DNA of 64,000 nucleotides, taken from assembly GCA_900317325.1 (NCBI GenBank), contig ONGE01000014.1:1-64000 (forward strand). The letters run 5' to 3'. Below the pieces are notes generated by a model. The model had not been told where the DNA came from. It worked only from the letters and a program-made list of their open reading frames with translations, and made no database searches. Numbering within the stretch: the first letter of the stretch is position 1; every line of letters starts with the position of its first letter. Origin of the DNA: an uncultured Prevotellaceae bacterium. Its GTDB lineage: Bacteria; Bacteroidota; Bacteroidia; Bacteroidales; Muribaculaceae. This document shows, one piece after another, positions 1-64,000 of this stretch. The position numbers and the translations under genes are program-made.

Positions 1-126
1 TGCATCTTTACCATTAACCTGACAAGGAAGATAAATGTGGTTGTCCTGATATGTAATATCGATGGTTTGTGCTTCAGCGATACCTTGTAGTAGCAAAAGT
101 AATCCTACTAATATTGATTTCTTCAT
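1..126 (-). CDS. Exported protein, N-terminal part only (runs off left edge)
   Basis: Only the first 42 codons are inside the window. The protein opens with MKKS, a leucine-rich hydrophobic stretch and an AEA-Q junction, which is a typical Sec signal peptide of about 20 residues. The mature part begins TIDITYQDN and reaches YLPCQVNGKDA. A V-N-G-K stretch like this often precedes the DTGA loop of retropepsin-like aspartyl proteases, but that loop would lie outside the window, so the family is a guess. A promoter -7 box (TATCTTTGC on the minus strand) sits at 156-164, giving a leader of about 25 bases. Confidence 0.75.
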   Translation of the reverse strand, partial: MKKSILVGLLLLLQGIAEAQTIDITYQDNHIYLPCQVNGKDA

Positions 127-219
127 AAATTCCGATTTGTCTTTCAGTAATAACTGCAAAGATAGTGATTTCTCGCGATATACGCTGAATCTACAATTGA
201 CCTTGTGATTGATATGCCA

Positions 220-624
220 TTAATTGATGGCGAGCAGTTCGATGTCGAAGATGAGGGTGGAGCCGCCGGGGATGCCAGGTTGGGAAAACTTGCCGTAGCC
301 CATTTCGGCGGGGATGTAGACTTCCCATCGATCGCCGATGTGCATCTGCTGCATGGCGATGATCCAGCCCTCGATGAGGTCGCGCAGGCGGCACGCCAGG
401 GGCACGTCGCCACGGCTGCTGTCGAATGTCGCCCCATTGATGGTCTTGCCCGTGTAATGGGCGGTGATCACGCTACTGGGCGTGGGCATTGCGCCCGAGT
501 GGTCGCCCTCGGCCAGCACCTTGTAATAAACGCCCTTAGGCAGCGCCTTCACGCCGTCTTCCTGTGACTTCGCCACCAGCCAATCCTTATTGGCCTGCAC
601 GTATTGATTCTTGTTCTTCTTCAT
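220..624 (-). CDS. FKBP-type peptidyl-prolyl cis-trans isomerase
   Basis: A 134-residue FKBP-fold protein that isomerises X-Pro bonds. The FKBP core covers about residues 30-134: SVITAHYTGKTINGATFDSS, then EGWIIAMQQMHIGDRWEVYI and PAEMGYG, ending in GSTLIFDIELLAI. These match the canonical V-x-V-H-Y-T-G, W-x-x-x-L-x-x-M-x-x-G and F-x-V-E-L blocks. No signal peptide is visible (start MKKNKNQYVQ), so it is probably cytoplasmic, unlike the many periplasmic FKBPs of this phylum. It lies 50 bases after the unknown gene ending at 675 on the same strand and may share its transcript. Family is secure; client proteins unknown. Confidence 0.93.
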   Translation of the reverse strand: MKKNKNQYVQANKDWLVAKSQEDGVKALPKGVYYKVLAEGDHSGAMPTPSSVITAHYTGKTINGATFDSSRGDVPLACRLRDLIEGWIIAMQQMHIGDRWEVYIPAEMGYGKFSQPGIPGGSTLIFDIELLAIN

Positions 625-674
625 ATTGAAAATCCATTTATTTGAATTAACTAATTAATCAATAGGCAAATATT

Positions 675-1514
675 TTAATACCTGATACCACAATCGTATG
701 CCACCAACACCTCTTCGTTTGACTGGCCTATAGATACAGACTTGCCACGTCGTTCGACTGGGACTGATGCCTGGCAGAAACCACTCCAATTATTCCAATA
801 ACAATATGATGCAACAGCTTTATCTCCACTAATTTCAACTGATGGCAGGATGTCTTCCCTATCTATAAAAGTGGCCAACCTTTCATAATCAGATTTCCTA
901 AATTCCGCATCAGTAAAATCATAGTATTTGCTTTTACTGCCATCAATTATCTGCTGCATATCTGCTTTTGAGAACACGTAAGTCTTCTCCAGGTAATTAC
1001 CATGCCATCCCTTCGGGAACAACGCGATTGTCTCATTCAGCAGCACAGCTTGCCAAACGCCTATCTCATTAAATGGCACAATCAAATCTTCCCAAATATC
1101 AGGGACATCGGACATCAGATTCTCTTCTGGAGTGCCTTTAATCAACATTGTTTTACTATATGGATTTGGCTTGGGCATTTCCTCAATTTCGTCTGGTTCC
1201 AGAAAATGAATGGTGTTACCTTCTTTTCTATATCCACGCGGCCTTTCAATGGGATGATCATAGGCCACATAGGCCAGTGAAGCATCCTTATTGTGAAAGT
1301 ACAGTTTATAAAACGATTCCCATTTAGTCCCAATCTGGAACACATCAAGCACGATGTTGGCCGAATGGCTGATGGCGTCGAGTGGCTCGAGCAACCACTC
1401 AACATCATCACCTTTCTGCAACTTATAGTCCTTGATATGGTTTTCTATATTGCTCCTGAATCGGCATCCCATTTCACCCAGGACGGGGTTAAAAACATAA
1501 TTATCTGGTCCCAT
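675..1514 (-). CDS. Hypothetical protein
   Basis: I do not recognise this protein. The longest frame begins with GTG at 1559, but the ATG at 1514 (MGPDNYVFNP) is preferred because it is a stronger start codon. Either start lies downstream of a -7 box TATTTTTGC at 1591-1599. It gives 279 residues without signal peptide or membrane segment, rich in acidic and aromatic residues (EWLLEPLDAI, DIWEDLIVPFNEIG, FPKGWHGNYLEK). The composition suggests a soluble enzyme-like or immunity-type protein, but there is no diagnostic motif. It precedes the FKBP gene on the same strand. Confidence 0.7.
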   Translation of the reverse strand: MGPDNYVFNPVLGEMGCRFRSNIENHIKDYKLQKGDDVEWLLEPLDAISHSANIVLDVFQIGTKWESFYKLYFHNKDASLAYVAYDHPIERPRGYRKEGNTIHFLEPDEIEEMPKPNPYSKTMLIKGTPEENLMSDVPDIWEDLIVPFNEIGVWQAVLLNETIALFPKGWHGNYLEKTYVFSKADMQQIIDGSKSKYYDFTDAEFRKSDYERLATFIDREDILPSVEISGDKAVASYCYWNNWSGFCQASVPVERRGKSVSIGQSNEEVLVAYDCGIRY

Positions 1515-1590
1515 ATTTGTGTTCTCTTCATTAGTGTCTTGAAATAACCGAACTATCACTGTTCTGCGTTCTTTTGCCTATTTATGTTGT

Positions 1591-1599
1591 GCAAAAATA
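1591..1599 (-). promoter_or_regulatory. Promoter -7 box (TATTTTTGC)
   Basis: Matches the Bacteroidetes sigma-ABfr -7 consensus TAnnTTTG on the minus strand, about 75 bases before the ATG at 1514. No good TTG was located at the -33 position, so this rests on the -7 box alone. Confidence 0.5.
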
Positions 1600-1743
1600 G
1601 CAATTTTTCTCAATTATATGTTATGTTGAGGTGAAAAACTATTCACATAAAGAAAATAGCATTTTCCGCCTTTTTCCTTGTCTCATTCACCCGAGAGCAA
1701 GAGATGTAAAAGAGGACCTTTGAAATGCTGCAAAGAATTCAAA

Positions 1744-1777
1744 GCCGAGCGCACCCTGTTGATGGGTTGCGCCCGGC
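1744..1777 (-). terminator. Hairpin terminator after the carbohydrate-binding lipoprotein
   Basis: GC-rich stem of about 13 base pairs (one mismatch) with a 7-base loop, followed on the minus strand by CTTTGAATTCTTTG. It lies 45 bases past the stop codon at 1822. The U tract is interrupted. Confidence 0.6.
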
Positions 1778-1821
1778 AAACTAATTTGTAGCTATGAAAA
1801 AAGATGATGGTTTGTTTAGTT

Positions 1822-3627
1822 TCACCAATGGCCACCGCCGCCTCCTGGCTGGGTGTTGGTGAATTTATAGGTGGTGATCATGTTGCTCAGCGTGAGTGAG
1901 GCAAGCGTTGAGCCGCCAGTGACGCTAGCGCCGGTTACCAAGCCGTCAAAATTGCTGCCACCGCTGACGGTTGCTCCTGTCGTCAAGGTGCACTTGCCGC
2001 CCTTGGTCATGCCGGGTGCGCTCACCAGCAGTGTGTAACTGTTGTAGCTGCGTGGCACAGCAAAAGCAAAGATGTTGCTGCCGTCATTGCCGGCAAGGGC
2101 GATATAAGTGCCACTTGTCAGGCTGCTGCCGCCGACAATGGCCACGGGCTGGGTCGTGCCGCTTGTGCTGGGCGTCGAGGTCGTTCCACCGATGCCCACG
2201 ACGGTGCCGCCTGTGATGGTGAAGGTGTTCTGGTCACAATCGATGCCTTCCTCAGGCGAGGTGGTGCCGCAAGCGACAACCGTGCCGCCGCTGATGGCGA
2301 TGTTACCGTTGCTGTCGATGCCGTCGTTGTTGATGGCATAGGCGAACACCTGGCCGCCACTGATGGCGATGCTGCCTTTGGCATTGATGGCGTCGTCGTA
2401 GGCATAGACCTGCACCTTGCCATCAGTGATGTAGAGTTTGCCCTTACTCTCGATGCCCTCGCTGTTTTCGCCACCTGTCGTCCGCACCATGATGTCGCTG
2501 CCCGCCAGATAGATGTCTCCGTCGCCCTTGATGCCCTTGGGCGACGTGCTGTAGCGTCCATTGCTATAGACCGTGCCCGTGGTGATGACCTTAACAATGC
2601 CGCCATCGAAGTGCATGGCCTGGTCGCAACTGATACCCTTGCCACCCTGGCCGGCGCTCTTCAGGCACAGCGTTCCATCGCTGATGGTGAAGGTACTGTC
2701 GCACTTGATGCCGGCACTGCCGTTTACGTCATTATCGTCGCTGTCCCACTCGCCGGTGCCCGTGGTGATGGCCGTGAAGCGTCCCCCATCGATCTGGATG
2801 ATACCCTCACTCTTCATGCCCTTGGCTGCCACACCGCTGCACTCCACGTTGATGACGCCGCCTCGCATCAGGATGGCGTCATTGGCCTTGATGCCGTTGC
2901 TGGCAGTGTTCTTGACGTAGATGTTGTTGCCCGGTCGGAACAGGATGTAGTCATCGCTGGTGATGCCGCCCTTGCAGTTGGCCAGCACCTTGAGATGGCC
3001 ACTGCCGCTGAAGAGCAGTTTGCCCTCGCTGAAGAGCGTCGCCTTCATGTCCTCGTCGGCTGGCGTGTCATAGCTGCTACCGTCCTGCAGCGTGTTCCAT
3101 GTGCCGTCGGCCAGTTCGATATAGCCACGCTTCTTGCATTGACTGTTGATGGCAGCACCAGTGGGGTTGGTGATATTCACCCCGTTGAGCCGCAAGGCAT
3201 ACTTGCTCTCGCCATAGAGCTTGAATGAGCCGTCGCCTGTCGTGCCGCTCAGGGTATAGCGCACACCCTTGGCCGTCGACACCACTGTGACGTGGCCGCC
3301 GCTGACGGCGACGCTCACGCCTGTCACCTCGCCGCTGACCGTGGCATTGTCGGAGCCGTTGAAGGTGATCTTAATCTCCTTGTCGAACGTGTTGTTCTCG
3401 ATGTAGTCCTCGTCGCTGGAGTCTATGGTCTCGCTCTCGTTGAGCGCGGTGCTGTCGACCGCGATTGTGAATGAGGTCAGTTCCCCTATAGATGCAGTGG
3501 AGCCTCCACCCGGATTGAAAGGAGACTCGCCATTCGGGTTGAAATCGGGTTCAAAGGGGGATTCCTCCGCACACGACAGCAATCCTGCGACCAGCAATGC
3601 CGTGATTAAATACCTTGTTATCTTCAT
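1822..3627 (-). CDS. Carbohydrate-binding-domain lipoprotein (DUF4353-like beta-helix)
   Basis: A lipoprotein of 601 residues starting at MKITRYLITALLVAGLLSC, where LLSC is the lipobox; the longer frame back to 3681 adds a stretch that does not look coding. The mature protein begins with an acidic, proline-rich linker (EESPFEPDF), then a long array of short repeats of the type DGxIxI-SGGxVxA, for example IAISGGQVFAYA, NIAISGGTVVACG and TFTITGGTVVGIG. This matches the Bacteroidales family annotated as carbohydrate-binding domain-containing (DUF4353), a right-handed beta-helix on the cell surface. It ends in a glycine run (QPGGGGGHW). Ligand unknown. Monocistronic, with a terminator hairpin at 1744-1777. 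Confidence 0.88.
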   Translation of the reverse strand: MKITRYLITALLVAGLLSCAEESPFEPDFNPNGESPFNPGGGSTASIGELTSFTIAVDSTALNESETIDSSDEDYIENNTFDKEIKITFNGSDNATVSGEVTGVSVAVSGGHVTVVSTAKGVRYTLSGTTGDGSFKLYGESKYALRLNGVNITNPTGAAINSQCKKRGYIELADGTWNTLQDGSSYDTPADEDMKATLFSEGKLLFSGSGHLKVLANCKGGITSDDYILFRPGNNIYVKNTASNGIKANDAILMRGGVINVECSGVAAKGMKSEGIIQIDGGRFTAITTGTGEWDSDDNDVNGSAGIKCDSTFTISDGTLCLKSAGQGGKGISCDQAMHFDGGIVKVITTGTVYSNGRYSTSPKGIKGDGDIYLAGSDIMVRTTGGENSEGIESKGKLYITDGKVQVYAYDDAINAKGSIAISGGQVFAYAINNDGIDSNGNIAISGGTVVACGTTSPEEGIDCDQNTFTITGGTVVGIGGTTSTPSTSGTTQPVAIVGGSSLTSGTYIALAGNDGSNIFAFAVPRSYNSYTLLVSAPGMTKGGKCTLTTGATVSGGSNFDGLVTGASVTGGSTLASLTLSNMITTYKFTNTQPGGGGGHW

Positions 3628-4118
3628 CGTCTCGCCCTTTCTTGAAATATATGAGTTAAACCTGAAACAATATGCGCCCATCGGCGGATGTCTATCTATT
3701 TAACGTAACAAAATACGATATCTGTGTGCGGCCCTAGTTACTTTTCAATGTATGGTACCTTTCTTTCAACGAAACCCGAATCTGGCTCCGTTGACTTATA
3801 GTTCCGTTCCGGCCAGAACAAAGACAAAGAGGCTGTTGCAAAACTCTACTTGTCACAGTTTAAATCGGCCTTACGGCCGAGAAATCAAAACAACGTATAA
3901 AATCAAAAAATAATAAATTTTTATTATAATTACATTAATAATTTTTTTTGATTTCTTGCGCTTAGCGCGATCACCAATAAGAGACATGAGTTTTGCAACA
4001 CCTCCTCCTTCTCGCTGGGTGCGCTGCGGCTCAGCAGGTGCGGGCGACGTGACCGCCATCGCCCATGTCATAGTCAGACATGAACAGCTCACGGGCTAAA
4101 GCTTTGAATAATCTTATA
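3628..4118. other. Intergenic region with MITE-like element and possible coding relic
   Basis: No convincing intact gene. Bases 3834-4000 form an inverted-repeat-bounded element listed separately. Bases 4031-4140 read on the minus strand give 37 open codons that end ALARELFMSDYDMGDGGH-VARTC-stop, overlapping the 3' end of the membrane protein gene in another frame. This may be a relic of a gene tail or part of a dispersed repeat. A short minus-strand frame at 3871-4092 is low-complexity and is not called. Confidence 0.5.
3834..4000. repeat. MITE-like element with 13-bp perfect terminal inverted repeats
   Basis: TGTTGCAAAACTC at 3834-3846 and its exact reverse complement GAGTTTTGCAACA at 3988-4000 bound a 167-base AT-rich segment. 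GAGG just outside the left end pairs with CCTC outside the right end, allowing one base offset. The inside holds GGCC-TTAC-GGCC and GCGC-TTA-GCGC hairpins and no gene. A solitary copy of the right end occurs at 16888-16900. The structure is what a non-autonomous transposable element looks like, and the end sequence resembles termini of several DDE insertion sequences. No transposase is present in the window. Confidence 0.6.
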
Positions 4119-4790
4119 TCAATACTTTCTCCAAATGAAATAAAGAATCAAGCCCATAAACAAGATGATACACGCCAATATAGTCAAACTATCAAAGGTC
4201 AACACCACTGGAAAAGCCCCGATTAATATTACAACTAATGTCAAACAACATTTCTCTAATGTCTTTTTCGTTACCATCATTCTTTCGGATTTTTGTTCCG
4301 TCTGACATGATATAAACTGGTTTTCCTCACTCCTGGTTGATGACAGGCGTGACAACCAATAAGAGAAGAGACCAAAGAGAATGATCAGGATAATAGCCAA
4401 CATGAACACCGTTAATAACCAATAGATGGGTACCACCATCACACCAAGCTCGATGCCTGGGTTGTGACGGTATTCATTTAAAGTCATAATAAAAAGGATC
4501 AAAAAAGGTACAGTTATCATACCACAAAAATAGAGCACCATCTTCAACGCCAATAACATCCAGTGGCTAGTTTTCCACTGGGCAAAAGCCAAATGGATAC
4601 TCAACCATGAGAATCCCGCTAGGATCAACGATAGGGTGATCGTCCCAATCGCATGATTATAACCAAAAATGTCCTCTTTTATCTCCATCAGTGGGCCAGG
4701 GCCAAAGGCTGCAATTCCCACCCCCAACAGTAGCGAGAAAAGCAACGTGACTATCTGATATTTCCTTTTCTTATCTTGAGATAATTTCAT
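4119..4790 (-). CDS. Integral membrane protein of unknown function
   Basis: Unrecognised protein of 223 residues with a charged start (MKLSQDKKRKYQ) and about six predicted membrane segments: near residues 12-32, 45-66, 78-102, 115-146, 182-199 and 202-220. A charged loop (SRLSSTRSEENQF to SERMMVTKKTLEK) separates the fourth and fifth. There are no conserved polar residues in the membrane that would suggest a transporter. It is AT-richer than neighbouring genes. The reading frame is good and the hydrophobic pattern convincing, so the gene is likely real although the family is unknown. Confidence 0.75.
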   Translation of the reverse strand: MKLSQDKKRKYQIVTLLFSLLLGVGIAAFGPGPLMEIKEDIFGYNHAIGTITLSLILAGFSWLSIHLAFAQWKTSHWMLLALKMVLYFCGMITVPFLILFIMTLNEYRHNPGIELGVMVVPIYWLLTVFMLAIILIILFGLFSYWLSRLSSTRSEENQFISCQTEQKSERMMVTKKTLEKCCLTLVVILIGAFPVVLTFDSLTILACIILFMGLILYFIWRKY

Positions 4791-5077
4791 TGAACAAAAA
4801 ACGAGGCGGTTGTACTTGTATCATTGGTTCTGAGTTGATTTTGCCGCAAAGATACGACTATTTCCTAATAATCGTATTCGAAATGCGGCAATATTAAAAG
4901 GTGCACTTGAATACCACTGATCTCAAAGATAAGGGTGTGTCATTATTCTTTCGTTGAATTATATGTCGCGCTTCGCGCGAGAGCCTGAACAAGATTATTA
5001 ATAGAATAAATATAAAAATTGTTTTTTACTGAAAAAGACACTACCTTTGCCAAAACAAAAACTAAATCACGATTGCT
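4791..5077. other. Intergenic region with one small hairpin and a promoter
   Basis: Divergent intergenic region. It holds the mini-hairpin TCGCGC-TTC-GCGCGA at 4966-4980, a member of the repeat group seen elsewhere in the window, and a -7 box TACCTTTGCC at about 5041-5050 serving the gene at 5078. Confidence 0.55.
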
Positions 5078-5671
5078 ATGACACGATTCATCAGAATAAC
5101 CATCTCGCTCTTCTTGCTTATAGTTCTCGGGGTTGGAATCGCCTCTGCCCAATCGGTCGAGGGCGACAAGCAGCCTATCAAGGTAACAGGCCAGGTCTTA
5201 GACGAGAACAATGAGCCTGTTATCGGTGCTTCGGTTGTCATCGATGGCACCAGTATAGGTACGGCAACAGATTTTGATGGTAACTATACCCTTGATGCAT
5301 GGCTGGGTGCTGTACTTAAAGTCACCAATGTTGGTAATGAGACAGTTAAGATGACGGTTTGTGGCAATGTGATGAACATTCGTCTCTTGCCCGAGCGTAT
5401 TTACCAGTTCTTCCCGCTAATACCAATAGCGAATTTATCAATGAAAGGGCCATATATTTATGGCCATGTGCATGACAATTATGGCCGCCCATTGCCTGGT
5501 GCCGTTATCAAGACAACAAGTTCAGCAAAGAATGTCACCACTGATGACAGTGGTTATTTCGCTATTAATGCACAAACGGGAGACTCTATCCGTGTCTCAT
5601 GCCCGCATTATCAATCCGTTGAGGGAGTTGTTGAGGCTTTTGAATTTATCATTCGTCTTGACCCAGAGTAA
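5078..5671 (+). CDS. Exported protein with two carboxypeptidase-regulatory-like domains
   Basis: A 197-residue secreted protein with a signal peptide (about residues 1-25, ending IASAQS). Two CarboxypepD_reg-like beta-sandwich domains follow: residues about 35-110, VTGQVLDENNEPVIGASVVI with FDGNYTLDA, and about 130-197, YGHVHDNYGRPLPGAVIKTT with DSGYFAINA. The first is the domain normally found at the N terminus of SusC-type TonB receptors; here it stands alone without plug or barrel. No membrane anchor or enzyme motif is visible. It may be a surface or periplasmic adaptor. Followed by a GC-rich intergenic repeat and no obvious operon partner. Confidence 0.85.
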   Translation: MTRFIRITISLFLLIVLGVGIASAQSVEGDKQPIKVTGQVLDENNEPVIGASVVIDGTSIGTATDFDGNYTLDAWLGAVLKVTNVGNETVKMTVCGNVMNIRLLPERIYQFFPLIPIANLSMKGPYIYGHVHDNYGRPLPGAVIKTTSSAKNVTTDDSGYFAINAQTGDSIRVSCPHYQSVEGVVEAFEFIIRLDPE

Positions 5672-5945
5672 GCTCGGCTTCGCCTCACTGCAACCCCTGC
5701 AGTAATGGACAGCACTTGTCTTAGCCCCATCGGGGCGGCACTGAAACATTGATGCACAGCGTGTCGCCACTAACGTGGCTAATATTCATGTGTAGCGCTC
5801 ATTTACAGGGGTTCCGCTACGCTACATCCCTGCCTATAACCTTACAGCCCTACGGGCCTAGAATTAAGCCCCTTAAGACAAAACCGCCATTAAGGTGATG
5901 ATATTCAGCTGTTTATTAGCTTTATCAATTATTTGCCGGACAGTA
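5672..5945 (+). repeat. GC-rich dispersed intergenic repeat, copy 1
   Basis: Contains the blocks CTCGGCTTCGCCTCACT, CCCCATCGGGGCGGCA, CAGGGGTTCCGCTACGCTAC, CCTGCCTATAA and CAGCCCTACGGGC, then a tail reading TTCAGCTGTTTATTAGC and CAATTATTTGCCGGACA. The same blocks recur at 43811-44072 and 51775-51955, the last in the same order with the same tail. Several blocks are palindromic. The tail supplies the upstream part of the M28 peptidase promoter. Confidence 0.75.
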
Positions 5946-5967
5946 TTAAAAGATTTTGTATCTTTGC
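5932..5967 (+). promoter_or_regulatory. Promoter of the M28 peptidase gene
   Basis: TTTG at 5932-5935 and TATCTTTGC at 5959-5967, spaced about 23 bases, slightly long for this promoter class. Transcription would begin about 10 bases before the ATG at 5982. Confidence 0.65.
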
Positions 5968-5981
5968 AGAAAAAAAGACTG

Positions 5982-7559
5982 ATGAGAATGAATGCTAAAG
6001 CGCTGGTGACGGTAATCGCTTTTGTCGCCATGGGGCTGGCAACAGCCAGTGCACAGATTACACAGGAGCAGTTGCGAACAGGAAGTGACGAACAACTGCT
6101 GAGGGAATGGACCAAGGTGCTTGCCAGTGATGAGTTTGGAGGAAGAAAACCCATGACACCCTATGAGGACAAGACGGTGGAGTATCTTGCCAAACAGTTG
6201 GGAAAAATCGGTTTGGAGCCAGCCTTCGACGGCAGTTGGTTCCAGCCCTTTGAAATGATTGCAGTAACAGCCAAACCCGTGGGTGGCAGGCTCTCGGTGA
6301 GCGGGAAGAAGAAATCGGTGCTTCGCTATCCCGACGATTTGATTATCTGGACGTCTCGCGCCACCAAGAAAATCGACCTGAAGAAGGCGGAGTATGTGTT
6401 CTGCGGTTTTGGCATCAACGCGCCCGAATTCGGCTGGAACGACTACGAGGGCATCGATGTGAAAGGCAAGATCGTGGTGGTCATGGTCAATGACCCTGGC
6501 TTTTATGACAGCCAGCTCTTCCGGGGACGCAATATGACCTACTACGGCCGTTGGTTATATAAGTTTGAAGAGGCCCAGCGTCAGGGTGCTGCCGGATGTT
6601 TGGTCCTCCACCATACCGAAGCCGCCAGTTACGGATGGCATGTCTGCGTGAATGGCCACCTGAGCGACAATCTCGCCATCTATGATCCGGATACGCGCAA
6701 TGCGGGCGAATTGGCCGTCAGGGGATGGCTGCACGAGGACGGTTGTCGGAAACTGTTTCTCGCAGCCGGCATGGACATGGACAAGGCGCTGGCTGATGCT
6801 AAAAAGCCCGGCTTCAAGAGCTTTCCCCTGAATGTGAGAGGTGATGTGAAGATGAATGTGACTTACGGCATTCAGCAGACGCGCAATGTGGGCGGTATCC
6901 TTCGCGGGAGCGGCAAGGACGGTGAGGCCGTCGTGTTCTGCGCCCACTGGGACCACCTGGGCATCGGAAAAGCCGATGAGCGCGGCGACACGATATATAA
7001 CGGTGCTGCCGACAATGCATCGGGCATGGCTGGAGCATTGCTCGTCGCCAAGAAGTTCAAGGAGATGCCCCAGACGCGTCGGGACCTGCTGTTCATCTTC
7101 CCCTCGTCGGAGGAGAGCGGACTGTTCGGCTCGGCCTATTACTGTGACCACCCTGCCATACCGATGGCGAAGACTGTGGCCTGCCTTAACTTTGAGAGCA
7201 TCGGTCCTGCCGAACTCACGCGCGATGTCGTGATTCTAGGCAGCGGGGAAAGCGACCTGGACAATTATTATGTGGCTGCCGCTGCTGCCCAAGGCAGGTA
7301 TATCTACTTCGACGACGACAACTCCGACGGCTGGTTTTACCGCTCCGACCACTATAATTTCGTGAAAAAGGGTGTCCGTGCAGTGGTGTTGGAAAACGGC
7401 CAGCATCCTGTTGATGTGACCAAGCCCAATAAATATCCCATGCCGGTATGGTATCACAAACCATGTGACGAGTACCGTGAGGATTGGGACCTCAGCGGCA
7501 CCTTGTCCAACGTGAACCTGATCTTCAGCATCGGCCTGTCCTTGTCAAACAATCTGTGA
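5982..7559 (+). CDS. M28 family metallopeptidase with PA domain
   Basis: An exported zinc aminopeptidase-type enzyme of 525 residues. ATG at 5982 (MRMNAKALVTVIAF) is chosen over the longer frame because it begins a clean signal peptide (to ATASAQI) and lies just after the promoter. The middle carries a PA insert (about residues 105-260: GFGINAPEFGWNDYEG, KGKIVVVMVNDPGF). The M28 catalytic part has all expected metal ligands: VFCAHWDHLG (His), NGAADNASGMAG (Asp), FPSSEESGLFGS (Glu-Glu), LNFESIG and YRSDHYNF (His). It probably trims peptides in the periplasm or outside the cell. Monocistronic; the next gene has its own promoter. Confidence 0.95.
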   Translation: MRMNAKALVTVIAFVAMGLATASAQITQEQLRTGSDEQLLREWTKVLASDEFGGRKPMTPYEDKTVEYLAKQLGKIGLEPAFDGSWFQPFEMIAVTAKPVGGRLSVSGKKKSVLRYPDDLIIWTSRATKKIDLKKAEYVFCGFGINAPEFGWNDYEGIDVKGKIVVVMVNDPGFYDSQLFRGRNMTYYGRWLYKFEEAQRQGAAGCLVLHHTEAASYGWHVCVNGHLSDNLAIYDPDTRNAGELAVRGWLHEDGCRKLFLAAGMDMDKALADAKKPGFKSFPLNVRGDVKMNVTYGIQQTRNVGGILRGSGKDGEAVVFCAHWDHLGIGKADERGDTIYNGAADNASGMAGALLVAKKFKEMPQTRRDLLFIFPSSEESGLFGSAYYCDHPAIPMAKTVACLNFESIGPAELTRDVVILGSGESDLDNYYVAAAAAQGRYIYFDDDNSDGWFYRSDHYNFVKKGVRAVVLENGQHPVDVTKPNKYPMPVWYHKPCDEYREDWDLSGTLSNVNLIFSIGLSLSNNL

Positions 7560-7795
7560 TAAGGCATTTCGAGCTCTGATTGAAGGCATTATCTGTATCT
7601 TTGACTTTAATTGGCTTCGATGTATCTCATCTCTCGTGCCCGCCATTATTGCATAGTGCTACCGGCCGGGCGTAAAGAGGACGGGGCATCCATCTGTTAA
7701 AGTCATGTTAAAATCGTCATTTTCTCTTGACTCGTCCCTTAGGGCACACATTAACTTTGCTTTCACTTAGCAATTGCTTCATAACATCGCGTGAT
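7560..7795. other. Intergenic region with promoter of the MerR-type gene
   Basis: No gene seen. TTG at 7727-7729 and TAACTTTGC at 7752-7760 form a promoter about 36 bases before the ATG at 7796. No clear terminator for the peptidase gene was found. Confidence 0.5.
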
Positions 7796-8620
7796 ATGAG
7801 TAAGAAAACAAGGTTAAAAATCGGAGAATTCTCCCAGTTGATGCAAGTCACAGTAAAAACTTTGCGTCATTATGAGCAGAAGGGTCTGCTGTTGCCTGAC
7901 GAGGTGGACGAGTGGACTGGCTACCGCTACTACAGCATCGACCAGATGCAGAAGTTGCAAGCCATCCGCGACCTGCAGCACCTTGGATTCTCGTTGGATG
8001 AGATCAAGGACTTGTTCGAGGACAACTCGCATATCCCAAGCATCAGGCAACTGACCGAGAAAATCAAGGAAACGGATGCACAACTGAAGCAGCTGATAAC
8101 CCGCCGCAACCGACTGCTCGACTGGAGGAACACTCGCAAAGAGATGAAGACAATGGAAAAATTCAGCATTCAGTCACTGCCCGAAATCATTGTGGCAAGT
8201 CATCGTGAAGTCCTTCCCGACTACGCCGCCATCGGCTCCATGTGTGTAGAAATCATCGCTCCCGAGATGCAGCGTCTCGGCTGCAAGTGCCCACCGCCGG
8301 GCTACTGCTTTACTGTTGAACATGACAGGGAGTACAAGCCGACGGACGTGGACATTGAGTATTGCGAACAGGTAGAGGAGACGGGAGAGGACAGTGCAAT
8401 CATCCAGTTCAAGCGTCTGCCCGCAGTGCCCAAGGCGCTCTGCATGAAGCACGTCGGCCCGTATGAAAGATTCTACGAGTCGTACATAGAAGCTTTCCGT
8501 TACATCGAGGATCATGGTTACAAACCTGTTGGTCTGTTCCGCACCTGCTACGTTGATGGAGTATGGAACCAGGAGGACCCCGAGAAATGGCTTTCAATCA
8601 TTCAGATACCGATAGAATAG
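7796..8620 (+). CDS. MerR-family regulator with GyrI-like effector domain
   Basis: A one-component regulator of 274 residues. The start at 7796 (MSKKTRLKIGEFS) is preferred to 7727, which would begin inside the promoter. Residues about 8-78 form the MerR winged helix (IGEFSQLMQVTVKTLRHYEQ, TGYRYYSIDQMQKLQAI, LGFSLDEIKDLFED), followed by a dimerisation coiled coil (about 85-120). Residues about 125-274 are a GyrI-like/AraC effector-binding domain (SLPEIIVASHREV, MKHVGPYERFYESYIEA, PEKWLSIIQIPI). This BmrR/BltR-like layout senses hydrophobic cations and usually drives efflux genes, but no pump gene is adjacent, so its target is unknown. Confidence 0.93.
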   Translation: MSKKTRLKIGEFSQLMQVTVKTLRHYEQKGLLLPDEVDEWTGYRYYSIDQMQKLQAIRDLQHLGFSLDEIKDLFEDNSHIPSIRQLTEKIKETDAQLKQLITRRNRLLDWRNTRKEMKTMEKFSIQSLPEIIVASHREVLPDYAAIGSMCVEIIAPEMQRLGCKCPPPGYCFTVEHDREYKPTDVDIEYCEQVEETGEDSAIIQFKRLPAVPKALCMKHVGPYERFYESYIEAFRYIEDHGYKPVGLFRTCYVDGVWNQEDPEKWLSIIQIPIE

Positions 8621-8631
8621 CCGTTGAGCCT

Positions 8632-8740
8632 ACCCCCCAAAAAACTACCCGTGCCAACAAGAAGAATGTCCTTAAAGATGCCCATGCAACAAATCACAAT
8701 TGATATACCTGAAGTGCAGAGATAACGATTTCTAGCGAAA
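8632..8740 (-). pseudogene. Decayed 5' fragment of a second crcB gene with its promoter remnant
   Basis: Read on the minus strand from ATG at 8685, the sequence encodes MGIFKDILLVGTGSFLGG, 16 of 18 identical to the first 18 residues of the intact CrcB at 13432-13803 (MSIFKDILLVGAGSFLGG), and then diverges. The bases upstream (8686-8725) also match the leader and promoter of the intact gene, with the -7 region mutated. It is therefore a truncated duplicate of crcB, cut short at about codon 18, lying next to the MerR gene. The Gly-rich junction at 8632 marks where homology stops. Confidence 0.8.
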
Positions 8741-8792
8741 CACGCTTTAAGATGTGATTCCTCCCATTCGCTATCAAATGGGTGTGCATGGC

Positions 8793-10892
8793 TTACTTGA
8801 TGATATATTTCTTGCCTGAGTTGATGTAGATGCCGGGGGCAGTGGGCTTAGAGTTGTAGGTGCGACCAGTGATGTCAAACCACAGGTTGCTGTCAACCGC
8901 CGGCTCATCGCTCTCGATGCTGTTGACTGCAGTGGTTGCCTTCTTGATGTATTCAATGCCGGCTGCAGCGTCGATCTTGCCATAGCCCCACTTGATGGGG
9001 CTGGCGGCAGCGAACTCGTCGTTGCGCGAGGTGGCGGCGAGCACTTCTTTGATCTCATCTAATGTGAGGGTGGGATCGGCTTGAAGCCACAAGGCGATGA
9101 TGCCGCTCACCGTGGGGCACGACATCGAGGTGCCACTCATCCCTTCATAGGGATACCCCTGCCACTGCATCGATTCAGCAATCTCCTTGTCACAGGCATA
9201 GTGGTTGATAGACGAAACGACGTAGGTGCCTGGAGCGGTAACAGTTGGTTGTGCCACGCCGTTGAGCGAAACGCCGTAACTTGAAGTGCAACTGATGTCG
9301 TTAAGCGTGTTAATGTCACTCAAATCTTGAACCGAGCCAGTGTATTCTCGTTGGGTGGTGTTTGCCACATAGTTGCCCACGCTGATGGCATTTGGTGTGG
9401 AGGTCCAATCGCCACACGAGAACTCACTGTCGCCAAGGGTGTAGCCTTCCACGGTGATTGCATCAAATGCATCTATCGTTTCCCACAAGTCCATCTCGAT
9501 GTGTGAAGATGACGAGAACGAGATGAAGAAAGGCAGTCGTTGAATGTGAACCCCTTGCACGATAGCGAACATTCCAAGTTTGCCATCAATGACACTGCCG
9601 GATATTGCCACGAAGCCATCCTGCAAATATTGGCTGAGTATCTCGTCGTCATCGCTCAATATTTCAATATAGCCCTCCTGAGACGAAGAGATGATGAAGG
9701 GCTCTGTTTGCCACACTATCTCGCCACTACTGAGTTTCAGCAAGCCAATCTGGACACTCAAAGTATCGTCCTCGCCCAACGTGTTGCGTGAATAGCCGTT
9801 CACTACCGAGGACATCTTGAATGAGATGTTACCGTCGGCGTCAATGAAAGGAAACGGTCGGGCAAGAAACGCCTTCATGCTGCTGTTCTCTTCATCAAAT
9901 GCCTTGTAGATGTGAACACAATCATTTCCTTCATTTCCAACGCTAAACACGGGGATGACATGATGAGACAACTCATCAATCAGTTCAGGCATCGTTCCTG
10001 TGCCATTGTGTGGGCCTTCGTGTGAGTTCATGCTGGCGCTAAGCACTACGGGAGCCTCGATTTGCTGGGCGTAATGTGCAACGAACTGGAAGGCTATCTC
10101 GTTCACATTGTCCTCAGCCTCGGTGGACACAAGCACAATGTCGGCATCGGGCGCCATGCCGCCAAACCCCAGCGGCGATCGTGTGCCAGCAGCAATGCCG
10201 GCGGTGTGTGTGCCATGTGAGTCCATATCGCTATCGGTAGTGAGGGTGGCAATGAGTTCGGGCGTGTCGAACACCGAGCCGGGATACTCTATTGTCCCTG
10301 CCTCGTCATCCTCGACGATGAACTTGTGCCCATTGTCGTTACCAGGGAGATAGACGCAGCGCAGGCGGGTGTTGCCGTCGGCATCCTTGAATGCCGGATG
10401 CTGGAAGTCGAATCCTGCATCGACAAGGCAGATAGTGACACCCTTGCCGGTGTAAACCTCTTCAAGGCCAGGAACGGTGCCGTCAATCAGGCTCACGCCA
10501 GTCTCCACGAGTGAGACATCGGTTTTCAGCTCCCCCCTGCTGGTTGCGTCCACCCTTTTCACGCCCTCGATGGCAACGAGGGCATCAACGTTGTCGGCAG
10601 GAATGCTGATCACAGCCTGATGCCCGAGTTTTGACAACACGGTAGCACCTGCCTCACGGATTTGGGCAAACGTGCCCGCCGCATCTTTGGCATCAACCTC
10701 CACCACAAATCTGATGCTCGGGTTGGCGTCAAGAGCTTTGATTCTCTTGCCGTTTGAGTCATATCGTGCTGTCTGTTTTTGCAGTAACGACAATTGGGCA
10801 TTAGGGGTGAGTTTGCTGTGAGCACTCGACATGAGAGCGCACGAGCATGCCATAACAGCAAATAATATGATTCGTAATAATCTATTCTTCAT
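8793..10892 (-). CDS. Secreted subtilisin-like serine protease (S8) with C-terminal tail
   Basis: A 699-residue exported peptidase. Residues 1-24 are a signal peptide; 25-130 resemble the small N-terminal domain common in Bacteroidales S8 proteases (FVVEVDAKDAAG, VISIPADNVDALVAIEGVKR). The triad is complete: Asp158 in TICLVDAGFDFQHP, His226 in DSHGTHTAGIAAG and Ser589 in GMSGTSMSCPTVSG. A roughly 190-residue beta-rich insert separates the His and Ser blocks (about 330-520). The last 40 residues (WFDITGR, GIYINSGKKYIIK) resemble the sorting tails on several other secreted proteins here. Its start overlaps the end of the DUF3667 gene by 11 bases, so the two are probably co-transcribed. Confidence 0.95.
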   Translation of the reverse strand: MKNRLLRIILFAVMACSCALMSSAHSKLTPNAQLSLLQKQTARYDSNGKRIKALDANPSIRFVVEVDAKDAAGTFAQIREAGATVLSKLGHQAVISIPADNVDALVAIEGVKRVDATSRGELKTDVSLVETGVSLIDGTVPGLEEVYTGKGVTICLVDAGFDFQHPAFKDADGNTRLRCVYLPGNDNGHKFIVEDDEAGTIEYPGSVFDTPELIATLTTDSDMDSHGTHTAGIAAGTRSPLGFGGMAPDADIVLVSTEAEDNVNEIAFQFVAHYAQQIEAPVVLSASMNSHEGPHNGTGTMPELIDELSHHVIPVFSVGNEGNDCVHIYKAFDEENSSMKAFLARPFPFIDADGNISFKMSSVVNGYSRNTLGEDDTLSVQIGLLKLSSGEIVWQTEPFIISSSQEGYIEILSDDDEILSQYLQDGFVAISGSVIDGKLGMFAIVQGVHIQRLPFFISFSSSSHIEMDLWETIDAFDAITVEGYTLGDSEFSCGDWTSTPNAISVGNYVANTTQREYTGSVQDLSDINTLNDISCTSSYGVSLNGVAQPTVTAPGTYVVSSINHYACDKEIAESMQWQGYPYEGMSGTSMSCPTVSGIIALWLQADPTLTLDEIKEVLAATSRNDEFAAASPIKWGYGKIDAAAGIEYIKKATTAVNSIESDEPAVDSNLWFDITGRTYNSKPTAPGIYINSGKKYIIK

Positions 10893-11850
10893 GATTATTT
10901 TGTTTTTTCTTCTGTTTTATCCTCAGTTTGAGCGCTTGAATTTTCTTTTTCAAGTATTGGGATAATGTTTGCTTATTTTTCTCCCTAAAGTCAAATGTTT
11001 TTTTGCTGATAAACATACCAACAAGAATGAGCACCACCGTATGAAGTATCAGAAATACGAGATCAGAAACACCATATTTGGATGATGCAGTCAGCAGATC
11101 GACTATGGCCATTGCCATGATTACTAGCCAGAAACCGCTTACTAATGTAATTACCACTCTCCAAAAGTTTCCCCAAAAGTCATAGCCAAACAACTGTCTG
11201 AAGGTATAAAAATAACATAGGGGAATCAAAATATACGTATAGTAACCGAAGAAGTCGGCAAGACATTCCACAATGAGAGTCTGAATGGCCATGAACACGG
11301 TAATGAAGAAACCTTGCGGCAGGGTGTGCTTGGTGTTGCGTGGCGCATAGCGGAAGAGACACCATGTGGGAATTAGGAAGAACCCTGTCATGACCAACCA
11401 TCCCCATCCCGGACTGCTCCAGAACCAGGCGAAGAACTCAGCGTCCAATGACGTGTCGCCTCGAACTGCCTTGAATTCCTTGATGCCGAGCAAATGATCC
11501 ATGAGGACACTGAGCAGCCCCATGAGAACCAGCATTTTCACTGGCGGGAACGACACTTGCCGCTTGCCGTTGATATAATCGCTGATGAAATATCCGGGGC
11601 GCCAAATCAGCTGCCACAGGGAATACAACATCGAACGGTTGCCCATGCCCCACACCTCGGCAGTGCTTTGGAACACACTCTTCCACGATACCTTTTTCAA
11701 GTCGGCCTTTTGCGAGCAATGCGGACAAAACTTGCCAGCGAAGTCATTCCCGCAATTCGCGCAATGATGGCGCTCGTTCTCGTCATAGCTCCAATCGAAG
11801 GGCTCGAGCTGCCATGCCTTGAACCGTTTATATCTTTCTTTTAAAGTCAT
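10882..11850 (-). CDS. DUF3667 membrane protein with zinc ribbon
   Basis: A 322-residue protein of the DUF3667 family. Near residues 30-50 there is a zinc-ribbon-like CANCGNDFAGKFCPHC (C-x2-C-x8-C-x2-C). The family core then follows: SVFQSTAEVWGMGNRSMLYS and WRPGYFISDYINGKRQVSFP, which leads into about five membrane segments. The C-terminal 45 residues are highly basic (LKKKIQALKLRIKQKKKQN). The function of the family is not established. A promoter -7 box TATCTTTGC lies at 11867-11875, leaving a leader of about 10 bases. It is the first gene of a two-gene unit with the S8 protease. Confidence 0.92.
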   Translation of the reverse strand: MTLKERYKRFKAWQLEPFDWSYDENERHHCANCGNDFAGKFCPHCSQKADLKKVSWKSVFQSTAEVWGMGNRSMLYSLWQLIWRPGYFISDYINGKRQVSFPPVKMLVLMGLLSVLMDHLLGIKEFKAVRGDTSLDAEFFAWFWSSPGWGWLVMTGFFLIPTWCLFRYAPRNTKHTLPQGFFITVFMAIQTLIVECLADFFGYYTYILIPLCYFYTFRQLFGYDFWGNFWRVVITLVSGFWLVIMAMAIVDLLTASSKYGVSDLVFLILHTVVLILVGMFISKKTFDFREKNKQTLSQYLKKKIQALKLRIKQKKKQNNHEE

Positions 11851-11939
11851 CGAAAAAAAACTTTTTGCAAAGATAAAGGATTTTCTTTAAAAGTAATATT
11901 CATTCAATGACTTTCTCAAGCCGAGGCACAGTCATGTGA

Positions 11940-12004
11940 CAAAGATTTTGCATCTTTGTGGTAAACAAAACATTATGGAAACAAGGACACCTGAAACAGT
12001 CGGT
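11940..12004 (+). other. Orphan promoter-like sequence with short truncated frame
   Basis: GACAAAGATTTTGCATCTTTG around 11938-11958 resembles a plus-strand promoter and is followed at 11974 by ATG and a 32-codon frame (METRTPETVGLFVELF) running into the 3' end of the convergent gene at 12005 before stopping at about 12072. It looks like the 5' end of a lost gene; it could equally be chance. Confidence 0.3.
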
Positions 12005-12616
12005 TTATTCGTTGAATTGTTTTCCGTCCCATTTCAAGACGGTCTGCTTGGTGGTGCCGTCGTCGTTCCATAGAGTACAAATGATGTCCTTGCCCTTGCG
12101 TGGCAGTTCATAGATGCATCTGTAATCAACTTCGAACCCGGGAGCATCACAAGCCTCCATGCGTTTTGTGGCATTGTTGTAACGGAAGAAATCAATGCCA
12201 CTCGTTTCAGTCATACATGGCCGGCCTTCCATATAACTTACCATATCGTTGAAAATAATGAGTTTGTGCTTCCCGTCCGACTCGTTCCAGTAACACACTT
12301 CCAACCTGAAAATATATTCTCCGTACTCTTCGTCCACGCGTTCAAACATGATGTATCCGTTCTTTGAGTCGATGGTTAACGTCACGCCTTCCTCTTGTGG
12401 AAGGCCTTTGCTGTGACGCGTCATGGCATTCTCCAACGCTCTCCATGGGCGGTCGCCACTTTCATCCTCGTCTTCATAGTTCAATGAAGGAAATGCTGCC
12501 CATGCAAAATCGGTGACGGTGGGGCTGGAGCCTTTAAAGTTCACTTTAATACCATTCTGTGCCACCAATGACAGTGCGAGGCAAAAAAGGAAAAATGCCG
12601 ATGCTATTCTTTTCAT
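12005..12616 (-). CDS. Exported hypothetical protein
   Basis: Unrecognised 203-residue protein with a clear signal peptide (MKRIASAFFLFCLALSLVAQ, cleavage before NGIKV). The mature part is acidic and beta-rich, with DEDESGDRPWRALENAM, KNGYIMFERVDEEYGEYIFR and CTLWNDDGTTKQTVLKWD. No lipobox and no enzymatic motif. It is probably a periplasmic or secreted stand-alone beta protein. A -7 box TATCTTTGC sits at 12668-12676, so the leader is about 50 bases. It is transcribed alone. Confidence 0.8.
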   Translation of the reverse strand: MKRIASAFFLFCLALSLVAQNGIKVNFKGSSPTVTDFAWAAFPSLNYEDEDESGDRPWRALENAMTRHSKGLPQEEGVTLTIDSKNGYIMFERVDEEYGEYIFRLEVCYWNESDGKHKLIIFNDMVSYMEGRPCMTETSGIDFFRYNNATKRMEACDAPGFEVDYRCIYELPRKGKDIICTLWNDDGTTKQTVLKWDGKQFNE

Positions 12617-12725
12617 AACTATAAACGTATTGATTAATGAATATCAATGTATCTTTCAGTCACTGCTGCAAAGATAGCGATTTTTTCACAAAACACAAGC
12701 ATGAGACTGAAGCGTCAAGCCGCTC

Positions 12726-13427
12726 TCAATGATTGGCGGGAGAAAAAGGGCACCGCCGCCCGATGCACTGGTTGTTCTTGCCTGAATAGCGGCAGATGAT
12801 CTCGGGCCGTTCCATCTCCACGCCGAAGTGCTCCTTGACGAAATCGATGGCAGCGAGGATGGAAAGGAACGAGTCGCGCTTGCAGCAGCGCGGCCCGCCG
12901 ACATGGCCTATCTCACTGAGGGACTTCGCCGTCATCTGATGCGACAGGGCAAAAGGCTCGTTAGCCAGCGGAGTGGACTTGGAGATAATCGACACGAACA
13001 TCCCTGTGCTAATGCCCGCACCACAGGCACCCCAAAAACCGCATGCTCCGCCAGGGACGCTCTTTCCCCTGGACATCATCTCGTTCAAGGCCTTGGGCAG
13101 GGCTATCGCGCCCCCGGCGTTCTTGTAGGCTGTGAGCAAGGCTGCCCCCACCATCACATGGTGCTCGGGGCCGTGCATATGGCAAAACGGCTGAGCCATC
13201 ATCTTCTCAATGACCTCAACAGGGTTTCGGGACGTCTCGACGAGGCAAAGTCCGATGATGGTGTCCAGCCCAGCGGTGTGGCAGTCGTTGCAGACGTAGT
13301 GCCCGTGGATGCAGCGTGTCTTGCTGCTCTCCTTCTTGTGGCAGATGGCGCACTCCATGAGTTCATCATTCTCGAGATACTCCAGCGGAGCCTTGCAGAT
13401 AAGACATTCTTCCTTCATCATCTTCAT
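12726..13427 (-). CDS. DUF5714 family protein (cysteine-rich)
   Basis: A soluble 233-residue protein of the DUF5714 family. I place the start at 13427 (MKMMKEECLICKAPLEYLE), five bases after the crcB stop; the longer frame overlaps crcB by 17 bases. The N-terminal part has paired cysteines like a zinc ribbon (CLIC, CAIC, then CIHGHYVCNDCH). The core is conserved Gly/Cys-rich sequence: PFCHMHGPEHHVMVGAALL, PGGACGFWGACGAG, GGPRCCKRDSF and CRYSGKNNQC. The family appears near radical-SAM and methyltransferase genes in anaerobes, but its reaction is not established. Co-transcription with crcB is evident from the spacing. Confidence 0.88.
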   Translation of the reverse strand: MKMMKEECLICKAPLEYLENDELMECAICHKKESSKTRCIHGHYVCNDCHTAGLDTIIGLCLVETSRNPVEVIEKMMAQPFCHMHGPEHHVMVGAALLTAYKNAGGAIALPKALNEMMSRGKSVPGGACGFWGACGAGISTGMFVSIISKSTPLANEPFALSHQMTAKSLSEIGHVGGPRCCKRDSFLSILAAIDFVKEHFGVEMERPEIICRYSGKNNQCIGRRCPFSPANH

Positions 13428-13431
13428 TAGT

Positions 13432-13803
13432 TTACTTTGCCAATGCATAGCCTAGGGCAACAGCAGCAATACCAAGCACTACACTGCCCAGAGCATACAG
13501 GATAAATGCTGAATAGTTACCAGCCTGCAACAGGTTCAGGCTCTCCTTTGAGAAAGTGGAAAATGTGGTGAAACCACCACAAAAGCCCACAATCAACAGC
13601 AGATTCAGCTGCGACGAGGCATTAACGCGATTGAATGTTGCCCACAGCAAACCGATGAGCAGACAACCGACAATGTTGGCAGTCATCGTTGCCCAAGGGA
13701 ATGCGGACCCCAGGCCCTTCATGGCCAACGATATCAGGTACCGGGCGATGCCACCGAGAAAACTACCCGCGCCTACAAGAAGTATGTCCTTAAAAATGCT
13801 CAT
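13432..13803 (-). CDS. crcB: Fluoride efflux channel CrcB/Fluc
   Basis: A 123-residue four-helix membrane protein that exports fluoride as a dual-topology dimer. Family motifs are present: GGIARYLIS after the first helix, ATMTANIVGCLLIG (the helix-2 Asn) and GFCGGFTTFSTFSKES with the Phe-box and central Thr/Ser track. Length is normal. The -7 box TATCTTTGC at 13836-13844 leaves a leader of under 35 bases, with no room for a fluoride riboswitch. It heads an operon with the DUF5714 gene. A truncated second copy lies at 8632-8740. Confidence 0.96.
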   Translation of the reverse strand: MSIFKDILLVGAGSFLGGIARYLISLAMKGLGSAFPWATMTANIVGCLLIGLLWATFNRVNASSQLNLLLIVGFCGGFTTFSTFSKESLNLLQAGNYSAFILYALGSVVLGIAAVALGYALAK

Positions 13804-13835
13804 GCATCAAATTACGATTAATATCACTCAAAAGT

Positions 13836-13844
13836 GCAAAGATA
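13836..13844 (-). promoter_or_regulatory. Promoter -7 box of the crcB-DUF5714 operon
   Basis: TATCTTTGC on the minus strand, 33 bases before the crcB ATG. The same arrangement, mutated, is found before the crcB fragment at 8632-8740. Confidence 0.7.
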
Positions 13845-13993
13845 ATGATTTTTCTTGCTATTGCGCTCGGGTTGGATAAATTCCTAACGCTCGGCAATCA
13901 AAACAAGGGCACATTGTTTTCGCTTTATCGGAAATATTCGCTACCGCTCGCTTTGCGCAAGGTAAGTGGCGCCTCAACAATGTTAAAATAAAT

Positions 13994-14025
13994 TTGGCAT
14001 TGTCTTCGACTTGCAGTATCTTTGC
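13994..14025 (+). promoter_or_regulatory. Promoter of the aminopeptidase C gene
   Basis: TTG at 13994-13996 and TATCTTTGC at 14017-14025 with a 20-base spacer, an ideal Bacteroidetes housekeeping promoter. The leader is about 60 bases. Confidence 0.8.
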
Positions 14026-14092
14026 GGTCAAAGAAGCTATTAATCCTGCGCAATGGCCTAGTGCCGCGCCCTAAACCATTTCACAACATAAT

Positions 14093-15496
14093 ATGAACAG
14101 ATTTATAACACTTGCCCTGGCAATAGGCCTCGCCTTTGCCGGCTCAGCACAAGACCGTTCTCAGGGAGGCATCAGCCCCGACATGATGCACCAAATCGTC
14201 GCCAAATCGGCAGCCAACCAAAACAAGGCCTTGAGCAATGCCATGGCGACAAATTCCATCGACGATCTCGCGAGGAACTACCGCAACAACAAGATCACAG
14301 ACACTTACTTCAGCATCGAGACGCCCAAGCAATCGATCCACAACCAGCGACAGAGCGGACGATGCTGGATGTACTCCAGTTTCAACGTGTTGCGCGCCAA
14401 CTTCGCGCGTCGCCACGGCGACTCCATTAACGTGGAGTTCTCTCACGACTACCTCTTCTTCTACGACCAGCTCGAGAAAGCCAACCTCATGCTGCAAGGC
14501 GTGATCGATTGCGCCGACAAGCCCATTGACGACATCCGCGTGCAGTTCTTCTTCCACCATCCGATGAACGATGGCGGCACCTTCTGCGGCGCGGCCGACC
14601 TTGCCGAGAAATACGGCCTCGTGCCCGTTGAGGTACAGCCCGAGACCTACTCGGCCGAGCGCACCTCGCGCATGAGCAAGCTCCTCGACTCGAAGCTGCG
14701 TGAATTCGGATTGGAATTGCGTCAGATGGTTGCCGACAAAAAGAGCAAAAAGGCCATCAACCAGCGCAAGACCGAAATGCTGGGCACCATCTATTCCATG
14801 CTCTCGCTCACGCTGGGCGAACCCATCAAGTCGTTCACCTACGCCTTCCGCGACAAGGACGGCAAGGCCGTGGGCCCGGCACGCACCTACACCCCGCTGG
14901 AGTTCTACCGCGAGACAGTGGGCGGCCCCATCAACGGCACCTTCATCATGGCGATGAACGATCCCCGCAGGGAATACTACAAGACCTACGAGGTGGAATA
15001 TGACCGCCACACCTATGACGGCCACAACTGGCGCTACGTCAACCTGCCCATGGAGGATATCGCAGCCATGGCCATCGCTTCGCTGAAGGATTCCACCAAG
15101 CTCTATGCCAGTTTCGACGTGGGCCAGCAGCTCAACCGCGACAACGGCTACCTGGCACTCGACAACTTTGACTATGGCACCCTGTTCGGTACCACATTCC
15201 CCATGGACAAGGCCCAGCGAATCGCCACCTTTGACAGCGGTTCAACGCACGCCATGACACTCTGTGCCGTCGATCTTGACGACAACGGCAATCCCACCAA
15301 GTGGAAAGTGGAGAACTCGTGGGGTGGCGACAGCGGACACAAGGGATACATCATCATGACCAACGAGTGGTTCAACGAGTACTCCTTCCGCTTGGTTGTG
15401 GACAAGAAATACGTGCCGCAGCACATCCTCAAGGCCGCCGAGTCCAAGCCCGTGATGGTCATGCCCGAAGACCCCCTCTTCGGCACCGACGATTGA
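14093..15496 (+). CDS. Exported C1 cysteine peptidase (aminopeptidase C / bleomycin hydrolase type)
   Basis: A papain-fold peptidase of 467 residues with signal peptide (MNRFITLALAIGLAFAGSAQ). The catalytic residues are Cys91 in SGRCWMYSSFNVLR, His386 in STHAMTLCAV and Asn408 in WKVENSWGG. The family-typical lead-in SIHNQRQSGRCW and the C-terminal extension are both present. In bacteria PepC is usually cytoplasmic; an exported version is common in Bacteroidales and is thought to act on dietary or host peptides outside the inner membrane. A 15-base-pair stem terminator follows at 15592-15639. Confidence 0.95.
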   Translation: MNRFITLALAIGLAFAGSAQDRSQGGISPDMMHQIVAKSAANQNKALSNAMATNSIDDLARNYRNNKITDTYFSIETPKQSIHNQRQSGRCWMYSSFNVLRANFARRHGDSINVEFSHDYLFFYDQLEKANLMLQGVIDCADKPIDDIRVQFFFHHPMNDGGTFCGAADLAEKYGLVPVEVQPETYSAERTSRMSKLLDSKLREFGLELRQMVADKKSKKAINQRKTEMLGTIYSMLSLTLGEPIKSFTYAFRDKDGKAVGPARTYTPLEFYRETVGGPINGTFIMAMNDPRREYYKTYEVEYDRHTYDGHNWRYVNLPMEDIAAMAIASLKDSTKLYASFDVGQQLNRDNGYLALDNFDYGTLFGTTFPMDKAQRIATFDSGSTHAMTLCAVDLDDNGNPTKWKVENSWGGDSGHKGYIIMTNEWFNEYSFRLVVDKKYVPQHILKAAESKPVMVMPEDPLFGTDD

Positions 15497-15591
15497 CACC
15501 GCAAAACAACAAACTACGAACAATAAACTACGAATTACGCCAATTCAACTAATTGGCTTCCGCACACGAGGACGCTAAGTTTCTCAAAAAA

Positions 15592-15646
15592 ACAACTCAA
15601 ACAACTAATCGGACCATTGCGAAAAGTTGTTTGAGTTGTCTTTTAT
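15592..15646 (+). terminator. Terminator of the aminopeptidase C gene
   Basis: Perfect 15-base stem ACAACTCAAACAACT (15592-15606) with AGTTGTTTGAGTTGT (15625-15639), 18-base loop, then CTTTTAT. Confidence 0.75.
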
Positions 15647-15763
15647 AGCCCATGCTGCGAACCGCATGGTATAGTATAGTATTAATTGCACTTCTTGTTT
15701 TCCTTCTATCGAAGCAGCCAGATGCCTACGGCCCCAGCATGATTTGCGTGGCTGGGGCACATG

Positions 15764-15790
15764 AAAAGCCGCCCAAGTGAGGCGGCTTTT
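15764..15790 (-). terminator. Bidirectional terminator before the acid phosphatase 3' end
   Basis: GAAAAGCCGCC with GGCGGCTTTTC, 7-base loop, with A/U tracts on both sides. It serves the minus-strand phosphatase gene and can act on the plus strand as well. Confidence 0.75.
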
Positions 15791-15818
15791 CATTGATAGG
15801 TGTGACAGGGAGGTGGCG

Positions 15819-16685
15819 TTACGGCCTATATACCTTCTGTCCGTTTTGGATGATGATGCCTCGTGTCTCGCTCGTGGCGGGCAAGCCGGTGATGGTATAA
15901 GCCCTCGAGGTGCCAACGGGGACGACAACCTCTTTCACCTTGCTAGGACCCTGGGTCTTCTCCCTAAACTCCTGCTGGGCCTTTGCCAGCTGCTCGCGGA
16001 AACGCTCGTTGCCTTGCAACTTGGCATAAAGCACCGATCCGCCCAGGCGGCCGGCATCCACGTCGCTCTGCCAGTGGTATCCGGCAATGACGCGGCTCTG
16101 GCCATACTCATAGCCGCGAGCCAGCAGTGTGTCGGCAACAGCGGGATTAATGTCCGACAGCAACAGGGCCATCGTCCACCCCAGGACGGTGTGACCCGAA
16201 GGATAGGAACCGTTGGTGATATGCTCTTCCTCCTGCTCAGGCACAAGAGTCGGCTGATTGTAGTACACGAAGGGACGCGTGCGGCTGTATTTCTTTTTCG
16301 CGCGGTCGCTGATGCTGTCGCAGGTAGCGCCCACATCCTGCAAGAGGGTGTACAACTCGGGTGTATCTTCCTTAGTGATCATGAGGCCCAAGATGGGACA
16401 GAACTCCTGAATGATGGTTTGCATACCGTAGTTGGCATCACGAATGGCCATTTCGGCACGCTCCTCGTTCTGGCGCATACGAATGCCCCAGAGGTACTGC
16501 GTCTGGTCGGCAGCGAAGCGCGACGACTCGAATTCAGGAGGAGGCGGCAGGAAGTTTGCCATGTTAGGTAACTCGGCCTGCGTGAAATAGGCATGACCGT
16601 TTTTCTCGTCTTGGCCAGCAAAGACCGTCATTACGCCACACAACACAAAGAGAGTGGCAAAGATCAATTTGTTGAATCTACTCAT
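15819..16685 (-). CDS. Class A non-specific acid phosphatase (PAP2 superfamily), exported
   Basis: A 288-residue periplasmic phosphatase that removes phosphate from diverse monoesters. ATG at 16685 (MSRFNKLIFATLFVLCGVMT) starts the signal peptide; the longer frame is not a good leader. The three-part vanadate-fold signature is complete: KKYSRTRPF, GSYPSGHT and SRVIAGYHWQSDVDAGR. The last 40 residues (AYTITGLPATSETRG, IIIQNGQKVYRP) are an extra tail unlike standard PhoN and similar to the sorting tails on other secreted proteins here. Its only visible -7 box, at 16934-16942, implies a leader of about 240 bases containing the half MITE end. Confidence 0.93.
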   Translation of the reverse strand: MSRFNKLIFATLFVLCGVMTVFAGQDEKNGHAYFTQAELPNMANFLPPPPEFESSRFAADQTQYLWGIRMRQNEERAEMAIRDANYGMQTIIQEFCPILGLMITKEDTPELYTLLQDVGATCDSISDRAKKKYSRTRPFVYYNQPTLVPEQEEEHITNGSYPSGHTVLGWTMALLLSDINPAVADTLLARGYEYGQSRVIAGYHWQSDVDAGRLGGSVLYAKLQGNERFREQLAKAQQEFREKTQGPSKVKEVVVPVGTSRAYTITGLPATSETRGIIIQNGQKVYRP

Positions 16686-16933
16686 AATAATGAAAGTTAA
16701 TGTTATTATAAAAAAACTGATTCCTACATTTTTTGAGTTTCTCCACAGAAACCGATTGAAGGTGCAGCAAAACCAATGGTTCCAATAGAACATCGCACTA
16801 CGAGCGAGATATCAAACAAAATCATTAATCAAAATCCATGATGTTCAATCATACATGATTATTTGATTTTGAAAACCGCGCCAAGCGGAGTTTTGCAACA
16901 GGTTCCCGATGGGCATCATATCTGATTTCCGCT

Positions 16934-16942
16934 GCAAATATA
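16934..16942 (-). promoter_or_regulatory. Promoter -7 box upstream of the acid phosphatase
   Basis: TATATTTGC on the minus strand with a TTG about 22 bases upstream. It lies about 250 bases before the ATG, with repeat sequence between. Confidence 0.55.
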
Positions 16943-17063
16943 GCAATTTTCTACGGAATACCATCAAAATAATTACAATAATCTATAGCATTAATGACAG
17001 CAATATCCAACTCGCCTTCGGCAAGAAGCCCTGATTGACATTCTTACACTCCACAATAAGACT

Positions 17064-17091
17064 CCATCATCCTAAAGTTGCAAGATGATGG
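17064..17091 (-). terminator. Terminator of the alpha/beta hydrolase gene
   Basis: CCATCATC with GATGATGG and a 12-base loop, about 50 bases past the stop at 17143. Confidence 0.55.
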
Positions 17092-17142
17092 GGTATTATT
17101 TGTTGTACAACGAGCAACAATACTAGTGTTTTCTTAAGATGG

Positions 17143-18093
17143 CTATTGCAGGATGATGTCTGAGATTTCGTTGCGGGCTTTTTGGCCTTCGGGACAGGGC
17201 CAGAGAGGATAGACATGGCCCATCTTCTCGGCCACATGCAATTGGGCATCCACGCCGGCGGCCTTCATCTTGTCGAAGGTGTTGACGATGTCGGTATAGA
17301 ACACTTCCCATGTGCCGGTGAACAGGTCGGTGGGAGGAATACCCTGCATGTCGCCGTAGAGGGGCGAAATTATCGGGTCACGGGGGTTCATCTCCCCTGC
17401 CCAATCGGCTCCGACTTTCCTGAGCACTTCGGCATTGAGGAAGGTGTCATGTTCCTGCAACGCGTCATCACCTCCCAGCACATCAACCCAAGGGGAGATG
17501 AGCACCAAGCGGCTGGGAAGGTCAATGGAGTCATTTCGAGCCTCCTGGGCCAGGGCGAGCGAGAAACCGCCTCCTGCCGAATCGCCCATGATGATGAGAC
17601 GTCCCGCGGAATACTGCTTGACCAACTGCTGATAAAGCTGCAGCATCAACGGATGGGCATCACGGGCCGTGTAGCAGTAAAGCAGCGGATAATTAGGAGT
17701 CACGATGCCACATCCAGTGGTCTCGGCCCACTCGGCCATCGCCTTCCAATGCAGCAGATTAAAGTTATGGTAATAGGCACCGCCATGGATGTAAAGTACA
17801 ACGGACTTACTGTCGTCTTGCGGCTCCATGTGGAACACCTGCATGTTGCCCACATGGTACTGGCGCATCTCGCGCGGGAACTTCACATCATCAGGTATCT
17901 CTACCACGCTCTGGTCGGTTGTGTCTCCACGCTGTTGGTTATAATCCTCCATGGTGGCTTGATCGAACATATGGCCAATGACGATGGCCTGCGGCGAGCG
18001 CCCGTCAATCAAGCAGGCGATTCCGCCGATGATGACGATGGCCGCGATGATACCCACCAACGTCAGCAACGCTTTCTTGGTTTTTCTCTTCAT
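17143..18093 (-). CDS. Alpha/beta hydrolase, HSL-type esterase, membrane-anchored or exported
   Basis: A 316-residue esterase-like protein. ATG at 18093 (MKRKTKKALLTLVGIIAAIV) gives an N-terminal basic-hydrophobic segment (residues 8-28) without a clear cleavage site, so it may be a membrane anchor. The alpha/beta fold shows the HSL-family oxyanion motif HGGAYYH and the nucleophile elbow GDSAGGG; a C-terminal MGHVYPLWPCPEGQ holds the likely catalytic His. The acid residue is probably in DLFTGTWEVFYTD. Substrate unknown; the family hydrolyses short acyl esters. Promoter -7 box TATCTTTG at 18134-18141. Confidence 0.9.
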   Translation of the reverse strand: MKRKTKKALLTLVGIIAAIVIIGGIACLIDGRSPQAIVIGHMFDQATMEDYNQQRGDTTDQSVVEIPDDVKFPREMRQYHVGNMQVFHMEPQDDSKSVVLYIHGGAYYHNFNLLHWKAMAEWAETTGCGIVTPNYPLLYCYTARDAHPLMLQLYQQLVKQYSAGRLIIMGDSAGGGFSLALAQEARNDSIDLPSRLVLISPWVDVLGGDDALQEHDTFLNAEVLRKVGADWAGEMNPRDPIISPLYGDMQGIPPTDLFTGTWEVFYTDIVNTFDKMKAAGVDAQLHVAEKMGHVYPLWPCPEGQKARNEISDIILQ

Positions 18094-18486
18094 GATGTCT
18101 CGTTTATTAAAAGGCTTGAACACTATTCGCCCTCAAAGATACAATGACACATACAAATCAATAAATAAAATTGACAAAAATCTCAAGATTAATTTGAATC
18201 CTATTCAAAAACTACCGATAATAGCACTTTTTTGTGACGGCAGCGGGATTGGTGCATCATTGGGACGTGTCTTCTTGATTTCACCCACTTTGATTGCTGT
18301 TACAGAGAGCGGCCACGCCAAGGCGAGGCCCTACTGTGCGGAATCTGATAAATCTGTTGTTTGAAAAAACAAGTGCGGATGCCTCGGAACCATCAGATAA
18401 TTCAGTTGTTTGAAAGACAAGCGTGGGGGTGCAGTGTGGTTACTGCACCCCCACGGGTAAAGGTTGTTCGGCTTCTATCGTCTATT
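18094..18486. other. Intergenic region with imperfect tandem repeat
   Basis: No gene. Two 36-37-base imperfect repeats lie at 18343-18378 and 18392-18428 (shared core CAG/CTG-TTGTTTGAAA-ACAAG). They resemble the TTGTTTGAGTTGT arm of the terminator at 15592-15639. The second repeat runs into the terminator at 18422-18455. Confidence 0.5.
18422..18455 (-). terminator. Strong hairpin terminator of the 1659-residue adhesin gene
   Basis: Perfect 14-base-pair stem CGTGGGGGTGCAGT / ACTGCACCCCCACG with a 6-base loop, 32 bases past the stop at 18487. Confidence 0.7.
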
Positions 18487-21400
18487 TCACTTGACGTAGA
18501 CCTTCTTGTTGCCAATCAAGTAGAGGCCGTTCAAGCCCTCAAGGCTGGTGGCCTGGCGGCGCACCAAGCGGCCATCGATGGTGTACACGTCAACGGGCTG
18601 ACCGTCCACAGTAATCTCGTCAATGCCATTGGTGATGTTGATTACAGCCGTGGCAGGAGCAGACTCCTTGCCGCCGTCATAGACAGCCGTCACTGCAAAC
18701 GTGTGCTCACCGTCAGCCAGGCCCGTAGCGGGCAGGTCGTAGGCCGTATCAGCAGTACTGCCGACCAATTCACCGTCCACATAGATGTTGTAGCCCACAG
18801 GAGCCGAAGCAACACGTTCGAAGGTGACGTCATCCAGCAACAAGCCGAAGATGTCCTGTGCCGTGTGGCGGATGGCGAAGTACTTCGTGCCCTCGGGGAG
18901 CGTGAAGGTGTACTCGGTCCAGTCGGTGGCATCGAACGATTCGTCTTGGAGCGAAATAAAGCTATCGATGTTGTTGTCGGTGGTTGAATAGAGCACCTCG
19001 AAGGTCTCATAGCCATAGTCGGCCGTAATCACGCGGGCGAAGAAGCTGATTTCCTGCTCATTGCCCATCAACTCGGGCGAGATGAGCCAGTGGTCGGTAA
19101 CGGGGATGGGATCGCCGTCGGACACACAGGTTGACAGCAGCAGCTGGTTGCCGCTGTGCGGTTCATAAACCGAACCCACTTCTTCGGGGAAGCCCTCATA
19201 CATGGAGTTGAATACCATCCACGCCATGGGGTCACCCAGGTTGGGAACCTCAAAGCCCGTGAAGCCATAGCACATCAGTCCGTTGCCGTCGTAGAGCGAC
19301 CAGTCACCGAAGGCGCCATTGTGCTGCGTGTAGGTGATACCACCCAGGCTGAACTCGGGGAATTGTTCGGCATCCTCAAAGTCCTCGGTTACCTGCATCG
19401 CGCCATCGGTATCGGGAGCGGTCCACGACAGAGCCAGATCGTTGCCAGACTGCTCAACAGTCAAGCCTGTGGGAGCAGGCAGAGCCGGCTCGACAATGGT
19501 GATATAGGCCTGAGCCTCATTGTTGGCGAGTTGCTGATCCATGTCATAGACGACACGAGCCATAATCTCGACATCACCGGCCTCGTCAAGTACCGTGGTC
19601 GGGAATTCAACCTGCTGGGTCCAGGATTTGAAGGGTGCCAGCGTCTGGTTGGGAGTCACATCCACCAACTGCTTGTCACCGGCCGTGAGCAGCACCTGGA
19701 AGCAGTCTGCCGCATTCTCGCCCTCATTGGTCACAGTAACCGTGATCGATGTTGTGTTGCCAGCCACCACACTCGAGGGGGCATTGAGCGATATGGACAG
19801 GTCGTTCTGATACAAGTCGCCGATGTGGATATTGTCCACCAGGAGCACGTCGCCGAGGGAAATCAGCTCACCCTCCCAATGGTCAATCTCGGAGGCGTTG
19901 GCATACCTTGCCAAGAGGCAAATGCGGGCGTAGCGACCGCCTTGCAGGGCCGTCAGGGGCACCTTCACCTGTGAGTAGGAATTACCCACCGAGATGTTGT
20001 CCTGAAGGACAGCGAATTCGGCGCCGTCAACGCTGCCGTAAACTGCCAGTGAACTGATACCGGAACTGGCGACGTCAAAGAGGAGCGTCGGGTTAGCAAG
20101 GCCAGCAAGGTCGAGTTTGCCCGAGTTGAAGTACACCATGCCTTCCTCCTCGCTGAGCAGAGCCATCGACGAGCCGTCGGCGTCGGAGGACTGGGGCGAA
20201 ATCATGATCGTGCCGTTGGTCTCCCAGAAGTAATGCAGCTCATCATCAGTGAAGCCCTCGACAATGGGCAACTCATAAGGAGCACCCACCAGCAAGCCCG
20301 CTGTTGACCTTTGACCTTCAAACTCGGCGTTGGCCTCGTTCCTGGTCTCGACGATCCAATACTCCATGCGCTGTTCACCCTCGTCGGTGGCGCAGGGCAC
20401 GTCGTAGGCGTCAGCATCGGTGAGCGTAGCCAGCAGTTCGTTCTTCTCGATAGAATAGTCGGTCCATCCCTCTTCGACAAACGTGCTCCAAACGAGATAG
20501 TTGACCGTTGCAGGATTCACCGGACCACCGTTTTCACCGGTGTTGCCCACCTTGTCCCAGTTCAGGGCAACGATGTCGCCGCCATCGGCTGCAGTGAGGT
20601 TCTCGACAGAAGTCGGAACATCGGGACCGACATAGACAGTCACCTTTTCACTCTTCAAGCCCTTGCCCGACTCATTGTAGGGGATGGCCTGGTAGGTGTG
20701 GTCGCCGACTTCATCAGGCTCATCAACATAGGTCACGGTAGCACCAGGAGCCACATCCTCAACGCTGCCGACAACGCTGCCGTCACGCAGGATGTCGATG
20801 CGGGTCAATTTAGCGGTCAAGGGGTCGCCGTTAACGGCAATATTGGGGGCCGTAATGGTGACCTCGGCGCGCAATGCAGCCAGTTCATCGGCGACAACGC
20901 TGATAACGGGTGCGGCAGGTGCCGTAGGCTCGGCGCCAAAGTCAATGCTGATGGAATTCACCATGAGGCGATAGGCATCGGCATCGCTGATGGCATGGAT
21001 GGCCAGATAATACTTGCCGCTCTCATTCACCGAGAACATGCCCTCGAATTCTTCGCCCATGTCCTCACAGGTGGTGACATCGGTGGGCCCGATGACCGTG
21101 GTGGTCATAGCCTCGGCTGCGGGCTCGGCGCCCGACAGCACCTCAAAGCGCTCGTCAATGCCTGAATTGCGGGCATTGACAACCACTTCGTAGTTCTTGT
21201 TGGCCTCCAGCAAGACGGGCAGCATGACAAGGTAGTCGTCGGCCGCATTGTCGGCGCTGTAATAGTAATTGGTCAGGTAGGTATCATCCCAATTCCAGGT
21301 GCAACCGTCCTCATTGGCATCGATCACCGTGAAGAGGTCGAAGGTCTCGGGCTGGGTCAAATCGGCGGTATAGGGCACATTGAGCGTGACCATGACTTTC

Positions 21401-23466
21401 ACGGCCACAACCTCGCTCTTGTCACCGGCGCCCTTCTCGTTATAGGCCACAGCATAATACTTGTGTGTGCCAATGGTCAAGTCTTCGCCATTGTCAGCCC
21501 AAGTCAAGGCTGTGCCGGGAGCTACGTCCTCGAAGGTGTGGATCACCTGGCCGTCACGCACGAGTTCTACCTTTTCCAGATTGCCCGACAAGGGCTCACC
21601 GTTGCGTTTTACAACGGGTGCCGCAAAGTTGATGGTCACCTCGAGCTTCTCTTCGGTCTGGACGGCAGTCAAGTCGGTGGGAGCGGCAGGAGCCTCCATC
21701 TCATAGACGTCAACCATCACATTGTCGACAAAGAGCTTGTTCATGTCGGCGGGCGAGATGGCGTGGAAACCGATATAATAGGTTCCTGTCTCGCTCACGG
21801 TAATCTTGGCCTCGAGCTGCTGGGGCTCTTCCTCCCAGGTCACGTCGGTGGGCTCAACGACCTGGATGGTCATGCCCTCGGGGGTGGCCTCGTTGCCGGC
21901 CAACACCTCGATGCGCTCGTCATAGCCCTTATTCCAGGTGTCGAACGTCAGGCGGTACTGTTTGCCGGCCTCGAAGTGGAAGGCGGGCGAAATCAGCCAG
22001 TCGTCGGCATCAAAACTCTCGTTGTAGGTGTAACGTGCAAACCAGTTATCGTCGCTGTTATAGGCGAAGTCCCATGTGTCGTGGTCACCGTTGGCATCGA
22101 TGATGGTGAATGCCTCCTGCTCATCGGTGGTCTGGAAGGTGTTCAGGTAGGGATAGTCCTCGATGGGCTTGAAGGGGTCCTCGCGGCTGATGGCCACGTC
22201 CTCAATCCAAACGTCGAAATCCACATTCTCGTCACTGCCGTTGGCAAGCAACTCGACGAGCGAGGTGAATACCCCACCCTCCTCGTCAAAGGCCATTTCA
22301 TAGGGCACCAGGTTGTCACCGTTGTAGCCCATGGCATAGATGGTCTGGCCGTCCAGTTCGCCCAGCACCTGCATGCCGTCGAAGGTCACGGTGCCGTCGT
22401 TGATGACGCCATGCATCCACGCGTCAGGGTAGCCGGCGAACAGGCCCTGCAGGTACACATCATCGCCATCAAAGCCCAGGTTGACCTGACCGCGGAAAGG
22501 CACTGACGAGCCCTCGTAGTAATGACCGCGGGTGTACCACGTCTCGGTCTCCAGGCCAGCCGGCGGCGTCACCGTCACCACATCAAGGGTCACAAAGTCG
22601 TGATCGAAGGTATAGACGCTCTCATAGTCGCCAAAGTCGGAGAAGTCAACATTGCCGTCGCTCTCATAGAACACGCCGATAATGTTGTCCTCGTTCGAAC
22701 CATTGAGCGTAATTTGGTCACCGTCGATGGTGAAGGTAATCGCATCATGCGCATCGTCCTTGAAGTAGAAGCGGTCATCCCTCACGCCCCAATAGAGGAC
22801 ATGAGGCACTGCAAAGTACCCGCTGTGGCCCACCAGCTGTCCCGTGGGGATGGTGATGGTGTTGCCGTCCAAGGTGCCTTTCACCCAAGAGTTTGTGCGA
22901 TAGGTAGAGATGATGTCCTTGATATAGACATCGCCATTGTCGCAGAATACGACATGCACCTGACCGAACTGCTCGGTGAGCAGCCTGGAGTCGCCGTCAG
23001 GGTCATAAATCAGCGCATTTCCCGAGCGGTTATAGATTTTTCGCTGACCCTCGGCGGGCTTGATAATCACACCATAGTCATCGCGCACTTCCCCGGCACG
23101 TCGAGGCGCCCTGTTGTTCTTCAGGCTCGGACCTGCGGCAGGATGATGGGCCATACGCTCGATGGCCGTTTCCTTCTTGTCCTTCACTTTGGACACAGAA
23201 GCGGCTTCTTGAGCCTTGGTTTTCACTACGGCGTCCCGCTTCTTATCGGCAGGCGCCGTCGGCGCGGTCGCCACATCGGTTTGCGAGGCGCGGGCGTCAA
23301 CATTCTTTGAGGGCAGGTTCTTGACTTTCCTCAAGCCGTCATGCGTGGCATTGGCCAATCGGGTGGTCAAGTCAACGGGCTGCTGAGGCGAATCTTGGGC
23401 CCTCGCTTGTGATGACCACAGCAAGAGCATGGCCACAGCAAGCAAAAACATGGTTTTCTTCCCCAT
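18487..23466 (-). CDS. Large secreted adhesin-like protein (choice-of-anchor J / Fn3 / CARDB) with sorting tail
   Basis: An exported 1659-residue protein. After a signal peptide (to about 23) comes a Lys/Ala-rich linker, then two copies of a module also found in the protein at 47343 (about 137-265 and 300-420; key pieces VVFCDNGDVYIKD, SWVKGTLDG, ITIPTGQ). Next are repeated choice-of-anchor J/cleaved-adhesin domains (DADDWLISPAFHFEAGKQYR and two more like it) alternating with Fn3 domains (PAAPTDLTAVQTEEKLEV), a CARDB-like domain (NDLSISLNAPSSVVAGNTTS) and a final MAM-like domain. It ends VDVYTIDGRLV to GLYLIGNKKVYVK, a type-IX-style sorting tail. The domain set recalls gingipain adhesin regions, without a protease. 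Promoter -7 box TATATTTGC at 23508-23516. Confidence 0.9.
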   Translation of the reverse strand: MGKKTMFLLAVAMLLLWSSQARAQDSPQQPVDLTTRLANATHDGLRKVKNLPSKNVDARASQTDVATAPTAPADKKRDAVVKTKAQEAASVSKVKDKKETAIERMAHHPAAGPSLKNNRAPRRAGEVRDDYGVIIKPAEGQRKIYNRSGNALIYDPDGDSRLLTEQFGQVHVVFCDNGDVYIKDIISTYRTNSWVKGTLDGNTITIPTGQLVGHSGYFAVPHVLYWGVRDDRFYFKDDAHDAITFTIDGDQITLNGSNEDNIIGVFYESDGNVDFSDFGDYESVYTFDHDFVTLDVVTVTPPAGLETETWYTRGHYYEGSSVPFRGQVNLGFDGDDVYLQGLFAGYPDAWMHGVINDGTVTFDGMQVLGELDGQTIYAMGYNGDNLVPYEMAFDEEGGVFTSLVELLANGSDENVDFDVWIEDVAISREDPFKPIEDYPYLNTFQTTDEQEAFTIIDANGDHDTWDFAYNSDDNWFARYTYNESFDADDWLISPAFHFEAGKQYRLTFDTWNKGYDERIEVLAGNEATPEGMTIQVVEPTDVTWEEEPQQLEAKITVSETGTYYIGFHAISPADMNKLFVDNVMVDVYEMEAPAAPTDLTAVQTEEKLEVTINFAAPVVKRNGEPLSGNLEKVELVRDGQVIHTFEDVAPGTALTWADNGEDLTIGTHKYYAVAYNEKGAGDKSEVVAVKVMVTLNVPYTADLTQPETFDLFTVIDANEDGCTWNWDDTYLTNYYYSADNAADDYLVMLPVLLEANKNYEVVVNARNSGIDERFEVLSGAEPAAEAMTTTVIGPTDVTTCEDMGEEFEGMFSVNESGKYYLAIHAISDADAYRLMVNSISIDFGAEPTAPAAPVISVVADELAALRAEVTITAPNIAVNGDPLTAKLTRIDILRDGSVVGSVEDVAPGATVTYVDEPDEVGDHTYQAIPYNESGKGLKSEKVTVYVGPDVPTSVENLTAADGGDIVALNWDKVGNTGENGGPVNPATVNYLVWSTFVEEGWTDYSIEKNELLATLTDADAYDVPCATDEGEQRMEYWIVETRNEANAEFEGQRSTAGLLVGAPYELPIVEGFTDDELHYFWETNGTIMISPQSSDADGSSMALLSEEEGMVYFNSGKLDLAGLANPTLLFDVASSGISSLAVYGSVDGAEFAVLQDNISVGNSYSQVKVPLTALQGGRYARICLLARYANASEIDHWEGELISLGDVLLVDNIHIGDLYQNDLSISLNAPSSVVAGNTTSITVTVTNEGENAADCFQVLLTAGDKQLVDVTPNQTLAPFKSWTQQVEFPTTVLDEAGDVEIMARVVYDMDQQLANNEAQAYITIVEPALPAPTGLTVEQSGNDLALSWTAPDTDGAMQVTEDFEDAEQFPEFSLGGITYTQHNGAFGDWSLYDGNGLMCYGFTGFEVPNLGDPMAWMVFNSMYEGFPEEVGSVYEPHSGNQLLLSTCVSDGDPIPVTDHWLISPELMGNEQEISFFARVITADYGYETFEVLYSTTDNNIDSFISLQDESFDATDWTEYTFTLPEGTKYFAIRHTAQDIFGLLLDDVTFERVASAPVGYNIYVDGELVGSTADTAYDLPATGLADGEHTFAVTAVYDGGKESAPATAVINITNGIDEITVDGQPVDVYTIDGRLVRRQATSLEGLNGLYLIGNKKVYVK

Positions 23467-23507
23467 AATGTAGATGATTAAATGAAACTTAAATTAGATT
23501 TTTGCTT

Positions 23508-23516
23508 GCAAATATA
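23508..23516 (-). promoter_or_regulatory. Promoter -7 box of the 1659-residue adhesin gene
   Basis: TATATTTGC on the minus strand, with a TTG roughly 20 bases upstream and about 42 bases of leader. Confidence 0.65.
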
Positions 23517-23598
23517 GCAAAAAATATTCATCATGCAAAACAGTTCAACGATTGTTGTCGCCAACCGTTCAGCCAATGGACCTCGCCACGAAAATGTA

Positions 23599-23620
23599 GA
23601 GACGCAAAATTTTGCGTCTC
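23599..23620 (-). terminator. Bidirectional terminator after the NimA-like operon
   Basis: Perfect 22-base palindrome GAGACGCAAAA/TTTTGCGTCTC followed on the plus strand by TTTTCTTG. It lies 135 bases past the stop at 23755. Confidence 0.55.
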
Positions 23621-23754
23621 TTTTCTTGTCGCACCATGATGGTGTGTCATAATTCATCTGCTACAACTACATCCGCCCTGCGAGCGGCGCGATAGCACAA
23701 TCGCAATACCAAGTCGCAATTATGACACAGGATCAACAAATGAGCATTGGGGAG

Positions 23755-24240
23755 TTACTTGGTCAGTTCAATGGCCTGTTTGCCGGACATGTGTTCAATG
23801 TCGAGGCGCAGCAGCAGCACGTGGTCCAGCGACTTGTCAATCTCATGCTGCAGCCCAGACTCGTCGTTGGGCGAATAGCGGCGGCCCAACAGGCGCAGAG
23901 CCTGCACTTTCTCGTCGGCATCCTCAATCATCTGGATGCGGCCGAAGGCAATCACGCTCCTGAAGTGGGTTGTGAACTCAGCCGGCCTGATTTCGTCCTT
24001 ATCGATGACGCAAAACGAGCAACGGTCATCCCGCTTGATGGCATCGACTTTGTGGCCTTCCACTGCCGAATGGAAGATGATGACCCCATCGGCATAGACG
24101 TAGCTGAGCGGTACAGCATAGGGGTAGCCGCCGTCGCCCGCAAGCGCAAGCACGCCCGAGGTGCAACGGCCGAGGATACGCTCACATTCTTCATTGGATA
24201 ACTGCTGCCGATTACGGCGCATGGGTCTGAATGCTGTCAT
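23755..24240 (-). CDS. NimA-like pyridoxamine-phosphate-oxidase-family flavin protein
   Basis: A 161-residue FMN-binding split-barrel protein. The sequence MRRNRQQLSNEECERILGR, then GVLALAGDGGYPYAVPLSYV, IFHSAVEGHKVDAI and EFTTHFRSVIAFGRI closely follows the pattern of Nim-type nitroimidazole-resistance proteins and their many uncharacterised relatives, including the conserved HSA-x-x-GHK-x-D block that carries a key His. True Nim proteins reduce 5-nitroimidazoles to harmless amines; relatives may have housekeeping redox roles, so resistance is not proven. It is last in an operon (20-base gap) after a GNAT gene and a CatB/Vat-like acetyltransferase gene. Confidence 0.9.
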   Translation of the reverse strand: MTAFRPMRRNRQQLSNEECERILGRCTSGVLALAGDGGYPYAVPLSYVYADGVIIFHSAVEGHKVDAIKRDDRCSFCVIDKDEIRPAEFTTHFRSVIAFGRIQMIEDADEKVQALRLLGRRYSPNDESGLQHEIDKSLDHVLLLRLDIEHMSGKQAIELTK

Positions 24241-24260
24241 GATGAAAATAGTGTTAGCGG

Positions 24261-24791
24261 TTATTTCATCCGTTTCTCGAACACGAACAGGCCGTCGTTG
24301 GGGTCGAACTGCTCAGGCATGTTCGGGTCACGATGATGCGCGTTGAAAAACTCGATGGCGTGGAAACCGCAGCAGTTGATGTAGAAGTGGATGTTGCGGC
24401 GATCGAAATAGGGGGTGCAGGTCTCCCACACTTCCACCTCGGGGTGCATCGTCTCGATGGACTTCCAGATGACTTGGCCAATGCCTTTACCCTGTGCCCC
24501 CACTTTCACGTAGAGAAAAGCCAGCTCGCCATGATGCTTCGTGCTGTCAATGGCGATGATGGCACCGCCCACACGCTGGCCGTTGGCATCGACAGCCTCA
24601 TAGGCCTCGGCGCCCTCGGCCTGCATCGCCTGGTAAAAGTCCCCATCGGGCAATACCTGCCATTGGTTGGAGTTATCGACATCGTCTTTGATATGGCCCT
24701 GGAAGCCACATTCGAAGGCCTCCTGCATTTCTTCCTTGAAGGCGATGACACGCTCTTCGGTGAGCCTGACAAGTTCAGTTCCTGCTTCCAT
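24261..24791 (-). CDS. GNAT family N-acetyltransferase
   Basis: A 176-residue acetyl-CoA-dependent acetyltransferase. The GNAT core shows ELAFLYVKVGAQGKGIGQVI (motif A with Q-G-x-G-I-G) and a final strand HFYINCCGFHAIEFFN. No substrate-specific motif was recognised; in GNATs the acceptor can be an amino-glycoside, a peptide or a small amine. Middle gene of the operon 25456 to 23755, with an 11-base gap upstream and 20-base gap downstream, so its role is probably tied to that of its neighbours. Confidence 0.9.
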   Translation of the reverse strand: MEAGTELVRLTEERVIAFKEEMQEAFECGFQGHIKDDVDNSNQWQVLPDGDFYQAMQAEGAEAYEAVDANGQRVGGAIIAIDSTKHHGELAFLYVKVGAQGKGIGQVIWKSIETMHPEVEVWETCTPYFDRRNIHFYINCCGFHAIEFFNAHHRDPNMPEQFDPNDGLFVFEKRMK

Positions 24792-24802
24792 TGTATTGCG
24801 TT

Positions 24803-25456
24803 TTAAGTCGTTATTGTAATCTTCTTTATTAACGACAGGTCACCACTAGACAAGGCCTCAAAGTTGGCCTCAATCTTCTCGATGTCCCAATCCCACCACT
24901 TTAGTTCCAGAAGATAGTTGATGAACTCATCGTCAAAGCGTTTTCTGACAACACGGCAGGGATTACCAACGGCAACGGAATACGGAGGAATGTCTGAGGC
25001 CACCACCGAATTGGCTCCGATAATGGCTCCGTCGCCAATGTGAACGCCAGGCATAATGGTGACATGCTGCCCGATCCATACGTCGTTGCCCACAACGGTA
25101 TCACCCTTCAGCGGCAATTCGTCTTTCACCGGTGCAATGGCACTGCCCCAGTCCCCGCCAATGACATAAAACGGATAGGTTGTCACGCCGTCCATCCTGT
25201 GATTGGCACCATTCATGATAAACTCCACACCCTTGGCGATAGCGCAAAATTTACCGACGATCAGCCGATCACCAATAAAGTCGTAGAAATGTGTTACATG
25301 CTTCTCGAATTGGTCAGCACCATCCACGTCATCGTAATAGGTATAGTCACCGATGATGATGCGCGGATTCTTCACCACGTTTTTGATGAAGCAGAGGCTT
25401 GGAATCTTAGGATTCGGGAAAGCCTCATTGGGATCAGGTCTGTTTTTAATTTTCAT
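24803..25456 (-). CDS. CatB/Vat-like xenobiotic acetyltransferase (left-handed beta-helix)
   Basis: A 217-residue hexapeptide-repeat enzyme closely fitting the Vat (streptogramin A) and CatB (chloramphenicol) group. Seen: [57 protein letters not shown] (with the catalytic-type NGANH His), [20 protein letters not shown] and [20 protein letters not shown], then the usual C-terminal [17 protein letters not shown] helix. Members acetylate antibiotics, but many chromosomal ones have unknown substrates. First gene of the operon; -7 box TAACTTTGC at 25482-25490 with a 25-base leader. Confidence 0.93.
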
Positions 25457-25481
25457 AAATACAGATTAATCTTTCTCAAGG

Positions 25482-25490
25482 GCAAAGTTA
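25482..25490 (-). promoter_or_regulatory. Promoter -7 box of the CatB/GNAT/NimA-like operon
   Basis: TAACTTTGC on the minus strand, 25 bases before the ATG at 25456. A constitutive-looking promoter; no attenuator hairpin or leader peptide is visible. Confidence 0.65.
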
Positions 25491-25608
25491 GCTTTTTCTC
25501 GCGAAATACCTGTTTTATCTTGGTTTACTTCGCGGCAGTCTAGCAACCGGCAGCCATGAGTATCGCTATGAGATTCTTGTCTATGGGCTTATTCATGTGC
25601 CCATCAGG

Positions 25609-25998
25609 TCATTCTTGTTGCTTCTCATTGCGGTCCTTGTCAAGGTAATCAAGCAGGTTTATGGTGCCGGCGACGCTGTCGATGCCCAGCGCGGGGACCG
25701 ACTCTACCAGGCGTGCCGTGCCGCTGGCTTTATCGACATAGAAATTCACCAGCGCGCCTGTATAACTGCGGAAAATCACCTTGTATTCCGTCTCGGTCTC
25801 CTCCCCCATCGTGACCGACATCATGGAGGGGTTCTCGTCGGCCACACTCCAGTCATACTCAGTGTGGCAATAGTTGTTGACACCCTCGTAGGCCATTTCG
25901 GCCGTGATGCCAGTGGCCTGAATCTCATTCGTTTTGCCGTTATGGCATGAACATAACAGCAAGACCATCAATGTGAATGTAGTTACAATATATTTCAT
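25609..25998 (-). CDS. Small lipoprotein, function unknown
   Basis: A 129-residue lipoprotein from ATG at 25998: MKYIVTTFTLMVLLLCSC, where LLCSC provides the lipobox. The longer frame to 26055 begins upstream of the leader. The mature protein is acidic, with AEMAYEGVNNYCHTEYDWSV, a beta segment EYKVIFRSYTGALVNFYVDK and RLVESVPALGIDSVAGTINL, ending in a charged KDRNEKQQE tail. I do not recognise the family; the TGALVNFYVDKASG stretch looks like a small PepSY/BLIP-like beta unit, but that is weak. Confidence 0.75.
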   Translation of the reverse strand: MKYIVTTFTLMVLLLCSCHNGKTNEIQATGITAEMAYEGVNNYCHTEYDWSVADENPSMMSVTMGEETETEYKVIFRSYTGALVNFYVDKASGTARLVESVPALGIDSVAGTINLLDYLDKDRNEKQQE

Positions 25999-26105
25999 GA
26001 TTCCTGGTTTTTCTTTCTCGAGGGGCAAAGGTAGCGATTTTTCGCTAACCGACAAATATCTTGAGAAATTATGCCAAAAATCAGTATTAATTGAAATATT
26101 TGCTC

Positions 26106-26114
26106 TAACTTTGC
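26106..26114 (+). promoter_or_regulatory. Promoter -7 box of the first tandem exported paralogue
   Basis: TAACTTTGC, 72 bases before the ATG at 26186. It is followed by GGCAGTTTAGTTATTG, similar in style to the leader of the second paralogue. Confidence 0.6.
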
Positions 26115-26185
26115 GGCAGTTTAGTTATTGCCCGCAATGCAATACTACCATTCAACTCACGTCATTTAACCAATTTATTCAGATT

Positions 26186-26698
26186 ATGAAGAAATCATTT
26201 TTAAGCTTACTGCTGATGTTTGTTTCGGTGATGGTTCTTAATGCCCAGAGTCTGACAGCCCATCAATGGGGGACTAAACTGACCGATGATGACGGCAAAG
26301 ATGTGCTTGTGGCTTTGGCCTTTGATAAAAACGGTGCCTGCGAACTCCTCGTCGGTGCTGAGCATCAGATAAAAGAGGATGGTGTGCCCATCACCATCAC
26401 GGGCAGTGTGACCGTTCCCGGCACCTACACCCTGAATGGCAAAGACTTGACAATGGACCTTAACAAAGGTCAAGCCGAGGTTGATTTTGACTATGAAATC
26501 AAGGGCATGGACGCCAAGACCAAGAAGCTGATGGACAAGCAAATCAGGAGCGATCTCAATGGCTTGAAAGGCGAATTCAAGAATACAATGCTCAACGGCA
26601 TGCCCAAGATGCACAACATGAAGATCGTCAAGCTCACCAACAAGGAACTTACCCTCCAGATTGATAATGGTAAAGAAATGCCATTCTATGCATTATAA
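26186..26698 (+). CDS. Exported lipocalin-like hypothetical protein, paralogue 1
   Basis: A 170-residue secreted protein. ATG at 26186 (MKKSFLSLLLMFVSVMVLNA) begins the signal peptide; the longer frame from 25934 is not coding-like. The mature part starts QSLTAHQWGTKL and has beta strands of lipocalin-like type: VLVALAFDKNGACELLV, GTYTLNGKDLTMDLNKG, MHNMKIVKLTNKELTLQIDN and EMPFYAL. The gene at 27011 is a clear paralogue with the same order of motifs. Domain name uncertain (lipocalin-like/DUF4923-type fold is possible). Own promoter at 26106 and strong terminator at 26725-26760. Confidence 0.82.
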   Translation: MKKSFLSLLLMFVSVMVLNAQSLTAHQWGTKLTDDDGKDVLVALAFDKNGACELLVGAEHQIKEDGVPITITGSVTVPGTYTLNGKDLTMDLNKGQAEVDFDYEIKGMDAKTKKLMDKQIRSDLNGLKGEFKNTMLNGMPKMHNMKIVKLTNKELTLQIDNGKEMPFYAL

Positions 26699-26724
26699 CA
26701 ATCGATAAATCACCACCACATCAC

Positions 26725-26767
26725 GACGGGGTGCAGAGCTACGACAGTCTGCACCCCGTCGCTTTTT
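26725..26767 (+). terminator. Terminator of paralogue 1
   Basis: Perfect 12-base stem GACGGGGTGCAG / CTGCACCCCGTC, 12-base loop, then GCTTTTTATC. Confidence 0.85.
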
Positions 26768-26914
26768 ATCGTGATTCATTCCATGCTGATTAAGCAGTCT
26801 TCATTAGCCATTCCGAATGTGATTTGTCTTTGTCCCCGGGCTGCAAAGACAGCGATTTTGTGCCGAGCAATCATTTTCTTATCAATTCAGCGGGATAAAG
26901 ATAAATATTTTCCA

Positions 26915-26923
26915 TATTTTTGC
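26915..26923 (+). promoter_or_regulatory. Promoter -7 box of the second tandem exported paralogue
   Basis: TATTTTTGC, 88 bases before the ATG at 27011. Confidence 0.6.
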
Positions 26924-27010
26924 AGCAGCAATCATAGCGGCAGTTCAAGTCATTGTCCACTATGAATCGCTAACCAATTAACTAACGACAATTAATCTAT
27001 ACTATACAAA

Positions 27011-27532
27011 ATGATGAAGAAATCTTTTTTTACCTTGATTCTGATGTTCGTGGCGTCAATGGCTCTTCATGCTCAGAGCCTGACAGGCAAACAGTGGTGT
27101 ACAATGATTGCCCAGGAATATGGACCGGAGGCTGCTATAGCTTTTACTTTAGAGGAAAACGGGACTGGTGAATTCATCTCAGCGATTGAGGGTGAGATAG
27201 AAGATTCAGAAGTTAACTTGCTCTTTAATCTCTCGGTAAATCTTGTCGTTCCTATCACCTACCAACTGGATGGTAAAGACTTGAATGTGACTTTTGACAA
27301 AGATAAAGCCGAGGTCGAACTAGACTACAGAATCGTTGGAGATGAGACTGAGACCAAGGCCGAGTTTGAAAAGGAATTTACGGCTGAAATTGACAACACA
27401 AAACTCCAAATGAAAGAAGGTCTGCTCTCTATAATCGCCAATCTGACCAATATGAAAATCGTGTCGCACGAAGACAAGAGACTCATTGTCAAGGATAATG
27501 ATGGCAACGAGATTACATTCTACTGCGAATAA
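27011..27532 (+). CDS. Exported lipocalin-like hypothetical protein, paralogue 2
   Basis: A 173-residue secreted paralogue of the protein at 26186. Shared landmarks are the leader MMKKSFFTLILMFVASMALH, then AQSLTGKQW, TYQLDGKDLNVTFDKDKAEV, a charged helix with lysines and glutamates (ETKAEFEKEFTAEIDNTKLQ) and the closing TNMKIVSHEDKRLIVKDNDG. The two have diverged strongly in the first strand region. Each has its own promoter and terminator, so this is duplication of a whole transcription unit rather than an operon. Function unknown. Confidence 0.82.
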   Translation: MMKKSFFTLILMFVASMALHAQSLTGKQWCTMIAQEYGPEAAIAFTLEENGTGEFISAIEGEIEDSEVNLLFNLSVNLVVPITYQLDGKDLNVTFDKDKAEVELDYRIVGDETETKAEFEKEFTAEIDNTKLQMKEGLLSIIANLTNMKIVSHEDKRLIVKDNDGNEITFYCE

Positions 27533-27565
27533 TCAGCAAAACATCATCTACATAACGTGGGGAAT

Positions 27566-27597
27566 AAAATAGGCTATATGGCATAGCCTATTTTTTA
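27566..27597 (+). terminator. Bidirectional terminator between paralogue 2 and the aldo/keto reductase
   Basis: AAAATAGGCTAT / ATAGCCTATTTT with a 5-base loop and A/U tracts on both sides; it serves both convergent genes. Confidence 0.85.
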
Positions 27598-27605
27598 TTA
27601 CTGCA

Positions 27606-28439
27606 TCAAACGCTGTCAGGATTGTATTTGAGGGCATCTGAGGGCCAGCCGGTAACATTCCTGCCCGAATCAAGGCGACGTATCGCACTGAGGTCATCAT
27701 CGGTCAGTGCAAAGTCAAAGAGGTCAATATTCTCAATCATCCGCTCCTTGTGGGTGGTCTTGGGGATAATGATGACACCGTGCTGGAGCAAAAACTTCAA
27801 GGCTATCTGGGCGGCGGTCTTTCCATATTTCTCGCCGATTGCCTTGAGCACCGGATTCTTAAAGATGCCGTGCTTACCCTCGGCCAACGGGCTCCATGCT
27901 TCCAGGGCCACGTTGTAGGGCTGCAGGTATTCCATCATCGCTCGCTGCTGATAGAGCACATGGGTCTCGCACTGGTTGACAACAGGCATGACTGTAGCGT
28001 CCTTCACGATCATCGGGAAGGTGTTGGGATAGAAATTCGATACGCCGATAGCCTTGAACAAGCCTTGCCCAAAAAGTTCCTCGAGCGTATGCCACATGAC
28101 AGCAGGCTTCCCGACAGGCCAGTGAATCAGCATCAGGTCCACATAGTCCAGGCCAAGTTGCTTCATGGAATGATCGACCGAGCGCATCGTCTCGTCCCGA
28201 GTATAGCAGGAATCACATATCTTCGTCGTGATGAACAGTTCTTCACGCGGAACGCCACACGCCCGAACGGCATCCCCCACCCCGCTCTCGTTATAGTACA
28301 TGGCCGCCGTGTCGATGCTCCTGTAGCCAACCGAAATGGCATCCTCCACAACCCGCTGGGTTTCCCTTTGGGGGACGTCATAGACACCCAGGCCCACCAT
28401 CGGCATCTGCAAGCCGTTGTTCAATGTCTTATATTCCAT
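27606..28439 (-). CDS. Aldo/keto reductase (2,5-diketo-gluconate reductase type)
   Basis: A cytoplasmic NADPH-dependent oxidoreductase of 277 residues. The catalytic tetrad is visible: Asp43 and Tyr48 in DTAAMYYNESGVG, Lys73 in ITTKICDS and His106 in MLIHWPVG. The cofactor loop IIPKTTHKERMIEN is of the usual AKR5-like kind, and GVSNFYPNTFPMIV is conserved. Substrates are typically small aldehydes or keto sugars. It has its own -7 box (TATCTTTG at 28471-28478) and is separated by a hairpin from the cupin gene upstream, so it is probably transcribed alone. Confidence 0.95.
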   Translation of the reverse strand: MEYKTLNNGLQMPMVGLGVYDVPQRETQRVVEDAISVGYRSIDTAAMYYNESGVGDAVRACGVPREELFITTKICDSCYTRDETMRSVDHSMKQLGLDYVDLMLIHWPVGKPAVMWHTLEELFGQGLFKAIGVSNFYPNTFPMIVKDATVMPVVNQCETHVLYQQRAMMEYLQPYNVALEAWSPLAEGKHGIFKNPVLKAIGEKYGKTAAQIALKFLLQHGVIIIPKTTHKERMIENIDLFDFALTDDDLSAIRRLDSGRNVTGWPSDALKYNPDSV

Positions 28440-28567
28440 ATCACTTCTACACCATCAAAAAACTCCGTCACAAAGATAGTGAAATTCAGTGCAAGTTGAA
28501 TGAAATGCCAAAATAATTTGAGCATTTCTGAAACGCAGGCTAATATATCCAAGGTCGGGCAATAATG

Positions 28568-28600
28568 AGTGAGGTGGACGAAATTATCGTCCACCTCACT
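28568..28600 (-). terminator. Hairpin after the HxlR-cupin operon
   Basis: Perfect 13-base stem AGTGAGGTGGACG / CGTCCACCTCACT with a 7-base loop, 28 bases past the cupin stop. The U tract on the minus strand is weak. Confidence 0.6.
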
Positions 28601-28627
28601 AACTCTTTAGCATAATGCCTACCTGTA

Positions 28628-29083
28628 TTACCAGTTGAGGGGCTCCTGCAGGATGATACCGTCGTTCATGGGGTTGTCGGCCTCGGTGAACGGGGTGGCC
28701 TTGTACTGGACGCAGAGCATCGTCAGGTTCTCGCTGCCGGTGTTCTTCAACGCGCGCTTGCCGTCGGGAGACACGCGGATGACGCTACCCTCGCTGACGG
28801 GGAAGATCTCGCCATCGACCTGGTACTGGCCCTCGCCACGCAGGATGAAGTAAAGTTCCTCGTGGGTCTTGTGAGTGTGCAGGAAACCACTGTCCTGTCC
28901 CGGAACGAGCGTCTGGAAAGAGAACTCGCTGGCTGCTGCTCCAACGGCCTGTCCGCCGAAGACCTTACCCTGAATCGTGAAGTCCGGGCCCATAGGCAAC
29001 TCGTGCTCGATAATCTCGCTGATGCGGCCAACGTTGATGGCGGCATAATTTGCACCCTGTGCAATCTTTTCAATCTGTTTCAT
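28628..29083 (-). CDS. Cupin domain-containing protein
   Basis: A 151-residue single-domain cupin. The metal-site pattern appears as GFLHTHKTHEELYFILRGEG (H-x-H with a following Glu) and GSVIRVSPDGKRALKNTGSE in the second motif, where the usual His is replaced by Arg/Lys-rich sequence; metal binding may be partial. The front half (QGKVFGGQAVGAAASEFSFQ) is typical of a group of small cupins of unknown chemistry. It follows an HxlR regulator gene by 17 bases, so it is probably the regulator's target in a redox or electrophile response. Confidence 0.9.
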   Translation of the reverse strand: MKQIEKIAQGANYAAINVGRISEIIEHELPMGPDFTIQGKVFGGQAVGAAASEFSFQTLVPGQDSGFLHTHKTHEELYFILRGEGQYQVDGEIFPVSEGSVIRVSPDGKRALKNTGSENLTMLCVQYKATPFTEADNPMNDGIILQEPLNW

Positions 29084-29100
29084 TGTGTAGTAAAATGTGA

Positions 29101-29481
29101 TTAATGTTTTTTATTTGATGAATAATTCTTGCGGTCATTCAAGATGTCGGCCAGGTTGGCCAGCGACCATTCAATCAGGCTGTTGATGTGCGGCATGAGC
29201 GACTTGCCTCGCTCGGTGATGCTGTACTCCACCCGGGGCGGTATCTCGGCATAGGCCTGCCTCTGTACCAGCCCGTCGGCCTCCAGGTTGCGCAGCGCCA
29301 CGGTGAGCATCTTCTGCGAGATGTCGGGTATCGCCGCAAGGATGTCGGAATACCGCATCGGCGTGTCCTTCCCGTCGAGCGTGTACAGTATCAGCATCGA
29401 CCATCGGTCGCTGATGCGCGACAGGATATTGCGTATCGGGCAATCAGGAAAGTATGGATCAACAATAATGTCTCGTAACAT
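29101..29481 (-). CDS. HxlR family winged-helix transcriptional regulator
   Basis: A 126-residue regulator. The HxlR core is plain: CPIRNILSRISDRWSMLILY, then MRYSDILAAIPDISQKMLTV (recognition helix), LRNLEADGLVQRQAYAEIPP and RVEYSITERGKSLMP in the wing. The Cys near residue 15 before the P-I-R segment is the residue used for thiol or electrophile sensing in HypR/QorR-type members. It leads an operon with a cupin gene 17 bases downstream. A -7 box TAACTTTGC lies at 29529-29537. Confidence 0.95.
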   Translation of the reverse strand: MLRDIIVDPYFPDCPIRNILSRISDRWSMLILYTLDGKDTPMRYSDILAAIPDISQKMLTVALRNLEADGLVQRQAYAEIPPRVEYSITERGKSLMPHINSLIEWSLANLADILNDRKNYSSNKKH

Positions 29482-29716
29482 ATTTTGTTCTGATTATCAG
29501 TTTTACTAACTTTTCTATTGTTTCGGTTGCAAAGTTACTACCATTGGTTGACATGACAATGAACTCACTTTTATGATTTGTTAAGACTTGAACGCATCAT
29601 TCACTACCCCGCCCTGAGTGGCTACCTATTTCAATTTCCCTCCCGAAATATAAAAAAGCAAGAAGAGATTGCCACCTGGGGCGTTTCCCTCCTTGCCATA
29701 GATTGTTTTATCAGTG

Positions 29717-31150
29717 TCATTCAGCGTGAACAAACCCGAGCGTTGCGAACCGCAAGTGGGTAGTCCGCTTGAATCCCGTCATGAACATGCGCACATAACG
29801 GATGTAAGAGAAATCATTTATCGAACCGATTTTCCTCTCATACTCATTCAGGGGGATGGTGAACTGGTACCACGTTGCCACCTGGGCTTGGCCGTTACGC
29901 GTGCGCACATTGGCGACATGCTTATCGGTGATATAGTTTGAACCCACGCGCATCGAGTCAGGAACGATGGCGATGCGGTACTGGAAATAACGTTCATTCT
30001 CGTTAAGGGAGAAATTCAGGTCGATGTCCTCGATATCGGGTATTGAACGCGACGTCTGATGCTGCCTGTCGTTTGCTTCCGCAGGGGACAACGAGTTACC
30101 TTCGGTACCAACGTAATGCTTGTACCGTTCGATGATACTCGCTTTGCTCTGATCATAATAAGTGTGGAGATAGAACGCATAATTATCACTGGCGGGGTCG
30201 TTGATCGGCGAGAACGGATCTTCTCGCATTGAGGCAACTGTAGATGCCGGCAACTTTCTTTTCAGATCTTCAATGAATTGAGCATAAGACGGATGCACGA
30301 ACTCTTCGGCTGTTAACAGTCCATCAAAGCCGACGTCCTTGTGGATGCGTGTGCTACTGCTGTTATCAAAGGCATATGTCACTGGAGCCTGGGAGGGGAC
30401 TTTGCCCCAGACCGTTTGTATGGCGGCAGTGGATTCGCCATTGTCGGGCAAGCCGTTCTCGAAACTCATGAGACCGTCCTTGAGGATGTCCTCACTCACG
30501 TCGCCCAAATTGAAGTAGAGGAAGCCACCATCATGGTTACCCAAATCGGGATCCATGAAGGGGTCAAGCAGCCAGAACTGGAGACAATTGACGCCCGCCG
30601 ACTCAAAGTTGTTGTATTGTCTCGTCAAGAAGCACATGATGCCGCCCCAGCGTCTCTCGGGATAAAGCAGGTGGCCGTACTCATCCACATTGGTAGCATC
30701 CAGGTTGTACGGTCCGCGCTCACTCGGATAGAACGACAGGTTCAACGTCGGGATTACCGACGACTCACCATCTTTCAACTCATGGTCAGGGTACACCTCA
30801 TTGATTGACACTTCACGGGCATAAGGATAACTCAAGCCATCAAGGTCATTCTTGATGTAGTCCGGAGCATCGGGCGAATTGCGTTGAGTGAATACTGGGT
30901 CAATTGTATACCACGCCAGCAATGCGCGGTTCTTGCCATAGGTCACGTCGTTGACCAACGAAGCCTCAGGGAACAGTAAGGCATCTGCCGGTACCGATGA
31001 CAGCACCCATCGGTATGGACTGCTGAGATTGATGAGGATCTCTGTGGGCTTGGGGTCGGGTTCGTCAATAATGGCGTTACCCGAATCAGTGCAACTTGCC
31101 AATATACCAATTAACGCTGAGGCCAAAAGGATATTTACTATTCTATTCAT
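29717..31150 (-). CDS. Orphan SprA-domain lipoprotein (homologous to part of the T9SS translocon SprA)
   Basis: A 477-residue lipoprotein (MNRIVNILLASALIGILASC; lipobox LASC). From about residue 140 it follows the conserved extramembrane region of SprA/Sov, the outer-membrane channel of the type IX secretion system: YPERRWGGIMCFLTRQYNNF, LQFWLLDPFMDPDLGNHDGG, YFNLGDVSEDILKDGL, then ENGLPDNGES, TVWGKVPSQAP, HKDVGFDGL, DPASDNYAFY, RYKHYVGTEGNS and finally MRMFMTGFKRTTHLRFATLG. Full SprA is over 2000 residues with a 36-strand barrel; here there is no barrel and the protein ends where that domain ends. Its -7 box is near 31261-31268. It may be a soluble partner or regulator of secretion (inference). 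Confidence 0.85.
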   Translation of the reverse strand: MNRIVNILLASALIGILASCTDSGNAIIDEPDPKPTEILINLSSPYRWVLSSVPADALLFPEASLVNDVTYGKNRALLAWYTIDPVFTQRNSPDAPDYIKNDLDGLSYPYAREVSINEVYPDHELKDGESSVIPTLNLSFYPSERGPYNLDATNVDEYGHLLYPERRWGGIMCFLTRQYNNFESAGVNCLQFWLLDPFMDPDLGNHDGGFLYFNLGDVSEDILKDGLMSFENGLPDNGESTAAIQTVWGKVPSQAPVTYAFDNSSSTRIHKDVGFDGLLTAEEFVHPSYAQFIEDLKRKLPASTVASMREDPFSPINDPASDNYAFYLHTYYDQSKASIIERYKHYVGTEGNSLSPAEANDRQHQTSRSIPDIEDIDLNFSLNENERYFQYRIAIVPDSMRVGSNYITDKHVANVRTRNGQAQVATWYQFTIPLNEYERKIGSINDFSYIRYVRMFMTGFKRTTHLRFATLGFVHAE

Positions 31151-31351
31151 AACACAAAACTTTTAATGTTAGACAAAAAATAATTAGGTAATGAAGTACT
31201 CTCTATCCTAGACGAAACAGTATAACCAATTAATAAATTCTGATAAAGCGACCATTCACGCAAAAATAGTCCCTTTACCTATATAAACGGAATAAAGTTA
31301 AAAATATTATATGAAAAAAAGGGTGTTTTGAGGGCTGTTGAGTGAATTGAT

Positions 31352-31840
31352 TTACAATTCGATATAGAGAAGGATGATGTCCTCGTAGTGGCCGTCCTTC
31401 ATGCGGAAGCCCTTGGGAATTCGGCCCAATTGGGTGAAGCCCAAGCGTTCATACAGATGCAGGGCGTGGACGTTGGCAGCCACAACCGCGTTGAACTGCA
31501 TCAAGCGGAAACCCAGACGGGCAGCCATCACCAACGAGTCCTTCACGAGTTGCTCGCCAATGTGCAGCCCGCGCTTGTCCGACCTGACGGCATAGCTGGT
31601 ATTGCCGATGTGCCCGCATCGGCCCACGTTGTTGGGGTGCAGGATGTAGAGGCCGACCACCTCGCCTGTCTCGCTATCCACAGCGACACCGGTATAGGAC
31701 TGGCTGGAGAAGAAGCCGTGAGCCTCCTGCTCGGTCAGTTCCTCGACCTGAGGGAAGGCGACGCCCTCACGCACGACCTCGTTCCATATCTCCATGGCCC
31801 GGGACGCGTCCTGTTTCTGATATGCCCTGATTGTAATCAT
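31352..31840 (-). CDS. GNAT family N-acetyltransferase (phosphinothricin/YhfO type)
   Basis: A 162-residue acetyltransferase starting at 31840 (MITIRAYQKQDASRAMEIWN); the frame from 31864 overlaps the upstream gene and adds NNPHYHH. GNAT features are RAYQKQDASRAMEIWNE at the front, VGLYILHPNNVGRCGHIGNT, SYAVRSDKRGLHIGEQLVKD (motif A; R-x-x-G-L/I-G) and HLYERLGFTQLGRIPKGFRM. This resembles the pat/YhfO-like subgroup acting on small amines, but the substrate is not evident. It follows the small Imm32-like gene directly and is probably co-transcribed with it. Confidence 0.92.
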   Translation of the reverse strand: MITIRAYQKQDASRAMEIWNEVVREGVAFPQVEELTEQEAHGFFSSQSYTGVAVDSETGEVVGLYILHPNNVGRCGHIGNTSYAVRSDKRGLHIGEQLVKDSLVMAARLGFRLMQFNAVVAANVHALHLYERLGFTQLGRIPKGFRMKDGHYEDIILLYIEL

Positions 31841-31856
31841 GTGATGATAATGGGGG

Positions 31857-32069
31857 TTATTCAATCTTCTCGATAATCATCTCACAGGAGCCTTCCTCCA
31901 ATGAGTTGTACTCGTCATAATGGATGTGGCTCCCGACCTCCTCATTCGCCATGGCCGTCAACTGCCTGGCCAACGAGAGCAAGCCCTCCCTGTTGGCCGA
32001 AATCACCACCGTGCTACCGCTATCCACCCTCACTTTGATGGCGTGACCGTCTTCCCACTTAATTTCCAT
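31857..32069 (-). CDS. Imm32-like small immunity-type protein
   Basis: A 70-residue protein. VVISANREGLLSLARQLTAM followed by GSHIHYDEYNSLEEGSCEMI matches the pattern I know for the Imm32 family (N-R-E-G-L-x-x-L-A, then H-x-H/H-x-D and L-x-x-G-S-x-x-L/M-I). Imm32 proteins were defined as immunity proteins in polymorphic toxin loci, but chromosomal orphans are common. No toxin gene is adjacent. It ends just before the GNAT gene. Confidence 0.7.
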   Translation of the reverse strand: MEIKWEDGHAIKVRVDSGSTVVISANREGLLSLARQLTAMANEEVGSHIHYDEYNSLEEGSCEMIIEKIE

Positions 32070-32176
32070 AATGTCCAGTATTCACTTTCAATGACACCTG
32101 CAAAGTTAACGATTTTTTCAAAAACTACTCGCTTGTTATTGGCGTTTACTTAGCAGCCGTCACAATGCCTGCACCC

Positions 32177-32215
32177 AAATAAAGGAAAACCGCTACCATG
32201 ATGGCAGCGGAATTC
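32177..32215 (-). terminator. Hairpin terminator of the TonB-dependent receptor gene
   Basis: CCGCT / AGCGG (32190-32210) extended by imperfect pairing, followed on the minus strand by TTTTCCTTTATTT. A short stem, but with a good U tract. Confidence 0.5.
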
Positions 32216-32254
32216 TTTCCCTTGGACATCTTCGTCGTCAAGAACTAAGCTTGT

Positions 32255-34357
32255 TCAGAACTCGAGGGGGATGGTGAGTTTGACGATGATATTGCGGCCC
32301 ATGTTCAGCACACCCTGGCGGCCGGTGACGGGATTGACGTCGGCATATTTAAGGCGGCTCAAGTGGCTCTGGTAAGCCTTGTTGGTGAGGTTGGTTCCCA
32401 TCAGGCTCAGGCAGGCCACACGCTGGCCCTTGACCATGATGTCGGTGCCAATAGCGGCATTCAGCAGACAATAGGCCGGCGTGGCAGTCTCGGTGTCATC
32501 GGCGCGGTAATAATGGTCCTGCTTGAAGTTGTAATCCACGCCCAGCGAGATGAAGGCATTGTTCAGCACGCGGCCGTCGTGCAGGATTTCCCACTTGATG
32601 TCGCTCTGCCAACGCGGTGCCGGAGTGAACGGCAGATACTTGGATTCCTCGGGCTGGTGCAACTGCACGGCATTGACAAGAGAAAAACTCGTGCCCAAGT
32701 GCAGGAAATGCCAGGGATGAATGTCCAGCGCCAACTCGCCACCCAGCAACTGGGCATCGCCGCTGTCGTAGCGATAGGTCATGAACTCATCGTCGATGAC
32801 CTCGCCCGAGCGGTGGATGAAGATGTAGTTGTCGATGCGGTTGCTGAACAACGACAACTGCGCATCCATCCATGACGTGGTCAACTCGGCACCCAGGTCG
32901 AACTGCAGGCTAAACTCGGGCTTGAGGTCACGGTTACCCACCTCGTAGCGCAGTGAGCCCTCGTGCACACCATTGCTGGCCAACTCGCTGATGTTGGGGG
33001 CGCGGAATCCACGGGCGGCATTTGCCCTCAGGTCCAGGTGCTCGGTAGCGTGCCACACGGCGCCCACACTGGCGGTAAAGCCGCTGAAGTCACGCTTGAA
33101 GGCCTGGAAACGCAGGTCGCCGTCATCCATCAGCTCACGGCTGTCGAGATGGCGGTTGTCAAAGCGCAGACCTCCGTTCAGGGCCCAACGGCCGACGTTA
33201 GCCGTCGTAGTGACGAAGGCGCCGAAGTCAAACAAGCTGTAGTCAGGGATCAAAAACTCGTCGCCCTCGTTGAGCGAGCGCTGCCACATGCCGCTCACAC
33301 CACCGGTGATGCGCCAGTCTTCGCCCAGGCGCCTTGTCACGTAGTGGACGTTGTAGTTGACCGTGTGCAGCTTGAGGTAAAGTCCGTATTCATCCGGCTC
33401 CTCAAATTCCTGGCGACGGTTCTGCTGGTAAGCCAGCACGGCATTGAGGCGGCCATCCCCCAGATAGAACGCGTTGTCAAACACGGTCTTGTAGTGATAA
33501 ACCTGCTGGTATGGCAGACCGTGGTGATAGGTCTTGGTGTCGGCATAAGGCTGTTCGAGTTCTCCCGTCAGCGGGTCACGCTCGCCCTCGGCGATACTTG
33601 GAGTGAGGTGGAAATAGGAGCCCGTCAGGCGCGTATGGCCCCAGGCTCGGTTCACGCCCAGCATGCCCGAGAAGGCACGCTCGCGAAACTGCGTGTTGGG
33701 GACGTAGCCGTCGCCAGGGGTCTTGTAGGCATGGGCGAACTTATCGCCGTAGCGCAGGTTCCAAGACAGGCCCTTCTTGTTGCCGCCGAAGTTAAACGAG
33801 TAGTTCACGAGGCCGCTGTTGGAGTGGTATTCGGAATTCACATTGACGCGCATCTTGCCCAGCGGCACAACGGGGTCGGTGTTGAGTTTGAGGACTCCCG
33901 CCAGGGCATCCGAGCCGTAGAGCAGGCTCGCGGGTCCCTTGAGCACCTCGACCGAGCTCACGGCGTTTCCGTCAATCTCCACGCCGTGTTCGTCGCCCCA
34001 CTGCTGCCCCTCCTGACGCACGCCGTCGGCTACGACGACTACACGGTTGTATCCCAATCCGCGGATGACGGGCTTGGAGATGCCGCTGCCGGTGCTCACC
34101 TGTGCCACACCGGGCAGTTTGGCCACCGCATCGACAATGTTTGTTGCCGGTGACATGCGCAGACTGTTACGGTCAACGACAGCTGCAGGCATCGACATGT
34201 CCTGCATCTTTACTGCACCGGTCGGACCGGTGACAACCACTTGTTTGAGTTCTATGTGGCGAAAGAACACATCGGTCGAGTCGAGCACGACCGCTTCTTG
34301 AGCTGTCATCGTGCCCACGCACGCCAACAGCAGAAGAATCCAAAAGTATGATTTCAT
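32255..34357 (-). CDS. TonB-dependent outer-membrane receptor (ZnuD-like)
   Basis: A 700-residue outer-membrane transporter with signal peptide (ends VGTMTAQEA). The plug (about residues 38-150) has MQDMSMPAAVVDRNS, DAVAKLPGVAQVSTGSGISK and VEVLKGPASLLYGSDALAG; the barrel ends in NMGRNIIVKLTIPLEF with the terminal Phe. There is no SusC-type N-terminal extension and no SusD gene nearby, so it is a metal- or cofactor-type receptor rather than a glycan one. WGDEHGVEIDGNAV and several His-containing loops fit the ZnuD-like zinc-receptor group (inference). The small Cys/His-rich protein gene immediately upstream supports a metal role. Confidence 0.93.
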   Translation of the reverse strand: MKSYFWILLLLACVGTMTAQEAVVLDSTDVFFRHIELKQVVVTGPTGAVKMQDMSMPAAVVDRNSLRMSPATNIVDAVAKLPGVAQVSTGSGISKPVIRGLGYNRVVVVADGVRQEGQQWGDEHGVEIDGNAVSSVEVLKGPASLLYGSDALAGVLKLNTDPVVPLGKMRVNVNSEYHSNSGLVNYSFNFGGNKKGLSWNLRYGDKFAHAYKTPGDGYVPNTQFRERAFSGMLGVNRAWGHTRLTGSYFHLTPSIAEGERDPLTGELEQPYADTKTYHHGLPYQQVYHYKTVFDNAFYLGDGRLNAVLAYQQNRRQEFEEPDEYGLYLKLHTVNYNVHYVTRRLGEDWRITGGVSGMWQRSLNEGDEFLIPDYSLFDFGAFVTTTANVGRWALNGGLRFDNRHLDSRELMDDGDLRFQAFKRDFSGFTASVGAVWHATEHLDLRANAARGFRAPNISELASNGVHEGSLRYEVGNRDLKPEFSLQFDLGAELTTSWMDAQLSLFSNRIDNYIFIHRSGEVIDDEFMTYRYDSGDAQLLGGELALDIHPWHFLHLGTSFSLVNAVQLHQPEESKYLPFTPAPRWQSDIKWEILHDGRVLNNAFISLGVDYNFKQDHYYRADDTETATPAYCLLNAAIGTDIMVKGQRVACLSLMGTNLTNKAYQSHLSRLKYADVNPVTGRQGVLNMGRNIIVKLTIPLEF

Positions 34358-34439
34358 TCTGTGATTCTTTTAATGATTAAAAATGGATGTAGCTATAGCC
34401 GGATAATCTGTCGCAGACTATCTAGCAAGGAGTGATGAA

Positions 34440-34823
34440 TCACAGAATAAACGGGGGAGCACGCAACGACGGATGGGCCACAACCCTGACAACAGGATCG
34501 CTGGCCAGGAAAAACTCCAGATGAACTGTTACTTGCTTCACCACAAGGGTGGCTACCGTGCGGGGTACATCTATCTGTGTGCTGAGGAAACGGCACGACA
34601 AGCACTCATCAACGTGATGGATGCCAACGGTAAAATGCCCCGAATGGTGAGTCGCAGTGTCGCATTGGTCGCAATCGACAGCCCTGGAGAAGTCGTTGAT
34701 GGTATGTACATGAAGCGAAGCCAGCAACACCATCGGCACATATACCGACAGTATTATCCAGGCAAACAGTTGCTGCCTGCGAGTGACACCGTTATGTGCT
34801 AATCCTCGTTTCATGCGCCGCAA
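34440..34823 (-). CDS. Cys/His-rich membrane-anchored protein upstream of the TonB receptor (DUF2946-like)
   Basis: A 127-residue protein with an N-terminal membrane segment (about residues 18-36, LFAWIILSVYVPMVLLASLH). It is followed by a dense set of metal-binding-type residues: HVHTINDFSRAVDCDQCDTA, THHSGHFTVGIHHVDECLSC and RFLST. The pattern H-x-H, C-x2-C, H-H-x2-H, H-H and C-x2-C resembles small proteins encoded directly before metal TonB receptors in Bacteroidales and in DUF2946. It probably resides in the periplasm, tethered to the inner membrane, and binds zinc or copper (inference). The gap to the receptor gene is 82 bases. Confidence 0.78.
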   Translation of the reverse strand: MRRMKRGLAHNGVTRRQQLFAWIILSVYVPMVLLASLHVHTINDFSRAVDCDQCDTATHHSGHFTVGIHHVDECLSCRFLSTQIDVPRTVATLVVKQVTVHLEFFLASDPVVRVVAHPSLRAPPFIL

Positions 34824-34938
34824 AAATAATTACAATCCTCAAAATACAAATTCTAAAGTGCCATTTTTCAGATTATTTAAGAATTCCATGCTGGCAAATC
34901 CCTTGATTCTCACCTATTAATTGATGATTATACAAAAT

Positions 34939-34973
34939 GAGCCCCAAAAGCTGTTTTGCAACTTTTGGGGCTC
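34939..34973 (-). terminator. Terminator of the 1003-residue adhesin gene
   Basis: Perfect 12-base stem GAGCCCCAAAAG / CTTTTGGGGCTC with an 11-base loop, 20 bases past the stop at 34994. Confidence 0.8.
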
Positions 34974-34993
34974 CCATTAAGTGTCGTGAGAGA

Positions 34994-37900
34994 TTACTTC
35001 ACGAGGACTTTGCGGACGGTGCCGTTGCTGTAGCGGATGATGTTGACACCTTGCTGCAGCTCACTGTGCTGACGACCCTGCACGTCGTAGATACGCGCAT
35101 CGGCAGGCATGGCGCTCATGACTTCCTCGATAGCGGTAGTCTGGACGCTCACTTCGTTGCTGGGCAGGCTCTCGCCCTGCTCATAGACTGCGGTCACATA
35201 GTAGGTGGCATCGTTGCCGGCCATCTGACTCGTGTAGCTCGTCTCGGGAGCAGCGACAAAGGCGATGAACTCGCCGTCGCAATAGACGTTGTAACCCGTT
35301 AGGGTGCGGGGAGCCTCGCTGGTGGCTGCGGGAGCGAAGGTGAAGTCATCAACCATCAGCATCACGCTGCGGCGGATGCAACGCACGGCGAAGTAGGTGG
35401 TACCCTCGGGCACGTCGAACGTATACTCACGCCAGCCGTCACCGACGTAGATGCGTTCCTCGTCGTTGAGCTTCACGAAGCTGTCGTGGTGGTTGTCGGT
35501 CGTCGAGGTATAGACGTTGATCCACTCCGAGTCGAAGGTGGCAGCCTTGGCCCAGAACTTGATGGTCTGTGCACGGCCGTCGAGGCGCGGCGTAATCAGC
35601 CAGTCGTCGTTCTCGTAGGGGTAGTCCACGCTGGGAGCAGCCATGTACTGCTCACCGCTGTGAGGCATGAACGCATTATCCATGTTGTCATCTACCCAAG
35701 TCTGAGTCTCGGTCGTGTTGAACACCTGGAAGGCCATGGGAGCGCCCTGGTTCTCGTAGGTGACGGGGATGCGCGGCGTCACGAGTGTCGTGGCCTGGTC
35801 GCCGTCGTAGAGGGTCCAGTCGCCTACGCCGTCGATGGCGAAGGCACGATAGGACTCGAAGTCATCGGTCACATAGGCCAGTTCGCCCTGTGCCGGCTCA
35901 ACCGACTGGCAAGCTTCCCACATCAGGGTCACGTTGCCCTCACTGGTGGTAGCCGAGAGATACTCGGGTGCGGGCAATTCGTTGGGACGAACCGAGGTGG
36001 CGATGATGGCGCTCATGTTGTTCTCGGGCATCATGTCGTCGGCCCAAACCACCTCGACCTGCCAGTTGATGGACTCCATCTCGGCATCGGCAGCAGCTGC
36101 GGTATAGGTTGCCAGACCGGTGGTTGAGAAACCGGCGGCAAGAGATTGCTCGGTGACGCTCTGATAGAGTTCGCCGTCGCGGTAGATGTTCACGGTGTAG
36201 TTCTGAGCCTCCTGTGAACCGCGGTTCATGATGTCATATTTCATCTCGAAGTTCTCGCCCACGTTGACACGCTTCGGGTCGATGGTGAAGGCGGTAACGG
36301 CGAGATCATTCTCGACGCTGGCCTCACCGATGCGGATGTTGTCCACATACAGGTCACGACGTGCGCCCATCTGGTCGCTCAGAGCCGAAGCCAACAGGCC
36401 GATGTTGGCAAAGTTGGCGTCAGCATTCTTGGGCAGAATCACTTCACACTCAACCCACTGGTCGGTCCTCTCGTTGAGGAAGAACTGGGCGTTCTCGACA
36501 TCCTGCCACTCGCCGCCGTCAAAGGAGACTTGCACCTGGATGTTGTCGTCGATCTCGCCATCCCACTCGGGATCATACCACGCGCTGCGGCCATAGTGGA
36601 ACATGAACTTCATGGTGGGCACGTTCACGCTGTTGAGGTTCAGCATGGGCGAAACGATGCGGCTGTGCGTGTCGTAGTCGGCATACTGGCTCTCGGCAAC
36701 GAGGAAACCGCCGTCGTAGTCAGGAGCCTCGATGAGCGGCTCACCCGTCCAGTCGTCGTAGATGTCGCCCGTGGCATAGAAGTCAAAGTCGTTTACCTCG
36801 CCGTCCTGGGTCCAGTTCTCTTGCTCACCCCAAGCGAACGATGCGCTGTAAGGCAGATCAAGGGGCTTGCCGGTTACCAAGCTGTTGCTCTGCACGGCCT
36901 CACCCTCATTGCCGTTATAGAGCGGCGTGATGGTGTAGTTGGCGTTAACCTGGCCCTCGGTGACGGGAATGATGTCGGTATAGGAGGTCTCGCTGATGCC
37001 CTCGGCAACCACGCCACTCGACTCGCTGTTGCGCTCCACACGATAGGTGATCGCGCTGAAGTCAACATAGCCGCCGTTGACCGACTGCGTGGGGGCGTCC
37101 CAAGTCACGGTGATGCTCATGTCGTTGTTCAGCTTGGCCACCGCATTGGTGGGAGCCACGGGCATATCCATGCCGACAAAAGCGGTCACCTCGACGGCAC
37201 TGCCCTCACCCTCGCTATTGCGGGCAACGACACGGTAGGTGTTGAAACCGTTCAAGACCTCGGTATCCACATAGGTCAAGGCCTCACCGGGAGCAGGATT
37301 GTCGAAAGTCTTCTCGAGTTCACCATTGACATAAACATCGATGGCGGTAAGTTCGTTCAAGGCCTCGCCAGCGGCGTTTACCGTGGGAGCCGTGAAGGCC
37401 AGCGTAGCCTCGGTGGCACCAAGGTCGGCAGGTGTCAGCACAACGCCGGTCACCTCACCAGGAACACCCTTGGACGATTTCTCGATGAGCTTCACGTTGT
37501 CGATTTCGACGCGGTGCTGCTCGGGCTCACTGTAGGCATAGAAAGCCAGGCGATACTTGCCGCTGGTGGCAGCATACACCTTGACCGTCTTGTCGCCCGA
37601 GTCGCTGCGGACCACACCGGGGTAGTCGGCGAGCACCTGGGTGAACGAGGCGGGATCGGTGCTGGTGCCGAGCAGGACACGCAGGTTCTCGGTCTTGGAC
37701 AGCACGCCCATGTAGAACGTCAGTTCATACACATTGTCGGCATCCAACTCAAATTCCGGCGAGATGTAGTAATCATCACCTGGGAGGCCGGTCTGGTAGT
37801 CGAGCATGTAAGCAGCCATGCCATTGAGGAACTCCCACGTGCGGCCACCGTTCTGATCCACGATGGTCCAGGAGTCAAACGCTTCCTGCGTGTCGAAGGT

Positions 37901-38005
37901 CTCTTCGAGCAGGACATCACCGGGGTTTGCCCACACCGACGATGCGGCAAACACCATCAGGCCCATAAACAGGGCCCGCAAAGAAATACGTATTCCTTTT
38001 TCCAT
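34994..38005 (-). CDS. Large secreted adhesin-like protein (choice-of-anchor J / Fn3) with sorting tail
   Basis: An exported 1003-residue protein (signal peptide to about residue 26, SSVWANPG). It begins with a choice-of-anchor J/cleaved-adhesin domain (LEETFDTQEAFDSWTIVDQN, GDDYYISPEFELDADNVYEL), then Fn3 domains (VPGEVTGVVLTPADLGATEA and VAPTNAVAKLNN), a second and third anchor-J domain (PHSGEQYMAAPSVDYPYEND, DDWLITPRLDGRAQTIKFWA) and a CARDB-like section (NDLAVTAFTIDPKRVNVGEN). It ends RIYDVQGRQHSELQQGVNII to RKVLVK. The layout parallels the 1659-residue protein at 18487 but lacks its N-terminal module pair. Promoter -7 box TATATTTGC at 38043-38051. Confidence 0.9.
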   Translation of the reverse strand: MEKGIRISLRALFMGLMVFAASSVWANPGDVLLEETFDTQEAFDSWTIVDQNGGRTWEFLNGMAAYMLDYQTGLPGDDYYISPEFELDADNVYELTFYMGVLSKTENLRVLLGTSTDPASFTQVLADYPGVVRSDSGDKTVKVYAATSGKYRLAFYAYSEPEQHRVEIDNVKLIEKSSKGVPGEVTGVVLTPADLGATEATLAFTAPTVNAAGEALNELTAIDVYVNGELEKTFDNPAPGEALTYVDTEVLNGFNTYRVVARNSEGEGSAVEVTAFVGMDMPVAPTNAVAKLNNDMSITVTWDAPTQSVNGGYVDFSAITYRVERNSESSGVVAEGISETSYTDIIPVTEGQVNANYTITPLYNGNEGEAVQSNSLVTGKPLDLPYSASFAWGEQENWTQDGEVNDFDFYATGDIYDDWTGEPLIEAPDYDGGFLVAESQYADYDTHSRIVSPMLNLNSVNVPTMKFMFHYGRSAWYDPEWDGEIDDNIQVQVSFDGGEWQDVENAQFFLNERTDQWVECEVILPKNADANFANIGLLASALSDQMGARRDLYVDNIRIGEASVENDLAVTAFTIDPKRVNVGENFEMKYDIMNRGSQEAQNYTVNIYRDGELYQSVTEQSLAAGFSTTGLATYTAAAADAEMESINWQVEVVWADDMMPENNMSAIIATSVRPNELPAPEYLSATTSEGNVTLMWEACQSVEPAQGELAYVTDDFESYRAFAIDGVGDWTLYDGDQATTLVTPRIPVTYENQGAPMAFQVFNTTETQTWVDDNMDNAFMPHSGEQYMAAPSVDYPYENDDWLITPRLDGRAQTIKFWAKAATFDSEWINVYTSTTDNHHDSFVKLNDEERIYVGDGWREYTFDVPEGTTYFAVRCIRRSVMLMVDDFTFAPAATSEAPRTLTGYNVYCDGEFIAFVAAPETSYTSQMAGNDATYYVTAVYEQGESLPSNEVSVQTTAIEEVMSAMPADARIYDVQGRQHSELQQGVNIIRYSNGTVRKVLVK

Positions 38006-38042
38006 AAGAATTAATGTTGATTAAACGATAAAATAAATCACC

Positions 38043-38051
38043 GCAAATATA
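38043..38051 (-). promoter_or_regulatory. Promoter -7 box of the 1003-residue adhesin gene
   Basis: TATATTTGC on the minus strand, 38 bases before the ATG at 38005. Confidence 0.65.
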
Positions 38052-38260
38052 CTGATAATTGCCGAGTTAGACAACACAACCATCAATAAAAAACCATAAT
38101 TGTGCAAGATTGGACACAATGTTGCATAGAAGTTATCCTTTGAAATCGCTTCTTTGGCGCCATTGTCTGTTAAAAAAGGGGGAAAATGGCTTTCTCGTGT
38201 AGTTTTTTCCCCATCTTTGCGTCTAAAGGGTAAACAACAACCAATTTATTCAAGACAATT

Positions 38261-38734
38261 ATGGAACAGCAAAAAACAATGAATGGCGACAACAGCCTTT
38301 TTGAGAATCTTAAGATGAGGATTTCCAAGAGTACCACAGCAAGGACCATTATATTCGTGCTTTTCTTGCTGGCTGCCGGTGTGATGATTATCTTAGAGGC
38401 CACACGACATGCCAGTGTTACGGTCCTACTCATGCATTCAGTTCTTTATGTACTTTGTATCATCGTGGGATGCTCGTGGATGAACAGTTTCAACAAAATG
38501 GCCAAAGCCGACGATGCGCCGGGTCTATTGGCAGCCTATGGCAAGTACAAAAAGATGGAGAAATGGGTAATCGCCTACAGCGCCCTTGCCGCTGTACTGT
38601 TAATCATTTCAATCATCAGGTCGTCATCCGACTTGATGCTCATCATTCTGCTCCTGTCATCCACTCTTTTTTGCCTTACGAAGAAAGATACGACCGACAT
38701 CGAGCAACTGCGCGATTTGTTGCCAAAGTCTTGA
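38261..38734 (+). CDS. Small integral membrane protein, unknown
   Basis: A 157-residue protein with four predicted membrane segments (about residues 28-46, 51-72, 102-119 and 122-140) and charged ends. MKMRIS-like sequence before the first helix and KKDTTDIEQLRDLLPKS at the end are cytoplasmic in the positive-inside rule. I do not recognise the family. The -7 box CATCTTTGC at 38212-38220 leaves a leader of about 40 bases. Confidence 0.75.
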   Translation: MEQQKTMNGDNSLFENLKMRISKSTTARTIIFVLFLLAAGVMIILEATRHASVTVLLMHSVLYVLCIIVGCSWMNSFNKMAKADDAPGLLAAYGKYKKMEKWVIAYSALAAVLLIISIIRSSSDLMLIILLLSSTLFCLTKKDTTDIEQLRDLLPKS

Positions 38735-38943
38735 CTCCCGAGATGGGAACACCTGGCCGGAAACACGCCGAGCCTAATGTCAGGGAACGATATAGCAGTT
38801 AGCCCTTTTATGGGTTTCCAATGCCAATTTCGCTAATGCGGCGAGCCTTTACCTATATCATTGCAAAAAACTGTCGCGTAATTGCAGGAGTTGGATTAAA
38901 TGCATACCTTTGCAGGGAAGGAACCATTTAACAGGATATGACT

Positions 38944-39366
38944 ATGAAACATTTATCGTTTTTTTCAATCGTCGCACTATTGTGCCTGATCGGGCTCAGT
39001 GCTTGCGACAGTCCAGTGCTTGACCTCGACAAGTATCACCGTAATGCCAAGCAAGCCGTCGAGACCCTCTTCAACGAGTTGCCCAACAAGACTGACAAGA
39101 AATTTCTTAAAGAAGCCGTTAAGTTCAAGGAGAATGACAAACTCAGTGACTATCAGAAAAACGAATTCTTTAAACAGTTGACACAGAAGAAATTCAAAGT
39201 CACTGCCAAGAAGGTCAAGGTGCGCGACGGTTACACCGAAGTGGTGTGTGACCTCACCCTGAGCGACGGCACCGTGAAAAAGAAAAAATTCCGCCTGTAC
39301 AAGGAGGACAACGTGTGGAAGACACAGATCGGTTTCTCAGAGATAAGGGATGCCATTTTCAAGTGA
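38944..39366 (+). CDS. Small lipoprotein, unknown
   Basis: A 140-residue lipoprotein from ATG at 38944 (MKHLSFFSIVALLCLIGLSAC; lipobox LSAC). ATG at 38938 is two codons upstream and equally possible. The mature part is lysine-rich and helical (YHRNAKQAVETLFNELPNKT, FLKEAVKFKENDKLSDYQKN), followed by a two- or three-strand sheet (FKVTAKKVKVRDGYTEVVCD, KKKKFRLYKEDNVWKTQIGF). The VxVRDGYTEVxCDLTLSDGT part resembles DUF4878/NTF2-like lipoproteins, a family with unknown function; this is a weak match. The flavin-reductase-like gene follows after 40 bases on the same strand. Confidence 0.8.
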   Translation: MKHLSFFSIVALLCLIGLSACDSPVLDLDKYHRNAKQAVETLFNELPNKTDKKFLKEAVKFKENDKLSDYQKNEFFKQLTQKKFKVTAKKVKVRDGYTEVVCDLTLSDGTVKKKKFRLYKEDNVWKTQIGFSEIRDAIFK

Positions 39367-39406
39367 GTGCGCCACCTGCTAACGTACTGAAACCAAAATC
39401 AGAAAT

Positions 39407-39988
39407 ATGAAGAAGTTTATCATTTTAGCCATTCTGATGACAATGTTATCGATGCAAGACATGATGGCCCAATCCCTTGAGGGCTACAAGGAGATTAACC
39501 TGAAAGAGGAGTTCACCGACAATGCGTTCACGTTCTTTTCGCGGGCACCCATCCTGCTGTCGGGTGACGAGACTGAGCACAACGCCATGACCATCGGCTG
39601 GGGCAGTCTGGGCAATTACTTGGGTTACAACCGCTTGACCGTGAGCGTTTATGTGGCTCCTGCACGTTACACCTACGAGTTCATGGAGCGGTTCCCGAGG
39701 TTTACCATCATGGAGTTTGACGACGAAGAGGTGGCTAATTACATGGGCAGTCACAGTGGCCGCGACGGCGACAAGGCAGCCGCTCTGGGCCTGCACGTGG
39801 CCTATACTCCCAACGGAACGCCCTATTACACCGAAGCCAAGACCGTTATCGAGTGCGAGATCATTACTGCGTTCCATCAAGAGGAGAAAGACTTCCGCAA
39901 CGACACCCCGCGTAATTTCTACAGCAGGTTCAGCGCAGGCATCCACGCCGTCTATATCGGCGAAATCATCGGCGCCTGGAGGAAGTAA
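39407..39988 (+). CDS. Flavin-reductase-like FMN-binding protein with a signal peptide
   Basis: A 193-residue protein of the flavin reductase/FMN-binding split-barrel family. Residues 1-22 (MKKFIILAILMTMLSMQDMM, then AQS) look like a Sec leader, which is unusual because this family is normally cytoplasmic. The split-barrel pieces are NAFTFFSRAPILLSGDETEH, NAMTIGWGSLGNYLGYNRLT, VSVYVAPARYTYEFMERFPR and FTIMEFDDEEVANYMGSHSG. These match a Bacteroidales-rich subgroup with N-A-M-T-x-x-W-G. If exported it would need flavin outside the cytoplasm. It converges with the cupin-ABM operon on a shared terminator. Confidence 0.9.
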   Translation: MKKFIILAILMTMLSMQDMMAQSLEGYKEINLKEEFTDNAFTFFSRAPILLSGDETEHNAMTIGWGSLGNYLGYNRLTVSVYVAPARYTYEFMERFPRFTIMEFDDEEVANYMGSHSGRDGDKAAALGLHVAYTPNGTPYYTEAKTVIECEIITAFHQEEKDFRNDTPRNFYSRFSAGIHAVYIGEIIGAWRK

Positions 39989-40011
39989 GTTTCCTTGAGG
40001 AATAAAAAAAC

Positions 40012-40050
40012 TGCGGCCCCACTACAATCGCATGGTGAGGCCGCAACTTT
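40012..40050 (+). terminator. Bidirectional terminator between flavin-reductase-like and cupin-ABM genes
   Basis: TGCGGCC / GGCCGCA with a 20-base loop, flanked by AAAAAAAC on the left and ACTTTTTAT on the right. Confidence 0.7.
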
Positions 40051-40830
40051 TTATCTCTTCTTGAAGATCAGGTTCATCGTTGCGGGGTCGAGGGGGTGCA
40101 TGGTGGGTAGCTTCAGGCTTTTCACCATGTGCAGGGTGCCCTGCTTATACTTCTGGAAATGCGCTGTCTTGAGGTGCGCCTGGTAAGCGGCATCCGAGGC
40201 GTAAATCTCCAGGATGCGGATTTGGGTGGAGTCCTCGGCGCTCTGCATCGGGAATAGGCAGATGACACCAGGCTCACGCTCCACACTCAGGCGGTCCACC
40301 TCGTTGGCATACGACAGATATTCTTCCAGATACTCAGGATACACCTCGATCTCGGCTATGCGGACAATCATCGTCTCGCTAGTGACGGGACTTGCAAATT
40401 CCTCATCGGTCACCTTGCGCAACTGCACGGCATGCTCTTCACCCTCGACAATCTCGGTGACGGTCATGCATTCGGCAGAACTCCAGGGTGTGGCTCCATT
40501 CCAATGGCGCACATTGGGTGCAGTGGTGACCACGTCGCCTTTGCGCAGCAGCTGCTTGGGCTTGCCTTCCTCCTGATAGTAGGCCTCGCCGTCGAGCACC
40601 ATCAGCACTTGAGTGGCATTGGGATGGTAGTGCCATGAGTTGCGGCTTCCCTGCTCAAAGAGGAAATTGGTGGTCATCTGCCGTTCACTGCGGCTGAGTA
40701 CCGAGATGTGGACGGTACCCGTGTTGAACTCGGCAGGTGCCGTAAATTCGGCGGGGAAAATGGTCTGTGCCTGAACTGCGGTCGAAAGGCTCAGCACGGC
40801 AACCAGCAACAGGAATGATAGCTTCTTCAT
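40051..40830 (-). CDS. Exported cupin-ABM fusion protein
   Basis: A 259-residue secreted two-domain protein with a signal peptide ending AVQAQT. Residues about 35-140 are a cupin with a full metal motif: GSRNSWHYHPNATQVLMVLD (H-x-H and Gln in place of Glu) and GDVVTTAPNVRHWNGATP (second-motif His). Residues about 160-250 are an antibiotic biosynthesis monooxygenase (ABM) dimeric alpha-beta barrel: IVRIAEIEVYPEYLEEYLSY, REPGVICLFPMQSAEDSTQI, RILEIYASDAAYQAHLKTAH and FQKYKQGT. Cupin-ABM fusions are often linked to quinone or phenolic oxidation. Last gene of the operon starting at 42769; 10-base gap to the amidohydrolase gene. Confidence 0.92.
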   Translation of the reverse strand: MKKLSFLLLVAVLSLSTAVQAQTIFPAEFTAPAEFNTGTVHISVLSRSERQMTTNFLFEQGSRNSWHYHPNATQVLMVLDGEAYYQEEGKPKQLLRKGDVVTTAPNVRHWNGATPWSSAECMTVTEIVEGEEHAVQLRKVTDEEFASPVTSETMIVRIAEIEVYPEYLEEYLSYANEVDRLSVEREPGVICLFPMQSAEDSTQIRILEIYASDAAYQAHLKTAHFQKYKQGTLHMVKSLKLPTMHPLDPATMNLIFKKR

Positions 40831-40840
40831 CGGTGTATGG

Positions 40841-41824
40841 TCATTTAAATAATTGTTGTGCGTTCTTGTACAGGAACATCTCCTTGAAGGGGGCCAAGTC
40901 GGGCTCGTCGGTGAGGTACTGTTTCATCCTCGCCAGGCCCTGTGTGAGCACCTGCGGGGCGACGTAGGGATAGTCGGAGCCATACAGCAGATGGTCGGGT
41001 GTGGTGATGGTGAGCATCATGCGGATGGTCTCGGGTGAATGGGCTCCCGCCAGGTCATAGTAGAGCGCGGCGAGGTTGGCCTCCCAATCGATCTCGCCCA
41101 CCATCTTGTTGGCCTGCATGACGGGCGTGAGCGACTTCATGCGAGGCACAGCCAGCGGCAGATAAGCCCCGCAATGGGGGACCACGACCTTCACGTCAGG
41201 ATAACGGGCCAGCACATTGCGGCTGATCATGTTGGTCACGGCGCGGGTCGTCTCGGACAGGTATTCCTGCATGGCGAGCGGCGTCTGGGCCATCACCTCA
41301 TGGTTGACGGGATTGGGACGATGCGGGTGCAGGATGATAACGGCATGCCGCTCGTTGAGCACGGCAAACAGCGTGTCCAACTCCTGCGCACCCAGATATT
41401 GACCCTGGACGTTTGTCGCCAACTTGATGCCGTCGGCACCCAGCGTGTCGAGCGCATAGACCGCCTCGCGGATAGCCGCATCCACATCGGGCAACGGCAG
41501 TGCGGCGCAGAACATGAACCGCCCCTGATGCTCGCGCTTGATGCGGTAAGCCTCCTCGTTGGTTGCCCTTACCACAGCTGCCGATGACGGCTGCGGGGCC
41601 GCCAGCGTCAGCACCGAAGTCTCGATACCTGTCTCGTCCATCCATCGAAGGTGATTATCCAAGTCATATTTTGGCAACGGAAAACCCTCCTCCATGAGCC
41701 GACCCTCGGTTTCGAGAGCAGTCACAAACCCGGGGGTGATGATGTGGCTATGCACATCAATCACGCCCTGAGCCTGTGACAGGACTGCAAGCATTGTAGT
41801 GATGATAGTTAATAGTTTGCGCAT
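40841..41824 (-). CDS. Exported amidohydrolase of the ACMSD/decarboxylase family
   Basis: A 327-residue TIM-barrel metal enzyme with a signal peptide (MRKLLTIITTMLAVLSQAQG). The ACMSD-type motifs are seen: VIDVHSHIITPGF (metal H-x-H), MFCAALPLPDVDAAIREAVY, VIILHPHRPN, VVVPHCGAYLPLAVPRMKSL and LLYGSDYPYVAPQVL with the catalytic Asp. The family contains ACMSD, gamma-resorcylate decarboxylase, 5-carboxyvanillate decarboxylase and some hydratases, so an aromatic acid or its ring-cleavage product is a reasonable substrate. Export to the periplasm is unusual. Second gene of the operon; 3-base gap after the aldo/keto reductase. Confidence 0.92.
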   Translation of the reverse strand: MRKLLTIITTMLAVLSQAQGVIDVHSHIITPGFVTALETEGRLMEEGFPLPKYDLDNHLRWMDETGIETSVLTLAAPQPSSAAVVRATNEEAYRIKREHQGRFMFCAALPLPDVDAAIREAVYALDTLGADGIKLATNVQGQYLGAQELDTLFAVLNERHAVIILHPHRPNPVNHEVMAQTPLAMQEYLSETTRAVTNMISRNVLARYPDVKVVVPHCGAYLPLAVPRMKSLTPVMQANKMVGEIDWEANLAALYYDLAGAHSPETIRMMLTITTPDHLLYGSDYPYVAPQVLTQGLARMKQYLTDEPDLAPFKEMFLYKNAQQLFK

Positions 41825-41827
41825 TTT

Positions 41828-42769
41828 TTACTCCATACTGTGTTCCCAGCCGCCGCGGGTATCAATGCCAGTGGCATCGGCCAGTTGCTCTAATCTTACC
41901 ACCTCCTCGGCCGTCAACTGAATCTTAGCGGCTTCGGCGGCCTCGATGACGTGACGCTCCTTGGTTGCACCGATAAGCGGCAGCGCTCCCTTGGCGATGG
42001 CCCACGCGATGCCTATCTGTGAGCACGATGCGCCGTACTTCTGACCGATTGCGGTCATCTCATTGGTCAGAGCCTCCAACTGGGGCAGCACGGGGTTATA
42101 CTTCTTGCCACGGTCACTCTCCTCGGGCAGCGGGTTCTCCTTATTGTACTTGCCGCTGAGCGCACCTTGCTCCAGCACCATATAGGCCCAAAACTTGATG
42201 TCGTTCTTCTTGCAGTAGTCAAGCACACCACCCTTCTCGCTGGAGCGGTAGAGCAACGAGAAATGGTTCTGGACAGCCGATATCTTGAAGCCAGCTTTGC
42301 CCAGGATTTCGTTGGCACGTTCAATCTCCTGGATGTTATGGTTTGAAACGCCCACACGATTCACCTTACCACTCAACAACAAGGGAATCAGTCCGGGTGT
42401 CCAACGTTCCACATCCATGGGATTGTGAATCCAGTAGATGGCGATGTAATCGCAGCCCATGCGCTCGATGGATGCTTCGGCCATCTTCTCGACGCTGTTG
42501 TCATAAATCTCGGCAAGTTGAGGTGTGAACTTGGTCGAAATCAACACGTCGTCACGATTCACCCCCTTGGCAAGCGTGCCGAGGATGCGTTCCGATTCGC
42601 CCATACCGTAGACCGTGGCGGTGTCCCACAGGTTCAGTCCGGCCTTCATCGCTGCCTCGAACACGGGTTTCAGATTCTCAACATCGTTATTGGAACCGAA
42701 CACGGCATCTCCGCCAAAAGCGCCTGCGCCCCAAGCCCAGGTACCCAACGCAATCTTTGTCTTCATCAT
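41828..42769 (-). CDS. Aldo/keto reductase, first gene of the AraC-linked operon
   Basis: A 313-residue oxidoreductase. The tetrad is Asp49 and Tyr54 (LWDTATVYGMGESERIL), Lys80 (VLISTKFTPQ) and His115 (IYWIHNPMD). GVSNHNIQEIERANEIL and PLIGATKERHVIEAA complete the family signature. No signal peptide, so it works in the cytoplasm while its operon partners are exported. Promoter -7 box TACCTTTGC at 42808-42816, directly downstream of a direct-repeat operator and divergent from an AraC-type regulator gene. Confidence 0.95.
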   Translation of the reverse strand: MMKTKIALGTWAWGAGAFGGDAVFGSNNDVENLKPVFEAAMKAGLNLWDTATVYGMGESERILGTLAKGVNRDDVLISTKFTPQLAEIYDNSVEKMAEASIERMGCDYIAIYWIHNPMDVERWTPGLIPLLLSGKVNRVGVSNHNIQEIERANEILGKAGFKISAVQNHFSLLYRSSEKGGVLDYCKKNDIKFWAYMVLEQGALSGKYNKENPLPEESDRGKKYNPVLPQLEALTNEMTAIGQKYGASCSQIGIAWAIAKGALPLIGATKERHVIEAAEAAKIQLTAEEVVRLEQLADATGIDTRGGWEHSME

Positions 42770-42807
42770 AGTGTTTCTTGATTAAAATGAATGTTTGTTT
42801 TCTGGAT

Positions 42808-42816
42808 GCAAAGGTA
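42808..42816 (-). promoter_or_regulatory. Promoter -7 box of the aldo/keto reductase operon
   Basis: TACCTTTGC on the minus strand, 39 bases before the ATG at 42769. The direct repeats at 42846-42880 sit about 30-70 bases upstream, a usual place for an AraC activator. Confidence 0.7.
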
Positions 42817-42845
42817 CGGCGAAATCCAAACTTAAGGCCAAATCG

Positions 42846-42880
42846 TTTTACTGATAAATCAACCTTTTTTACTGATTATC
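42846..42880. promoter_or_regulatory. Candidate AraC-type operator: TTTTACTGAT direct repeat, 21-bp period
   Basis: TTTTACTGATAAATC at 42846-42860 and TTTTACTGATTATC at 42867-42880 are direct repeats spaced 21 bases (two helical turns) start to start. This is the geometry of AraC/XylS half-sites. They lie between the divergent -7 boxes at 42808-42816 and 42894-42902, overlapping the -33 region of the regulator gene, so the regulator may repress itself and activate the operon. Confidence 0.65.
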
Positions 42881-42893
42881 AAAAATAATCAAT

Positions 42894-42902
42894 TATTTTT
42901 GC
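42894..42902 (+). promoter_or_regulatory. Promoter -7 box of the AraC-type regulator gene
   Basis: TATTTTTGC ends 7 bases before the ATG at 42910, so the mRNA would be almost or fully leaderless. Confidence 0.65.
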
Positions 42903-42909
42903 ACCTGAG

Positions 42910-43809
42910 ATGGAGAAAATTTTAAAGGTCCATAATGTCAACGACTATGCCAGGTATATCGATGCGCCTGTGCTGCATCCACTCGTCTCGGTTATCCACT
43001 ACGACGAGTTGGAGCATTGCCGGCACTCGTTGAACAACTACGATGTCTATGGGCTGTTCATTGCCGACGAAACGCTGGAGGAACTGACCTATGGCCTCAC
43101 AACGTATGACCTGCACCGCCACGCCCTGATGTGCGTCTCACCCGGGCAGATAGGCGGCAAGGCAGACATCGGAGAGGAGATACAGACCAAGGGATGGGCC
43201 TTGCTGTTCGACCCCGTGCTGATTCACGGAACCGATCTGGAAAAGCGGATGCCGGCCTACAGCTTTTTCACTTATAACACCAACGAGGCCCTGCTCATGG
43301 ATGAAGAGCAACGGCAACTCATTGTATCGTTGTTGGAAGCGTTGAGGAATGAGTTGCGCAACAGTGATGACGGCCATCAGCAGCACATCATCGTGTCATT
43401 TATTGAACTGGTGCTTGAACATGTGGCACGCTTCTATGCCAAGCAACTGTCATTGCAAACGGCAAATACCAATGACCTGCTGACAAGGTTCGAGAATCTG
43501 CTGAACCGGTATTATGCCGAGGGCATCTATCGCACCCACGGGCTCCCCACGGTGAAATACTGTGCTCAGGAGCTGTTTCTGTCGCCCAATTACTTCGGCG
43601 ACTTGATTCATCAGATGACCGATGACACCGCAAGCAATATCATCCGCCGTTTCGTCATGCAACGCGCACAGAAACTGCTCATTGGCGGTGAAAACATCGC
43701 CCAGACAGCCGAACAGCTCGGATTCGACTATCCGCAACACTTCACCCGGGTGTTCAAGAAATTCTACGGCGTCTCACCCAGCGCCTATCTCAAGCAACGG
43801 TCCAAATAA
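42910..43809 (+). CDS. AraC family transcriptional regulator
   Basis: A 299-residue regulator. Residues 1-180 are an effector-binding cupin-like domain (DAPVLHPLVSVIHYDELEHC, YDLHRHALMCVSPGQIG). Residues 195-299 carry the two HTH segments: LPTVKYCAQELFLSPNYFGD, LIHQMTDDTASNIIRRFVMQ, then IAQTAEQLGFDYPQHFTRVF and FKKFYGVSPSAYLKQ. It faces the aldo/keto reductase-amidohydrolase-cupin-ABM operon across a 140-base divergent region with a direct-repeat operator, so it probably controls that operon. Its 3' end is partly duplicated at 44075-44104 on the far side of an inserted repeat. Confidence 0.94.
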   Translation: MEKILKVHNVNDYARYIDAPVLHPLVSVIHYDELEHCRHSLNNYDVYGLFIADETLEELTYGLTTYDLHRHALMCVSPGQIGGKADIGEEIQTKGWALLFDPVLIHGTDLEKRMPAYSFFTYNTNEALLMDEEQRQLIVSLLEALRNELRNSDDGHQQHIIVSFIELVLEHVARFYAKQLSLQTANTNDLLTRFENLLNRYYAEGIYRTHGLPTVKYCAQELFLSPNYFGDLIHQMTDDTASNIIRRFVMQRAQKLLIGGENIAQTAEQLGFDYPQHFTRVFKKFYGVSPSAYLKQRSK

Positions 43810-43810
43810 G

Positions 43811-44072
43811 TATTCATTAGTAATAGTGCTTTTAAGCCCGTAGGGCTGCAAGGGTATAGGCCGGGGTGGAGCAAAGCGGAACCCCTGTGTATGGGCATGG
43901 AGAAAAATAACCCCGTTAGGGGTGACAGATTGTCCAGGACTTACTGCCGCCCCAATGGGGCTTGAATGGGTGTATTCCATTGCAGGGGTTACACTCGGCT
44001 TCGCCTCGCTACACCCCTGCCTATGACCTAACCGCCCCTAACGGGGCTTCACGGGACACTAATGAAAATCTA
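43811..44072 (+). repeat. GC-rich dispersed intergenic repeat, copy 2 (double, inverted)
   Basis: Starts with AAGCCCGTAGGGCTG, the reverse complement of the CAGCCCTACGGGCTT block of copies 1 and 3, and ends with the forward blocks CTCGGCTTCGCCTCGCTAC, ACCCCTGCCTATGAC and CCGCCCCTAACGGGGC. It thus looks like two copies facing each other. It is flanked by a 21-base direct duplication of the end of the AraC gene (43769-43789 and 44075-44095). Confidence 0.75.
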
Positions 44073-44074
44073 TC

Positions 44075-44105
44075 GCGTCTCACCCAGCGCCTATCCCAAA
44101 TAAGT
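44075..44105 (+). repeat. Partial duplication of the AraC gene 3' end
   Basis: GCGTCTCACCCAGCGCCTATC (21 bases; 43769-43789 equals 44075-44095), followed in both places by CCAAATAAGT; the second copy lacks 12 bases between the two blocks. The two copies bracket the dispersed repeat. Confidence 0.8.
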
Positions 44106-45640
44106 TATTTGCCGGTCACGATGGTGTTGATCCAGTCGAAGAGTTCGTCGAGGGCGTAGTCGCCGCTGTGAGGACGGTTCCATGCCAACAGGAAGTTCAC
44201 GTCCTTGCCCGCATTCTGGAGTTTTAACGCGAGGTTGATGGGCACGGGGAAGGAGGTATCGCGGTCGCGGGCTCCATGGCGGATGTACCAATGGGGAGCC
44301 ACGTCGGTCACGCCGTCACCGATGAAGTTCATCGGGTTCAGCAGGCGCACGTTTTCGCGGATATCATCGCTCACCACCGAGCCGGTCTTGGCGGCGCTAT
44401 AATCGGTAAAGTTGACTTTGCTGCCGCTCTTGTTACCGAACTCATCGTTCTCGCCCGATGCACGGCCTCCTGCAACACCCTGGGTGTCAAATGCAGGGGC
44501 GGTCTTCAACGGCTGGGTGGATACGACGTAATTGAGATAGGTCGGCATATCCAGGTCGATGATATAATCGCCAGGCTTGCCGCCACCAGGGCCACCTCGT
44601 TGCATCATCGGCGGCATCTGTCCCCCACCCTGACGCACGCCGCCATTGATCGGAGGCATTCCGCCCATGTCCTCCTTGCTGAACGTGAAGCCGAGGCTAT
44701 CGGGGATGTCGGCACCGGCATTCTTGGCGATTTGTGCCGCTCGGATGAGTTCACGCTTGATGTAATCCAGGTAGTTGTCGGCAGTGAGCAGTGTGCCGTC
44801 GGGCGTGTGCAGGTTCAGGCTTGCCAGATAGGCGGGGAACTGCGCCTTGAGTTCGTTGCTCACTGCCAACACGGCGGCATCGCCCTGCTGACGGCTGTCG
44901 GTGCCGTTATAGAGCCACTCATAGGCCATGTCGGCATGGTCCAGGTCGATAATCGGGCAATAGCAGACCGAGGCGAACACGTCGTCGCGCTGCTGGGCGG
45001 CACCCATGGCACGCAACAAGGGCTCGTAGGCTGGATTGTTGCCCGTGGCGCCCATCAGACTCGACATCGCACCACCGGCGCTGGTGCCGTCGGTGATAAT
45101 CTTCTCAGCATCACCGAGCATCACGTCGTCAAACTGGCGCAGGTAGCGGATGGCGGCTTTCAAGTCCAAGATGGCGGCAGGAGCACGGCCCGTGTAGATG
45201 GTCTGTCCACGCTTGATGCCGGCTTTTTTGTCGGTTTTAGTGGCAACTACTGTCGAGTTGCGGCCACGACTACCAGGAATGGCCACCACATAGCCTTCAC
45301 GCAATGCCCTGCCCGTGGCATCGCCGGCCTTGGGCTGCTGGGTAGGTGCTGCCATATAGCCGCCTACATAGGTGCGTAGCAGTATGGGCGTCTGTTGCGT
45401 CGCCCCGTCGGGCACATACACGTTGATGGTCTGATAAGTGGAGTCTTCCACGTTGGTCACGAAGAACATGCCCTCATAGGCCGTATAGTTCACCATCTGG
45501 CCATCGGGCATCGTCAAGGTCCTCGTTTCACCAATTGTCGGGTCAAACGCCAGTTGCGGCTGTGTTTTCACCGCCTTGGTTTTAGCGCTCGCGCCAGCTA
45601 CCACAGCAAACGCCAGCATCCATGTCAATATCCTCTTCAT
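44105..45640 (-). CDS. Tannase-like (subtype B) secreted serine esterase
   Basis: A 511-residue exported alpha/beta hydrolase starting at 45640 (MKRILTWMLAFAVVAGASAK); the frame from 45739 includes the promoter. The subtype-B tannase features are present: ILLRTYVGGYMAAPTQQP, GYVVAIPGSRGRNSTV, the nucleophile elbow DGTSAGGAMSSLMGATGNNP, DVFASVCYCPIIDLDHADMA and YEWLYNGTD, and HWYIRHGARDRDTSFPVPIN carrying a likely catalytic Asp. Tannase hydrolyses galloyl esters to gallic acid. A Gly/Met-rich insert (NGGVRQGGGQMPPMMQRGGP) is low complexity. It diverges from an aldo/keto reductase gene and lies next to the AraC-linked cluster. Confidence 0.88.
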   Translation of the reverse strand: MKRILTWMLAFAVVAGASAKTKAVKTQPQLAFDPTIGETRTLTMPDGQMVNYTAYEGMFFVTNVEDSTYQTINVYVPDGATQQTPILLRTYVGGYMAAPTQQPKAGDATGRALREGYVVAIPGSRGRNSTVVATKTDKKAGIKRGQTIYTGRAPAAILDLKAAIRYLRQFDDVMLGDAEKIITDGTSAGGAMSSLMGATGNNPAYEPLLRAMGAAQQRDDVFASVCYCPIIDLDHADMAYEWLYNGTDSRQQGDAAVLAVSNELKAQFPAYLASLNLHTPDGTLLTADNYLDYIKRELIRAAQIAKNAGADIPDSLGFTFSKEDMGGMPPINGGVRQGGGQMPPMMQRGGPGGGKPGDYIIDLDMPTYLNYVVSTQPLKTAPAFDTQGVAGGRASGENDEFGNKSGSKVNFTDYSAAKTGSVVSDDIRENVRLLNPMNFIGDGVTDVAPHWYIRHGARDRDTSFPVPINLALKLQNAGKDVNFLLAWNRPHSGDYALDELFDWINTIVTGK

Positions 45641-45694
45641 GTGATTATTAAATTGATTACTTGCTCCAAAAGTAATCAAAAAAACAACATAGGC

Positions 45695-45720
45695 GGTTCT
45701 CTGAACCGCCACTTTTTTCA
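45695..45720. other. Hairpin between divergent tannase and aldo/keto reductase promoters
   Basis: GGCGGTTC-TCT-GAACCGCC forms a perfect 8-base-pair stem, followed on the plus strand by ACTTTTTTC. It could act as a terminator for leftward or rightward read-through or as a regulatory element. The -7 box TATTTTTG at 45753-45760 serves the aldo/keto reductase. Confidence 0.5.
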
Positions 45721-45789
45721 TTTTCTTCAATACTAACAACAGTAAGTTTTTGTATTTTTGTGTCTTTCAAACGATAAATCATTTGGGTT

Positions 45790-46848
45790 ATGGAATACGT
45801 AAAACTGGGAAATTCTGACTTGCGCGTATCGCGCATTTGCCTCGGCTGCATGGGCTTCGGCGACCCGACCATCGGCCAGCACTCATGGACCATCGGCGAG
45901 GAGCCGACACGAGAAATCATCCGCCGCAGCCTCGACCTGGGCGTGAACTTCTTCGACACTGCCATTGCCTATCAGTTAGGCACGTCCGAGCAGTATGTGG
46001 GGCGGGCTTTGCGTGACATGGCACGGCGCGATGACGTGGTGGTCGCTACCAAATTCTTGCCGCGTACCGACGAGGAGATTGCTGCCGGCATCAACGGCCG
46101 CCAGCATGTGCTGAACAACATCGACAGCAGCCTGCAGCACCTAGGCATGGATTATGTTGACCTGTACATCTACCACATCTGGGACTATAAGACGCCTGCC
46201 GAGGAGATTCTTGAGGGCATGAACGAGGTGGTCCGTACGGGCAAAGCCCGCTATATCGGCATTGCCAACGCCTATGCCTACCAGTTGGCTAAGATGAACG
46301 CGCTGGCCGAGAAACGCGGCTGGGCGAAGTTCATCAGCGTGCAGAACCACTACAACCTGATCATGCGCGAGGAGGAACGCGAGATGCAGTCGCTGTGCCG
46401 CGAGGACAACATCGCCCAGACGCCTTACAGCGCACTGGCGTCAGGCAAACTGGCCAAGCGTCCCGGCGAGACCTCCGCACGTCAGGAGAAAGACGCCTTC
46501 ATGCATTTCAAGTATGACGCCACGGCCGAGCAGGACAACCGCATCGTGGAGCGCGTTGTGGAACTGGCCGACCGCTACAGCGTGGAGATGACGCAGATTT
46601 CGCTGGCATGGCTGCTGACCAAGGTGGAGTCGCCCATCGTGGGAGCTACAAAACTCCACCACATCGAGGGCGCCGTGCGCGCGCTTGACATCAAACTGAC
46701 GCCCGATGACATCCGCTACCTCGAAGAGCCCTACGTGCCCCACAACCTCTCGGGCGTGATGGCCGTCAACAAACCCGTCATGGACACCGAGCCCGTCTGG
46801 GTACAGGCAGCCAAGAGAAGCTCGCGAAGCTCGCTGATTAAAGGTTAG
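45790..46848 (+). CDS. Aldo/keto reductase (YajO/YghZ-like)
   Basis: A cytoplasmic oxidoreductase of 352 residues. The tetrad is Asp56 and Tyr61 (FFDTAIAYQLGTSEQYVG), Lys88 (VVATKFLPR) and His129 (IYHIWDYK). A long HxRPGET-like region (LAKRPGETSARQEKDAFM) and LTKVESPIVGATKLHHIEGA match larger AKR12/13-like members. It diverges from the tannase-like gene. Ends just before an array of short repeats; its stop codon lies within the TTAGAGGTTAAAGG motif. Confidence 0.95.
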   Translation: MEYVKLGNSDLRVSRICLGCMGFGDPTIGQHSWTIGEEPTREIIRRSLDLGVNFFDTAIAYQLGTSEQYVGRALRDMARRDDVVVATKFLPRTDEEIAAGINGRQHVLNNIDSSLQHLGMDYVDLYIYHIWDYKTPAEEILEGMNEVVRTGKARYIGIANAYAYQLAKMNALAEKRGWAKFISVQNHYNLIMREEEREMQSLCREDNIAQTPYSALASGKLAKRPGETSARQEKDAFMHFKYDATAEQDNRIVERVVELADRYSVEMTQISLAWLLTKVESPIVGATKLHHIEGAVRALDIKLTPDDIRYLEEPYVPHNLSGVMAVNKPVMDTEPVWVQAAKRSSRSSLIKG

Positions 46849-47120
46849 AGGTTAAAGGTTAGAGGTTACAGAGGCGTCCGCACTCCAGATGACGGAATGC
46901 GGACGCAAACTAATCGATTTTTTTTTTGATTTCTTGCGAGTTCTTGCGAGCAATCGCAATCGTTTAGCGCCTTGGCGTCTTAGCGTGGAGTCCAGGCGAC
47001 GGATGCCCCTCTACACTCTACACTCTAAACTCTAAACTGCTCGCGCTAGCGAGCTCTCTACACTCTCCACTGCTTGCATTAGCAAGCACTCTCCACCGCT
47101 CACACAAGCGGGCACAACGA
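46840..47120. repeat. Mini-hairpin array 1 with GGTTAAAGG spacers
   Basis: GGTTAGAGGTTAAAGG runs (46846-46870), a GCGTCCGCACTC/GAATGCGGACGC hairpin (about 46873-46906), TTTTGATTTCTTGCG at 46924-46938, then hairpins GCTCGCGCTAGCGAGC (about 47039), GCTTGCATTAGCAAGC (about 47073) and an imperfect GCTCACACAAGCGGGC, separated by CTCTACACTCTCCAC-like spacers. The same kind of sequence occurs at 61615-61823 and 63818-64000. Confidence 0.7.
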
Positions 47121-47180
47121 TGAATAATCACTTAGGAGCCAAATAATGGTTTTTAATTATCAAAAAAAGTAAAAAAAGTC

Positions 47181-47212
47181 TTGTACATTTAAATACAAAG
47201 CAGTATTTTTGC
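47181..47212 (+). promoter_or_regulatory. Strong promoter of the secreted module protein
   Basis: TTG at 47181-47183 and TATTTTTGC at 47204-47212 with a 20-base spacer. The leader is about 125 bases and AT-rich, a common trait of highly expressed Bacteroidales genes. Confidence 0.8.
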
Positions 47213-47342
47213 AATCGCATAGAGTTTGGAACAAGCCCAAATGATGCACAACTATTTACTGTTAAACCATCAACTTGACTACAAATATTCATTTTAAGTT
47301 TTTTTTAATTCATTTATTACTAACCAATTAATTGATTCATTT

Positions 47343-49142
47343 ATGAAGAGATTATCAGTACTTTTAGCAGGATTGGCAGTTGCCATCACTGTTTCGGCCG
47401 GTGTTCAGCTGAAGAACGTCCGTCCCGACACTAAGAATCACAAGTTTGTGGCTCCTACCACCAAGATGGTGAAGAAGTCAACCAACCGCATCAACGCTAT
47501 CGTTAGCGAGCAGCCCGAGGGCGAGTTCAAGACCTACAAGCGCGCTGGCGAGAGCATGGTCAACAGCATGTTCGGTCTGTCTCTTACCGCACAGAGCGGC
47601 AAGTGCTACATCGTGTATGGCGAGGATGGCAAGATCTACATGAAGGATCCCGTTAGCGGCTACACCCAGGGCGCTTGGGTAGAGGGTACTATCGAGGGCG
47701 ACATCATCTCGATTCCCCTGGGCCAGCCTATTTACTACAGCGACTATTATCAAGCTGACGTTGTCCTGAGATGGGCCACCACCTACACCTATGAGGACTA
47801 TGATGAAGATGGTGAGCTGACCACCTACATCGGCGTAGAGTATGACGAGCGTGCTACCGAGGTACAGTATCAGGTTGACGGTGACGTTATCACCATGCTT
47901 GGTTCTGACGGTGACATGAACGCCGATTTCCCTGACTGCTACTGCGCTACCGGTCTGACCGGACAGTGGACCGATGACGACAGCTGGTGCGGCAACATGG
48001 ACTGGAATACCGTCCTGACCTGGACCGAGAACTACGTTCCCCACGGTGTCCTGATGGATCAGCCCGAGGGCGAAATGCTTACCTACTCCCGCGGTGGTGA
48101 GTATGTTGCCTATGACGACTACTATGGCTACTACTTCGATACTGCCTCTGGCAAGATGAACATCGTTTGGGGCGAAGACGGCAAGGTTTACCTGCAGGAT
48201 CCGTTCGCAAACGTTGCTACCGGTGCTTGGGTAGAAGGTTACCTGGATCAGGACAACTTCATCAGAGTGCCCATGGGTCAGTACATCTATGAGAGCATCG
48301 CAGGTGAGTGGGGCGCTGCCATGGCATGGGGCACCCTCGAGGTTGATGAGGAAGGTTATGTAACCGAGGTTATCAACAGCGACGTTGAGGAGGCTGTCTT
48401 TGCCTTTGATCCCGAGGCTGGCACCATCACTCTGCTTGACTGCACCACCGAGGTTCCCGTTGACGACGAGGGTTACGTGATCGCCCCGACCAGCATCAGT
48501 GGTCTGATGTGCTACTACACTGATGACCTGAGCATGGTTGAGCTCGACTTCGGCAGCACCATGAAGGAGCTCCACATCGCTCCCGCTGTTCCCGCTGATC
48601 CCACCGCCGACGACTGGTATGACTGCGGTGACGAGAGCGGCTTCTCGAAGTTCTACTTCACCCTGCCCACCGAGGATGTTGACGGCAACTACCTGGAGCC
48701 CGAGTACATCAGCTACAGCATCTTTGTTGACAACGGTGACGGTCCCGAGCTGTTCGCATTCAGCGGTGAGGACTACACCTTCGACCTTGCTACCGACGAG
48801 GTAATCACCGAGGTTCCCTACGATCTGTACACCAACGCTGTTGACTTCAAGAGCTACTTCGTTTACATGTATCGCACCAACGCCGAGGGTTACGAGCCCC
48901 TGTTCACCGAGAACATCGGTATCCAGGTTTACTACACCGTTGACGGTGTTACCAACGCTTCGAACATCGCTTGGCTGTACCCGACCGGTACCAATGTTAA
49001 CGAGCTGAACGCCGGCAAGACTGTTGCTAACGTACGCTACTTCAACGTAGCTGGTCAGGAGATGGCTCAGCCCCAGGGCATGACCATCCAGGTTACCACC
49101 TACACCGACGGCACCACCAGCGCTGTTAAGGTTGTGAAGTAA
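47343..49142 (+). CDS. Abundant secreted protein with duplicated GEDGK module and sorting tail
   Basis: A 599-residue exported protein with a signal peptide ending VSAGV. It has two copies of a roughly 180-residue module (about 57-195 and 240-370), both with PEGE-x2-TY-x-R, then SGK-x3-V-x-GEDGK-x-Y-x2-DP, GAWVEG and P-x-GQ-x-IY. The same module occurs at the front of the large protein at 18487. Residues about 415-550 are a different beta region (SGFSKFYFTLPTEDVDG, SYSIFVDNGDGPELFAFSGE). The end (VRYFNVAGQEMA to TDGTTSAVKVVK) is nearly the same as in the protein at 58571 and resembles a type IX sorting tail. Very uniform, biased codon use suggests high expression. Confidence 0.88.
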   Translation: MKRLSVLLAGLAVAITVSAGVQLKNVRPDTKNHKFVAPTTKMVKKSTNRINAIVSEQPEGEFKTYKRAGESMVNSMFGLSLTAQSGKCYIVYGEDGKIYMKDPVSGYTQGAWVEGTIEGDIISIPLGQPIYYSDYYQADVVLRWATTYTYEDYDEDGELTTYIGVEYDERATEVQYQVDGDVITMLGSDGDMNADFPDCYCATGLTGQWTDDDSWCGNMDWNTVLTWTENYVPHGVLMDQPEGEMLTYSRGGEYVAYDDYYGYYFDTASGKMNIVWGEDGKVYLQDPFANVATGAWVEGYLDQDNFIRVPMGQYIYESIAGEWGAAMAWGTLEVDEEGYVTEVINSDVEEAVFAFDPEAGTITLLDCTTEVPVDDEGYVIAPTSISGLMCYYTDDLSMVELDFGSTMKELHIAPAVPADPTADDWYDCGDESGFSKFYFTLPTEDVDGNYLEPEYISYSIFVDNGDGPELFAFSGEDYTFDLATDEVITEVPYDLYTNAVDFKSYFVYMYRTNAEGYEPLFTENIGIQVYYTVDGVTNASNIAWLYPTGTNVNELNAGKTVANVRYFNVAGQEMAQPQGMTIQVTTYTDGTTSAVKVVK

Positions 49143-49196
49143 TTCAGCAAGCAATTAGCTGTCAGTCATTAACTGACGGCTTAAGCTAAACGAATT

Positions 49197-49232
49197 GTGG
49201 GGACGCAAGACATTGCGTCTCCACTTTTTTTT
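49197..49232 (+). terminator. Terminator of the secreted module protein gene
   Basis: GTGGGGACGCAA / TTGCGTCTCCAC, 4-base loop, followed by eight T. A strong intrinsic terminator. Confidence 0.9.
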
Positions 49233-49421
49233 GGAACGATACAGCAACTCCCCCTCTTTGATAAGATTTGGGCCATTTTCTATATCATTGCCTTTTTTTA
49301 GCCCCCTGATCAAGTATGCGGCCCAAACCCGGCCGAGGCCGATGCGATCCATCAGAGTCAACGGCTATACCGATTCCGTCTGTTTTTGTAGTCACTGCGA
49401 CACAAGATTTCGGGCCACGAC

Positions 49422-49452
49422 TTGCATATATGGTGATAAATCTGTAATTTTG
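49422..49452 (+). promoter_or_regulatory. Promoter of the msrC-rarA-yraN run, leaderless
   Basis: TTG at 49422-49424 and TAATTTTG at 49445-49452 with a 20-base spacer. The ATG at 49457 lies only four bases past the -7 box, where transcription should begin, so the message is probably leaderless. Confidence 0.75.
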
Positions 49453-49456
49453 TGGT

Positions 49457-49918
49457 ATGGATAAAGAAAAGACTTATGAACTACTCGTCAAGCAGGTCGA
49501 GAGCCTGATCGAGGGCGAGAACAACCCTGCGGGCCAGCTGGCCAACGCCGCAGCACTGATGCACGAGACGATGCAGTGGTGGTGGACCGGGTTCTACCTG
49601 GTCAAGGACGACATGCTGCAGCTGGGGCCATTCCAGGGGCCTGTGGCGTGCTACCGCATCAAGCGGGGCAAGGGCGTGTGCGGCACAGCCTGGCACGAGA
49701 ACCGCACTGTCGTCGTTGAAGACGTGGAACAATTCCCCGGGCACATCGCCTGCAGCAGCGAGTCGCGCAGCGAGATCGTGGTGCCCCTGCACGACAGCCA
49801 GGGAGGCGTCGTGGGCGTGATCGACATCGACAGCAAGGACTTGGCGACATTCGACGAGGTGGACGCCCGATGGCTTGAGGAAATCGCACGCGTCATCGAG
49901 CGACATGTGAAACTTTAA
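49457..49918 (+). CDS. msrC: Free methionine-(R)-sulfoxide reductase (GAF domain)
   Basis: A 153-residue GAF-domain protein that reduces free methionine-R-sulfoxide in the cytoplasm using thioredoxin. The three redox cysteines are Cys65 (PVACYRIKRG), Cys75 (GKGVCGTAWHE) and Cys99 (FPGHIACSSESRS), with exactly the 10- and 24-residue spacings of the E. coli enzyme. SEIVVPLHDSQGGVVGVIDI is the classic GAF strand pair. Length is normal. The gene begins directly at its promoter and is followed by rarA after 31 bases, so the three-gene run msrC-rarA-yraN is probably one transcript. Confidence 0.95.
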   Translation: MDKEKTYELLVKQVESLIEGENNPAGQLANAAALMHETMQWWWTGFYLVKDDMLQLGPFQGPVACYRIKRGKGVCGTAWHENRTVVVEDVEQFPGHIACSSESRSEIVVPLHDSQGGVVGVIDIDSKDLATFDEVDARWLEEIARVIERHVKL

Positions 49919-49949
49919 TCAACCAGGAATCAGAAACTGCAAAAACGCA

Positions 49950-51251
49950 ATGAGCTACGAACCGCTTGCCGAACGCTTGCGTCCACGCACGCTGGACGAC
50001 TACATCGGGCAACGCCATCTGGTGGGGCCTGGAGCCGTCATCCGCCGCATGATCGAGAGCGGCAACATCTCGTCATTCATCCTGTGGGGACCGCCGGGAG
50101 TGGGCAAAACCACCCTGGCACGCATCATCGCCGAGACGACCCAAGTGCCCTTCTACACGCTGAGTGCCGTGACGTCGGGCGTGAAGGATGTGCGCGAAGT
50201 CCTGGACCGCTGTCAAGCCGATGCCCGCAGCGTGTTCACCAAGGGACGCCCCATCCTGTTCATCGACGAGATTCACCGCTTCAACAAGTCACAGCAGGAC
50301 TCCCTGCTGGGGGCTGTCGAGCGCGGCACGGTCACACTCATCGGCGCCACGACCGAGAATCCCTCGTTCGAGGTCATCAGGCCCCTGCTCTCGCGCGCCC
50401 AGGTGTATGTGCTCACGCCCCTGGACCGCGACGACCTGCTACAGCTGCTGGATCACGCCGTCAAGACCGACAAGATGTTCAACGGACGCGAGGTGCGCAT
50501 CGAGCAGACCGAAGCCCTGTTGCGCTTCTCGGGCGGTGACGCACGCAAGCTGCTCAACATCCTGGACCTGATCATGCAGTCGTTGCAGGAGGGCGAGCCC
50601 TTTGTCGTCACCGACGACATCGTCACCGACCGCCTGCAGCAGAACCCTCTCGCATTCGACAAGAACGGCGAGATGCACTACGACATCATCTCGGCCTTTA
50701 TCAAGTCGATTCGCGGCAGCGACCCCGATGCCGCCGTTTACTGGCTGGCCAGACTCATCGCCGGGGGCGAGGACCCCAAGTTCATCGCCCGGCGCCTGTG
50801 CATCCTGGCTGCCGAGGACATCGGCCTGGCCAACCCCAATGCCCTGCTGCTAGCCAACGCCACCTTTGACATCATCAACAAGATTGGCTGGCCCGAGGGC
50901 CGTATCCCCCTGAGCGAGTGTGCCATCTATCTGGCCACGAGCGCCAAGAGCAACAGCGCCTATCTCGCCATCGACGATGCGCTGGCCCTGGTCAACCAGA
51001 CGGGCAATGCCCCCGTGCCGCTGCACCTGCGCAACGCTCCCACTGGCCTGATGAAGCAATTGGGCTACGGCAAGGATTACCGCTACGCCCACGACTACCC
51101 CGGCCACTTCGTCGTCGAGCAGTACATGCCCGAGGAACTGAACCACCCCCAAATCTGGCACCCGCAGGACAATCCTGCCGAGAATCAGATGGCCGCACGG
51201 CAACAGTCGCGCTGGGGCGAAAATGCCGGGCACGGACCCAAAAAGAGCTAA
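49950..51251 (+). CDS. rarA: Replication-associated recombination protein A (RarA/MgsA)
   Basis: A 433-residue clamp-loader-like AAA+ ATPase that acts at stalled replication forks. Visible motifs: EPLAERLRPRTLDDYIGQ at the front, Walker A GPPGVGKTT (about 47-55), Walker B FIDEIHRFNKSQQD, sensor 1 IGATTENPSFEV and sensor 2 near RFSGGDARKLLNILD. The C-terminal tetramerisation part has DPDAAVYWLARLIAGGEDPK, the hallmark of RarA, and ends in VEQYMPEELNHP. Normal length. Middle gene of the msrC-rarA-yraN run. Confidence 0.97.
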   Translation: MSYEPLAERLRPRTLDDYIGQRHLVGPGAVIRRMIESGNISSFILWGPPGVGKTTLARIIAETTQVPFYTLSAVTSGVKDVREVLDRCQADARSVFTKGRPILFIDEIHRFNKSQQDSLLGAVERGTVTLIGATTENPSFEVIRPLLSRAQVYVLTPLDRDDLLQLLDHAVKTDKMFNGREVRIEQTEALLRFSGGDARKLLNILDLIMQSLQEGEPFVVTDDIVTDRLQQNPLAFDKNGEMHYDIISAFIKSIRGSDPDAAVYWLARLIAGGEDPKFIARRLCILAAEDIGLANPNALLLANATFDIINKIGWPEGRIPLSECAIYLATSAKSNSAYLAIDDALALVNQTGNAPVPLHLRNAPTGLMKQLGYGKDYRYAHDYPGHFVVEQYMPEELNHPQIWHPQDNPAENQMAARQQSRWGENAGHGPKKS

Positions 51252-51284
51252 AGTATCGCTTGAAACATACCACCGCAATCAGCT

Positions 51285-51665
51285 ATGGCACAAAGTAAAG
51301 AACTCGGAAAAGCCGGCGAACAGGCAGCCTGTGACTTCCTCATCGGCAAGGGCTACACCGTGCGTGAGACCAACTGGCGCCTGGGGCATCTCGAGATCGA
51401 TATCGTGGCCCAGGAGCCTAAAGCCAACAAGCTGCACATCGTCGAGGTGAAGACCCGCACGCGCACCGAGCATTTTGACCCCATGAGCGCCATCAACGGC
51501 AAGAAAATCCGCAACCTGGTCAATGCCGCCAACGGCTACATCGAGCTCCACCGCCTGCCCATGGCCGTGCAATACGACGTGATGATCATCACCGGCACGC
51601 CACCCGACCTCGACATCCAATTCATCCCCAACGCCTTCCAGCCGCCCCTGCGCACCATCAGGTGA
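51285..51665 (+). CDS. YraN family endonuclease-like protein
   Basis: A 126-residue protein of UPF0102 (YraN), with an archaeal-resolvase-like nuclease fold. It shows the conserved GKAGEQAACDFLIGKGY, RETNWRLGHLEIDIVAQEP and LHIVEVKTRTR (E-I-D then E-V-K active-site pattern), and KIRNLVNAANGYIELH at the end. The family is thought to act on branched DNA but has no confirmed role. It follows rarA after 33 bases, a pairing that suggests a link to recombination. Confidence 0.95.
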   Translation: MAQSKELGKAGEQAACDFLIGKGYTVRETNWRLGHLEIDIVAQEPKANKLHIVEVKTRTRTEHFDPMSAINGKKIRNLVNAANGYIELHRLPMAVQYDVMIITGTPPDLDIQFIPNAFQPPLRTIR

Positions 51666-51980
51666 TGGCCCACGGGGAGGCCTCTCCCGCCCGTCCTGGT
51701 AAGGGAGTGACATGATACAGAATCACGCGCTATGCGCGAGAACCTTTTGCTCGGCGGAGCCAAATCATAAAAAAATCATTAGGTTGTCCGGTAAAGCGCA
51801 CAGGGGTTCCGTTCGGCTTCGCCTCACTCCACCACCTGCCTATAATCTGACAGCCCTACGGGCTTATCAGTAAGGTCCGCACATAAAGCAGCAATTAAAA
51901 TGATGATGTTCAGATATTTATTGAGCATGGTCAATTATTTATCGGACACCAATCAAAAAAAAACACGAATAGCGATGATT
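51666..51980. other. Intergenic region with dispersed repeat copy 3 and small hairpin
   Basis: CGCGC-TAT-GCGCG hairpin at 51726-51738, then the dispersed repeat at 51775-51955. No gene; the plus-strand frame starting at 51900 begins in repeat sequence and continues antisense to the regulator gene. Confidence 0.55.
51775..51955 (+). repeat. GC-rich dispersed intergenic repeat, copy 3
   Basis: Blocks CAGGGGTTCCG, TTCGGCTTCGCCTCACTCCA, CTGCCTATAATCTGACAG, CCCTACGGGCTT and the tail ATGATGATGTTCAGATATTT with CAATTATTTATCGGACA correspond in order to copy 1 at 5672-5945, including the tail. Confidence 0.75.
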
Positions 51981-54878
51981 TTACTTGCCGGCATCGCGCA
52001 CCTGGCTCGGGGCCATGCCGTAGTGCTGGCGGAAGACGCGCGAGAAATAGGCCACGTCCTGGAAGCCGCATTGCTCGGCGATGTCGCCGATGAGGCTGTC
52101 GGGGTTGTCCCGCAACAGGCGCATGGCTTTCTCCATGCGCAGCTGGGTGACGTAGGCCGGCACGTTCTTGCCTGTGAGGGTCTGGATCTTGCGGCGCAGC
52201 TGCGTCTCGCCCATCTTGAACGACAGGGCAATACGGTCAAAGTCGAGCTTGGAACCGCTCGACATCTGCTTCTCGACTTGACGGGCGAACTCGGCCAGGA
52301 AGTGGGCGTCGGCAGCGTCTCCGCTCTCGGTGCTGGTCACGCGGGACGACTCGACAGGCTGTCCGCCGGCAAATGCTTCACGCATCACGCGGCGACTCTC
52401 GATCAAGCGGCTCACCCATGCCCGGAGCTCCTCTCGCACGAACGGCTTCACCAGATAGGCATCGGCGCCGGCTTTGATGCCGCGGATGCGGTCTTTCTCG
52501 CCGATGCGGGCACTGAGCATGATGACCGGTATGTTGCAGGACCATGCGGCCTGACGCAGCTGACTGCAGAAATCGATACCGTTCATCTGCGGCATCTTCA
52601 CGTCGGTAATGATTAAGTCGGGCCTCAGTTCGCCGGCCTTGGCCAGTCCCTGCTCACCGTCACCGGCATAATGAACCTCGTAGTCCTGCTCGAGCGTTCT
52701 TCCCACCACGCGGGCCACATCGATGTGGTCCTCGACGACAAGCACCACGGGGCGGCCAGTGGCTTGGCTGTCCCGCAACCCGCCGTCAAGCGTTTCGAGC
52801 TGCTGGTGGCGCAACACCCTGTGCGCCACGTTGCGCAAGGGCTCCATCGTCAAGTCCAGCCGCTGCTTCACCTCATTGCCGTGCTTGCAGGGCAGTGTCA
52901 CGGTGAATACCGCGCCACGCTCCTTCATGCTGTCGACGGCTACGGTACCGCCCAGCGCCATGGTCATGTCGCGCACCACGGTCAGTCCGATGCCGATGCC
53001 GTCAACGAGCTGCTCGGCGGCAGCACTGCGGTAGAACGGCTCGAACACATGCGGCAGGTCTTCCTTGCCGATGCCCATGCCGTCGTCGGCCACTCGTATG
53101 ATGAATTTGCCGACGCTCACCCTCGTTGTGACGATGATCTTGCCATAGTCACGGCAATAGTTGATGGCATTCTCGATGAGGTTGCCCATGATGGTGTTCA
53201 GATAAGCGGGCACCAGATCGATGTCGGTGCTGCTCTCGCGGGGGGCATAGACCAGTTCGATGTTGCGCTCCTGGCATTGGTCGCGATAACTCTCCAGCAC
53301 CATTTTCACAAACGTCACCGCATCACCATGGCGCCAGTCGGGCTCCTTGATGGCACTGCGCACACTACCCACCTCAAGGATGCGGTCAACCAGCATCAGC
53401 AGGTTATTTCCTTGACGCTCAATCACATCAGCATTCTCGTGAAGGATCGACATCTCGGCACCCGACCGAGCGGCCTTGCCGTCCTTGACGATGTCAATGA
53501 TGCCGTCGATGGCACCCATGATGGCCGAGAGCGGGCTGCGCAACTGGTGCACCACGTTGGTGAAGAACAGCGAGCGGGTCTCCTCGACCTGGCGCATTAG
53601 CCGCTGGGTGCGGCCGCGCACACGATTGGCATACCACAAGGTCCCGATGACGGCAGCAGCCATGAGCAACAACAGGATCTGGGACCAAATCTGCATCTTG
53701 CGCGTGCGTTTCAGGTTGGTGATATCGCGGTTGAGCACGTCCACCTCGTCGCTTCTCACACTGAGCTCATAGTCAATGTGTTGAGAATGCATCTCGTCGC
53801 CCTTCATCAAGCCATGGATGCTGTCCTGAAGCGAGGTTCCCATGATATAATGATTCAAAGCCTCTTGCGGGTTACCTGCCAGCAGGCACAATTCGTAGTG
53901 CAGCATCTGAACCTCGGCCTGATACTCCTTGCTGCCGATGCGCAGGGCCTCGGTTTCGGCTTCGACAAGATAGTCGTGAGCCAGTTTTTCCTCACCCAAC
54001 AGGATGTTCACCCTGACGAGCGCCAGACACGACTTCAGCCAATACCAGACGGCAGATTTTTCCTTCAAGGCATCATAGGCCAGCTTGTATTCCTCGAGGG
54101 CACGCGAGAAGTGACGGCTGTCCTCCTCCAGTTCGCCGAAGTGCTGATGACACATGGCCACGCCCCTGCTGGTATTAGCCTTCTGGTTGAGTTCCATAGA
54201 TTTGCGGTAATACATCCACGCCGAATCAATTTGCCCGATCATGCGCTTGACGTTGCCCAGATGACCATAGTTCAAGGCTGCGCCATGGGTATCGTTAAGA
54301 TCCAGCTCGGTCTTCAAGGCAACACGCAGCACGCTGTCGGCAGCCCTGAAGTTGCAGAATTCCATCTCCACATTGCCGATGCCGTTGAGCGTCGAGGCGC
54401 GTAATTGCATCACCTCGTCGAGGTCACGGCCGCTATAGGCATCGACCAGTTTCAAGGCCTTGATATAATGGCCGTTAGCCGTTGTCAAGTCGCTGATGCG
54501 GCGATAACTGGAGCCCAAGCCGTTCAAGGCCGCCACCATTTCGATGGTATCAGCCTGATTGGTGGCAATAGCCAGGGCGGCTTTGTGACTGTCGATGGAT
54601 TTGTTGTAGAGCGCCTGATCGTGCAGCAGGAGGCCCAAATGCCTCAATGCCAGCATTTCACCCATGAGATCATTCTGCTCATGGGACTGACGGGCCAACA
54701 CTGCCAGCGAATCCACATCCCGGATCTGAGCGATCGTGCTGTCGAGCTGGGCATAACGCTCGTCATGGGGGCTGACCGAAGGCTTGCCTTGACGGCACGA
54801 CGGCATGACGGCCAACAGCATGGCCACCACACACAGCATCACGCGCCAAGTCTTTAAAGCAACGCTCCGGTTATTCAT
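51981..54878 (-). CDS. Hybrid two-component regulator: TPR sensor, kinase, receiver and AraC HTH
   Basis: A 965-residue one-polypeptide signalling system. It starts as a lipoprotein-like leader (AMLLAVMPSC, Cys28), then about nine TPR-like helices (residues 40-370; ALNGLGSSYRRISDLTTANG, GVAMCHQHFGELEEDSRHFS), a membrane segment (about 396-417, IWSQILLLLMAAAVIGTLWY), a HisKA helix with His444 in FFTNVVHQLRSPLSAIMGAI, an HATPase (GNLIENAINYC, ADDGMGIGKEDLPHVFEPFY), a receiver with Asp in LIITDVKMPQMNGIDFC and VKPF, and a C-terminal AraC HTH (LRRKIQTLTGKNVPAYV, GFQDVAYFSRVFRQHYGMAP). Most Bacteroidales hybrids sense with a beta-propeller; a TPR sensor is a less common form. The target genes are unknown. 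Confidence 0.95.
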   Translation of the reverse strand: MNNRSVALKTWRVMLCVVAMLLAVMPSCRQGKPSVSPHDERYAQLDSTIAQIRDVDSLAVLARQSHEQNDLMGEMLALRHLGLLLHDQALYNKSIDSHKAALAIATNQADTIEMVAALNGLGSSYRRISDLTTANGHYIKALKLVDAYSGRDLDEVMQLRASTLNGIGNVEMEFCNFRAADSVLRVALKTELDLNDTHGAALNYGHLGNVKRMIGQIDSAWMYYRKSMELNQKANTSRGVAMCHQHFGELEEDSRHFSRALEEYKLAYDALKEKSAVWYWLKSCLALVRVNILLGEEKLAHDYLVEAETEALRIGSKEYQAEVQMLHYELCLLAGNPQEALNHYIMGTSLQDSIHGLMKGDEMHSQHIDYELSVRSDEVDVLNRDITNLKRTRKMQIWSQILLLLMAAAVIGTLWYANRVRGRTQRLMRQVEETRSLFFTNVVHQLRSPLSAIMGAIDGIIDIVKDGKAARSGAEMSILHENADVIERQGNNLLMLVDRILEVGSVRSAIKEPDWRHGDAVTFVKMVLESYRDQCQERNIELVYAPRESSTDIDLVPAYLNTIMGNLIENAINYCRDYGKIIVTTRVSVGKFIIRVADDGMGIGKEDLPHVFEPFYRSAAAEQLVDGIGIGLTVVRDMTMALGGTVAVDSMKERGAVFTVTLPCKHGNEVKQRLDLTMEPLRNVAHRVLRHQQLETLDGGLRDSQATGRPVVLVVEDHIDVARVVGRTLEQDYEVHYAGDGEQGLAKAGELRPDLIITDVKMPQMNGIDFCSQLRQAAWSCNIPVIMLSARIGEKDRIRGIKAGADAYLVKPFVREELRAWVSRLIESRRVMREAFAGGQPVESSRVTSTESGDAADAHFLAEFARQVEKQMSSGSKLDFDRIALSFKMGETQLRRKIQTLTGKNVPAYVTQLRMEKAMRLLRDNPDSLIGDIAEQCGFQDVAYFSRVFRQHYGMAPSQVRDAGK

Positions 54879-54918
54879 CTGTCAAGCACTCTCAATAAAA
54901 AACATGAATTCAATGCCA

Positions 54919-54926
54919 CAAAAATA
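54919..54926 (-). promoter_or_regulatory. Promoter -7 box of the hybrid regulator gene
   Basis: TATTTTTG on the minus strand, about 41 bases before the ATG at 54878. Confidence 0.55.
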
Positions 54927-55084
54927 ATAAAATTCTGCTACTCTGCAACCTTTATTTAAAAAAATTTATTGTTCAAAGGTTATATTTTACGGTTCTATGG
55001 TGATATTATCTGCAAGAATGACGTTTTAAGGACTTATTTCTCGTTTTTTTAGGCACACAACAAGCTTCTTATCGATAAAATGAG

Positions 55085-55092
55085 TAACTTTG
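55085..55092 (+). promoter_or_regulatory. Promoter -7 box of the DUF4199 gene (decides the start codon)
   Basis: TAACTTTG falls inside what would be codons 2-5 if the ATG at 55080 were used. The real start must therefore be the ATG at 55101, eight bases past the box, giving a nearly leaderless mRNA. No convincing TTG is seen at -33. Confidence 0.65.
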
Positions 55093-55100
55093 CAGTTTGT

Positions 55101-55634
55101 ATGACAGAGAAGAAGAGCATTTACCAACTGGCAGCCGAGGCCGGATTACCGTTCGGGCTATATTTGGCGTGTGCGGGAGTGGCATCGGTGTTCACCGACT
55201 GGTTCCCGCCATTGGCCTTTGTGTTCCTGGGACTGCTTGTCGCCACGCCGATGCTGGTGTATCGGTTCCAGCGCCGCAAGTTCATCGAGGACGACGGCTT
55301 CACCGAGTATGCCGCCCTGTGGATGATGGGCATCATGCTGTTCATCCTGGGAGGCGTCGTGGCCAGTTTCATCGTCTATATGGTGCTGCAGTTCGGCCGG
55401 CCCAACTTCATGTATGAGCAGGCCCAAACGCTCATCAACGCCTACAAGGACATCCCCGAGATGCGCGACAGCGAGATGCTGCAAGTCATCCGCCGCATGG
55501 TCGATGAGAACCTCTTGCCGCGCCCCATCGAGGTGGTATTCAATGCCTTCTGGTTCATCGCCTTTGGCGGGTCGATCTTGAGCGCCATCACCGCTCTGGT
55601 GGCACAACGTCCGCTGCCCCGCCGCCGCAAGTAG
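55101..55634 (+). CDS. DUF4199 family membrane protein
   Basis: A 177-residue inner-membrane protein starting MTEKKSIYQLAAEAGLPFGL. Four membrane segments are likely (about residues 13-33, 35-56, 72-95 and 148-168). The middle loop EDDGFTEYAALWMMGIMLFI and the cytoplasmic or periplasmic MYEQAQTLINAYKDIPEMRD stretch fit DUF4199, a family almost confined to Bacteroidetes and often encoded beside a GT2 glycosyltransferase, as here. The role is unknown; a part in exporting or modifying a lipid-linked sugar is possible given the neighbour. Confidence 0.9.
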   Translation: MTEKKSIYQLAAEAGLPFGLYLACAGVASVFTDWFPPLAFVFLGLLVATPMLVYRFQRRKFIEDDGFTEYAALWMMGIMLFILGGVVASFIVYMVLQFGRPNFMYEQAQTLINAYKDIPEMRDSEMLQVIRRMVDENLLPRPIEVVFNAFWFIAFGGSILSAITALVAQRPLPRRRK

Positions 55635-55675
55635 AAACATCAACCGTAATATTAAAAAGGTATTATATATTTGAT

Positions 55676-56734
55676 ATGGATATTTCAGTAGTGGTACCCT
55701 TGTTTAACGAGGCCGAGTCCCTGCCCGAACTGGCGCAGTGGATCGAGCGCGTCATGGACGAGAACAACTTCACCTACGAGGTGCTGTTCATCAACGACGG
55801 CAGCACCGATGACTCGTGGAACGTCATCAAGGCACTGCACGACAAGAACCCGAGGATGAAAGGCATTGCCTTCCGCCGCAACTACGGCAAGTCTCCGGCG
55901 CTGAACACCGGTTTTGACCGGGCGTGCGGCGATGTCATCATCACCATGGACGCCGACCTCCAGGACAGCCCCGACGAGATTCCCGAGCTCTACCGCATGA
56001 TCAAGCAAGACGGCTATGACCTGGTGAGCGGCTGGAAGAAGAAACGCTACGACCCGTTGAGCAAGACCATACCCACCAAGCTGTTCAACGCCACCGCCAG
56101 GCGCGTGAGCGGCATCCACAACCTGCACGACTTCAACTGCGGTCTCAAGGCCTATCGCCGCGATGTGGTCAAGCACATCGAGGTCTATGGCGACATGCAT
56201 CGCTATGTGCCCTATCTGGCCAAGATCGCCGGTTTCACCCGCATCGGCGAGAAGGAGGTCAAGCACCGCGCTCGCAAGTACGGCACGACCAAGTTCGGTC
56301 TCGACCGCTTCGTGAACGGTTACCTCGACCTGCTCACGCTGTGGTTTCAGGGCAAGTTCGGTGTCAAGCCGATGCACTTCTTCGGTCTGCTGGGCAGCTT
56401 CATGTTCCTGCTGGGTTTCATCGCCGTGATCGTGGTGGGCGGACTCAAGCTCTACAACATGTACAGCGGCAACAGCTACCGCCTGGTCACCGAATCGCCC
56501 TACTTCTACCTGGCCCTGACGTCGATGCTCCTGGGAACGCAGCTGTTCCTCACGGGCTTCCTGGGCGAACTCATCATCCGTCACAGCAACGACCGCAACC
56601 ACTACGAGATCGGTGAGGAGATCATGGGCGACACCGTCACCCCGGCAGCAGCCATCGAGGCACGCCGCCACGACACCGACCTGGCCGAAGCCATCAGCAA
56701 TATCCAACGCCAAGCCACCGTCGAAGCCCAATGA
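55676..56734 (+). CDS. Family 2 glycosyltransferase, polyprenyl-phosphate sugar synthase type (GtrB/DPM1-like)
   Basis: A 352-residue membrane-bound enzyme that transfers a sugar from a nucleotide donor to polyprenyl phosphate. The GT-A domain shows ISVVVPLFNEAESLPELAQW, VLFINDGSTDDSWNVI, ITMDADLQDSPDEIPELYRM (D-x-D) and LHDFNCGLKAYRRDVVKHI, then ITRIGEKEVKHRARKYGTTK. Two membrane helices (about 238-262 and 280-302) precede a cytoplasmic tail. GtrB-type enzymes supply sugars for envelope glycans or lipid A modification. It lies 41 bases after the DUF4199 gene and overlaps the DUF6452 gene by four bases. Confidence 0.95.
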   Translation: MDISVVVPLFNEAESLPELAQWIERVMDENNFTYEVLFINDGSTDDSWNVIKALHDKNPRMKGIAFRRNYGKSPALNTGFDRACGDVIITMDADLQDSPDEIPELYRMIKQDGYDLVSGWKKKRYDPLSKTIPTKLFNATARRVSGIHNLHDFNCGLKAYRRDVVKHIEVYGDMHRYVPYLAKIAGFTRIGEKEVKHRARKYGTTKFGLDRFVNGYLDLLTLWFQGKFGVKPMHFFGLLGSFMFLLGFIAVIVVGGLKLYNMYSGNSYRLVTESPYFYLALTSMLLGTQLFLTGFLGELIIRHSNDRNHYEIGEEIMGDTVTPAAAIEARRHDTDLAEAISNIQRQATVEAQ

Positions 56735-57216
56735 ACCGCCTCCTGCACATAGCACTGCTTGCCCTGCTGGCTGCGGCGGCGCTGACGTCGTGCAACGACA
56801 ACAGTTGCCGCGAGAACGGCAGCAGCCTGCCGCTGGCGGTGTTCTATGTCAACGGTTCACAACAATCGGTGAACGGACTCACCATCATGGGCATCGGCGC
56901 CCCGGGCGACAGTCTGCTGGCCGAAGCCACCGCCCAGAGCGAACTGTACCTGCCCCTGAGGGCCACGACCACGACCACAAGCTACAAGATTTCGCGCCAG
57001 GTCACCCCTGAGCGTCTGGTCAGCGACACCGTCACCATCGACTACCAGCCAGTCGAGTACTTCCACTCGGTCGAGTGCGGCGCGATGTTCAACTTCGACA
57101 TCAAGAACGTGCGCTACACCAAGCACGGCATCGACTCGGTGGTGGTTGTCACGCCTCTCGTCACCAACTCGACCCTACCCGCACTACGCTTCTTTCTCAA
57201 GCAGTTTGACCAATGA
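56731..57216 (+). CDS. DUF6452 family lipoprotein
   Basis: A 161-residue lipoprotein (MNRLLHIALLALLAAAALTSC). The mature protein is CNDNSCRENGSSLPLAVFYV, NGLTIMGIGAPGDSLL, TSYKISRQVTPERLVSDTVT and FHSVECGAMFNFDIKNVRYT, the pattern of DUF6452. The family is a small beta-barrel-like protein of unknown role in Bacteroidales. It overlaps the upstream GT2 and the downstream DUF6048 gene by four bases each (ATGA), so the three are translationally coupled. Confidence 0.92.
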   Translation: MNRLLHIALLALLAAAALTSCNDNSCRENGSSLPLAVFYVNGSQQSVNGLTIMGIGAPGDSLLAEATAQSELYLPLRATTTTTSYKISRQVTPERLVSDTVTIDYQPVEYFHSVECGAMFNFDIKNVRYTKHGIDSVVVVTPLVTNSTLPALRFFLKQFDQ

Positions 57217-58100
57217 CACGTCGCAGCACATATCTCCTTCATGGCATCAAAGGGACGCTCCTTTTGATGACATTCTCGCTGCTGTTTGCCTTCAGTGGCA
57301 TGGCACAGGAGCCCGACAAGCGCCACGTGACACCGGTCAAGCCCGAAACCAACCGCGTGCAGCCGCCGCCCAAGGGCACCGACGAGATAATCATCCAGCA
57401 ATACATCAGCGGCGACAGCACCGCTGCCATGCAAGAAGCCCGCAAGGACTCGCTGCGCCGCATCTACCACCACTACCCGCTGCTCACCGACCTGACGCTG
57501 GGCATCGACATCGCCGAGCCCCTGTTCATGGTCTTCGGGCAGAGCTATGCCAGCTCCGGAGTCCATGCCACACTCAACATGTGGAACCGCTTGCAGCCCA
57601 CGGTCGAACTGGGTCTGGGATGGGCCAAATCCACGCCCGACGACATGAACTTCACCTATCGTGCCAAGCCCTCGCCCTACTTCAAGGTGGGCGTCAACTA
57701 CAACTTCATGTTCAAGAACTCGCCCGACTACCAGGCACTGCTCGGTATCAGGCTGGGCTACAGCACGTTCTCCTATGACGTGACCGACATTCATCACGCC
57801 AATTCCTATTGGCAGGAAGACCTCATGTTCGATATCAAGGGCGAGCGTTCACACGCCCTGTGGGGCGAAGCCGGCATCGGGCTCAAGGTCCGCCTGATCG
57901 ACCGCTTGTCGATGGGTTGGATGATACGCTACCACGGCGTTTTCAACTACGGCAAGAGCGAGCACTCAAGACCCTGGTTCATACCAGGTTACGGACCCCG
58001 CACCGGTTCGTTGGGCTTCTCGCTGACGATCAACTACACCCTGCCCCTGCATCGCGACAAACACGAGGTCGCTGCGTCCCAATCCGAAGCCAAACCCTGA
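57213..58100 (+). CDS. DUF6048 family outer-membrane-type protein
   Basis: A 295-residue exported protein with signal peptide (about 1-28, ending SGMAQE). A proline-rich, charged linker (VTPVKPETNRVQPPPKGTDE) leads to a beta-rich, probable eight-strand barrel-like core (DLTLGIDIAEPLFMVFGQSY, GLGWAKSTPDDMNFTYRAKP, YFKVGVNYNFMFKN, and GSLGFSLTINYTLPLH at the end). The pair DUF6452-DUF6048 is usually found together and acts presumably in the outer membrane. Function unknown. ATGA overlap with the preceding gene. Confidence 0.92.
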   Translation: MTRRSTYLLHGIKGTLLLMTFSLLFAFSGMAQEPDKRHVTPVKPETNRVQPPPKGTDEIIIQQYISGDSTAAMQEARKDSLRRIYHHYPLLTDLTLGIDIAEPLFMVFGQSYASSGVHATLNMWNRLQPTVELGLGWAKSTPDDMNFTYRAKPSPYFKVGVNYNFMFKNSPDYQALLGIRLGYSTFSYDVTDIHHANSYWQEDLMFDIKGERSHALWGEAGIGLKVRLIDRLSMGWMIRYHGVFNYGKSEHSRPWFIPGYGPRTGSLGFSLTINYTLPLHRDKHEVAASQSEAKP

Positions 58101-58117
58101 CACATCTATTCTGCGAT

Positions 58118-58261
58118 ATGGTTATCATCAACAAGAGGAAAATCGGCCCCAGCGCTCGCATTCCGCGGCTTGTTCCACCGGCACAGCCCGGCTGGTACAA
58201 GCGATTCAAGCAGCTGGCAGCCCGAGCCGACAAGCATTTCAAGGCCAAGACCATGCGTTGA
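58118..58261 (+). CDS. Possible 47-residue basic protein
   Basis: A short frame 17 bases after the DUF6048 stop, beginning MVIINKRKIGPSARIP and ending DKHFKAKTMR. It is strongly basic (about 13 Lys/Arg), with helix-like YKRFKQLAARADKHFK and no membrane segment. No ribosome-binding site can be judged in this phylum. It might be a real small protein or chance coding. I know no family. Confidence 0.4.
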   Translation: MVIINKRKIGPSARIPRLVPPAQPGWYKRFKQLAARADKHFKAKTMR

Positions 58262-58570
58262 GGCAAGCACCGCGCCTGCCGGCTCGCTCTTGAGCCGCGG
58301 CGAGAATTGGGGTCGCCATTGATTTTTTGAGGAATTTATCATCATTTTTCAAAAAAATTTTGTCAGTTCAAAAAAAGTTCGTAATATTGTACTCTGAAAA
58401 GCGGGAAAAAATGCGCATTTTAAGTGTATTATTCTCTTTTTCAATGTATTATAAACTTTCATGCACCACATTGGCGAATGCCGATGGCAGGGGTTTATGG
58501 TTACAGATTAAAAACAAAAAAAACTAACAATATTAATTAACATTATTACTAACAATTTAACTCATTTACT
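58262..58570. other. Intergenic region with long AT-rich leader and promoter
   Basis: Promoter at 58359-58389, then a leader of about 175 bases. It is highly AT-rich just before the ATG (AACAATATTAATTAACATT), a feature shared with the gene at 47343. No gene seen. Confidence 0.6.
58359..58389 (+). promoter_or_regulatory. Promoter of the 327-residue secreted protein
   Basis: TTTG at 58359-58362 and TAATATTG at 58382-58389, spacer 19. The -7 box deviates by one base from TAnnTTTG. Confidence 0.6.
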
Positions 58571-59554
58571 ATGAAGATTAAAAATTTACTTCTTTTTGCT
58601 GCAGTGGCATCGCTGAGCGTTTCGGCTTTCGCTGATGACCTCGCAACTGGTGAATTGGCAGTCCTCGCCGACGGCACTCCCGCAATGGTAGGCCAGACCA
58701 CCACCGACCACCTGTTCGTTCGTGGTGACTATACCGACATGGGTGATGTTAAGACCTACGAGAACACTGTTTCGTTCAAGGCCGGTACTCCCCAAACCGT
58801 TTGGTTGTGGCTCGATGACGACGCTATCTATCAGAATGAGAAGGTTCAGGCTCTGCCCAAGACCCTCATCAAGGACGGTGGTACTCCCTACAATGAGATC
58901 ACTTATAACTCGTTCCAGTGCGACCTGTACTTGCCCATGAGCATACAGATGATCAAGACCGAGAATGAGGATGGTGACGAGATTATGTTCGTACAGGGTG
59001 ACCGTATGCCCAACTCGGCTGAGTTCACCTTTGGTGAGAAGGAGTTCACCAAGACCATCGACGGTATTGAGTATCGCGTTTACTCGCTGATCTGCTCGAA
59101 CAAGCAGAACAACGGTACCCACTTCTCGGCTAAGAACGCTACCCGTTACACCAACAACGGTGCCCTGAAGAAGGACGACGCTGCCCTGATCGGTATCTTC
59201 CTGCAGAACAACAACCAGGCTGAGGTTGAAGGCCGTCTGGCTGACATGATCATCGCTAACCAGGAGTTTGGTCTGCGTGAGCCCTTCACCGTAGAGCCCA
59301 AGTGGGAGCCCAACGACTACCGCTTCATCTATGGCACCGGTGGCAACAACGAGACCCAGCGCTTCCAGCTCTACAACCGCGTTGCCCTGTTCGGCAGCTC
59401 GAGCGTAGTTGAGGATCTGGCTCAGAAGACCATCAACAACGTGAAGTATTACAATGTTGCCGGTATGGAGAGCAACATGCCCTTCGACGGTGTTAACATC
59501 AAGGTGACCACCTACAACGATGGTACCACCAGCACCTGCAAGGTGATCAAGTAA
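58571..59554 (+). CDS. Abundant secreted protein with sorting tail, unknown
   Basis: A 327-residue exported protein (signal peptide ends SAFADD). No family recognised. The mature protein is beta-rich: VSFKAGTPQTVWLWLDDDAI, FQCDLYLPMSIQMIKTENED, RMPNSAEFTFGEKEFTKTID and RVYSLICSNKQNNGTHFSAK, features like a cohesin or carbohydrate-binding fold (weak). The final 40 residues (VKYYNVAGMESNMPFDGVNI, TTYNDGTTSTCKVIK) are almost the same as in the protein at 47343. Codon use is highly uniform, and the leader is long, so it is probably abundant. A strong terminator follows at 59581-59609. Confidence 0.85.
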   Translation: MKIKNLLLFAAVASLSVSAFADDLATGELAVLADGTPAMVGQTTTDHLFVRGDYTDMGDVKTYENTVSFKAGTPQTVWLWLDDDAIYQNEKVQALPKTLIKDGGTPYNEITYNSFQCDLYLPMSIQMIKTENEDGDEIMFVQGDRMPNSAEFTFGEKEFTKTIDGIEYRVYSLICSNKQNNGTHFSAKNATRYTNNGALKKDDAALIGIFLQNNNQAEVEGRLADMIIANQEFGLREPFTVEPKWEPNDYRFIYGTGGNNETQRFQLYNRVALFGSSSVVEDLAQKTINNVKYYNVAGMESNMPFDGVNIKVTTYNDGTTSTCKVIK

Positions 59555-59580
59555 TATTACACTTCACTTGACAACAATAA

Positions 59581-59612
59581 AAAAGCCGTGGGCAATGCCC
59601 GCGGCTTTTTTC
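59581..59612 (+). terminator. Bidirectional terminator after the 327-residue protein
   Basis: AAAAGCCGTGGGC / GCCCGCGGCTTTTTT, 3-base loop with one G-T pair, A/U tracts on both sides. It may also stop the leftward phage gene. Confidence 0.85.
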
Positions 59613-59651
59613 GTTTTACCCTGCAGTTCATGTTCAACAAGCGTCACTTGG

Positions 59652-61553
59652 CTATCTTGCGGGATAGCGTGAATTGACCGCGTGCACCATCCAGTTATCG
59701 GGGAAATGCGACGTCTCAGGCTGCTGCTCGGGGGCAGTGCCCTTGATGCGCTCGTCATCCATCACCAGCAGACCGATGGCACGTGTCATCAAGATGTCGT
59801 CGTGCTTGCCCGGTCGAGCCTCGTAGTGCCCGTTGTGCTCCTGATAGTCACGCATCTCGTTCACCGCATCGATGTCACGCTCGATGTAGCTGCCGTCACG
59901 CACCGACCTGATCAGTGCCGTGATGGCGGCGCGCTTGGTCTTGACATTGGTGTGGAAGCCCAGCTGCTTGCCGTCGCGCTTGTACACCAGTCCGTAGCAG
60001 CGGTGCACCCGTTGCAAGATATACTCGCTCTCGCCCGCACGTGCCGCCTCGTTGATGAGCGTATTGCTCTCGATGACCAACGGTGCCGAGTTGTAGTACA
60101 GGGCCAGCTGCATCGACTTCCATCCCAGCTGGTCGTGGTCGATGTGGCCGCGCCACTGGGCGACGATGGCGGGTTGTCGCGAGGTGTCGGCCATGCGCCA
60201 CACGGCAATCACCGAGTAGTCACTGCCCTCGCTGCGGCCGCCCACATCAACCACGACGACATAGTGCACCTTGACGGCTCGGCCCACCTCGGGATACTCC
60301 CACACCTTGAGCAGACCGTTGCTGGCTTGCACCAGATGCACGTTACGCTTGGCCTCAAAGCCGCTGTCCCCGTCGGCCTGGATGTCGCCTTTCAACACCG
60401 GGGCCAGCGTGCAGTTCCTCTCCATGGCGTCGAGGTGTTCCCTCGCGAACGGATTGCTGCCCGTCGTGGCAAAGGCCTCGCTCGCCGTGCCGGGATACTC
60501 GGCCATCATCAGTTCGTGGGTGCGATATTCCTTGCGCTTGGTGTGATACCAGTTGATCTGCTCCAGCGTGCAACCGTCTTTCCACAATTGGTGCTCATAC
60601 TCGTCCATCTCCTGCCACAGCGCCAAGGGGTCATCAACGGGATGGCGATAGATGCCTATCTCATGCCACGGCACGAACACCGGTTCCTTGTCGCTGTGTT
60701 CCCCGCAGGCACGCAGCCACTCGTCGTGAAAGAAGTCGCCCACGCCGTTGGCTGTGGACTCGAGCACAACGACGGTCTCGGGTTTCAGCGCCACGCTGCC
60801 GCACACGCTGCGCACCACGTCGTCGGGGCTGTGCATCGCGCTCTCCTTCCAGTAAGCCACCTCGCTCAGGTGGGCCATCGCGATGTCGTAGCCACGTGCC
60901 GCATCCTCGCTGCGCGCGCTGCCCGTGAGCACGAGGCAGTCGCGGGACTCGATTTGCTGCACGTTGGGCTGTCCCTCCAGTTTGCTGAACTGCGGCATCG
61001 GTTCGTCGTCATCAAGCAGTTCCTTGGGGTAATGGCGCAGCAGCAGGTTGTACATGCGCTTCAGGCTCTTGCTCGTCACGTGCAGGTGGCCGCAGATGAG
61101 GCTGTTCCATCCCTTGTGGCGCACCAGTTGCATCCAGGCCATGTACATCTGCACCAGCGTTGAGCCGCCCCACTGACGCGCCTTGAGCAAAATCACGCGC
61201 ACGGGGCGTCCGGCAATGCGCTGCTCTTCCATCACCGCCAGCAGGCGGCGCTGCGGACGGTTCAGAATCAGGGGGACGTTCCTGGCCGTCATCTTGTCCT
61301 TGATGGTCGCGCAACGCACACACCAGTACTCAAAGTCCTCCACAATGCGGCGCCGCTCCTGTTCCAGGGGGTCCAGCGACAAGTAGTCGGGGCTGCGGGC
61401 AAGCACCGCCGCAGGGATGAGGTTGCCGCCCGCTTGCACGCGCTCGCCGCAGCACCCCACCCCGGTCAACGGATCGTAGCGGTCCTCGTCGAGCTGGGCC
61501 TGGCGGCGCGCATTCTCGTCCAAAATCTCATTTAAATATAATGTGTTTTCCAT
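59652..61553 (-). CDS. Phage terminase large subunit
   Basis: A 633-residue DNA-packaging motor. The ATPase part has the terminase-type Walker A KARQWGGST (residues 124-132) and Walker B YDIAMAHLSEVAYW (222-235, with catalytic Glu), then VVVLESTANGVGDFFHDEWL (coupling motif). The C-terminal RNase-H-like nuclease has VVVVDVGGRSEGSDYSVIAV, PLVIESNTLINEAA and GKHDDILMTRAIGLLVMDDE with acidic residues at the three expected places. All domains seem intact. A small-subunit, portal or capsid gene is not inside the window. The next gene upstream on the strand, 61824-63815, is a phage-like structural protein. Confidence 0.92.
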   Translation of the reverse strand: MENTLYLNEILDENARRQAQLDEDRYDPLTGVGCCGERVQAGGNLIPAAVLARSPDYLSLDPLEQERRRIVEDFEYWCVRCATIKDKMTARNVPLILNRPQRRLLAVMEEQRIAGRPVRVILLKARQWGGSTLVQMYMAWMQLVRHKGWNSLICGHLHVTSKSLKRMYNLLLRHYPKELLDDDEPMPQFSKLEGQPNVQQIESRDCLVLTGSARSEDAARGYDIAMAHLSEVAYWKESAMHSPDDVVRSVCGSVALKPETVVVLESTANGVGDFFHDEWLRACGEHSDKEPVFVPWHEIGIYRHPVDDPLALWQEMDEYEHQLWKDGCTLEQINWYHTKRKEYRTHELMMAEYPGTASEAFATTGSNPFAREHLDAMERNCTLAPVLKGDIQADGDSGFEAKRNVHLVQASNGLLKVWEYPEVGRAVKVHYVVVVDVGGRSEGSDYSVIAVWRMADTSRQPAIVAQWRGHIDHDQLGWKSMQLALYYNSAPLVIESNTLINEAARAGESEYILQRVHRCYGLVYKRDGKQLGFHTNVKTKRAAITALIRSVRDGSYIERDIDAVNEMRDYQEHNGHYEARPGKHDDILMTRAIGLLVMDDERIKGTAPEQQPETSHFPDNWMVHAVNSRYPAR

Positions 61554-61823
61554 GTTACATTTCTCAAACTATTAGTTACCAACTGTCATCCGCACACTGG
61601 CCTCCACCCACGACTGAATCGGGATTGCTCGCGAGGGCTCGCAAGAAATCAAAAGAAAACCGTTTAATTATCATCCGCCTCCGACAATGGAGGCGGATGC
61701 CTCTTTAACCTTTAACCTGCTCGCGCTAGCGAGCATCTCTCTACACTCTACACGCTCGCGCCAGCGAGCTCCTCCACCGCTCACGCAGTGAGCGTCCTCC
61801 ACTGCTCGCGCCAGCGAGCAAAT
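61554..61823. repeat. Mini-hairpin array 2 between two phage-like genes
   Basis: Contains CGCAAGAAATCAAAA (61640-61654; reverse of the TTTTGATTTCTTGCG seen at 3946 and 46924), a CCGCCTCCG/GGAGGCGG hairpin (about 61676-61698), then GCTCGCGCTAGCGAGC (61719-61734), GCTCGCGCCAGCGAGC, GCTCACGCAGTGAGC and another GCTCGCGCCAGCGAGC, with CTCTACACTCTACAC- and CTCCACCG-like spacers. Confidence 0.7.
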
Positions 61824-63815
61824 CTAGCGAATATAAAGGAGTGTGGGAAGCAGCAAGGTGCCGCTTCGGGCTGTTCCCGTCACCTGCAATCGGAGTGTGC
61901 GGGCACGCACCGCCATGGGTGCTGTCGCCAGCGGCTGGTCGATGTCGCCACTCACGGTGACGGCACTCACCTCGCAATTCTGCGACAAGATCCCGCGCTG
62001 GCCGTTCACCTTGAGCGTCAAGTCGGTCGCCTGGCCGCTCACATGCCACACCACGCGCCCCAATGATTTGCCCAACAGCGGATTCAACGCGATGGGATGG
62101 CTGCACCATGCCACGGACATCGACGACGCCTGTTCCTGCTCCAGATCGAGCAATGTGCCGTCGGCGGTCACGGCCACGGCATGACGCGGGTCGCAATAGA
62201 GTTGTGCGGCATCGACGGTGCGCTCGCTCATCGCGCCGCTCGTCATCACCGCCACGGGGTTGCCCGAGGCGGGCAGCAGCCACAACTCGTCATGGGCAGG
62301 ACACCACGCCAGCGCACGGCAATCCACGCCACGATGCACGACACTCACCTGGGCTCCCGAGAGGCGACACAGGTGGCCGTGCCGCGAGACGAACCACACG
62401 TCGCGCCACGCCTCAACGGGCGTGACACCGGCTGCGACAACGGTGCGGTCAACCAGACGTGCCTCGCCTAGCGTGCCGGTGGCACTCTGCGGGATGGCAT
62501 AGATGCCGTCGTCGGTGAACACATACACCGGATAACGGCCAAAGCCGCCCGAGTACAAGGAACGCGTCACCACGGCGACGGCCAGCGGTGATGCCCCAAG
62601 CACGCTGCGGCGGTGCGACTCGACAAGGGCATTGCCGGGCGCACTCACCACCACATCGCCCTTGACGGTGCAGCAATACAGGCGCCCGCCGGCGCTTGTC
62701 GAGCACACCACGCCCTGCTGCGACGGCAAGCGGCCGATAGCGGCACACTGTGCGACTGTCAGCGTCAAGGCCTGGGTGGGCGCTTCAAAGTCATCGCCCG
62801 TGAGATGAGCGGCAGCGGGTGCCGTGGCCACCAGGCGCCACGACGAGGCGGCCAATTCCTGGCTGATGGCAACCGACGAACGGCGCGAGAGGCCCATCTC
62901 AAGCAGGTACTCTCGGCCGCCGGTAGTGCGCGTGAGGCAACGGTAATCGAGCACCTGGACCGAACTCAGCAGCGTAGCCTCGCGGGTGACCAGCACATCA
63001 ATGCTCTTGATGAGCGGCAGCCACTCGGCGGCGATGTCGCTCGTCACTGTGATGTCCAGCCCATAATGGGCCAGCGACATCGTCGTCGTTTCGGTGCCCG
63101 TAAAACCCGAGCCGCCGCTCTCGACAAGCGCGGTGACGCGGCTGGCATTGGCCACGGTAAGGTCGCCCAGACGCACCGGCTCACTCATCCACAGGTAACT
63201 GTCGTCATGCAATCGCACGGCCCAGCGCGCCAGCAACGGAGCGCTGTAGCGCCCCATGGCCGCGATGTCGGCCATGGCGGCGTTCCATGTGTTGCGCAGC
63301 AGGGCGGTGAGGCCCGTGACATCGGCACTGGTCAACGGGGCGTGCCACTGTTGATAGGGTTCGGCAAAGGTGTAGGCAGGCAGTTCAATCGACACGCTTG
63401 ATGTCGTCTCGCCCAACGTCACACCAGGCAGCGCGGCTGCGGGATCGAGCACCCGCCACACGCCGTCGTGTTGTCTCAGGTAGGTCATCCCGGCATCCGT
63501 GACAATAACGATGAGGTCTCCGATGACGTGGGCGCCCACAATTTCGCCCGGGACGGTCGTCACGGCCACATTATCGACCTTGACGGTTTGGCCGACTGAG
63601 GTCACGCGGTGGCCACCGGTCAGCAACAGCAGGCGTTCGCCGGAACCGATCGTTCCGACCACCGTCGGGTCACCTGTCACTTGCAGCGACTGTTCACACT
63701 CGCGCACATTACGCGCCAGCGAGGCAGCGCCGCGACGTGCCGCCTCGCCGTTGACGAGGGGCACCATGCCTCCGGGAACAACCGGAGGCGCTTGCGTCAA
63801 TTGATGTTTCTTCAT
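61824..63815 (-). CDS. Phage or phage-derived structural protein, propeller-like
   Basis: A 663-residue protein with no signal peptide (MKKHQLTQAPPVVPGGMVPL). It is Ala/Thr/Val-rich and has repeated short beta units of the type GxxxVLxxxGRLYCCTVKGDVV, GRYPVYVFTDDGIYAIPQSA, RDVWFVSRHGHLCRLSG and HDELWLLPASGNPVAVM, suggestive of a beta-propeller in the C-terminal half. Such proteins in Bacteroidales phages are thought to be tail or baseplate parts. It shares the strand and GC-rich style of the terminase gene downstream and likely belongs to the same module. Exact role is not known. Confidence 0.75.
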   Translation of the reverse strand: MKKHQLTQAPPVVPGGMVPLVNGEAARRGAASLARNVRECEQSLQVTGDPTVVGTIGSGERLLLLTGGHRVTSVGQTVKVDNVAVTTVPGEIVGAHVIGDLIVIVTDAGMTYLRQHDGVWRVLDPAAALPGVTLGETTSSVSIELPAYTFAEPYQQWHAPLTSADVTGLTALLRNTWNAAMADIAAMGRYSAPLLARWAVRLHDDSYLWMSEPVRLGDLTVANASRVTALVESGGSGFTGTETTTMSLAHYGLDITVTSDIAAEWLPLIKSIDVLVTREATLLSSVQVLDYRCLTRTTGGREYLLEMGLSRRSSVAISQELAASSWRLVATAPAAAHLTGDDFEAPTQALTLTVAQCAAIGRLPSQQGVVCSTSAGGRLYCCTVKGDVVVSAPGNALVESHRRSVLGASPLAVAVVTRSLYSGGFGRYPVYVFTDDGIYAIPQSATGTLGEARLVDRTVVAAGVTPVEAWRDVWFVSRHGHLCRLSGAQVSVVHRGVDCRALAWCPAHDELWLLPASGNPVAVMTSGAMSERTVDAAQLYCDPRHAVAVTADGTLLDLEQEQASSMSVAWCSHPIALNPLLGKSLGRVVWHVSGQATDLTLKVNGQRGILSQNCEVSAVTVSGDIDQPLATAPMAVRARTLRLQVTGTARSGTLLLPTLLYIR

Positions 63816-63817
63816 GG

Positions 63818-64000
63818 TTCTTAAATGCTCGCGTTGCGAGCAGGTTAATTGTTATTCTTGCTCGCGTTGCGAGCAGGTTAAAGGTTAATGGTTAAAGGTT
63901 AAAGAGGCATCCGCAGTGATGCTCGCGTTGCGAGCAGTGGAGGGCGCTCACTGAGTGAGCGGTGGAGGTGCTCGCTAGCGCTAGCAGGTTAATGGTTAAT
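63818..64000. repeat. Mini-hairpin array 3 (runs to right edge)
   Basis: GCTCGCGTTGCGAGC occurs three times, then GCTCACTGAGTGAGC and GCTCGCTAGCGCTAGC, separated by AGGTTAAAGGTTAATGG-like runs and GAGGCATCCGC. Continues beyond the window. Confidence 0.7.

Follow-up and report, generated by a model that had tools for sequence, protein, structure and literature searches.

A predicted stand-alone lipoprotein built from an extramembrane domain of SprA in a Muribaculaceae genus, with counterparts carrying type IX sorting tails in other families

SprA (Sov), the translocon of the type IX secretion system (T9SS), is a protein of some 2300-2500 residues that includes an outer-membrane barrel. Passages of two reports describe this barrel as capped on the outside (PMC10994853, PMC7463736), and in a passage of PMC10994853 the cap assists the binding of cargo CTDs, in a pocket that is plastic. 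The cap thus touches the cargo signal, and within SprA it is hard to study apart from the 36-strand barrel. Two further groups of described proteins are relevant: T9SS cargo with a type A sorting domain (TIGR04183/PF18962) and the surface lipoproteins of Bacteroidota, such as SusD and SusG. The export signal of SusG of B. thetaiotaomicron is given in part of one report as C-S-(D/E)2, with reduced vesicle recruitment of single-Asp variants (PMC6222051), and that of C. canimorsus, in part of another, as K-(D/E)2 or Q-A-(D/E)2 (PMC5080379). In the titles and abstract openings of the open-licence literature we found no description of stand-alone SprA domains.

We analyzed a window of 64,000 nucleotides (contig ONGE01000014.1, assembly GCA_900317325.1) from an uncultured member of the Muribaculaceae. 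The complement strand of 29717-31150 holds an uninterrupted open reading frame of 477 residues, which the original prediction read as a lipoprotein made of a single SprA domain. The motifs on which that reading relied (RWGGIM, LQFWLLDPF, GDVSEDILKDG, DVGFDGL, RYKHYVGTEGNS and RFATLG) are all present in that order, and the profile searches agree with it: the protein matches Pfam SprA_N at 173.5 bits and the full SprA model TIGR04189 at 490 bits (E 1e-146). Residues 36-476 (29723-31045, complement strand) correspond to positions 770-1192 of the 2319 in TIGR04189, and to residues 852-1262 of the F. johnsoniae SprA chain in the PDB (E 9e-74), so that the protein has no barrel and stops, as predicted, at the domain boundary. 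Its C-terminus aligns with the glutamate of SprA LELVRGE, after which SprA goes on as WRNYKYN. The window protein therefore resembles SprA (TIGR04189; PDB 6h3i, 8gl8) in matching one domain end to end, with the same predicted fold, but it is about one fifth as long, has no barrel, has its own lipoprotein leader, lies at a separate locus and has lost some invariant residues. In sum, the domain is a familiar one, and what is new is its architecture, which recurs. Because stand-alone proteins of 477-568 residues score 360-490 bits against TIGR04189, well over its equivalog cut-off of 200 bits, automatic annotation would call them translocons.

The predicted structure points the same way. An AlphaFold2 model, computed from an alignment of the window protein, three other stand-alone copies and 37 SprA domains and hence not independent of homology to SprA, has a mean pLDDT of 76.9 and a pTM of 0.81, with residues 1-34, 257-261 and 366-384 poorly predicted. 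In a Foldseek search of the PDB with this model, SprA chains were the only matches at E≤0.001 (8gl8_A at E 4e-32 with TMq 0.73; 8gl6, 6h3i, 6h3j), and the other fold that would have contradicted the prediction did not appear. Behind them came one unrelated chain (E 0.24) and, at ranks 6-8, the jelly rolls of CBM11 and CBM28 (E 0.27-0.40), none of them significant. In outer-membrane barrels the long loops are on the outer side. From this rule, together with the size of segment 852-1262 and its place within the large non-barrel insert of SprA, we infer that the segment is part of the SprA cap. The least certain part of the model includes an EF-hand-like loop at residues 375-386 (29993-30028, complement strand; model confidence is low at 366-384), which we take to be a putative Ca-binding motif. 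In the alignment most genus SprAs read DINQDNTLNEYE here, and the window copy reads DIDLNFSLNENE, a partly degraded form.

The N-terminus of the window protein, MNRIVNILLASALIGILASC, reads as a lipoprotein signal peptide (residues 1-20; 31091-31150, complement strand), with the lipobox ILASC at residues 16-20 behind a hydrophobic stretch and Cys20 as the predicted lipidated residue; this assignment was made by eye from the sequence, not by a predictor. A leader of the type that the original prediction had seen is common to all ten stand-alone copies of the genus, each with Asp at +3. In its SPII-type leader, polar +2 and Asp +3 the window copy is like SusD and SusG, but it differs from their described export signal in having one acidic residue and not two. 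It reads C-TDSGN, and neither it nor any other of the ten genus copies has acids at both +3 and +4, as the C-S-(D/E)2 signal in the part of the SusG report cited above would have it. Two acidic residues within +2 to +6 occur in two of the ten copies. For comparison, we collected 12 SusD-like proteins from the window genome, 11 of which were read at the right Cys; ten of these 11 have two or three acids in the same interval and one has a single acid, while their commonest +3 residue is likewise Asp. An outer-face location of the window lipoprotein is thus plausible, but the protein may instead face the periplasm, because it has just one acidic residue against two in the described signal.

The original prediction would have failed if the gene were a frameshifted or split piece of sprA, or the product of an assembly break. 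It is neither. The window genome (3.47 Mb in 44 contigs, 94% complete) encodes a separate, intact SprA of 2507 residues on another contig (C20), which is 64% identical to the stand-alone protein over residues 21-476, and intact stand-alone frames recur in nine congeneric genomes. The genome-wide profile match to the gene does include two TGA codons, since it continued slightly beyond the stop codon (TGA) of the gene; no such codon interrupts the match in the protein search. The window gene is a real, maintained stand-alone protein. The same genome encodes PorV (457 bits) and has 13 matches to the sorting-domain model TIGR04183, 7 of them above cut-off, although this is a loose model that matched 6 of 14 control genomes, one of them above cut-off. 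None of the 13 lies on the window contig (C18), and the window protein itself has no type A sorting-domain tail by Pfam and NCBIfam profiles. Two large neighbours that we tested match no tail profile either, so the several type-IX-like tails attributed to the window by the original prediction were not recovered.

Among 101 genomes of the genus, labelled in their records as uncultured Muribaculaceae, Prevotellaceae or Bacteroidales and often of ruminant-gut origin, an intact stand-alone frame was found in 10, the window genome included, and a match of any kind in 92; the ten are a lower bound, many of the 101 genomes being incomplete. The intact copies span 473-484 codons from stop to stop and 469-477 residues from the start. 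Three more genomes contain fragments: one copy is cut by a contig end (G079), and two are reduced to about the last 100 codons (G006) and the last 30 or so (G124). The survey of occurrence called for by the original prediction gave a uniform answer, in that all ten genomes with an intact stand-alone also have a full-length SprA frame. The converse does not hold: congeners without the stand-alone copy retain SprA, which suggests that the stand-alone is not required for the T9SS. Within the genus it has been patchily lost. In five other Muribaculaceae genera, represented by one genome each, we found a single match per genome, a full SprA frame.

The stand-alone arose by partial duplication of sprA inside this one genus. 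In a tree of 51 rows its ten copies form one clade (support 1.0) within the SprA domains of the genus, the exact sister group being unsure (support 0.75), and the gene neighbourhood is partly common to nine of the ten, the remaining copy (G071) having two neighbours in common with one other (G021). Pairwise dN/dS values of about 0.1-0.25 (e.g., dN 0.24, dS 1.05) indicate that the proteins are under purifying selection. Against this background, comparison of the window with a sister genome, G025, revealed a block at 29601-31400 (no strand assigned) with nucleotide identity of 0.59-0.85, between flanks (28601-29600 and 31401-31800) at 0.90-0.98. The gene itself lies at 0.59-0.79 nucleotide and 66% amino-acid identity, and the intergenic stretch 31801-32400 is also low (0.60-0.81). 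For this pair (G000/G025), the stand-alone reaches a dS of 1.02, compared with 0.27 in SprA and 0.05-0.70 across ten neighbours. On these values we reject hypervariability by point mutation; replacement of the allele fits better. The situation is reversed in G036/G115, where the stand-alone has a dS of 0.06 and SprA of 0.75, as if translocon alleles had been exchanged between related species. Comparison of the two sprA loci (L050 and L054) places sprA at 0.73-0.89 identity between flanks mostly at 0.86-0.94. The stand-alone is not always the outlier: across 18 pairs the highest dS belonged to SprA in 16 and to the stand-alone in 2 (G000/G025 and G101/G115). Allele replacement thus shows up in individual pairs and can affect either gene, as the blocks in G000/G025 and G036/G115 show.

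Stand-alone caps are not confined to this genus. We surveyed 393 genomes of the order, 363 of which had a match, with up to four candidates scored per genome and about 150 places among the matches listed, and then searched again the 14 genomes in which more than one match had appeared, plus one more. Four of the 14 (G165, G270, G491 and G317) contain stand-alone copies whose domain begins and ends at the same points. The copies in G165 and G270 have 568 residues and that in G491 has 527; a second copy in G270 is cut by a contig end and has an additional N-terminal stretch, and the G317 copy has a lipoprotein-like leader and is split into two frames. A 1070-residue frame in G184 was left unclassified. 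The copies in G165, G270 and G491, from two families, carry a C-terminal T9SS type A sorting domain (TIGR04183, cut-off 23: 24.3, 41.5 and 34.8 bits, respectively; PF18962, cut-off 27: 23.9, 45.3 and 47.4 bits, the first below cut-off). Because of this C-terminal domain, the SprA domain in these relatives looks like T9SS cargo, in contrast to the window copy with its lipoprotein leader. Within the outside families, stand-alones were present in two of three genomes and in one of ten. A phylum-wide survey (392 genomes, 308 with a match) gave no further stand-alone frame among the matches listed. In a quick tree of 29 rows, with six of the ten genus copies, the four outside copies and two long branches, a single clade for all stand-alones was rejected (p-AU 5e-8), while one for the outside copies was not (p-AU 0.48). 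The rejection of the one-clade tree argues for at least two independent origins of the stand-alone cap. A mobile or phage origin found no support: there were no matches in 50,697 phage records, none of 51 pattern matches in viral contigs was related to the stand-alone, and the sole match in a plasmid collection was a gene labelled sprA in a Parabacteroides record of 388 kb.

The sequence changes that accompanied departure from SprA are localized. Of 103 residues invariant in SprA across the order, the window copy has lost 12, and the genus copies keep 88-94%. The altered residues of the stand-alones are concentrated in four stretches, namely 33-39 at the entry, 186-188 and its surroundings, 373-385, and 474-477 at the exit, so that invariant residues at both junctions with the rest of SprA have been released. 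Position 188 is the most specific case: 15 of 16 distant SprAs have an acidic residue there and 14 of 15 order-level ones have E, whereas 13 of 15 stand-alones have K, H or N, the ten genus copies among them counting as one clade. The window clade and the G165 copy share eight lost positions against 1.5 expected among the 103; the corresponding overlaps for G317 (2 against 0.9) and the second G270 copy (0 against 0.3) are not significant. We considered whether this overlap reflects convergent loss of pore contacts, using the 16 distant SprAs as a control, and rejected that explanation: distant true SprAs, too, more often lack the positions that have gone in two or more of the three tailed copies (118/240 against 330/1390, in a comparison of 52 SprA rows in which some genomes were entered twice). 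Because distant true SprAs lose these positions more easily, most of the overlap is ordinary mutability, and position 188 alone stays specific. Nor do the stand-alones track the SprA of their own genome: over variable columns, own SprA had a mean rank of 8.3 of 15, with 8.0 expected by chance (permutation P 0.38). This gives no support to a partner that evolves along with its own SprA; the capping, competing or chaperoning named in the original prediction are candidate roles.

Upstream of the window gene, about 120-146 bases 5' of the ATG, motif scanning and comparison of loci revealed a conserved block, TTTATTCCGTTTATATAGGTAAAGGG (31271-31296, complement strand), which is probably a promoter or regulatory site. 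It occurs at a single place in the window and in none of 100 shuffles at three mismatches. Its exact shorter form is found in 11 of 233 loci, all 11 of them stand-alone loci (five genomes), and a similar block was seen by eye before four more copies, with none before the G071 copy. As a pattern, the block 5' of stand-alone genes can be written TTTATTCCGTTT-N5-GGTAAAGGG. Next to it, TATTTTTG (31261-31268, complement strand) resembles the Bacteroidetes -7 box, TAnnTTTG; the exact match lies upstream of the window copy alone (one of ten copies). No Rfam family reached its gathering score within 29000-32300.

No T9SS core gene was found among the window neighbours scanned, which rejects a shared operon with the secretion system. 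Elsewhere, the second G270 copy (contig C166; locus L233) lies near a gene of the PorP/SprF family (207.6 bits) and one for a 1486-residue protein whose tail is type-B-like (32.9 bits, where 35 is the cut-off), these two at L233 2310-7978 on the complement strand. Near the broken G317 copy there is a gene with a type B tail (45.6 bits).

What use is a cap without its pore? The independent origin of free caps suggests that there is one. The sequences show the origin of the stand-alone, its boundaries, predicted fold and leader, purifying selection, allele replacement and a second origin with T9SS tails; its membrane face, ligand and function can only be inferred. The explanation we favour, while holding it to be somewhat short of probable, is that this outer-membrane protein has departed from the translocon and binds ligands outside the cell as a free module. 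In this history sprA was duplicated in part, dropping the barrel, retaining the cap domain from start to end and gaining a lipoprotein leader; the lipid would hold the domain at the outer membrane, most probably on the outer face; and the cap fold, no longer part of a pore, would act as a free binding module whose ligands might be T9SS passengers, glycans or foreign proteins. Departure from the pore is suggested because congeners keep SprA without the copy, junction residues are released, position 188 is changed and own SprA is not tracked, and a role outside the cell because three copies from two other families have a type A sorting domain, a better argument than the leader. The surface protein reusing the fold that the original prediction proposed is to that extent strengthened by the tails on copies elsewhere, whereas in the window family the surface-export signal is half present. 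That half signal, weaker than in ten of the 11 SusD-like proteins of the genome, is what would be expected if the lipoprotein were anchored in the inner leaflet, serving SprA or its cargo as a periplasmic holdase or helper in assembly; we think this improbable, since the sorting domains on copies elsewhere are built for export and Asp at +3 is also the commonest residue in SusD-like proteins.

The free cap might instead have stayed with the T9SS, binding CTD cargo or its carrier in trans, at or after the pore, with the surface that contacts cargo in SprA, and so serving hand-over, retention or modulation of release. We regard such an accessory as a serious candidate, if on balance an unlikely one. 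The described part of the SprA cap in CTD binding (in the passage of PMC10994853 cited above), the full-length SprA beside every intact genus copy and the PorP/SprF-family and type B tail genes near the G270 and G317 copies all speak for it, and retention of most SprA-invariant residues would fit a kept T9SS role as well. Most SprA-bearing congeners do without the stand-alone, however, no core gene was among the scanned window neighbours, there is no covariation with own SprA, and proximity to PorP and type B genes stands without a base rate for random genes. A broader version, in which Bacteroidota have cut the cap from the translocon more than once and placed it outside, by lipid anchor in one lineage and by the T9SS in another, as a trans-acting regulator to handle or gate cargo as it leaves the pore, seems to us less likely again. 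Repeated copying of the cap domain only, patchy presence in the genus, the diverged allele between conserved flanks in G000/G025 and the diverged SprA block in G036/G115 could all be expected of a decoy or shield that displays the translocon's exposed face at a distance from the pore and absorbs SprA-binding phages, bacteriocins or antibodies; but a mimic should resemble own SprA, and this mimicry is not supported by the chance-level rank, nor was any copy found in the phage records or viral contigs, so that we give this idea little weight. Least probable is a functionless relic of duplication: losses have occurred, leaving 3' remnants in G006 and G124, but ten intact frames, the low dN/dS, the conserved upstream block and recurrent origin argue against it. 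The stand-alone is a good probe of what the SprA cap domain can do alone, and intact caps that nature has supplied with a lipid anchor or a T9SS tail offer ready reagents for asking whether the cap by itself binds CTDs or carriers.

Several other genes were noted in passing. A 217-residue hexapeptide acetyltransferase in the window (24803-25456, complement strand) scores 305.6 bits, against a cut-off of 300, with the model for Vat-family streptogramin A O-acetyltransferases, a function assigned by name only. Two large proteins of the window (34994-38005 and 18487-23466, both on the complement strand) contain CARDB and choice-of-anchor J domains; to the eye they end in T9SS-like tails, but no tail profile matches them. 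The G165 stand-alone is immediately preceded, in its own orientation, by the gene of a 215-residue protein (L229, 10637-11284, complement strand) without a Pfam or NCBIfam match, whose C-terminal KCISCPTFH (CxxC) is reminiscent of the Cys-Xaa-Cys tails described for PorG and SprF in part of PMC12635249. A phosphatase-like C-terminal domain, SpoIIE-like by sequence reading, adjoins the G491 copy (L231 10570-10941, complement strand), and a similar one, 52-62% identical, lies about 3 kb from the G165 copy (L229 13413-19474, forward strand); this may be a common gene. Similar repeat proteins lie near the G317 and second G270 copies.
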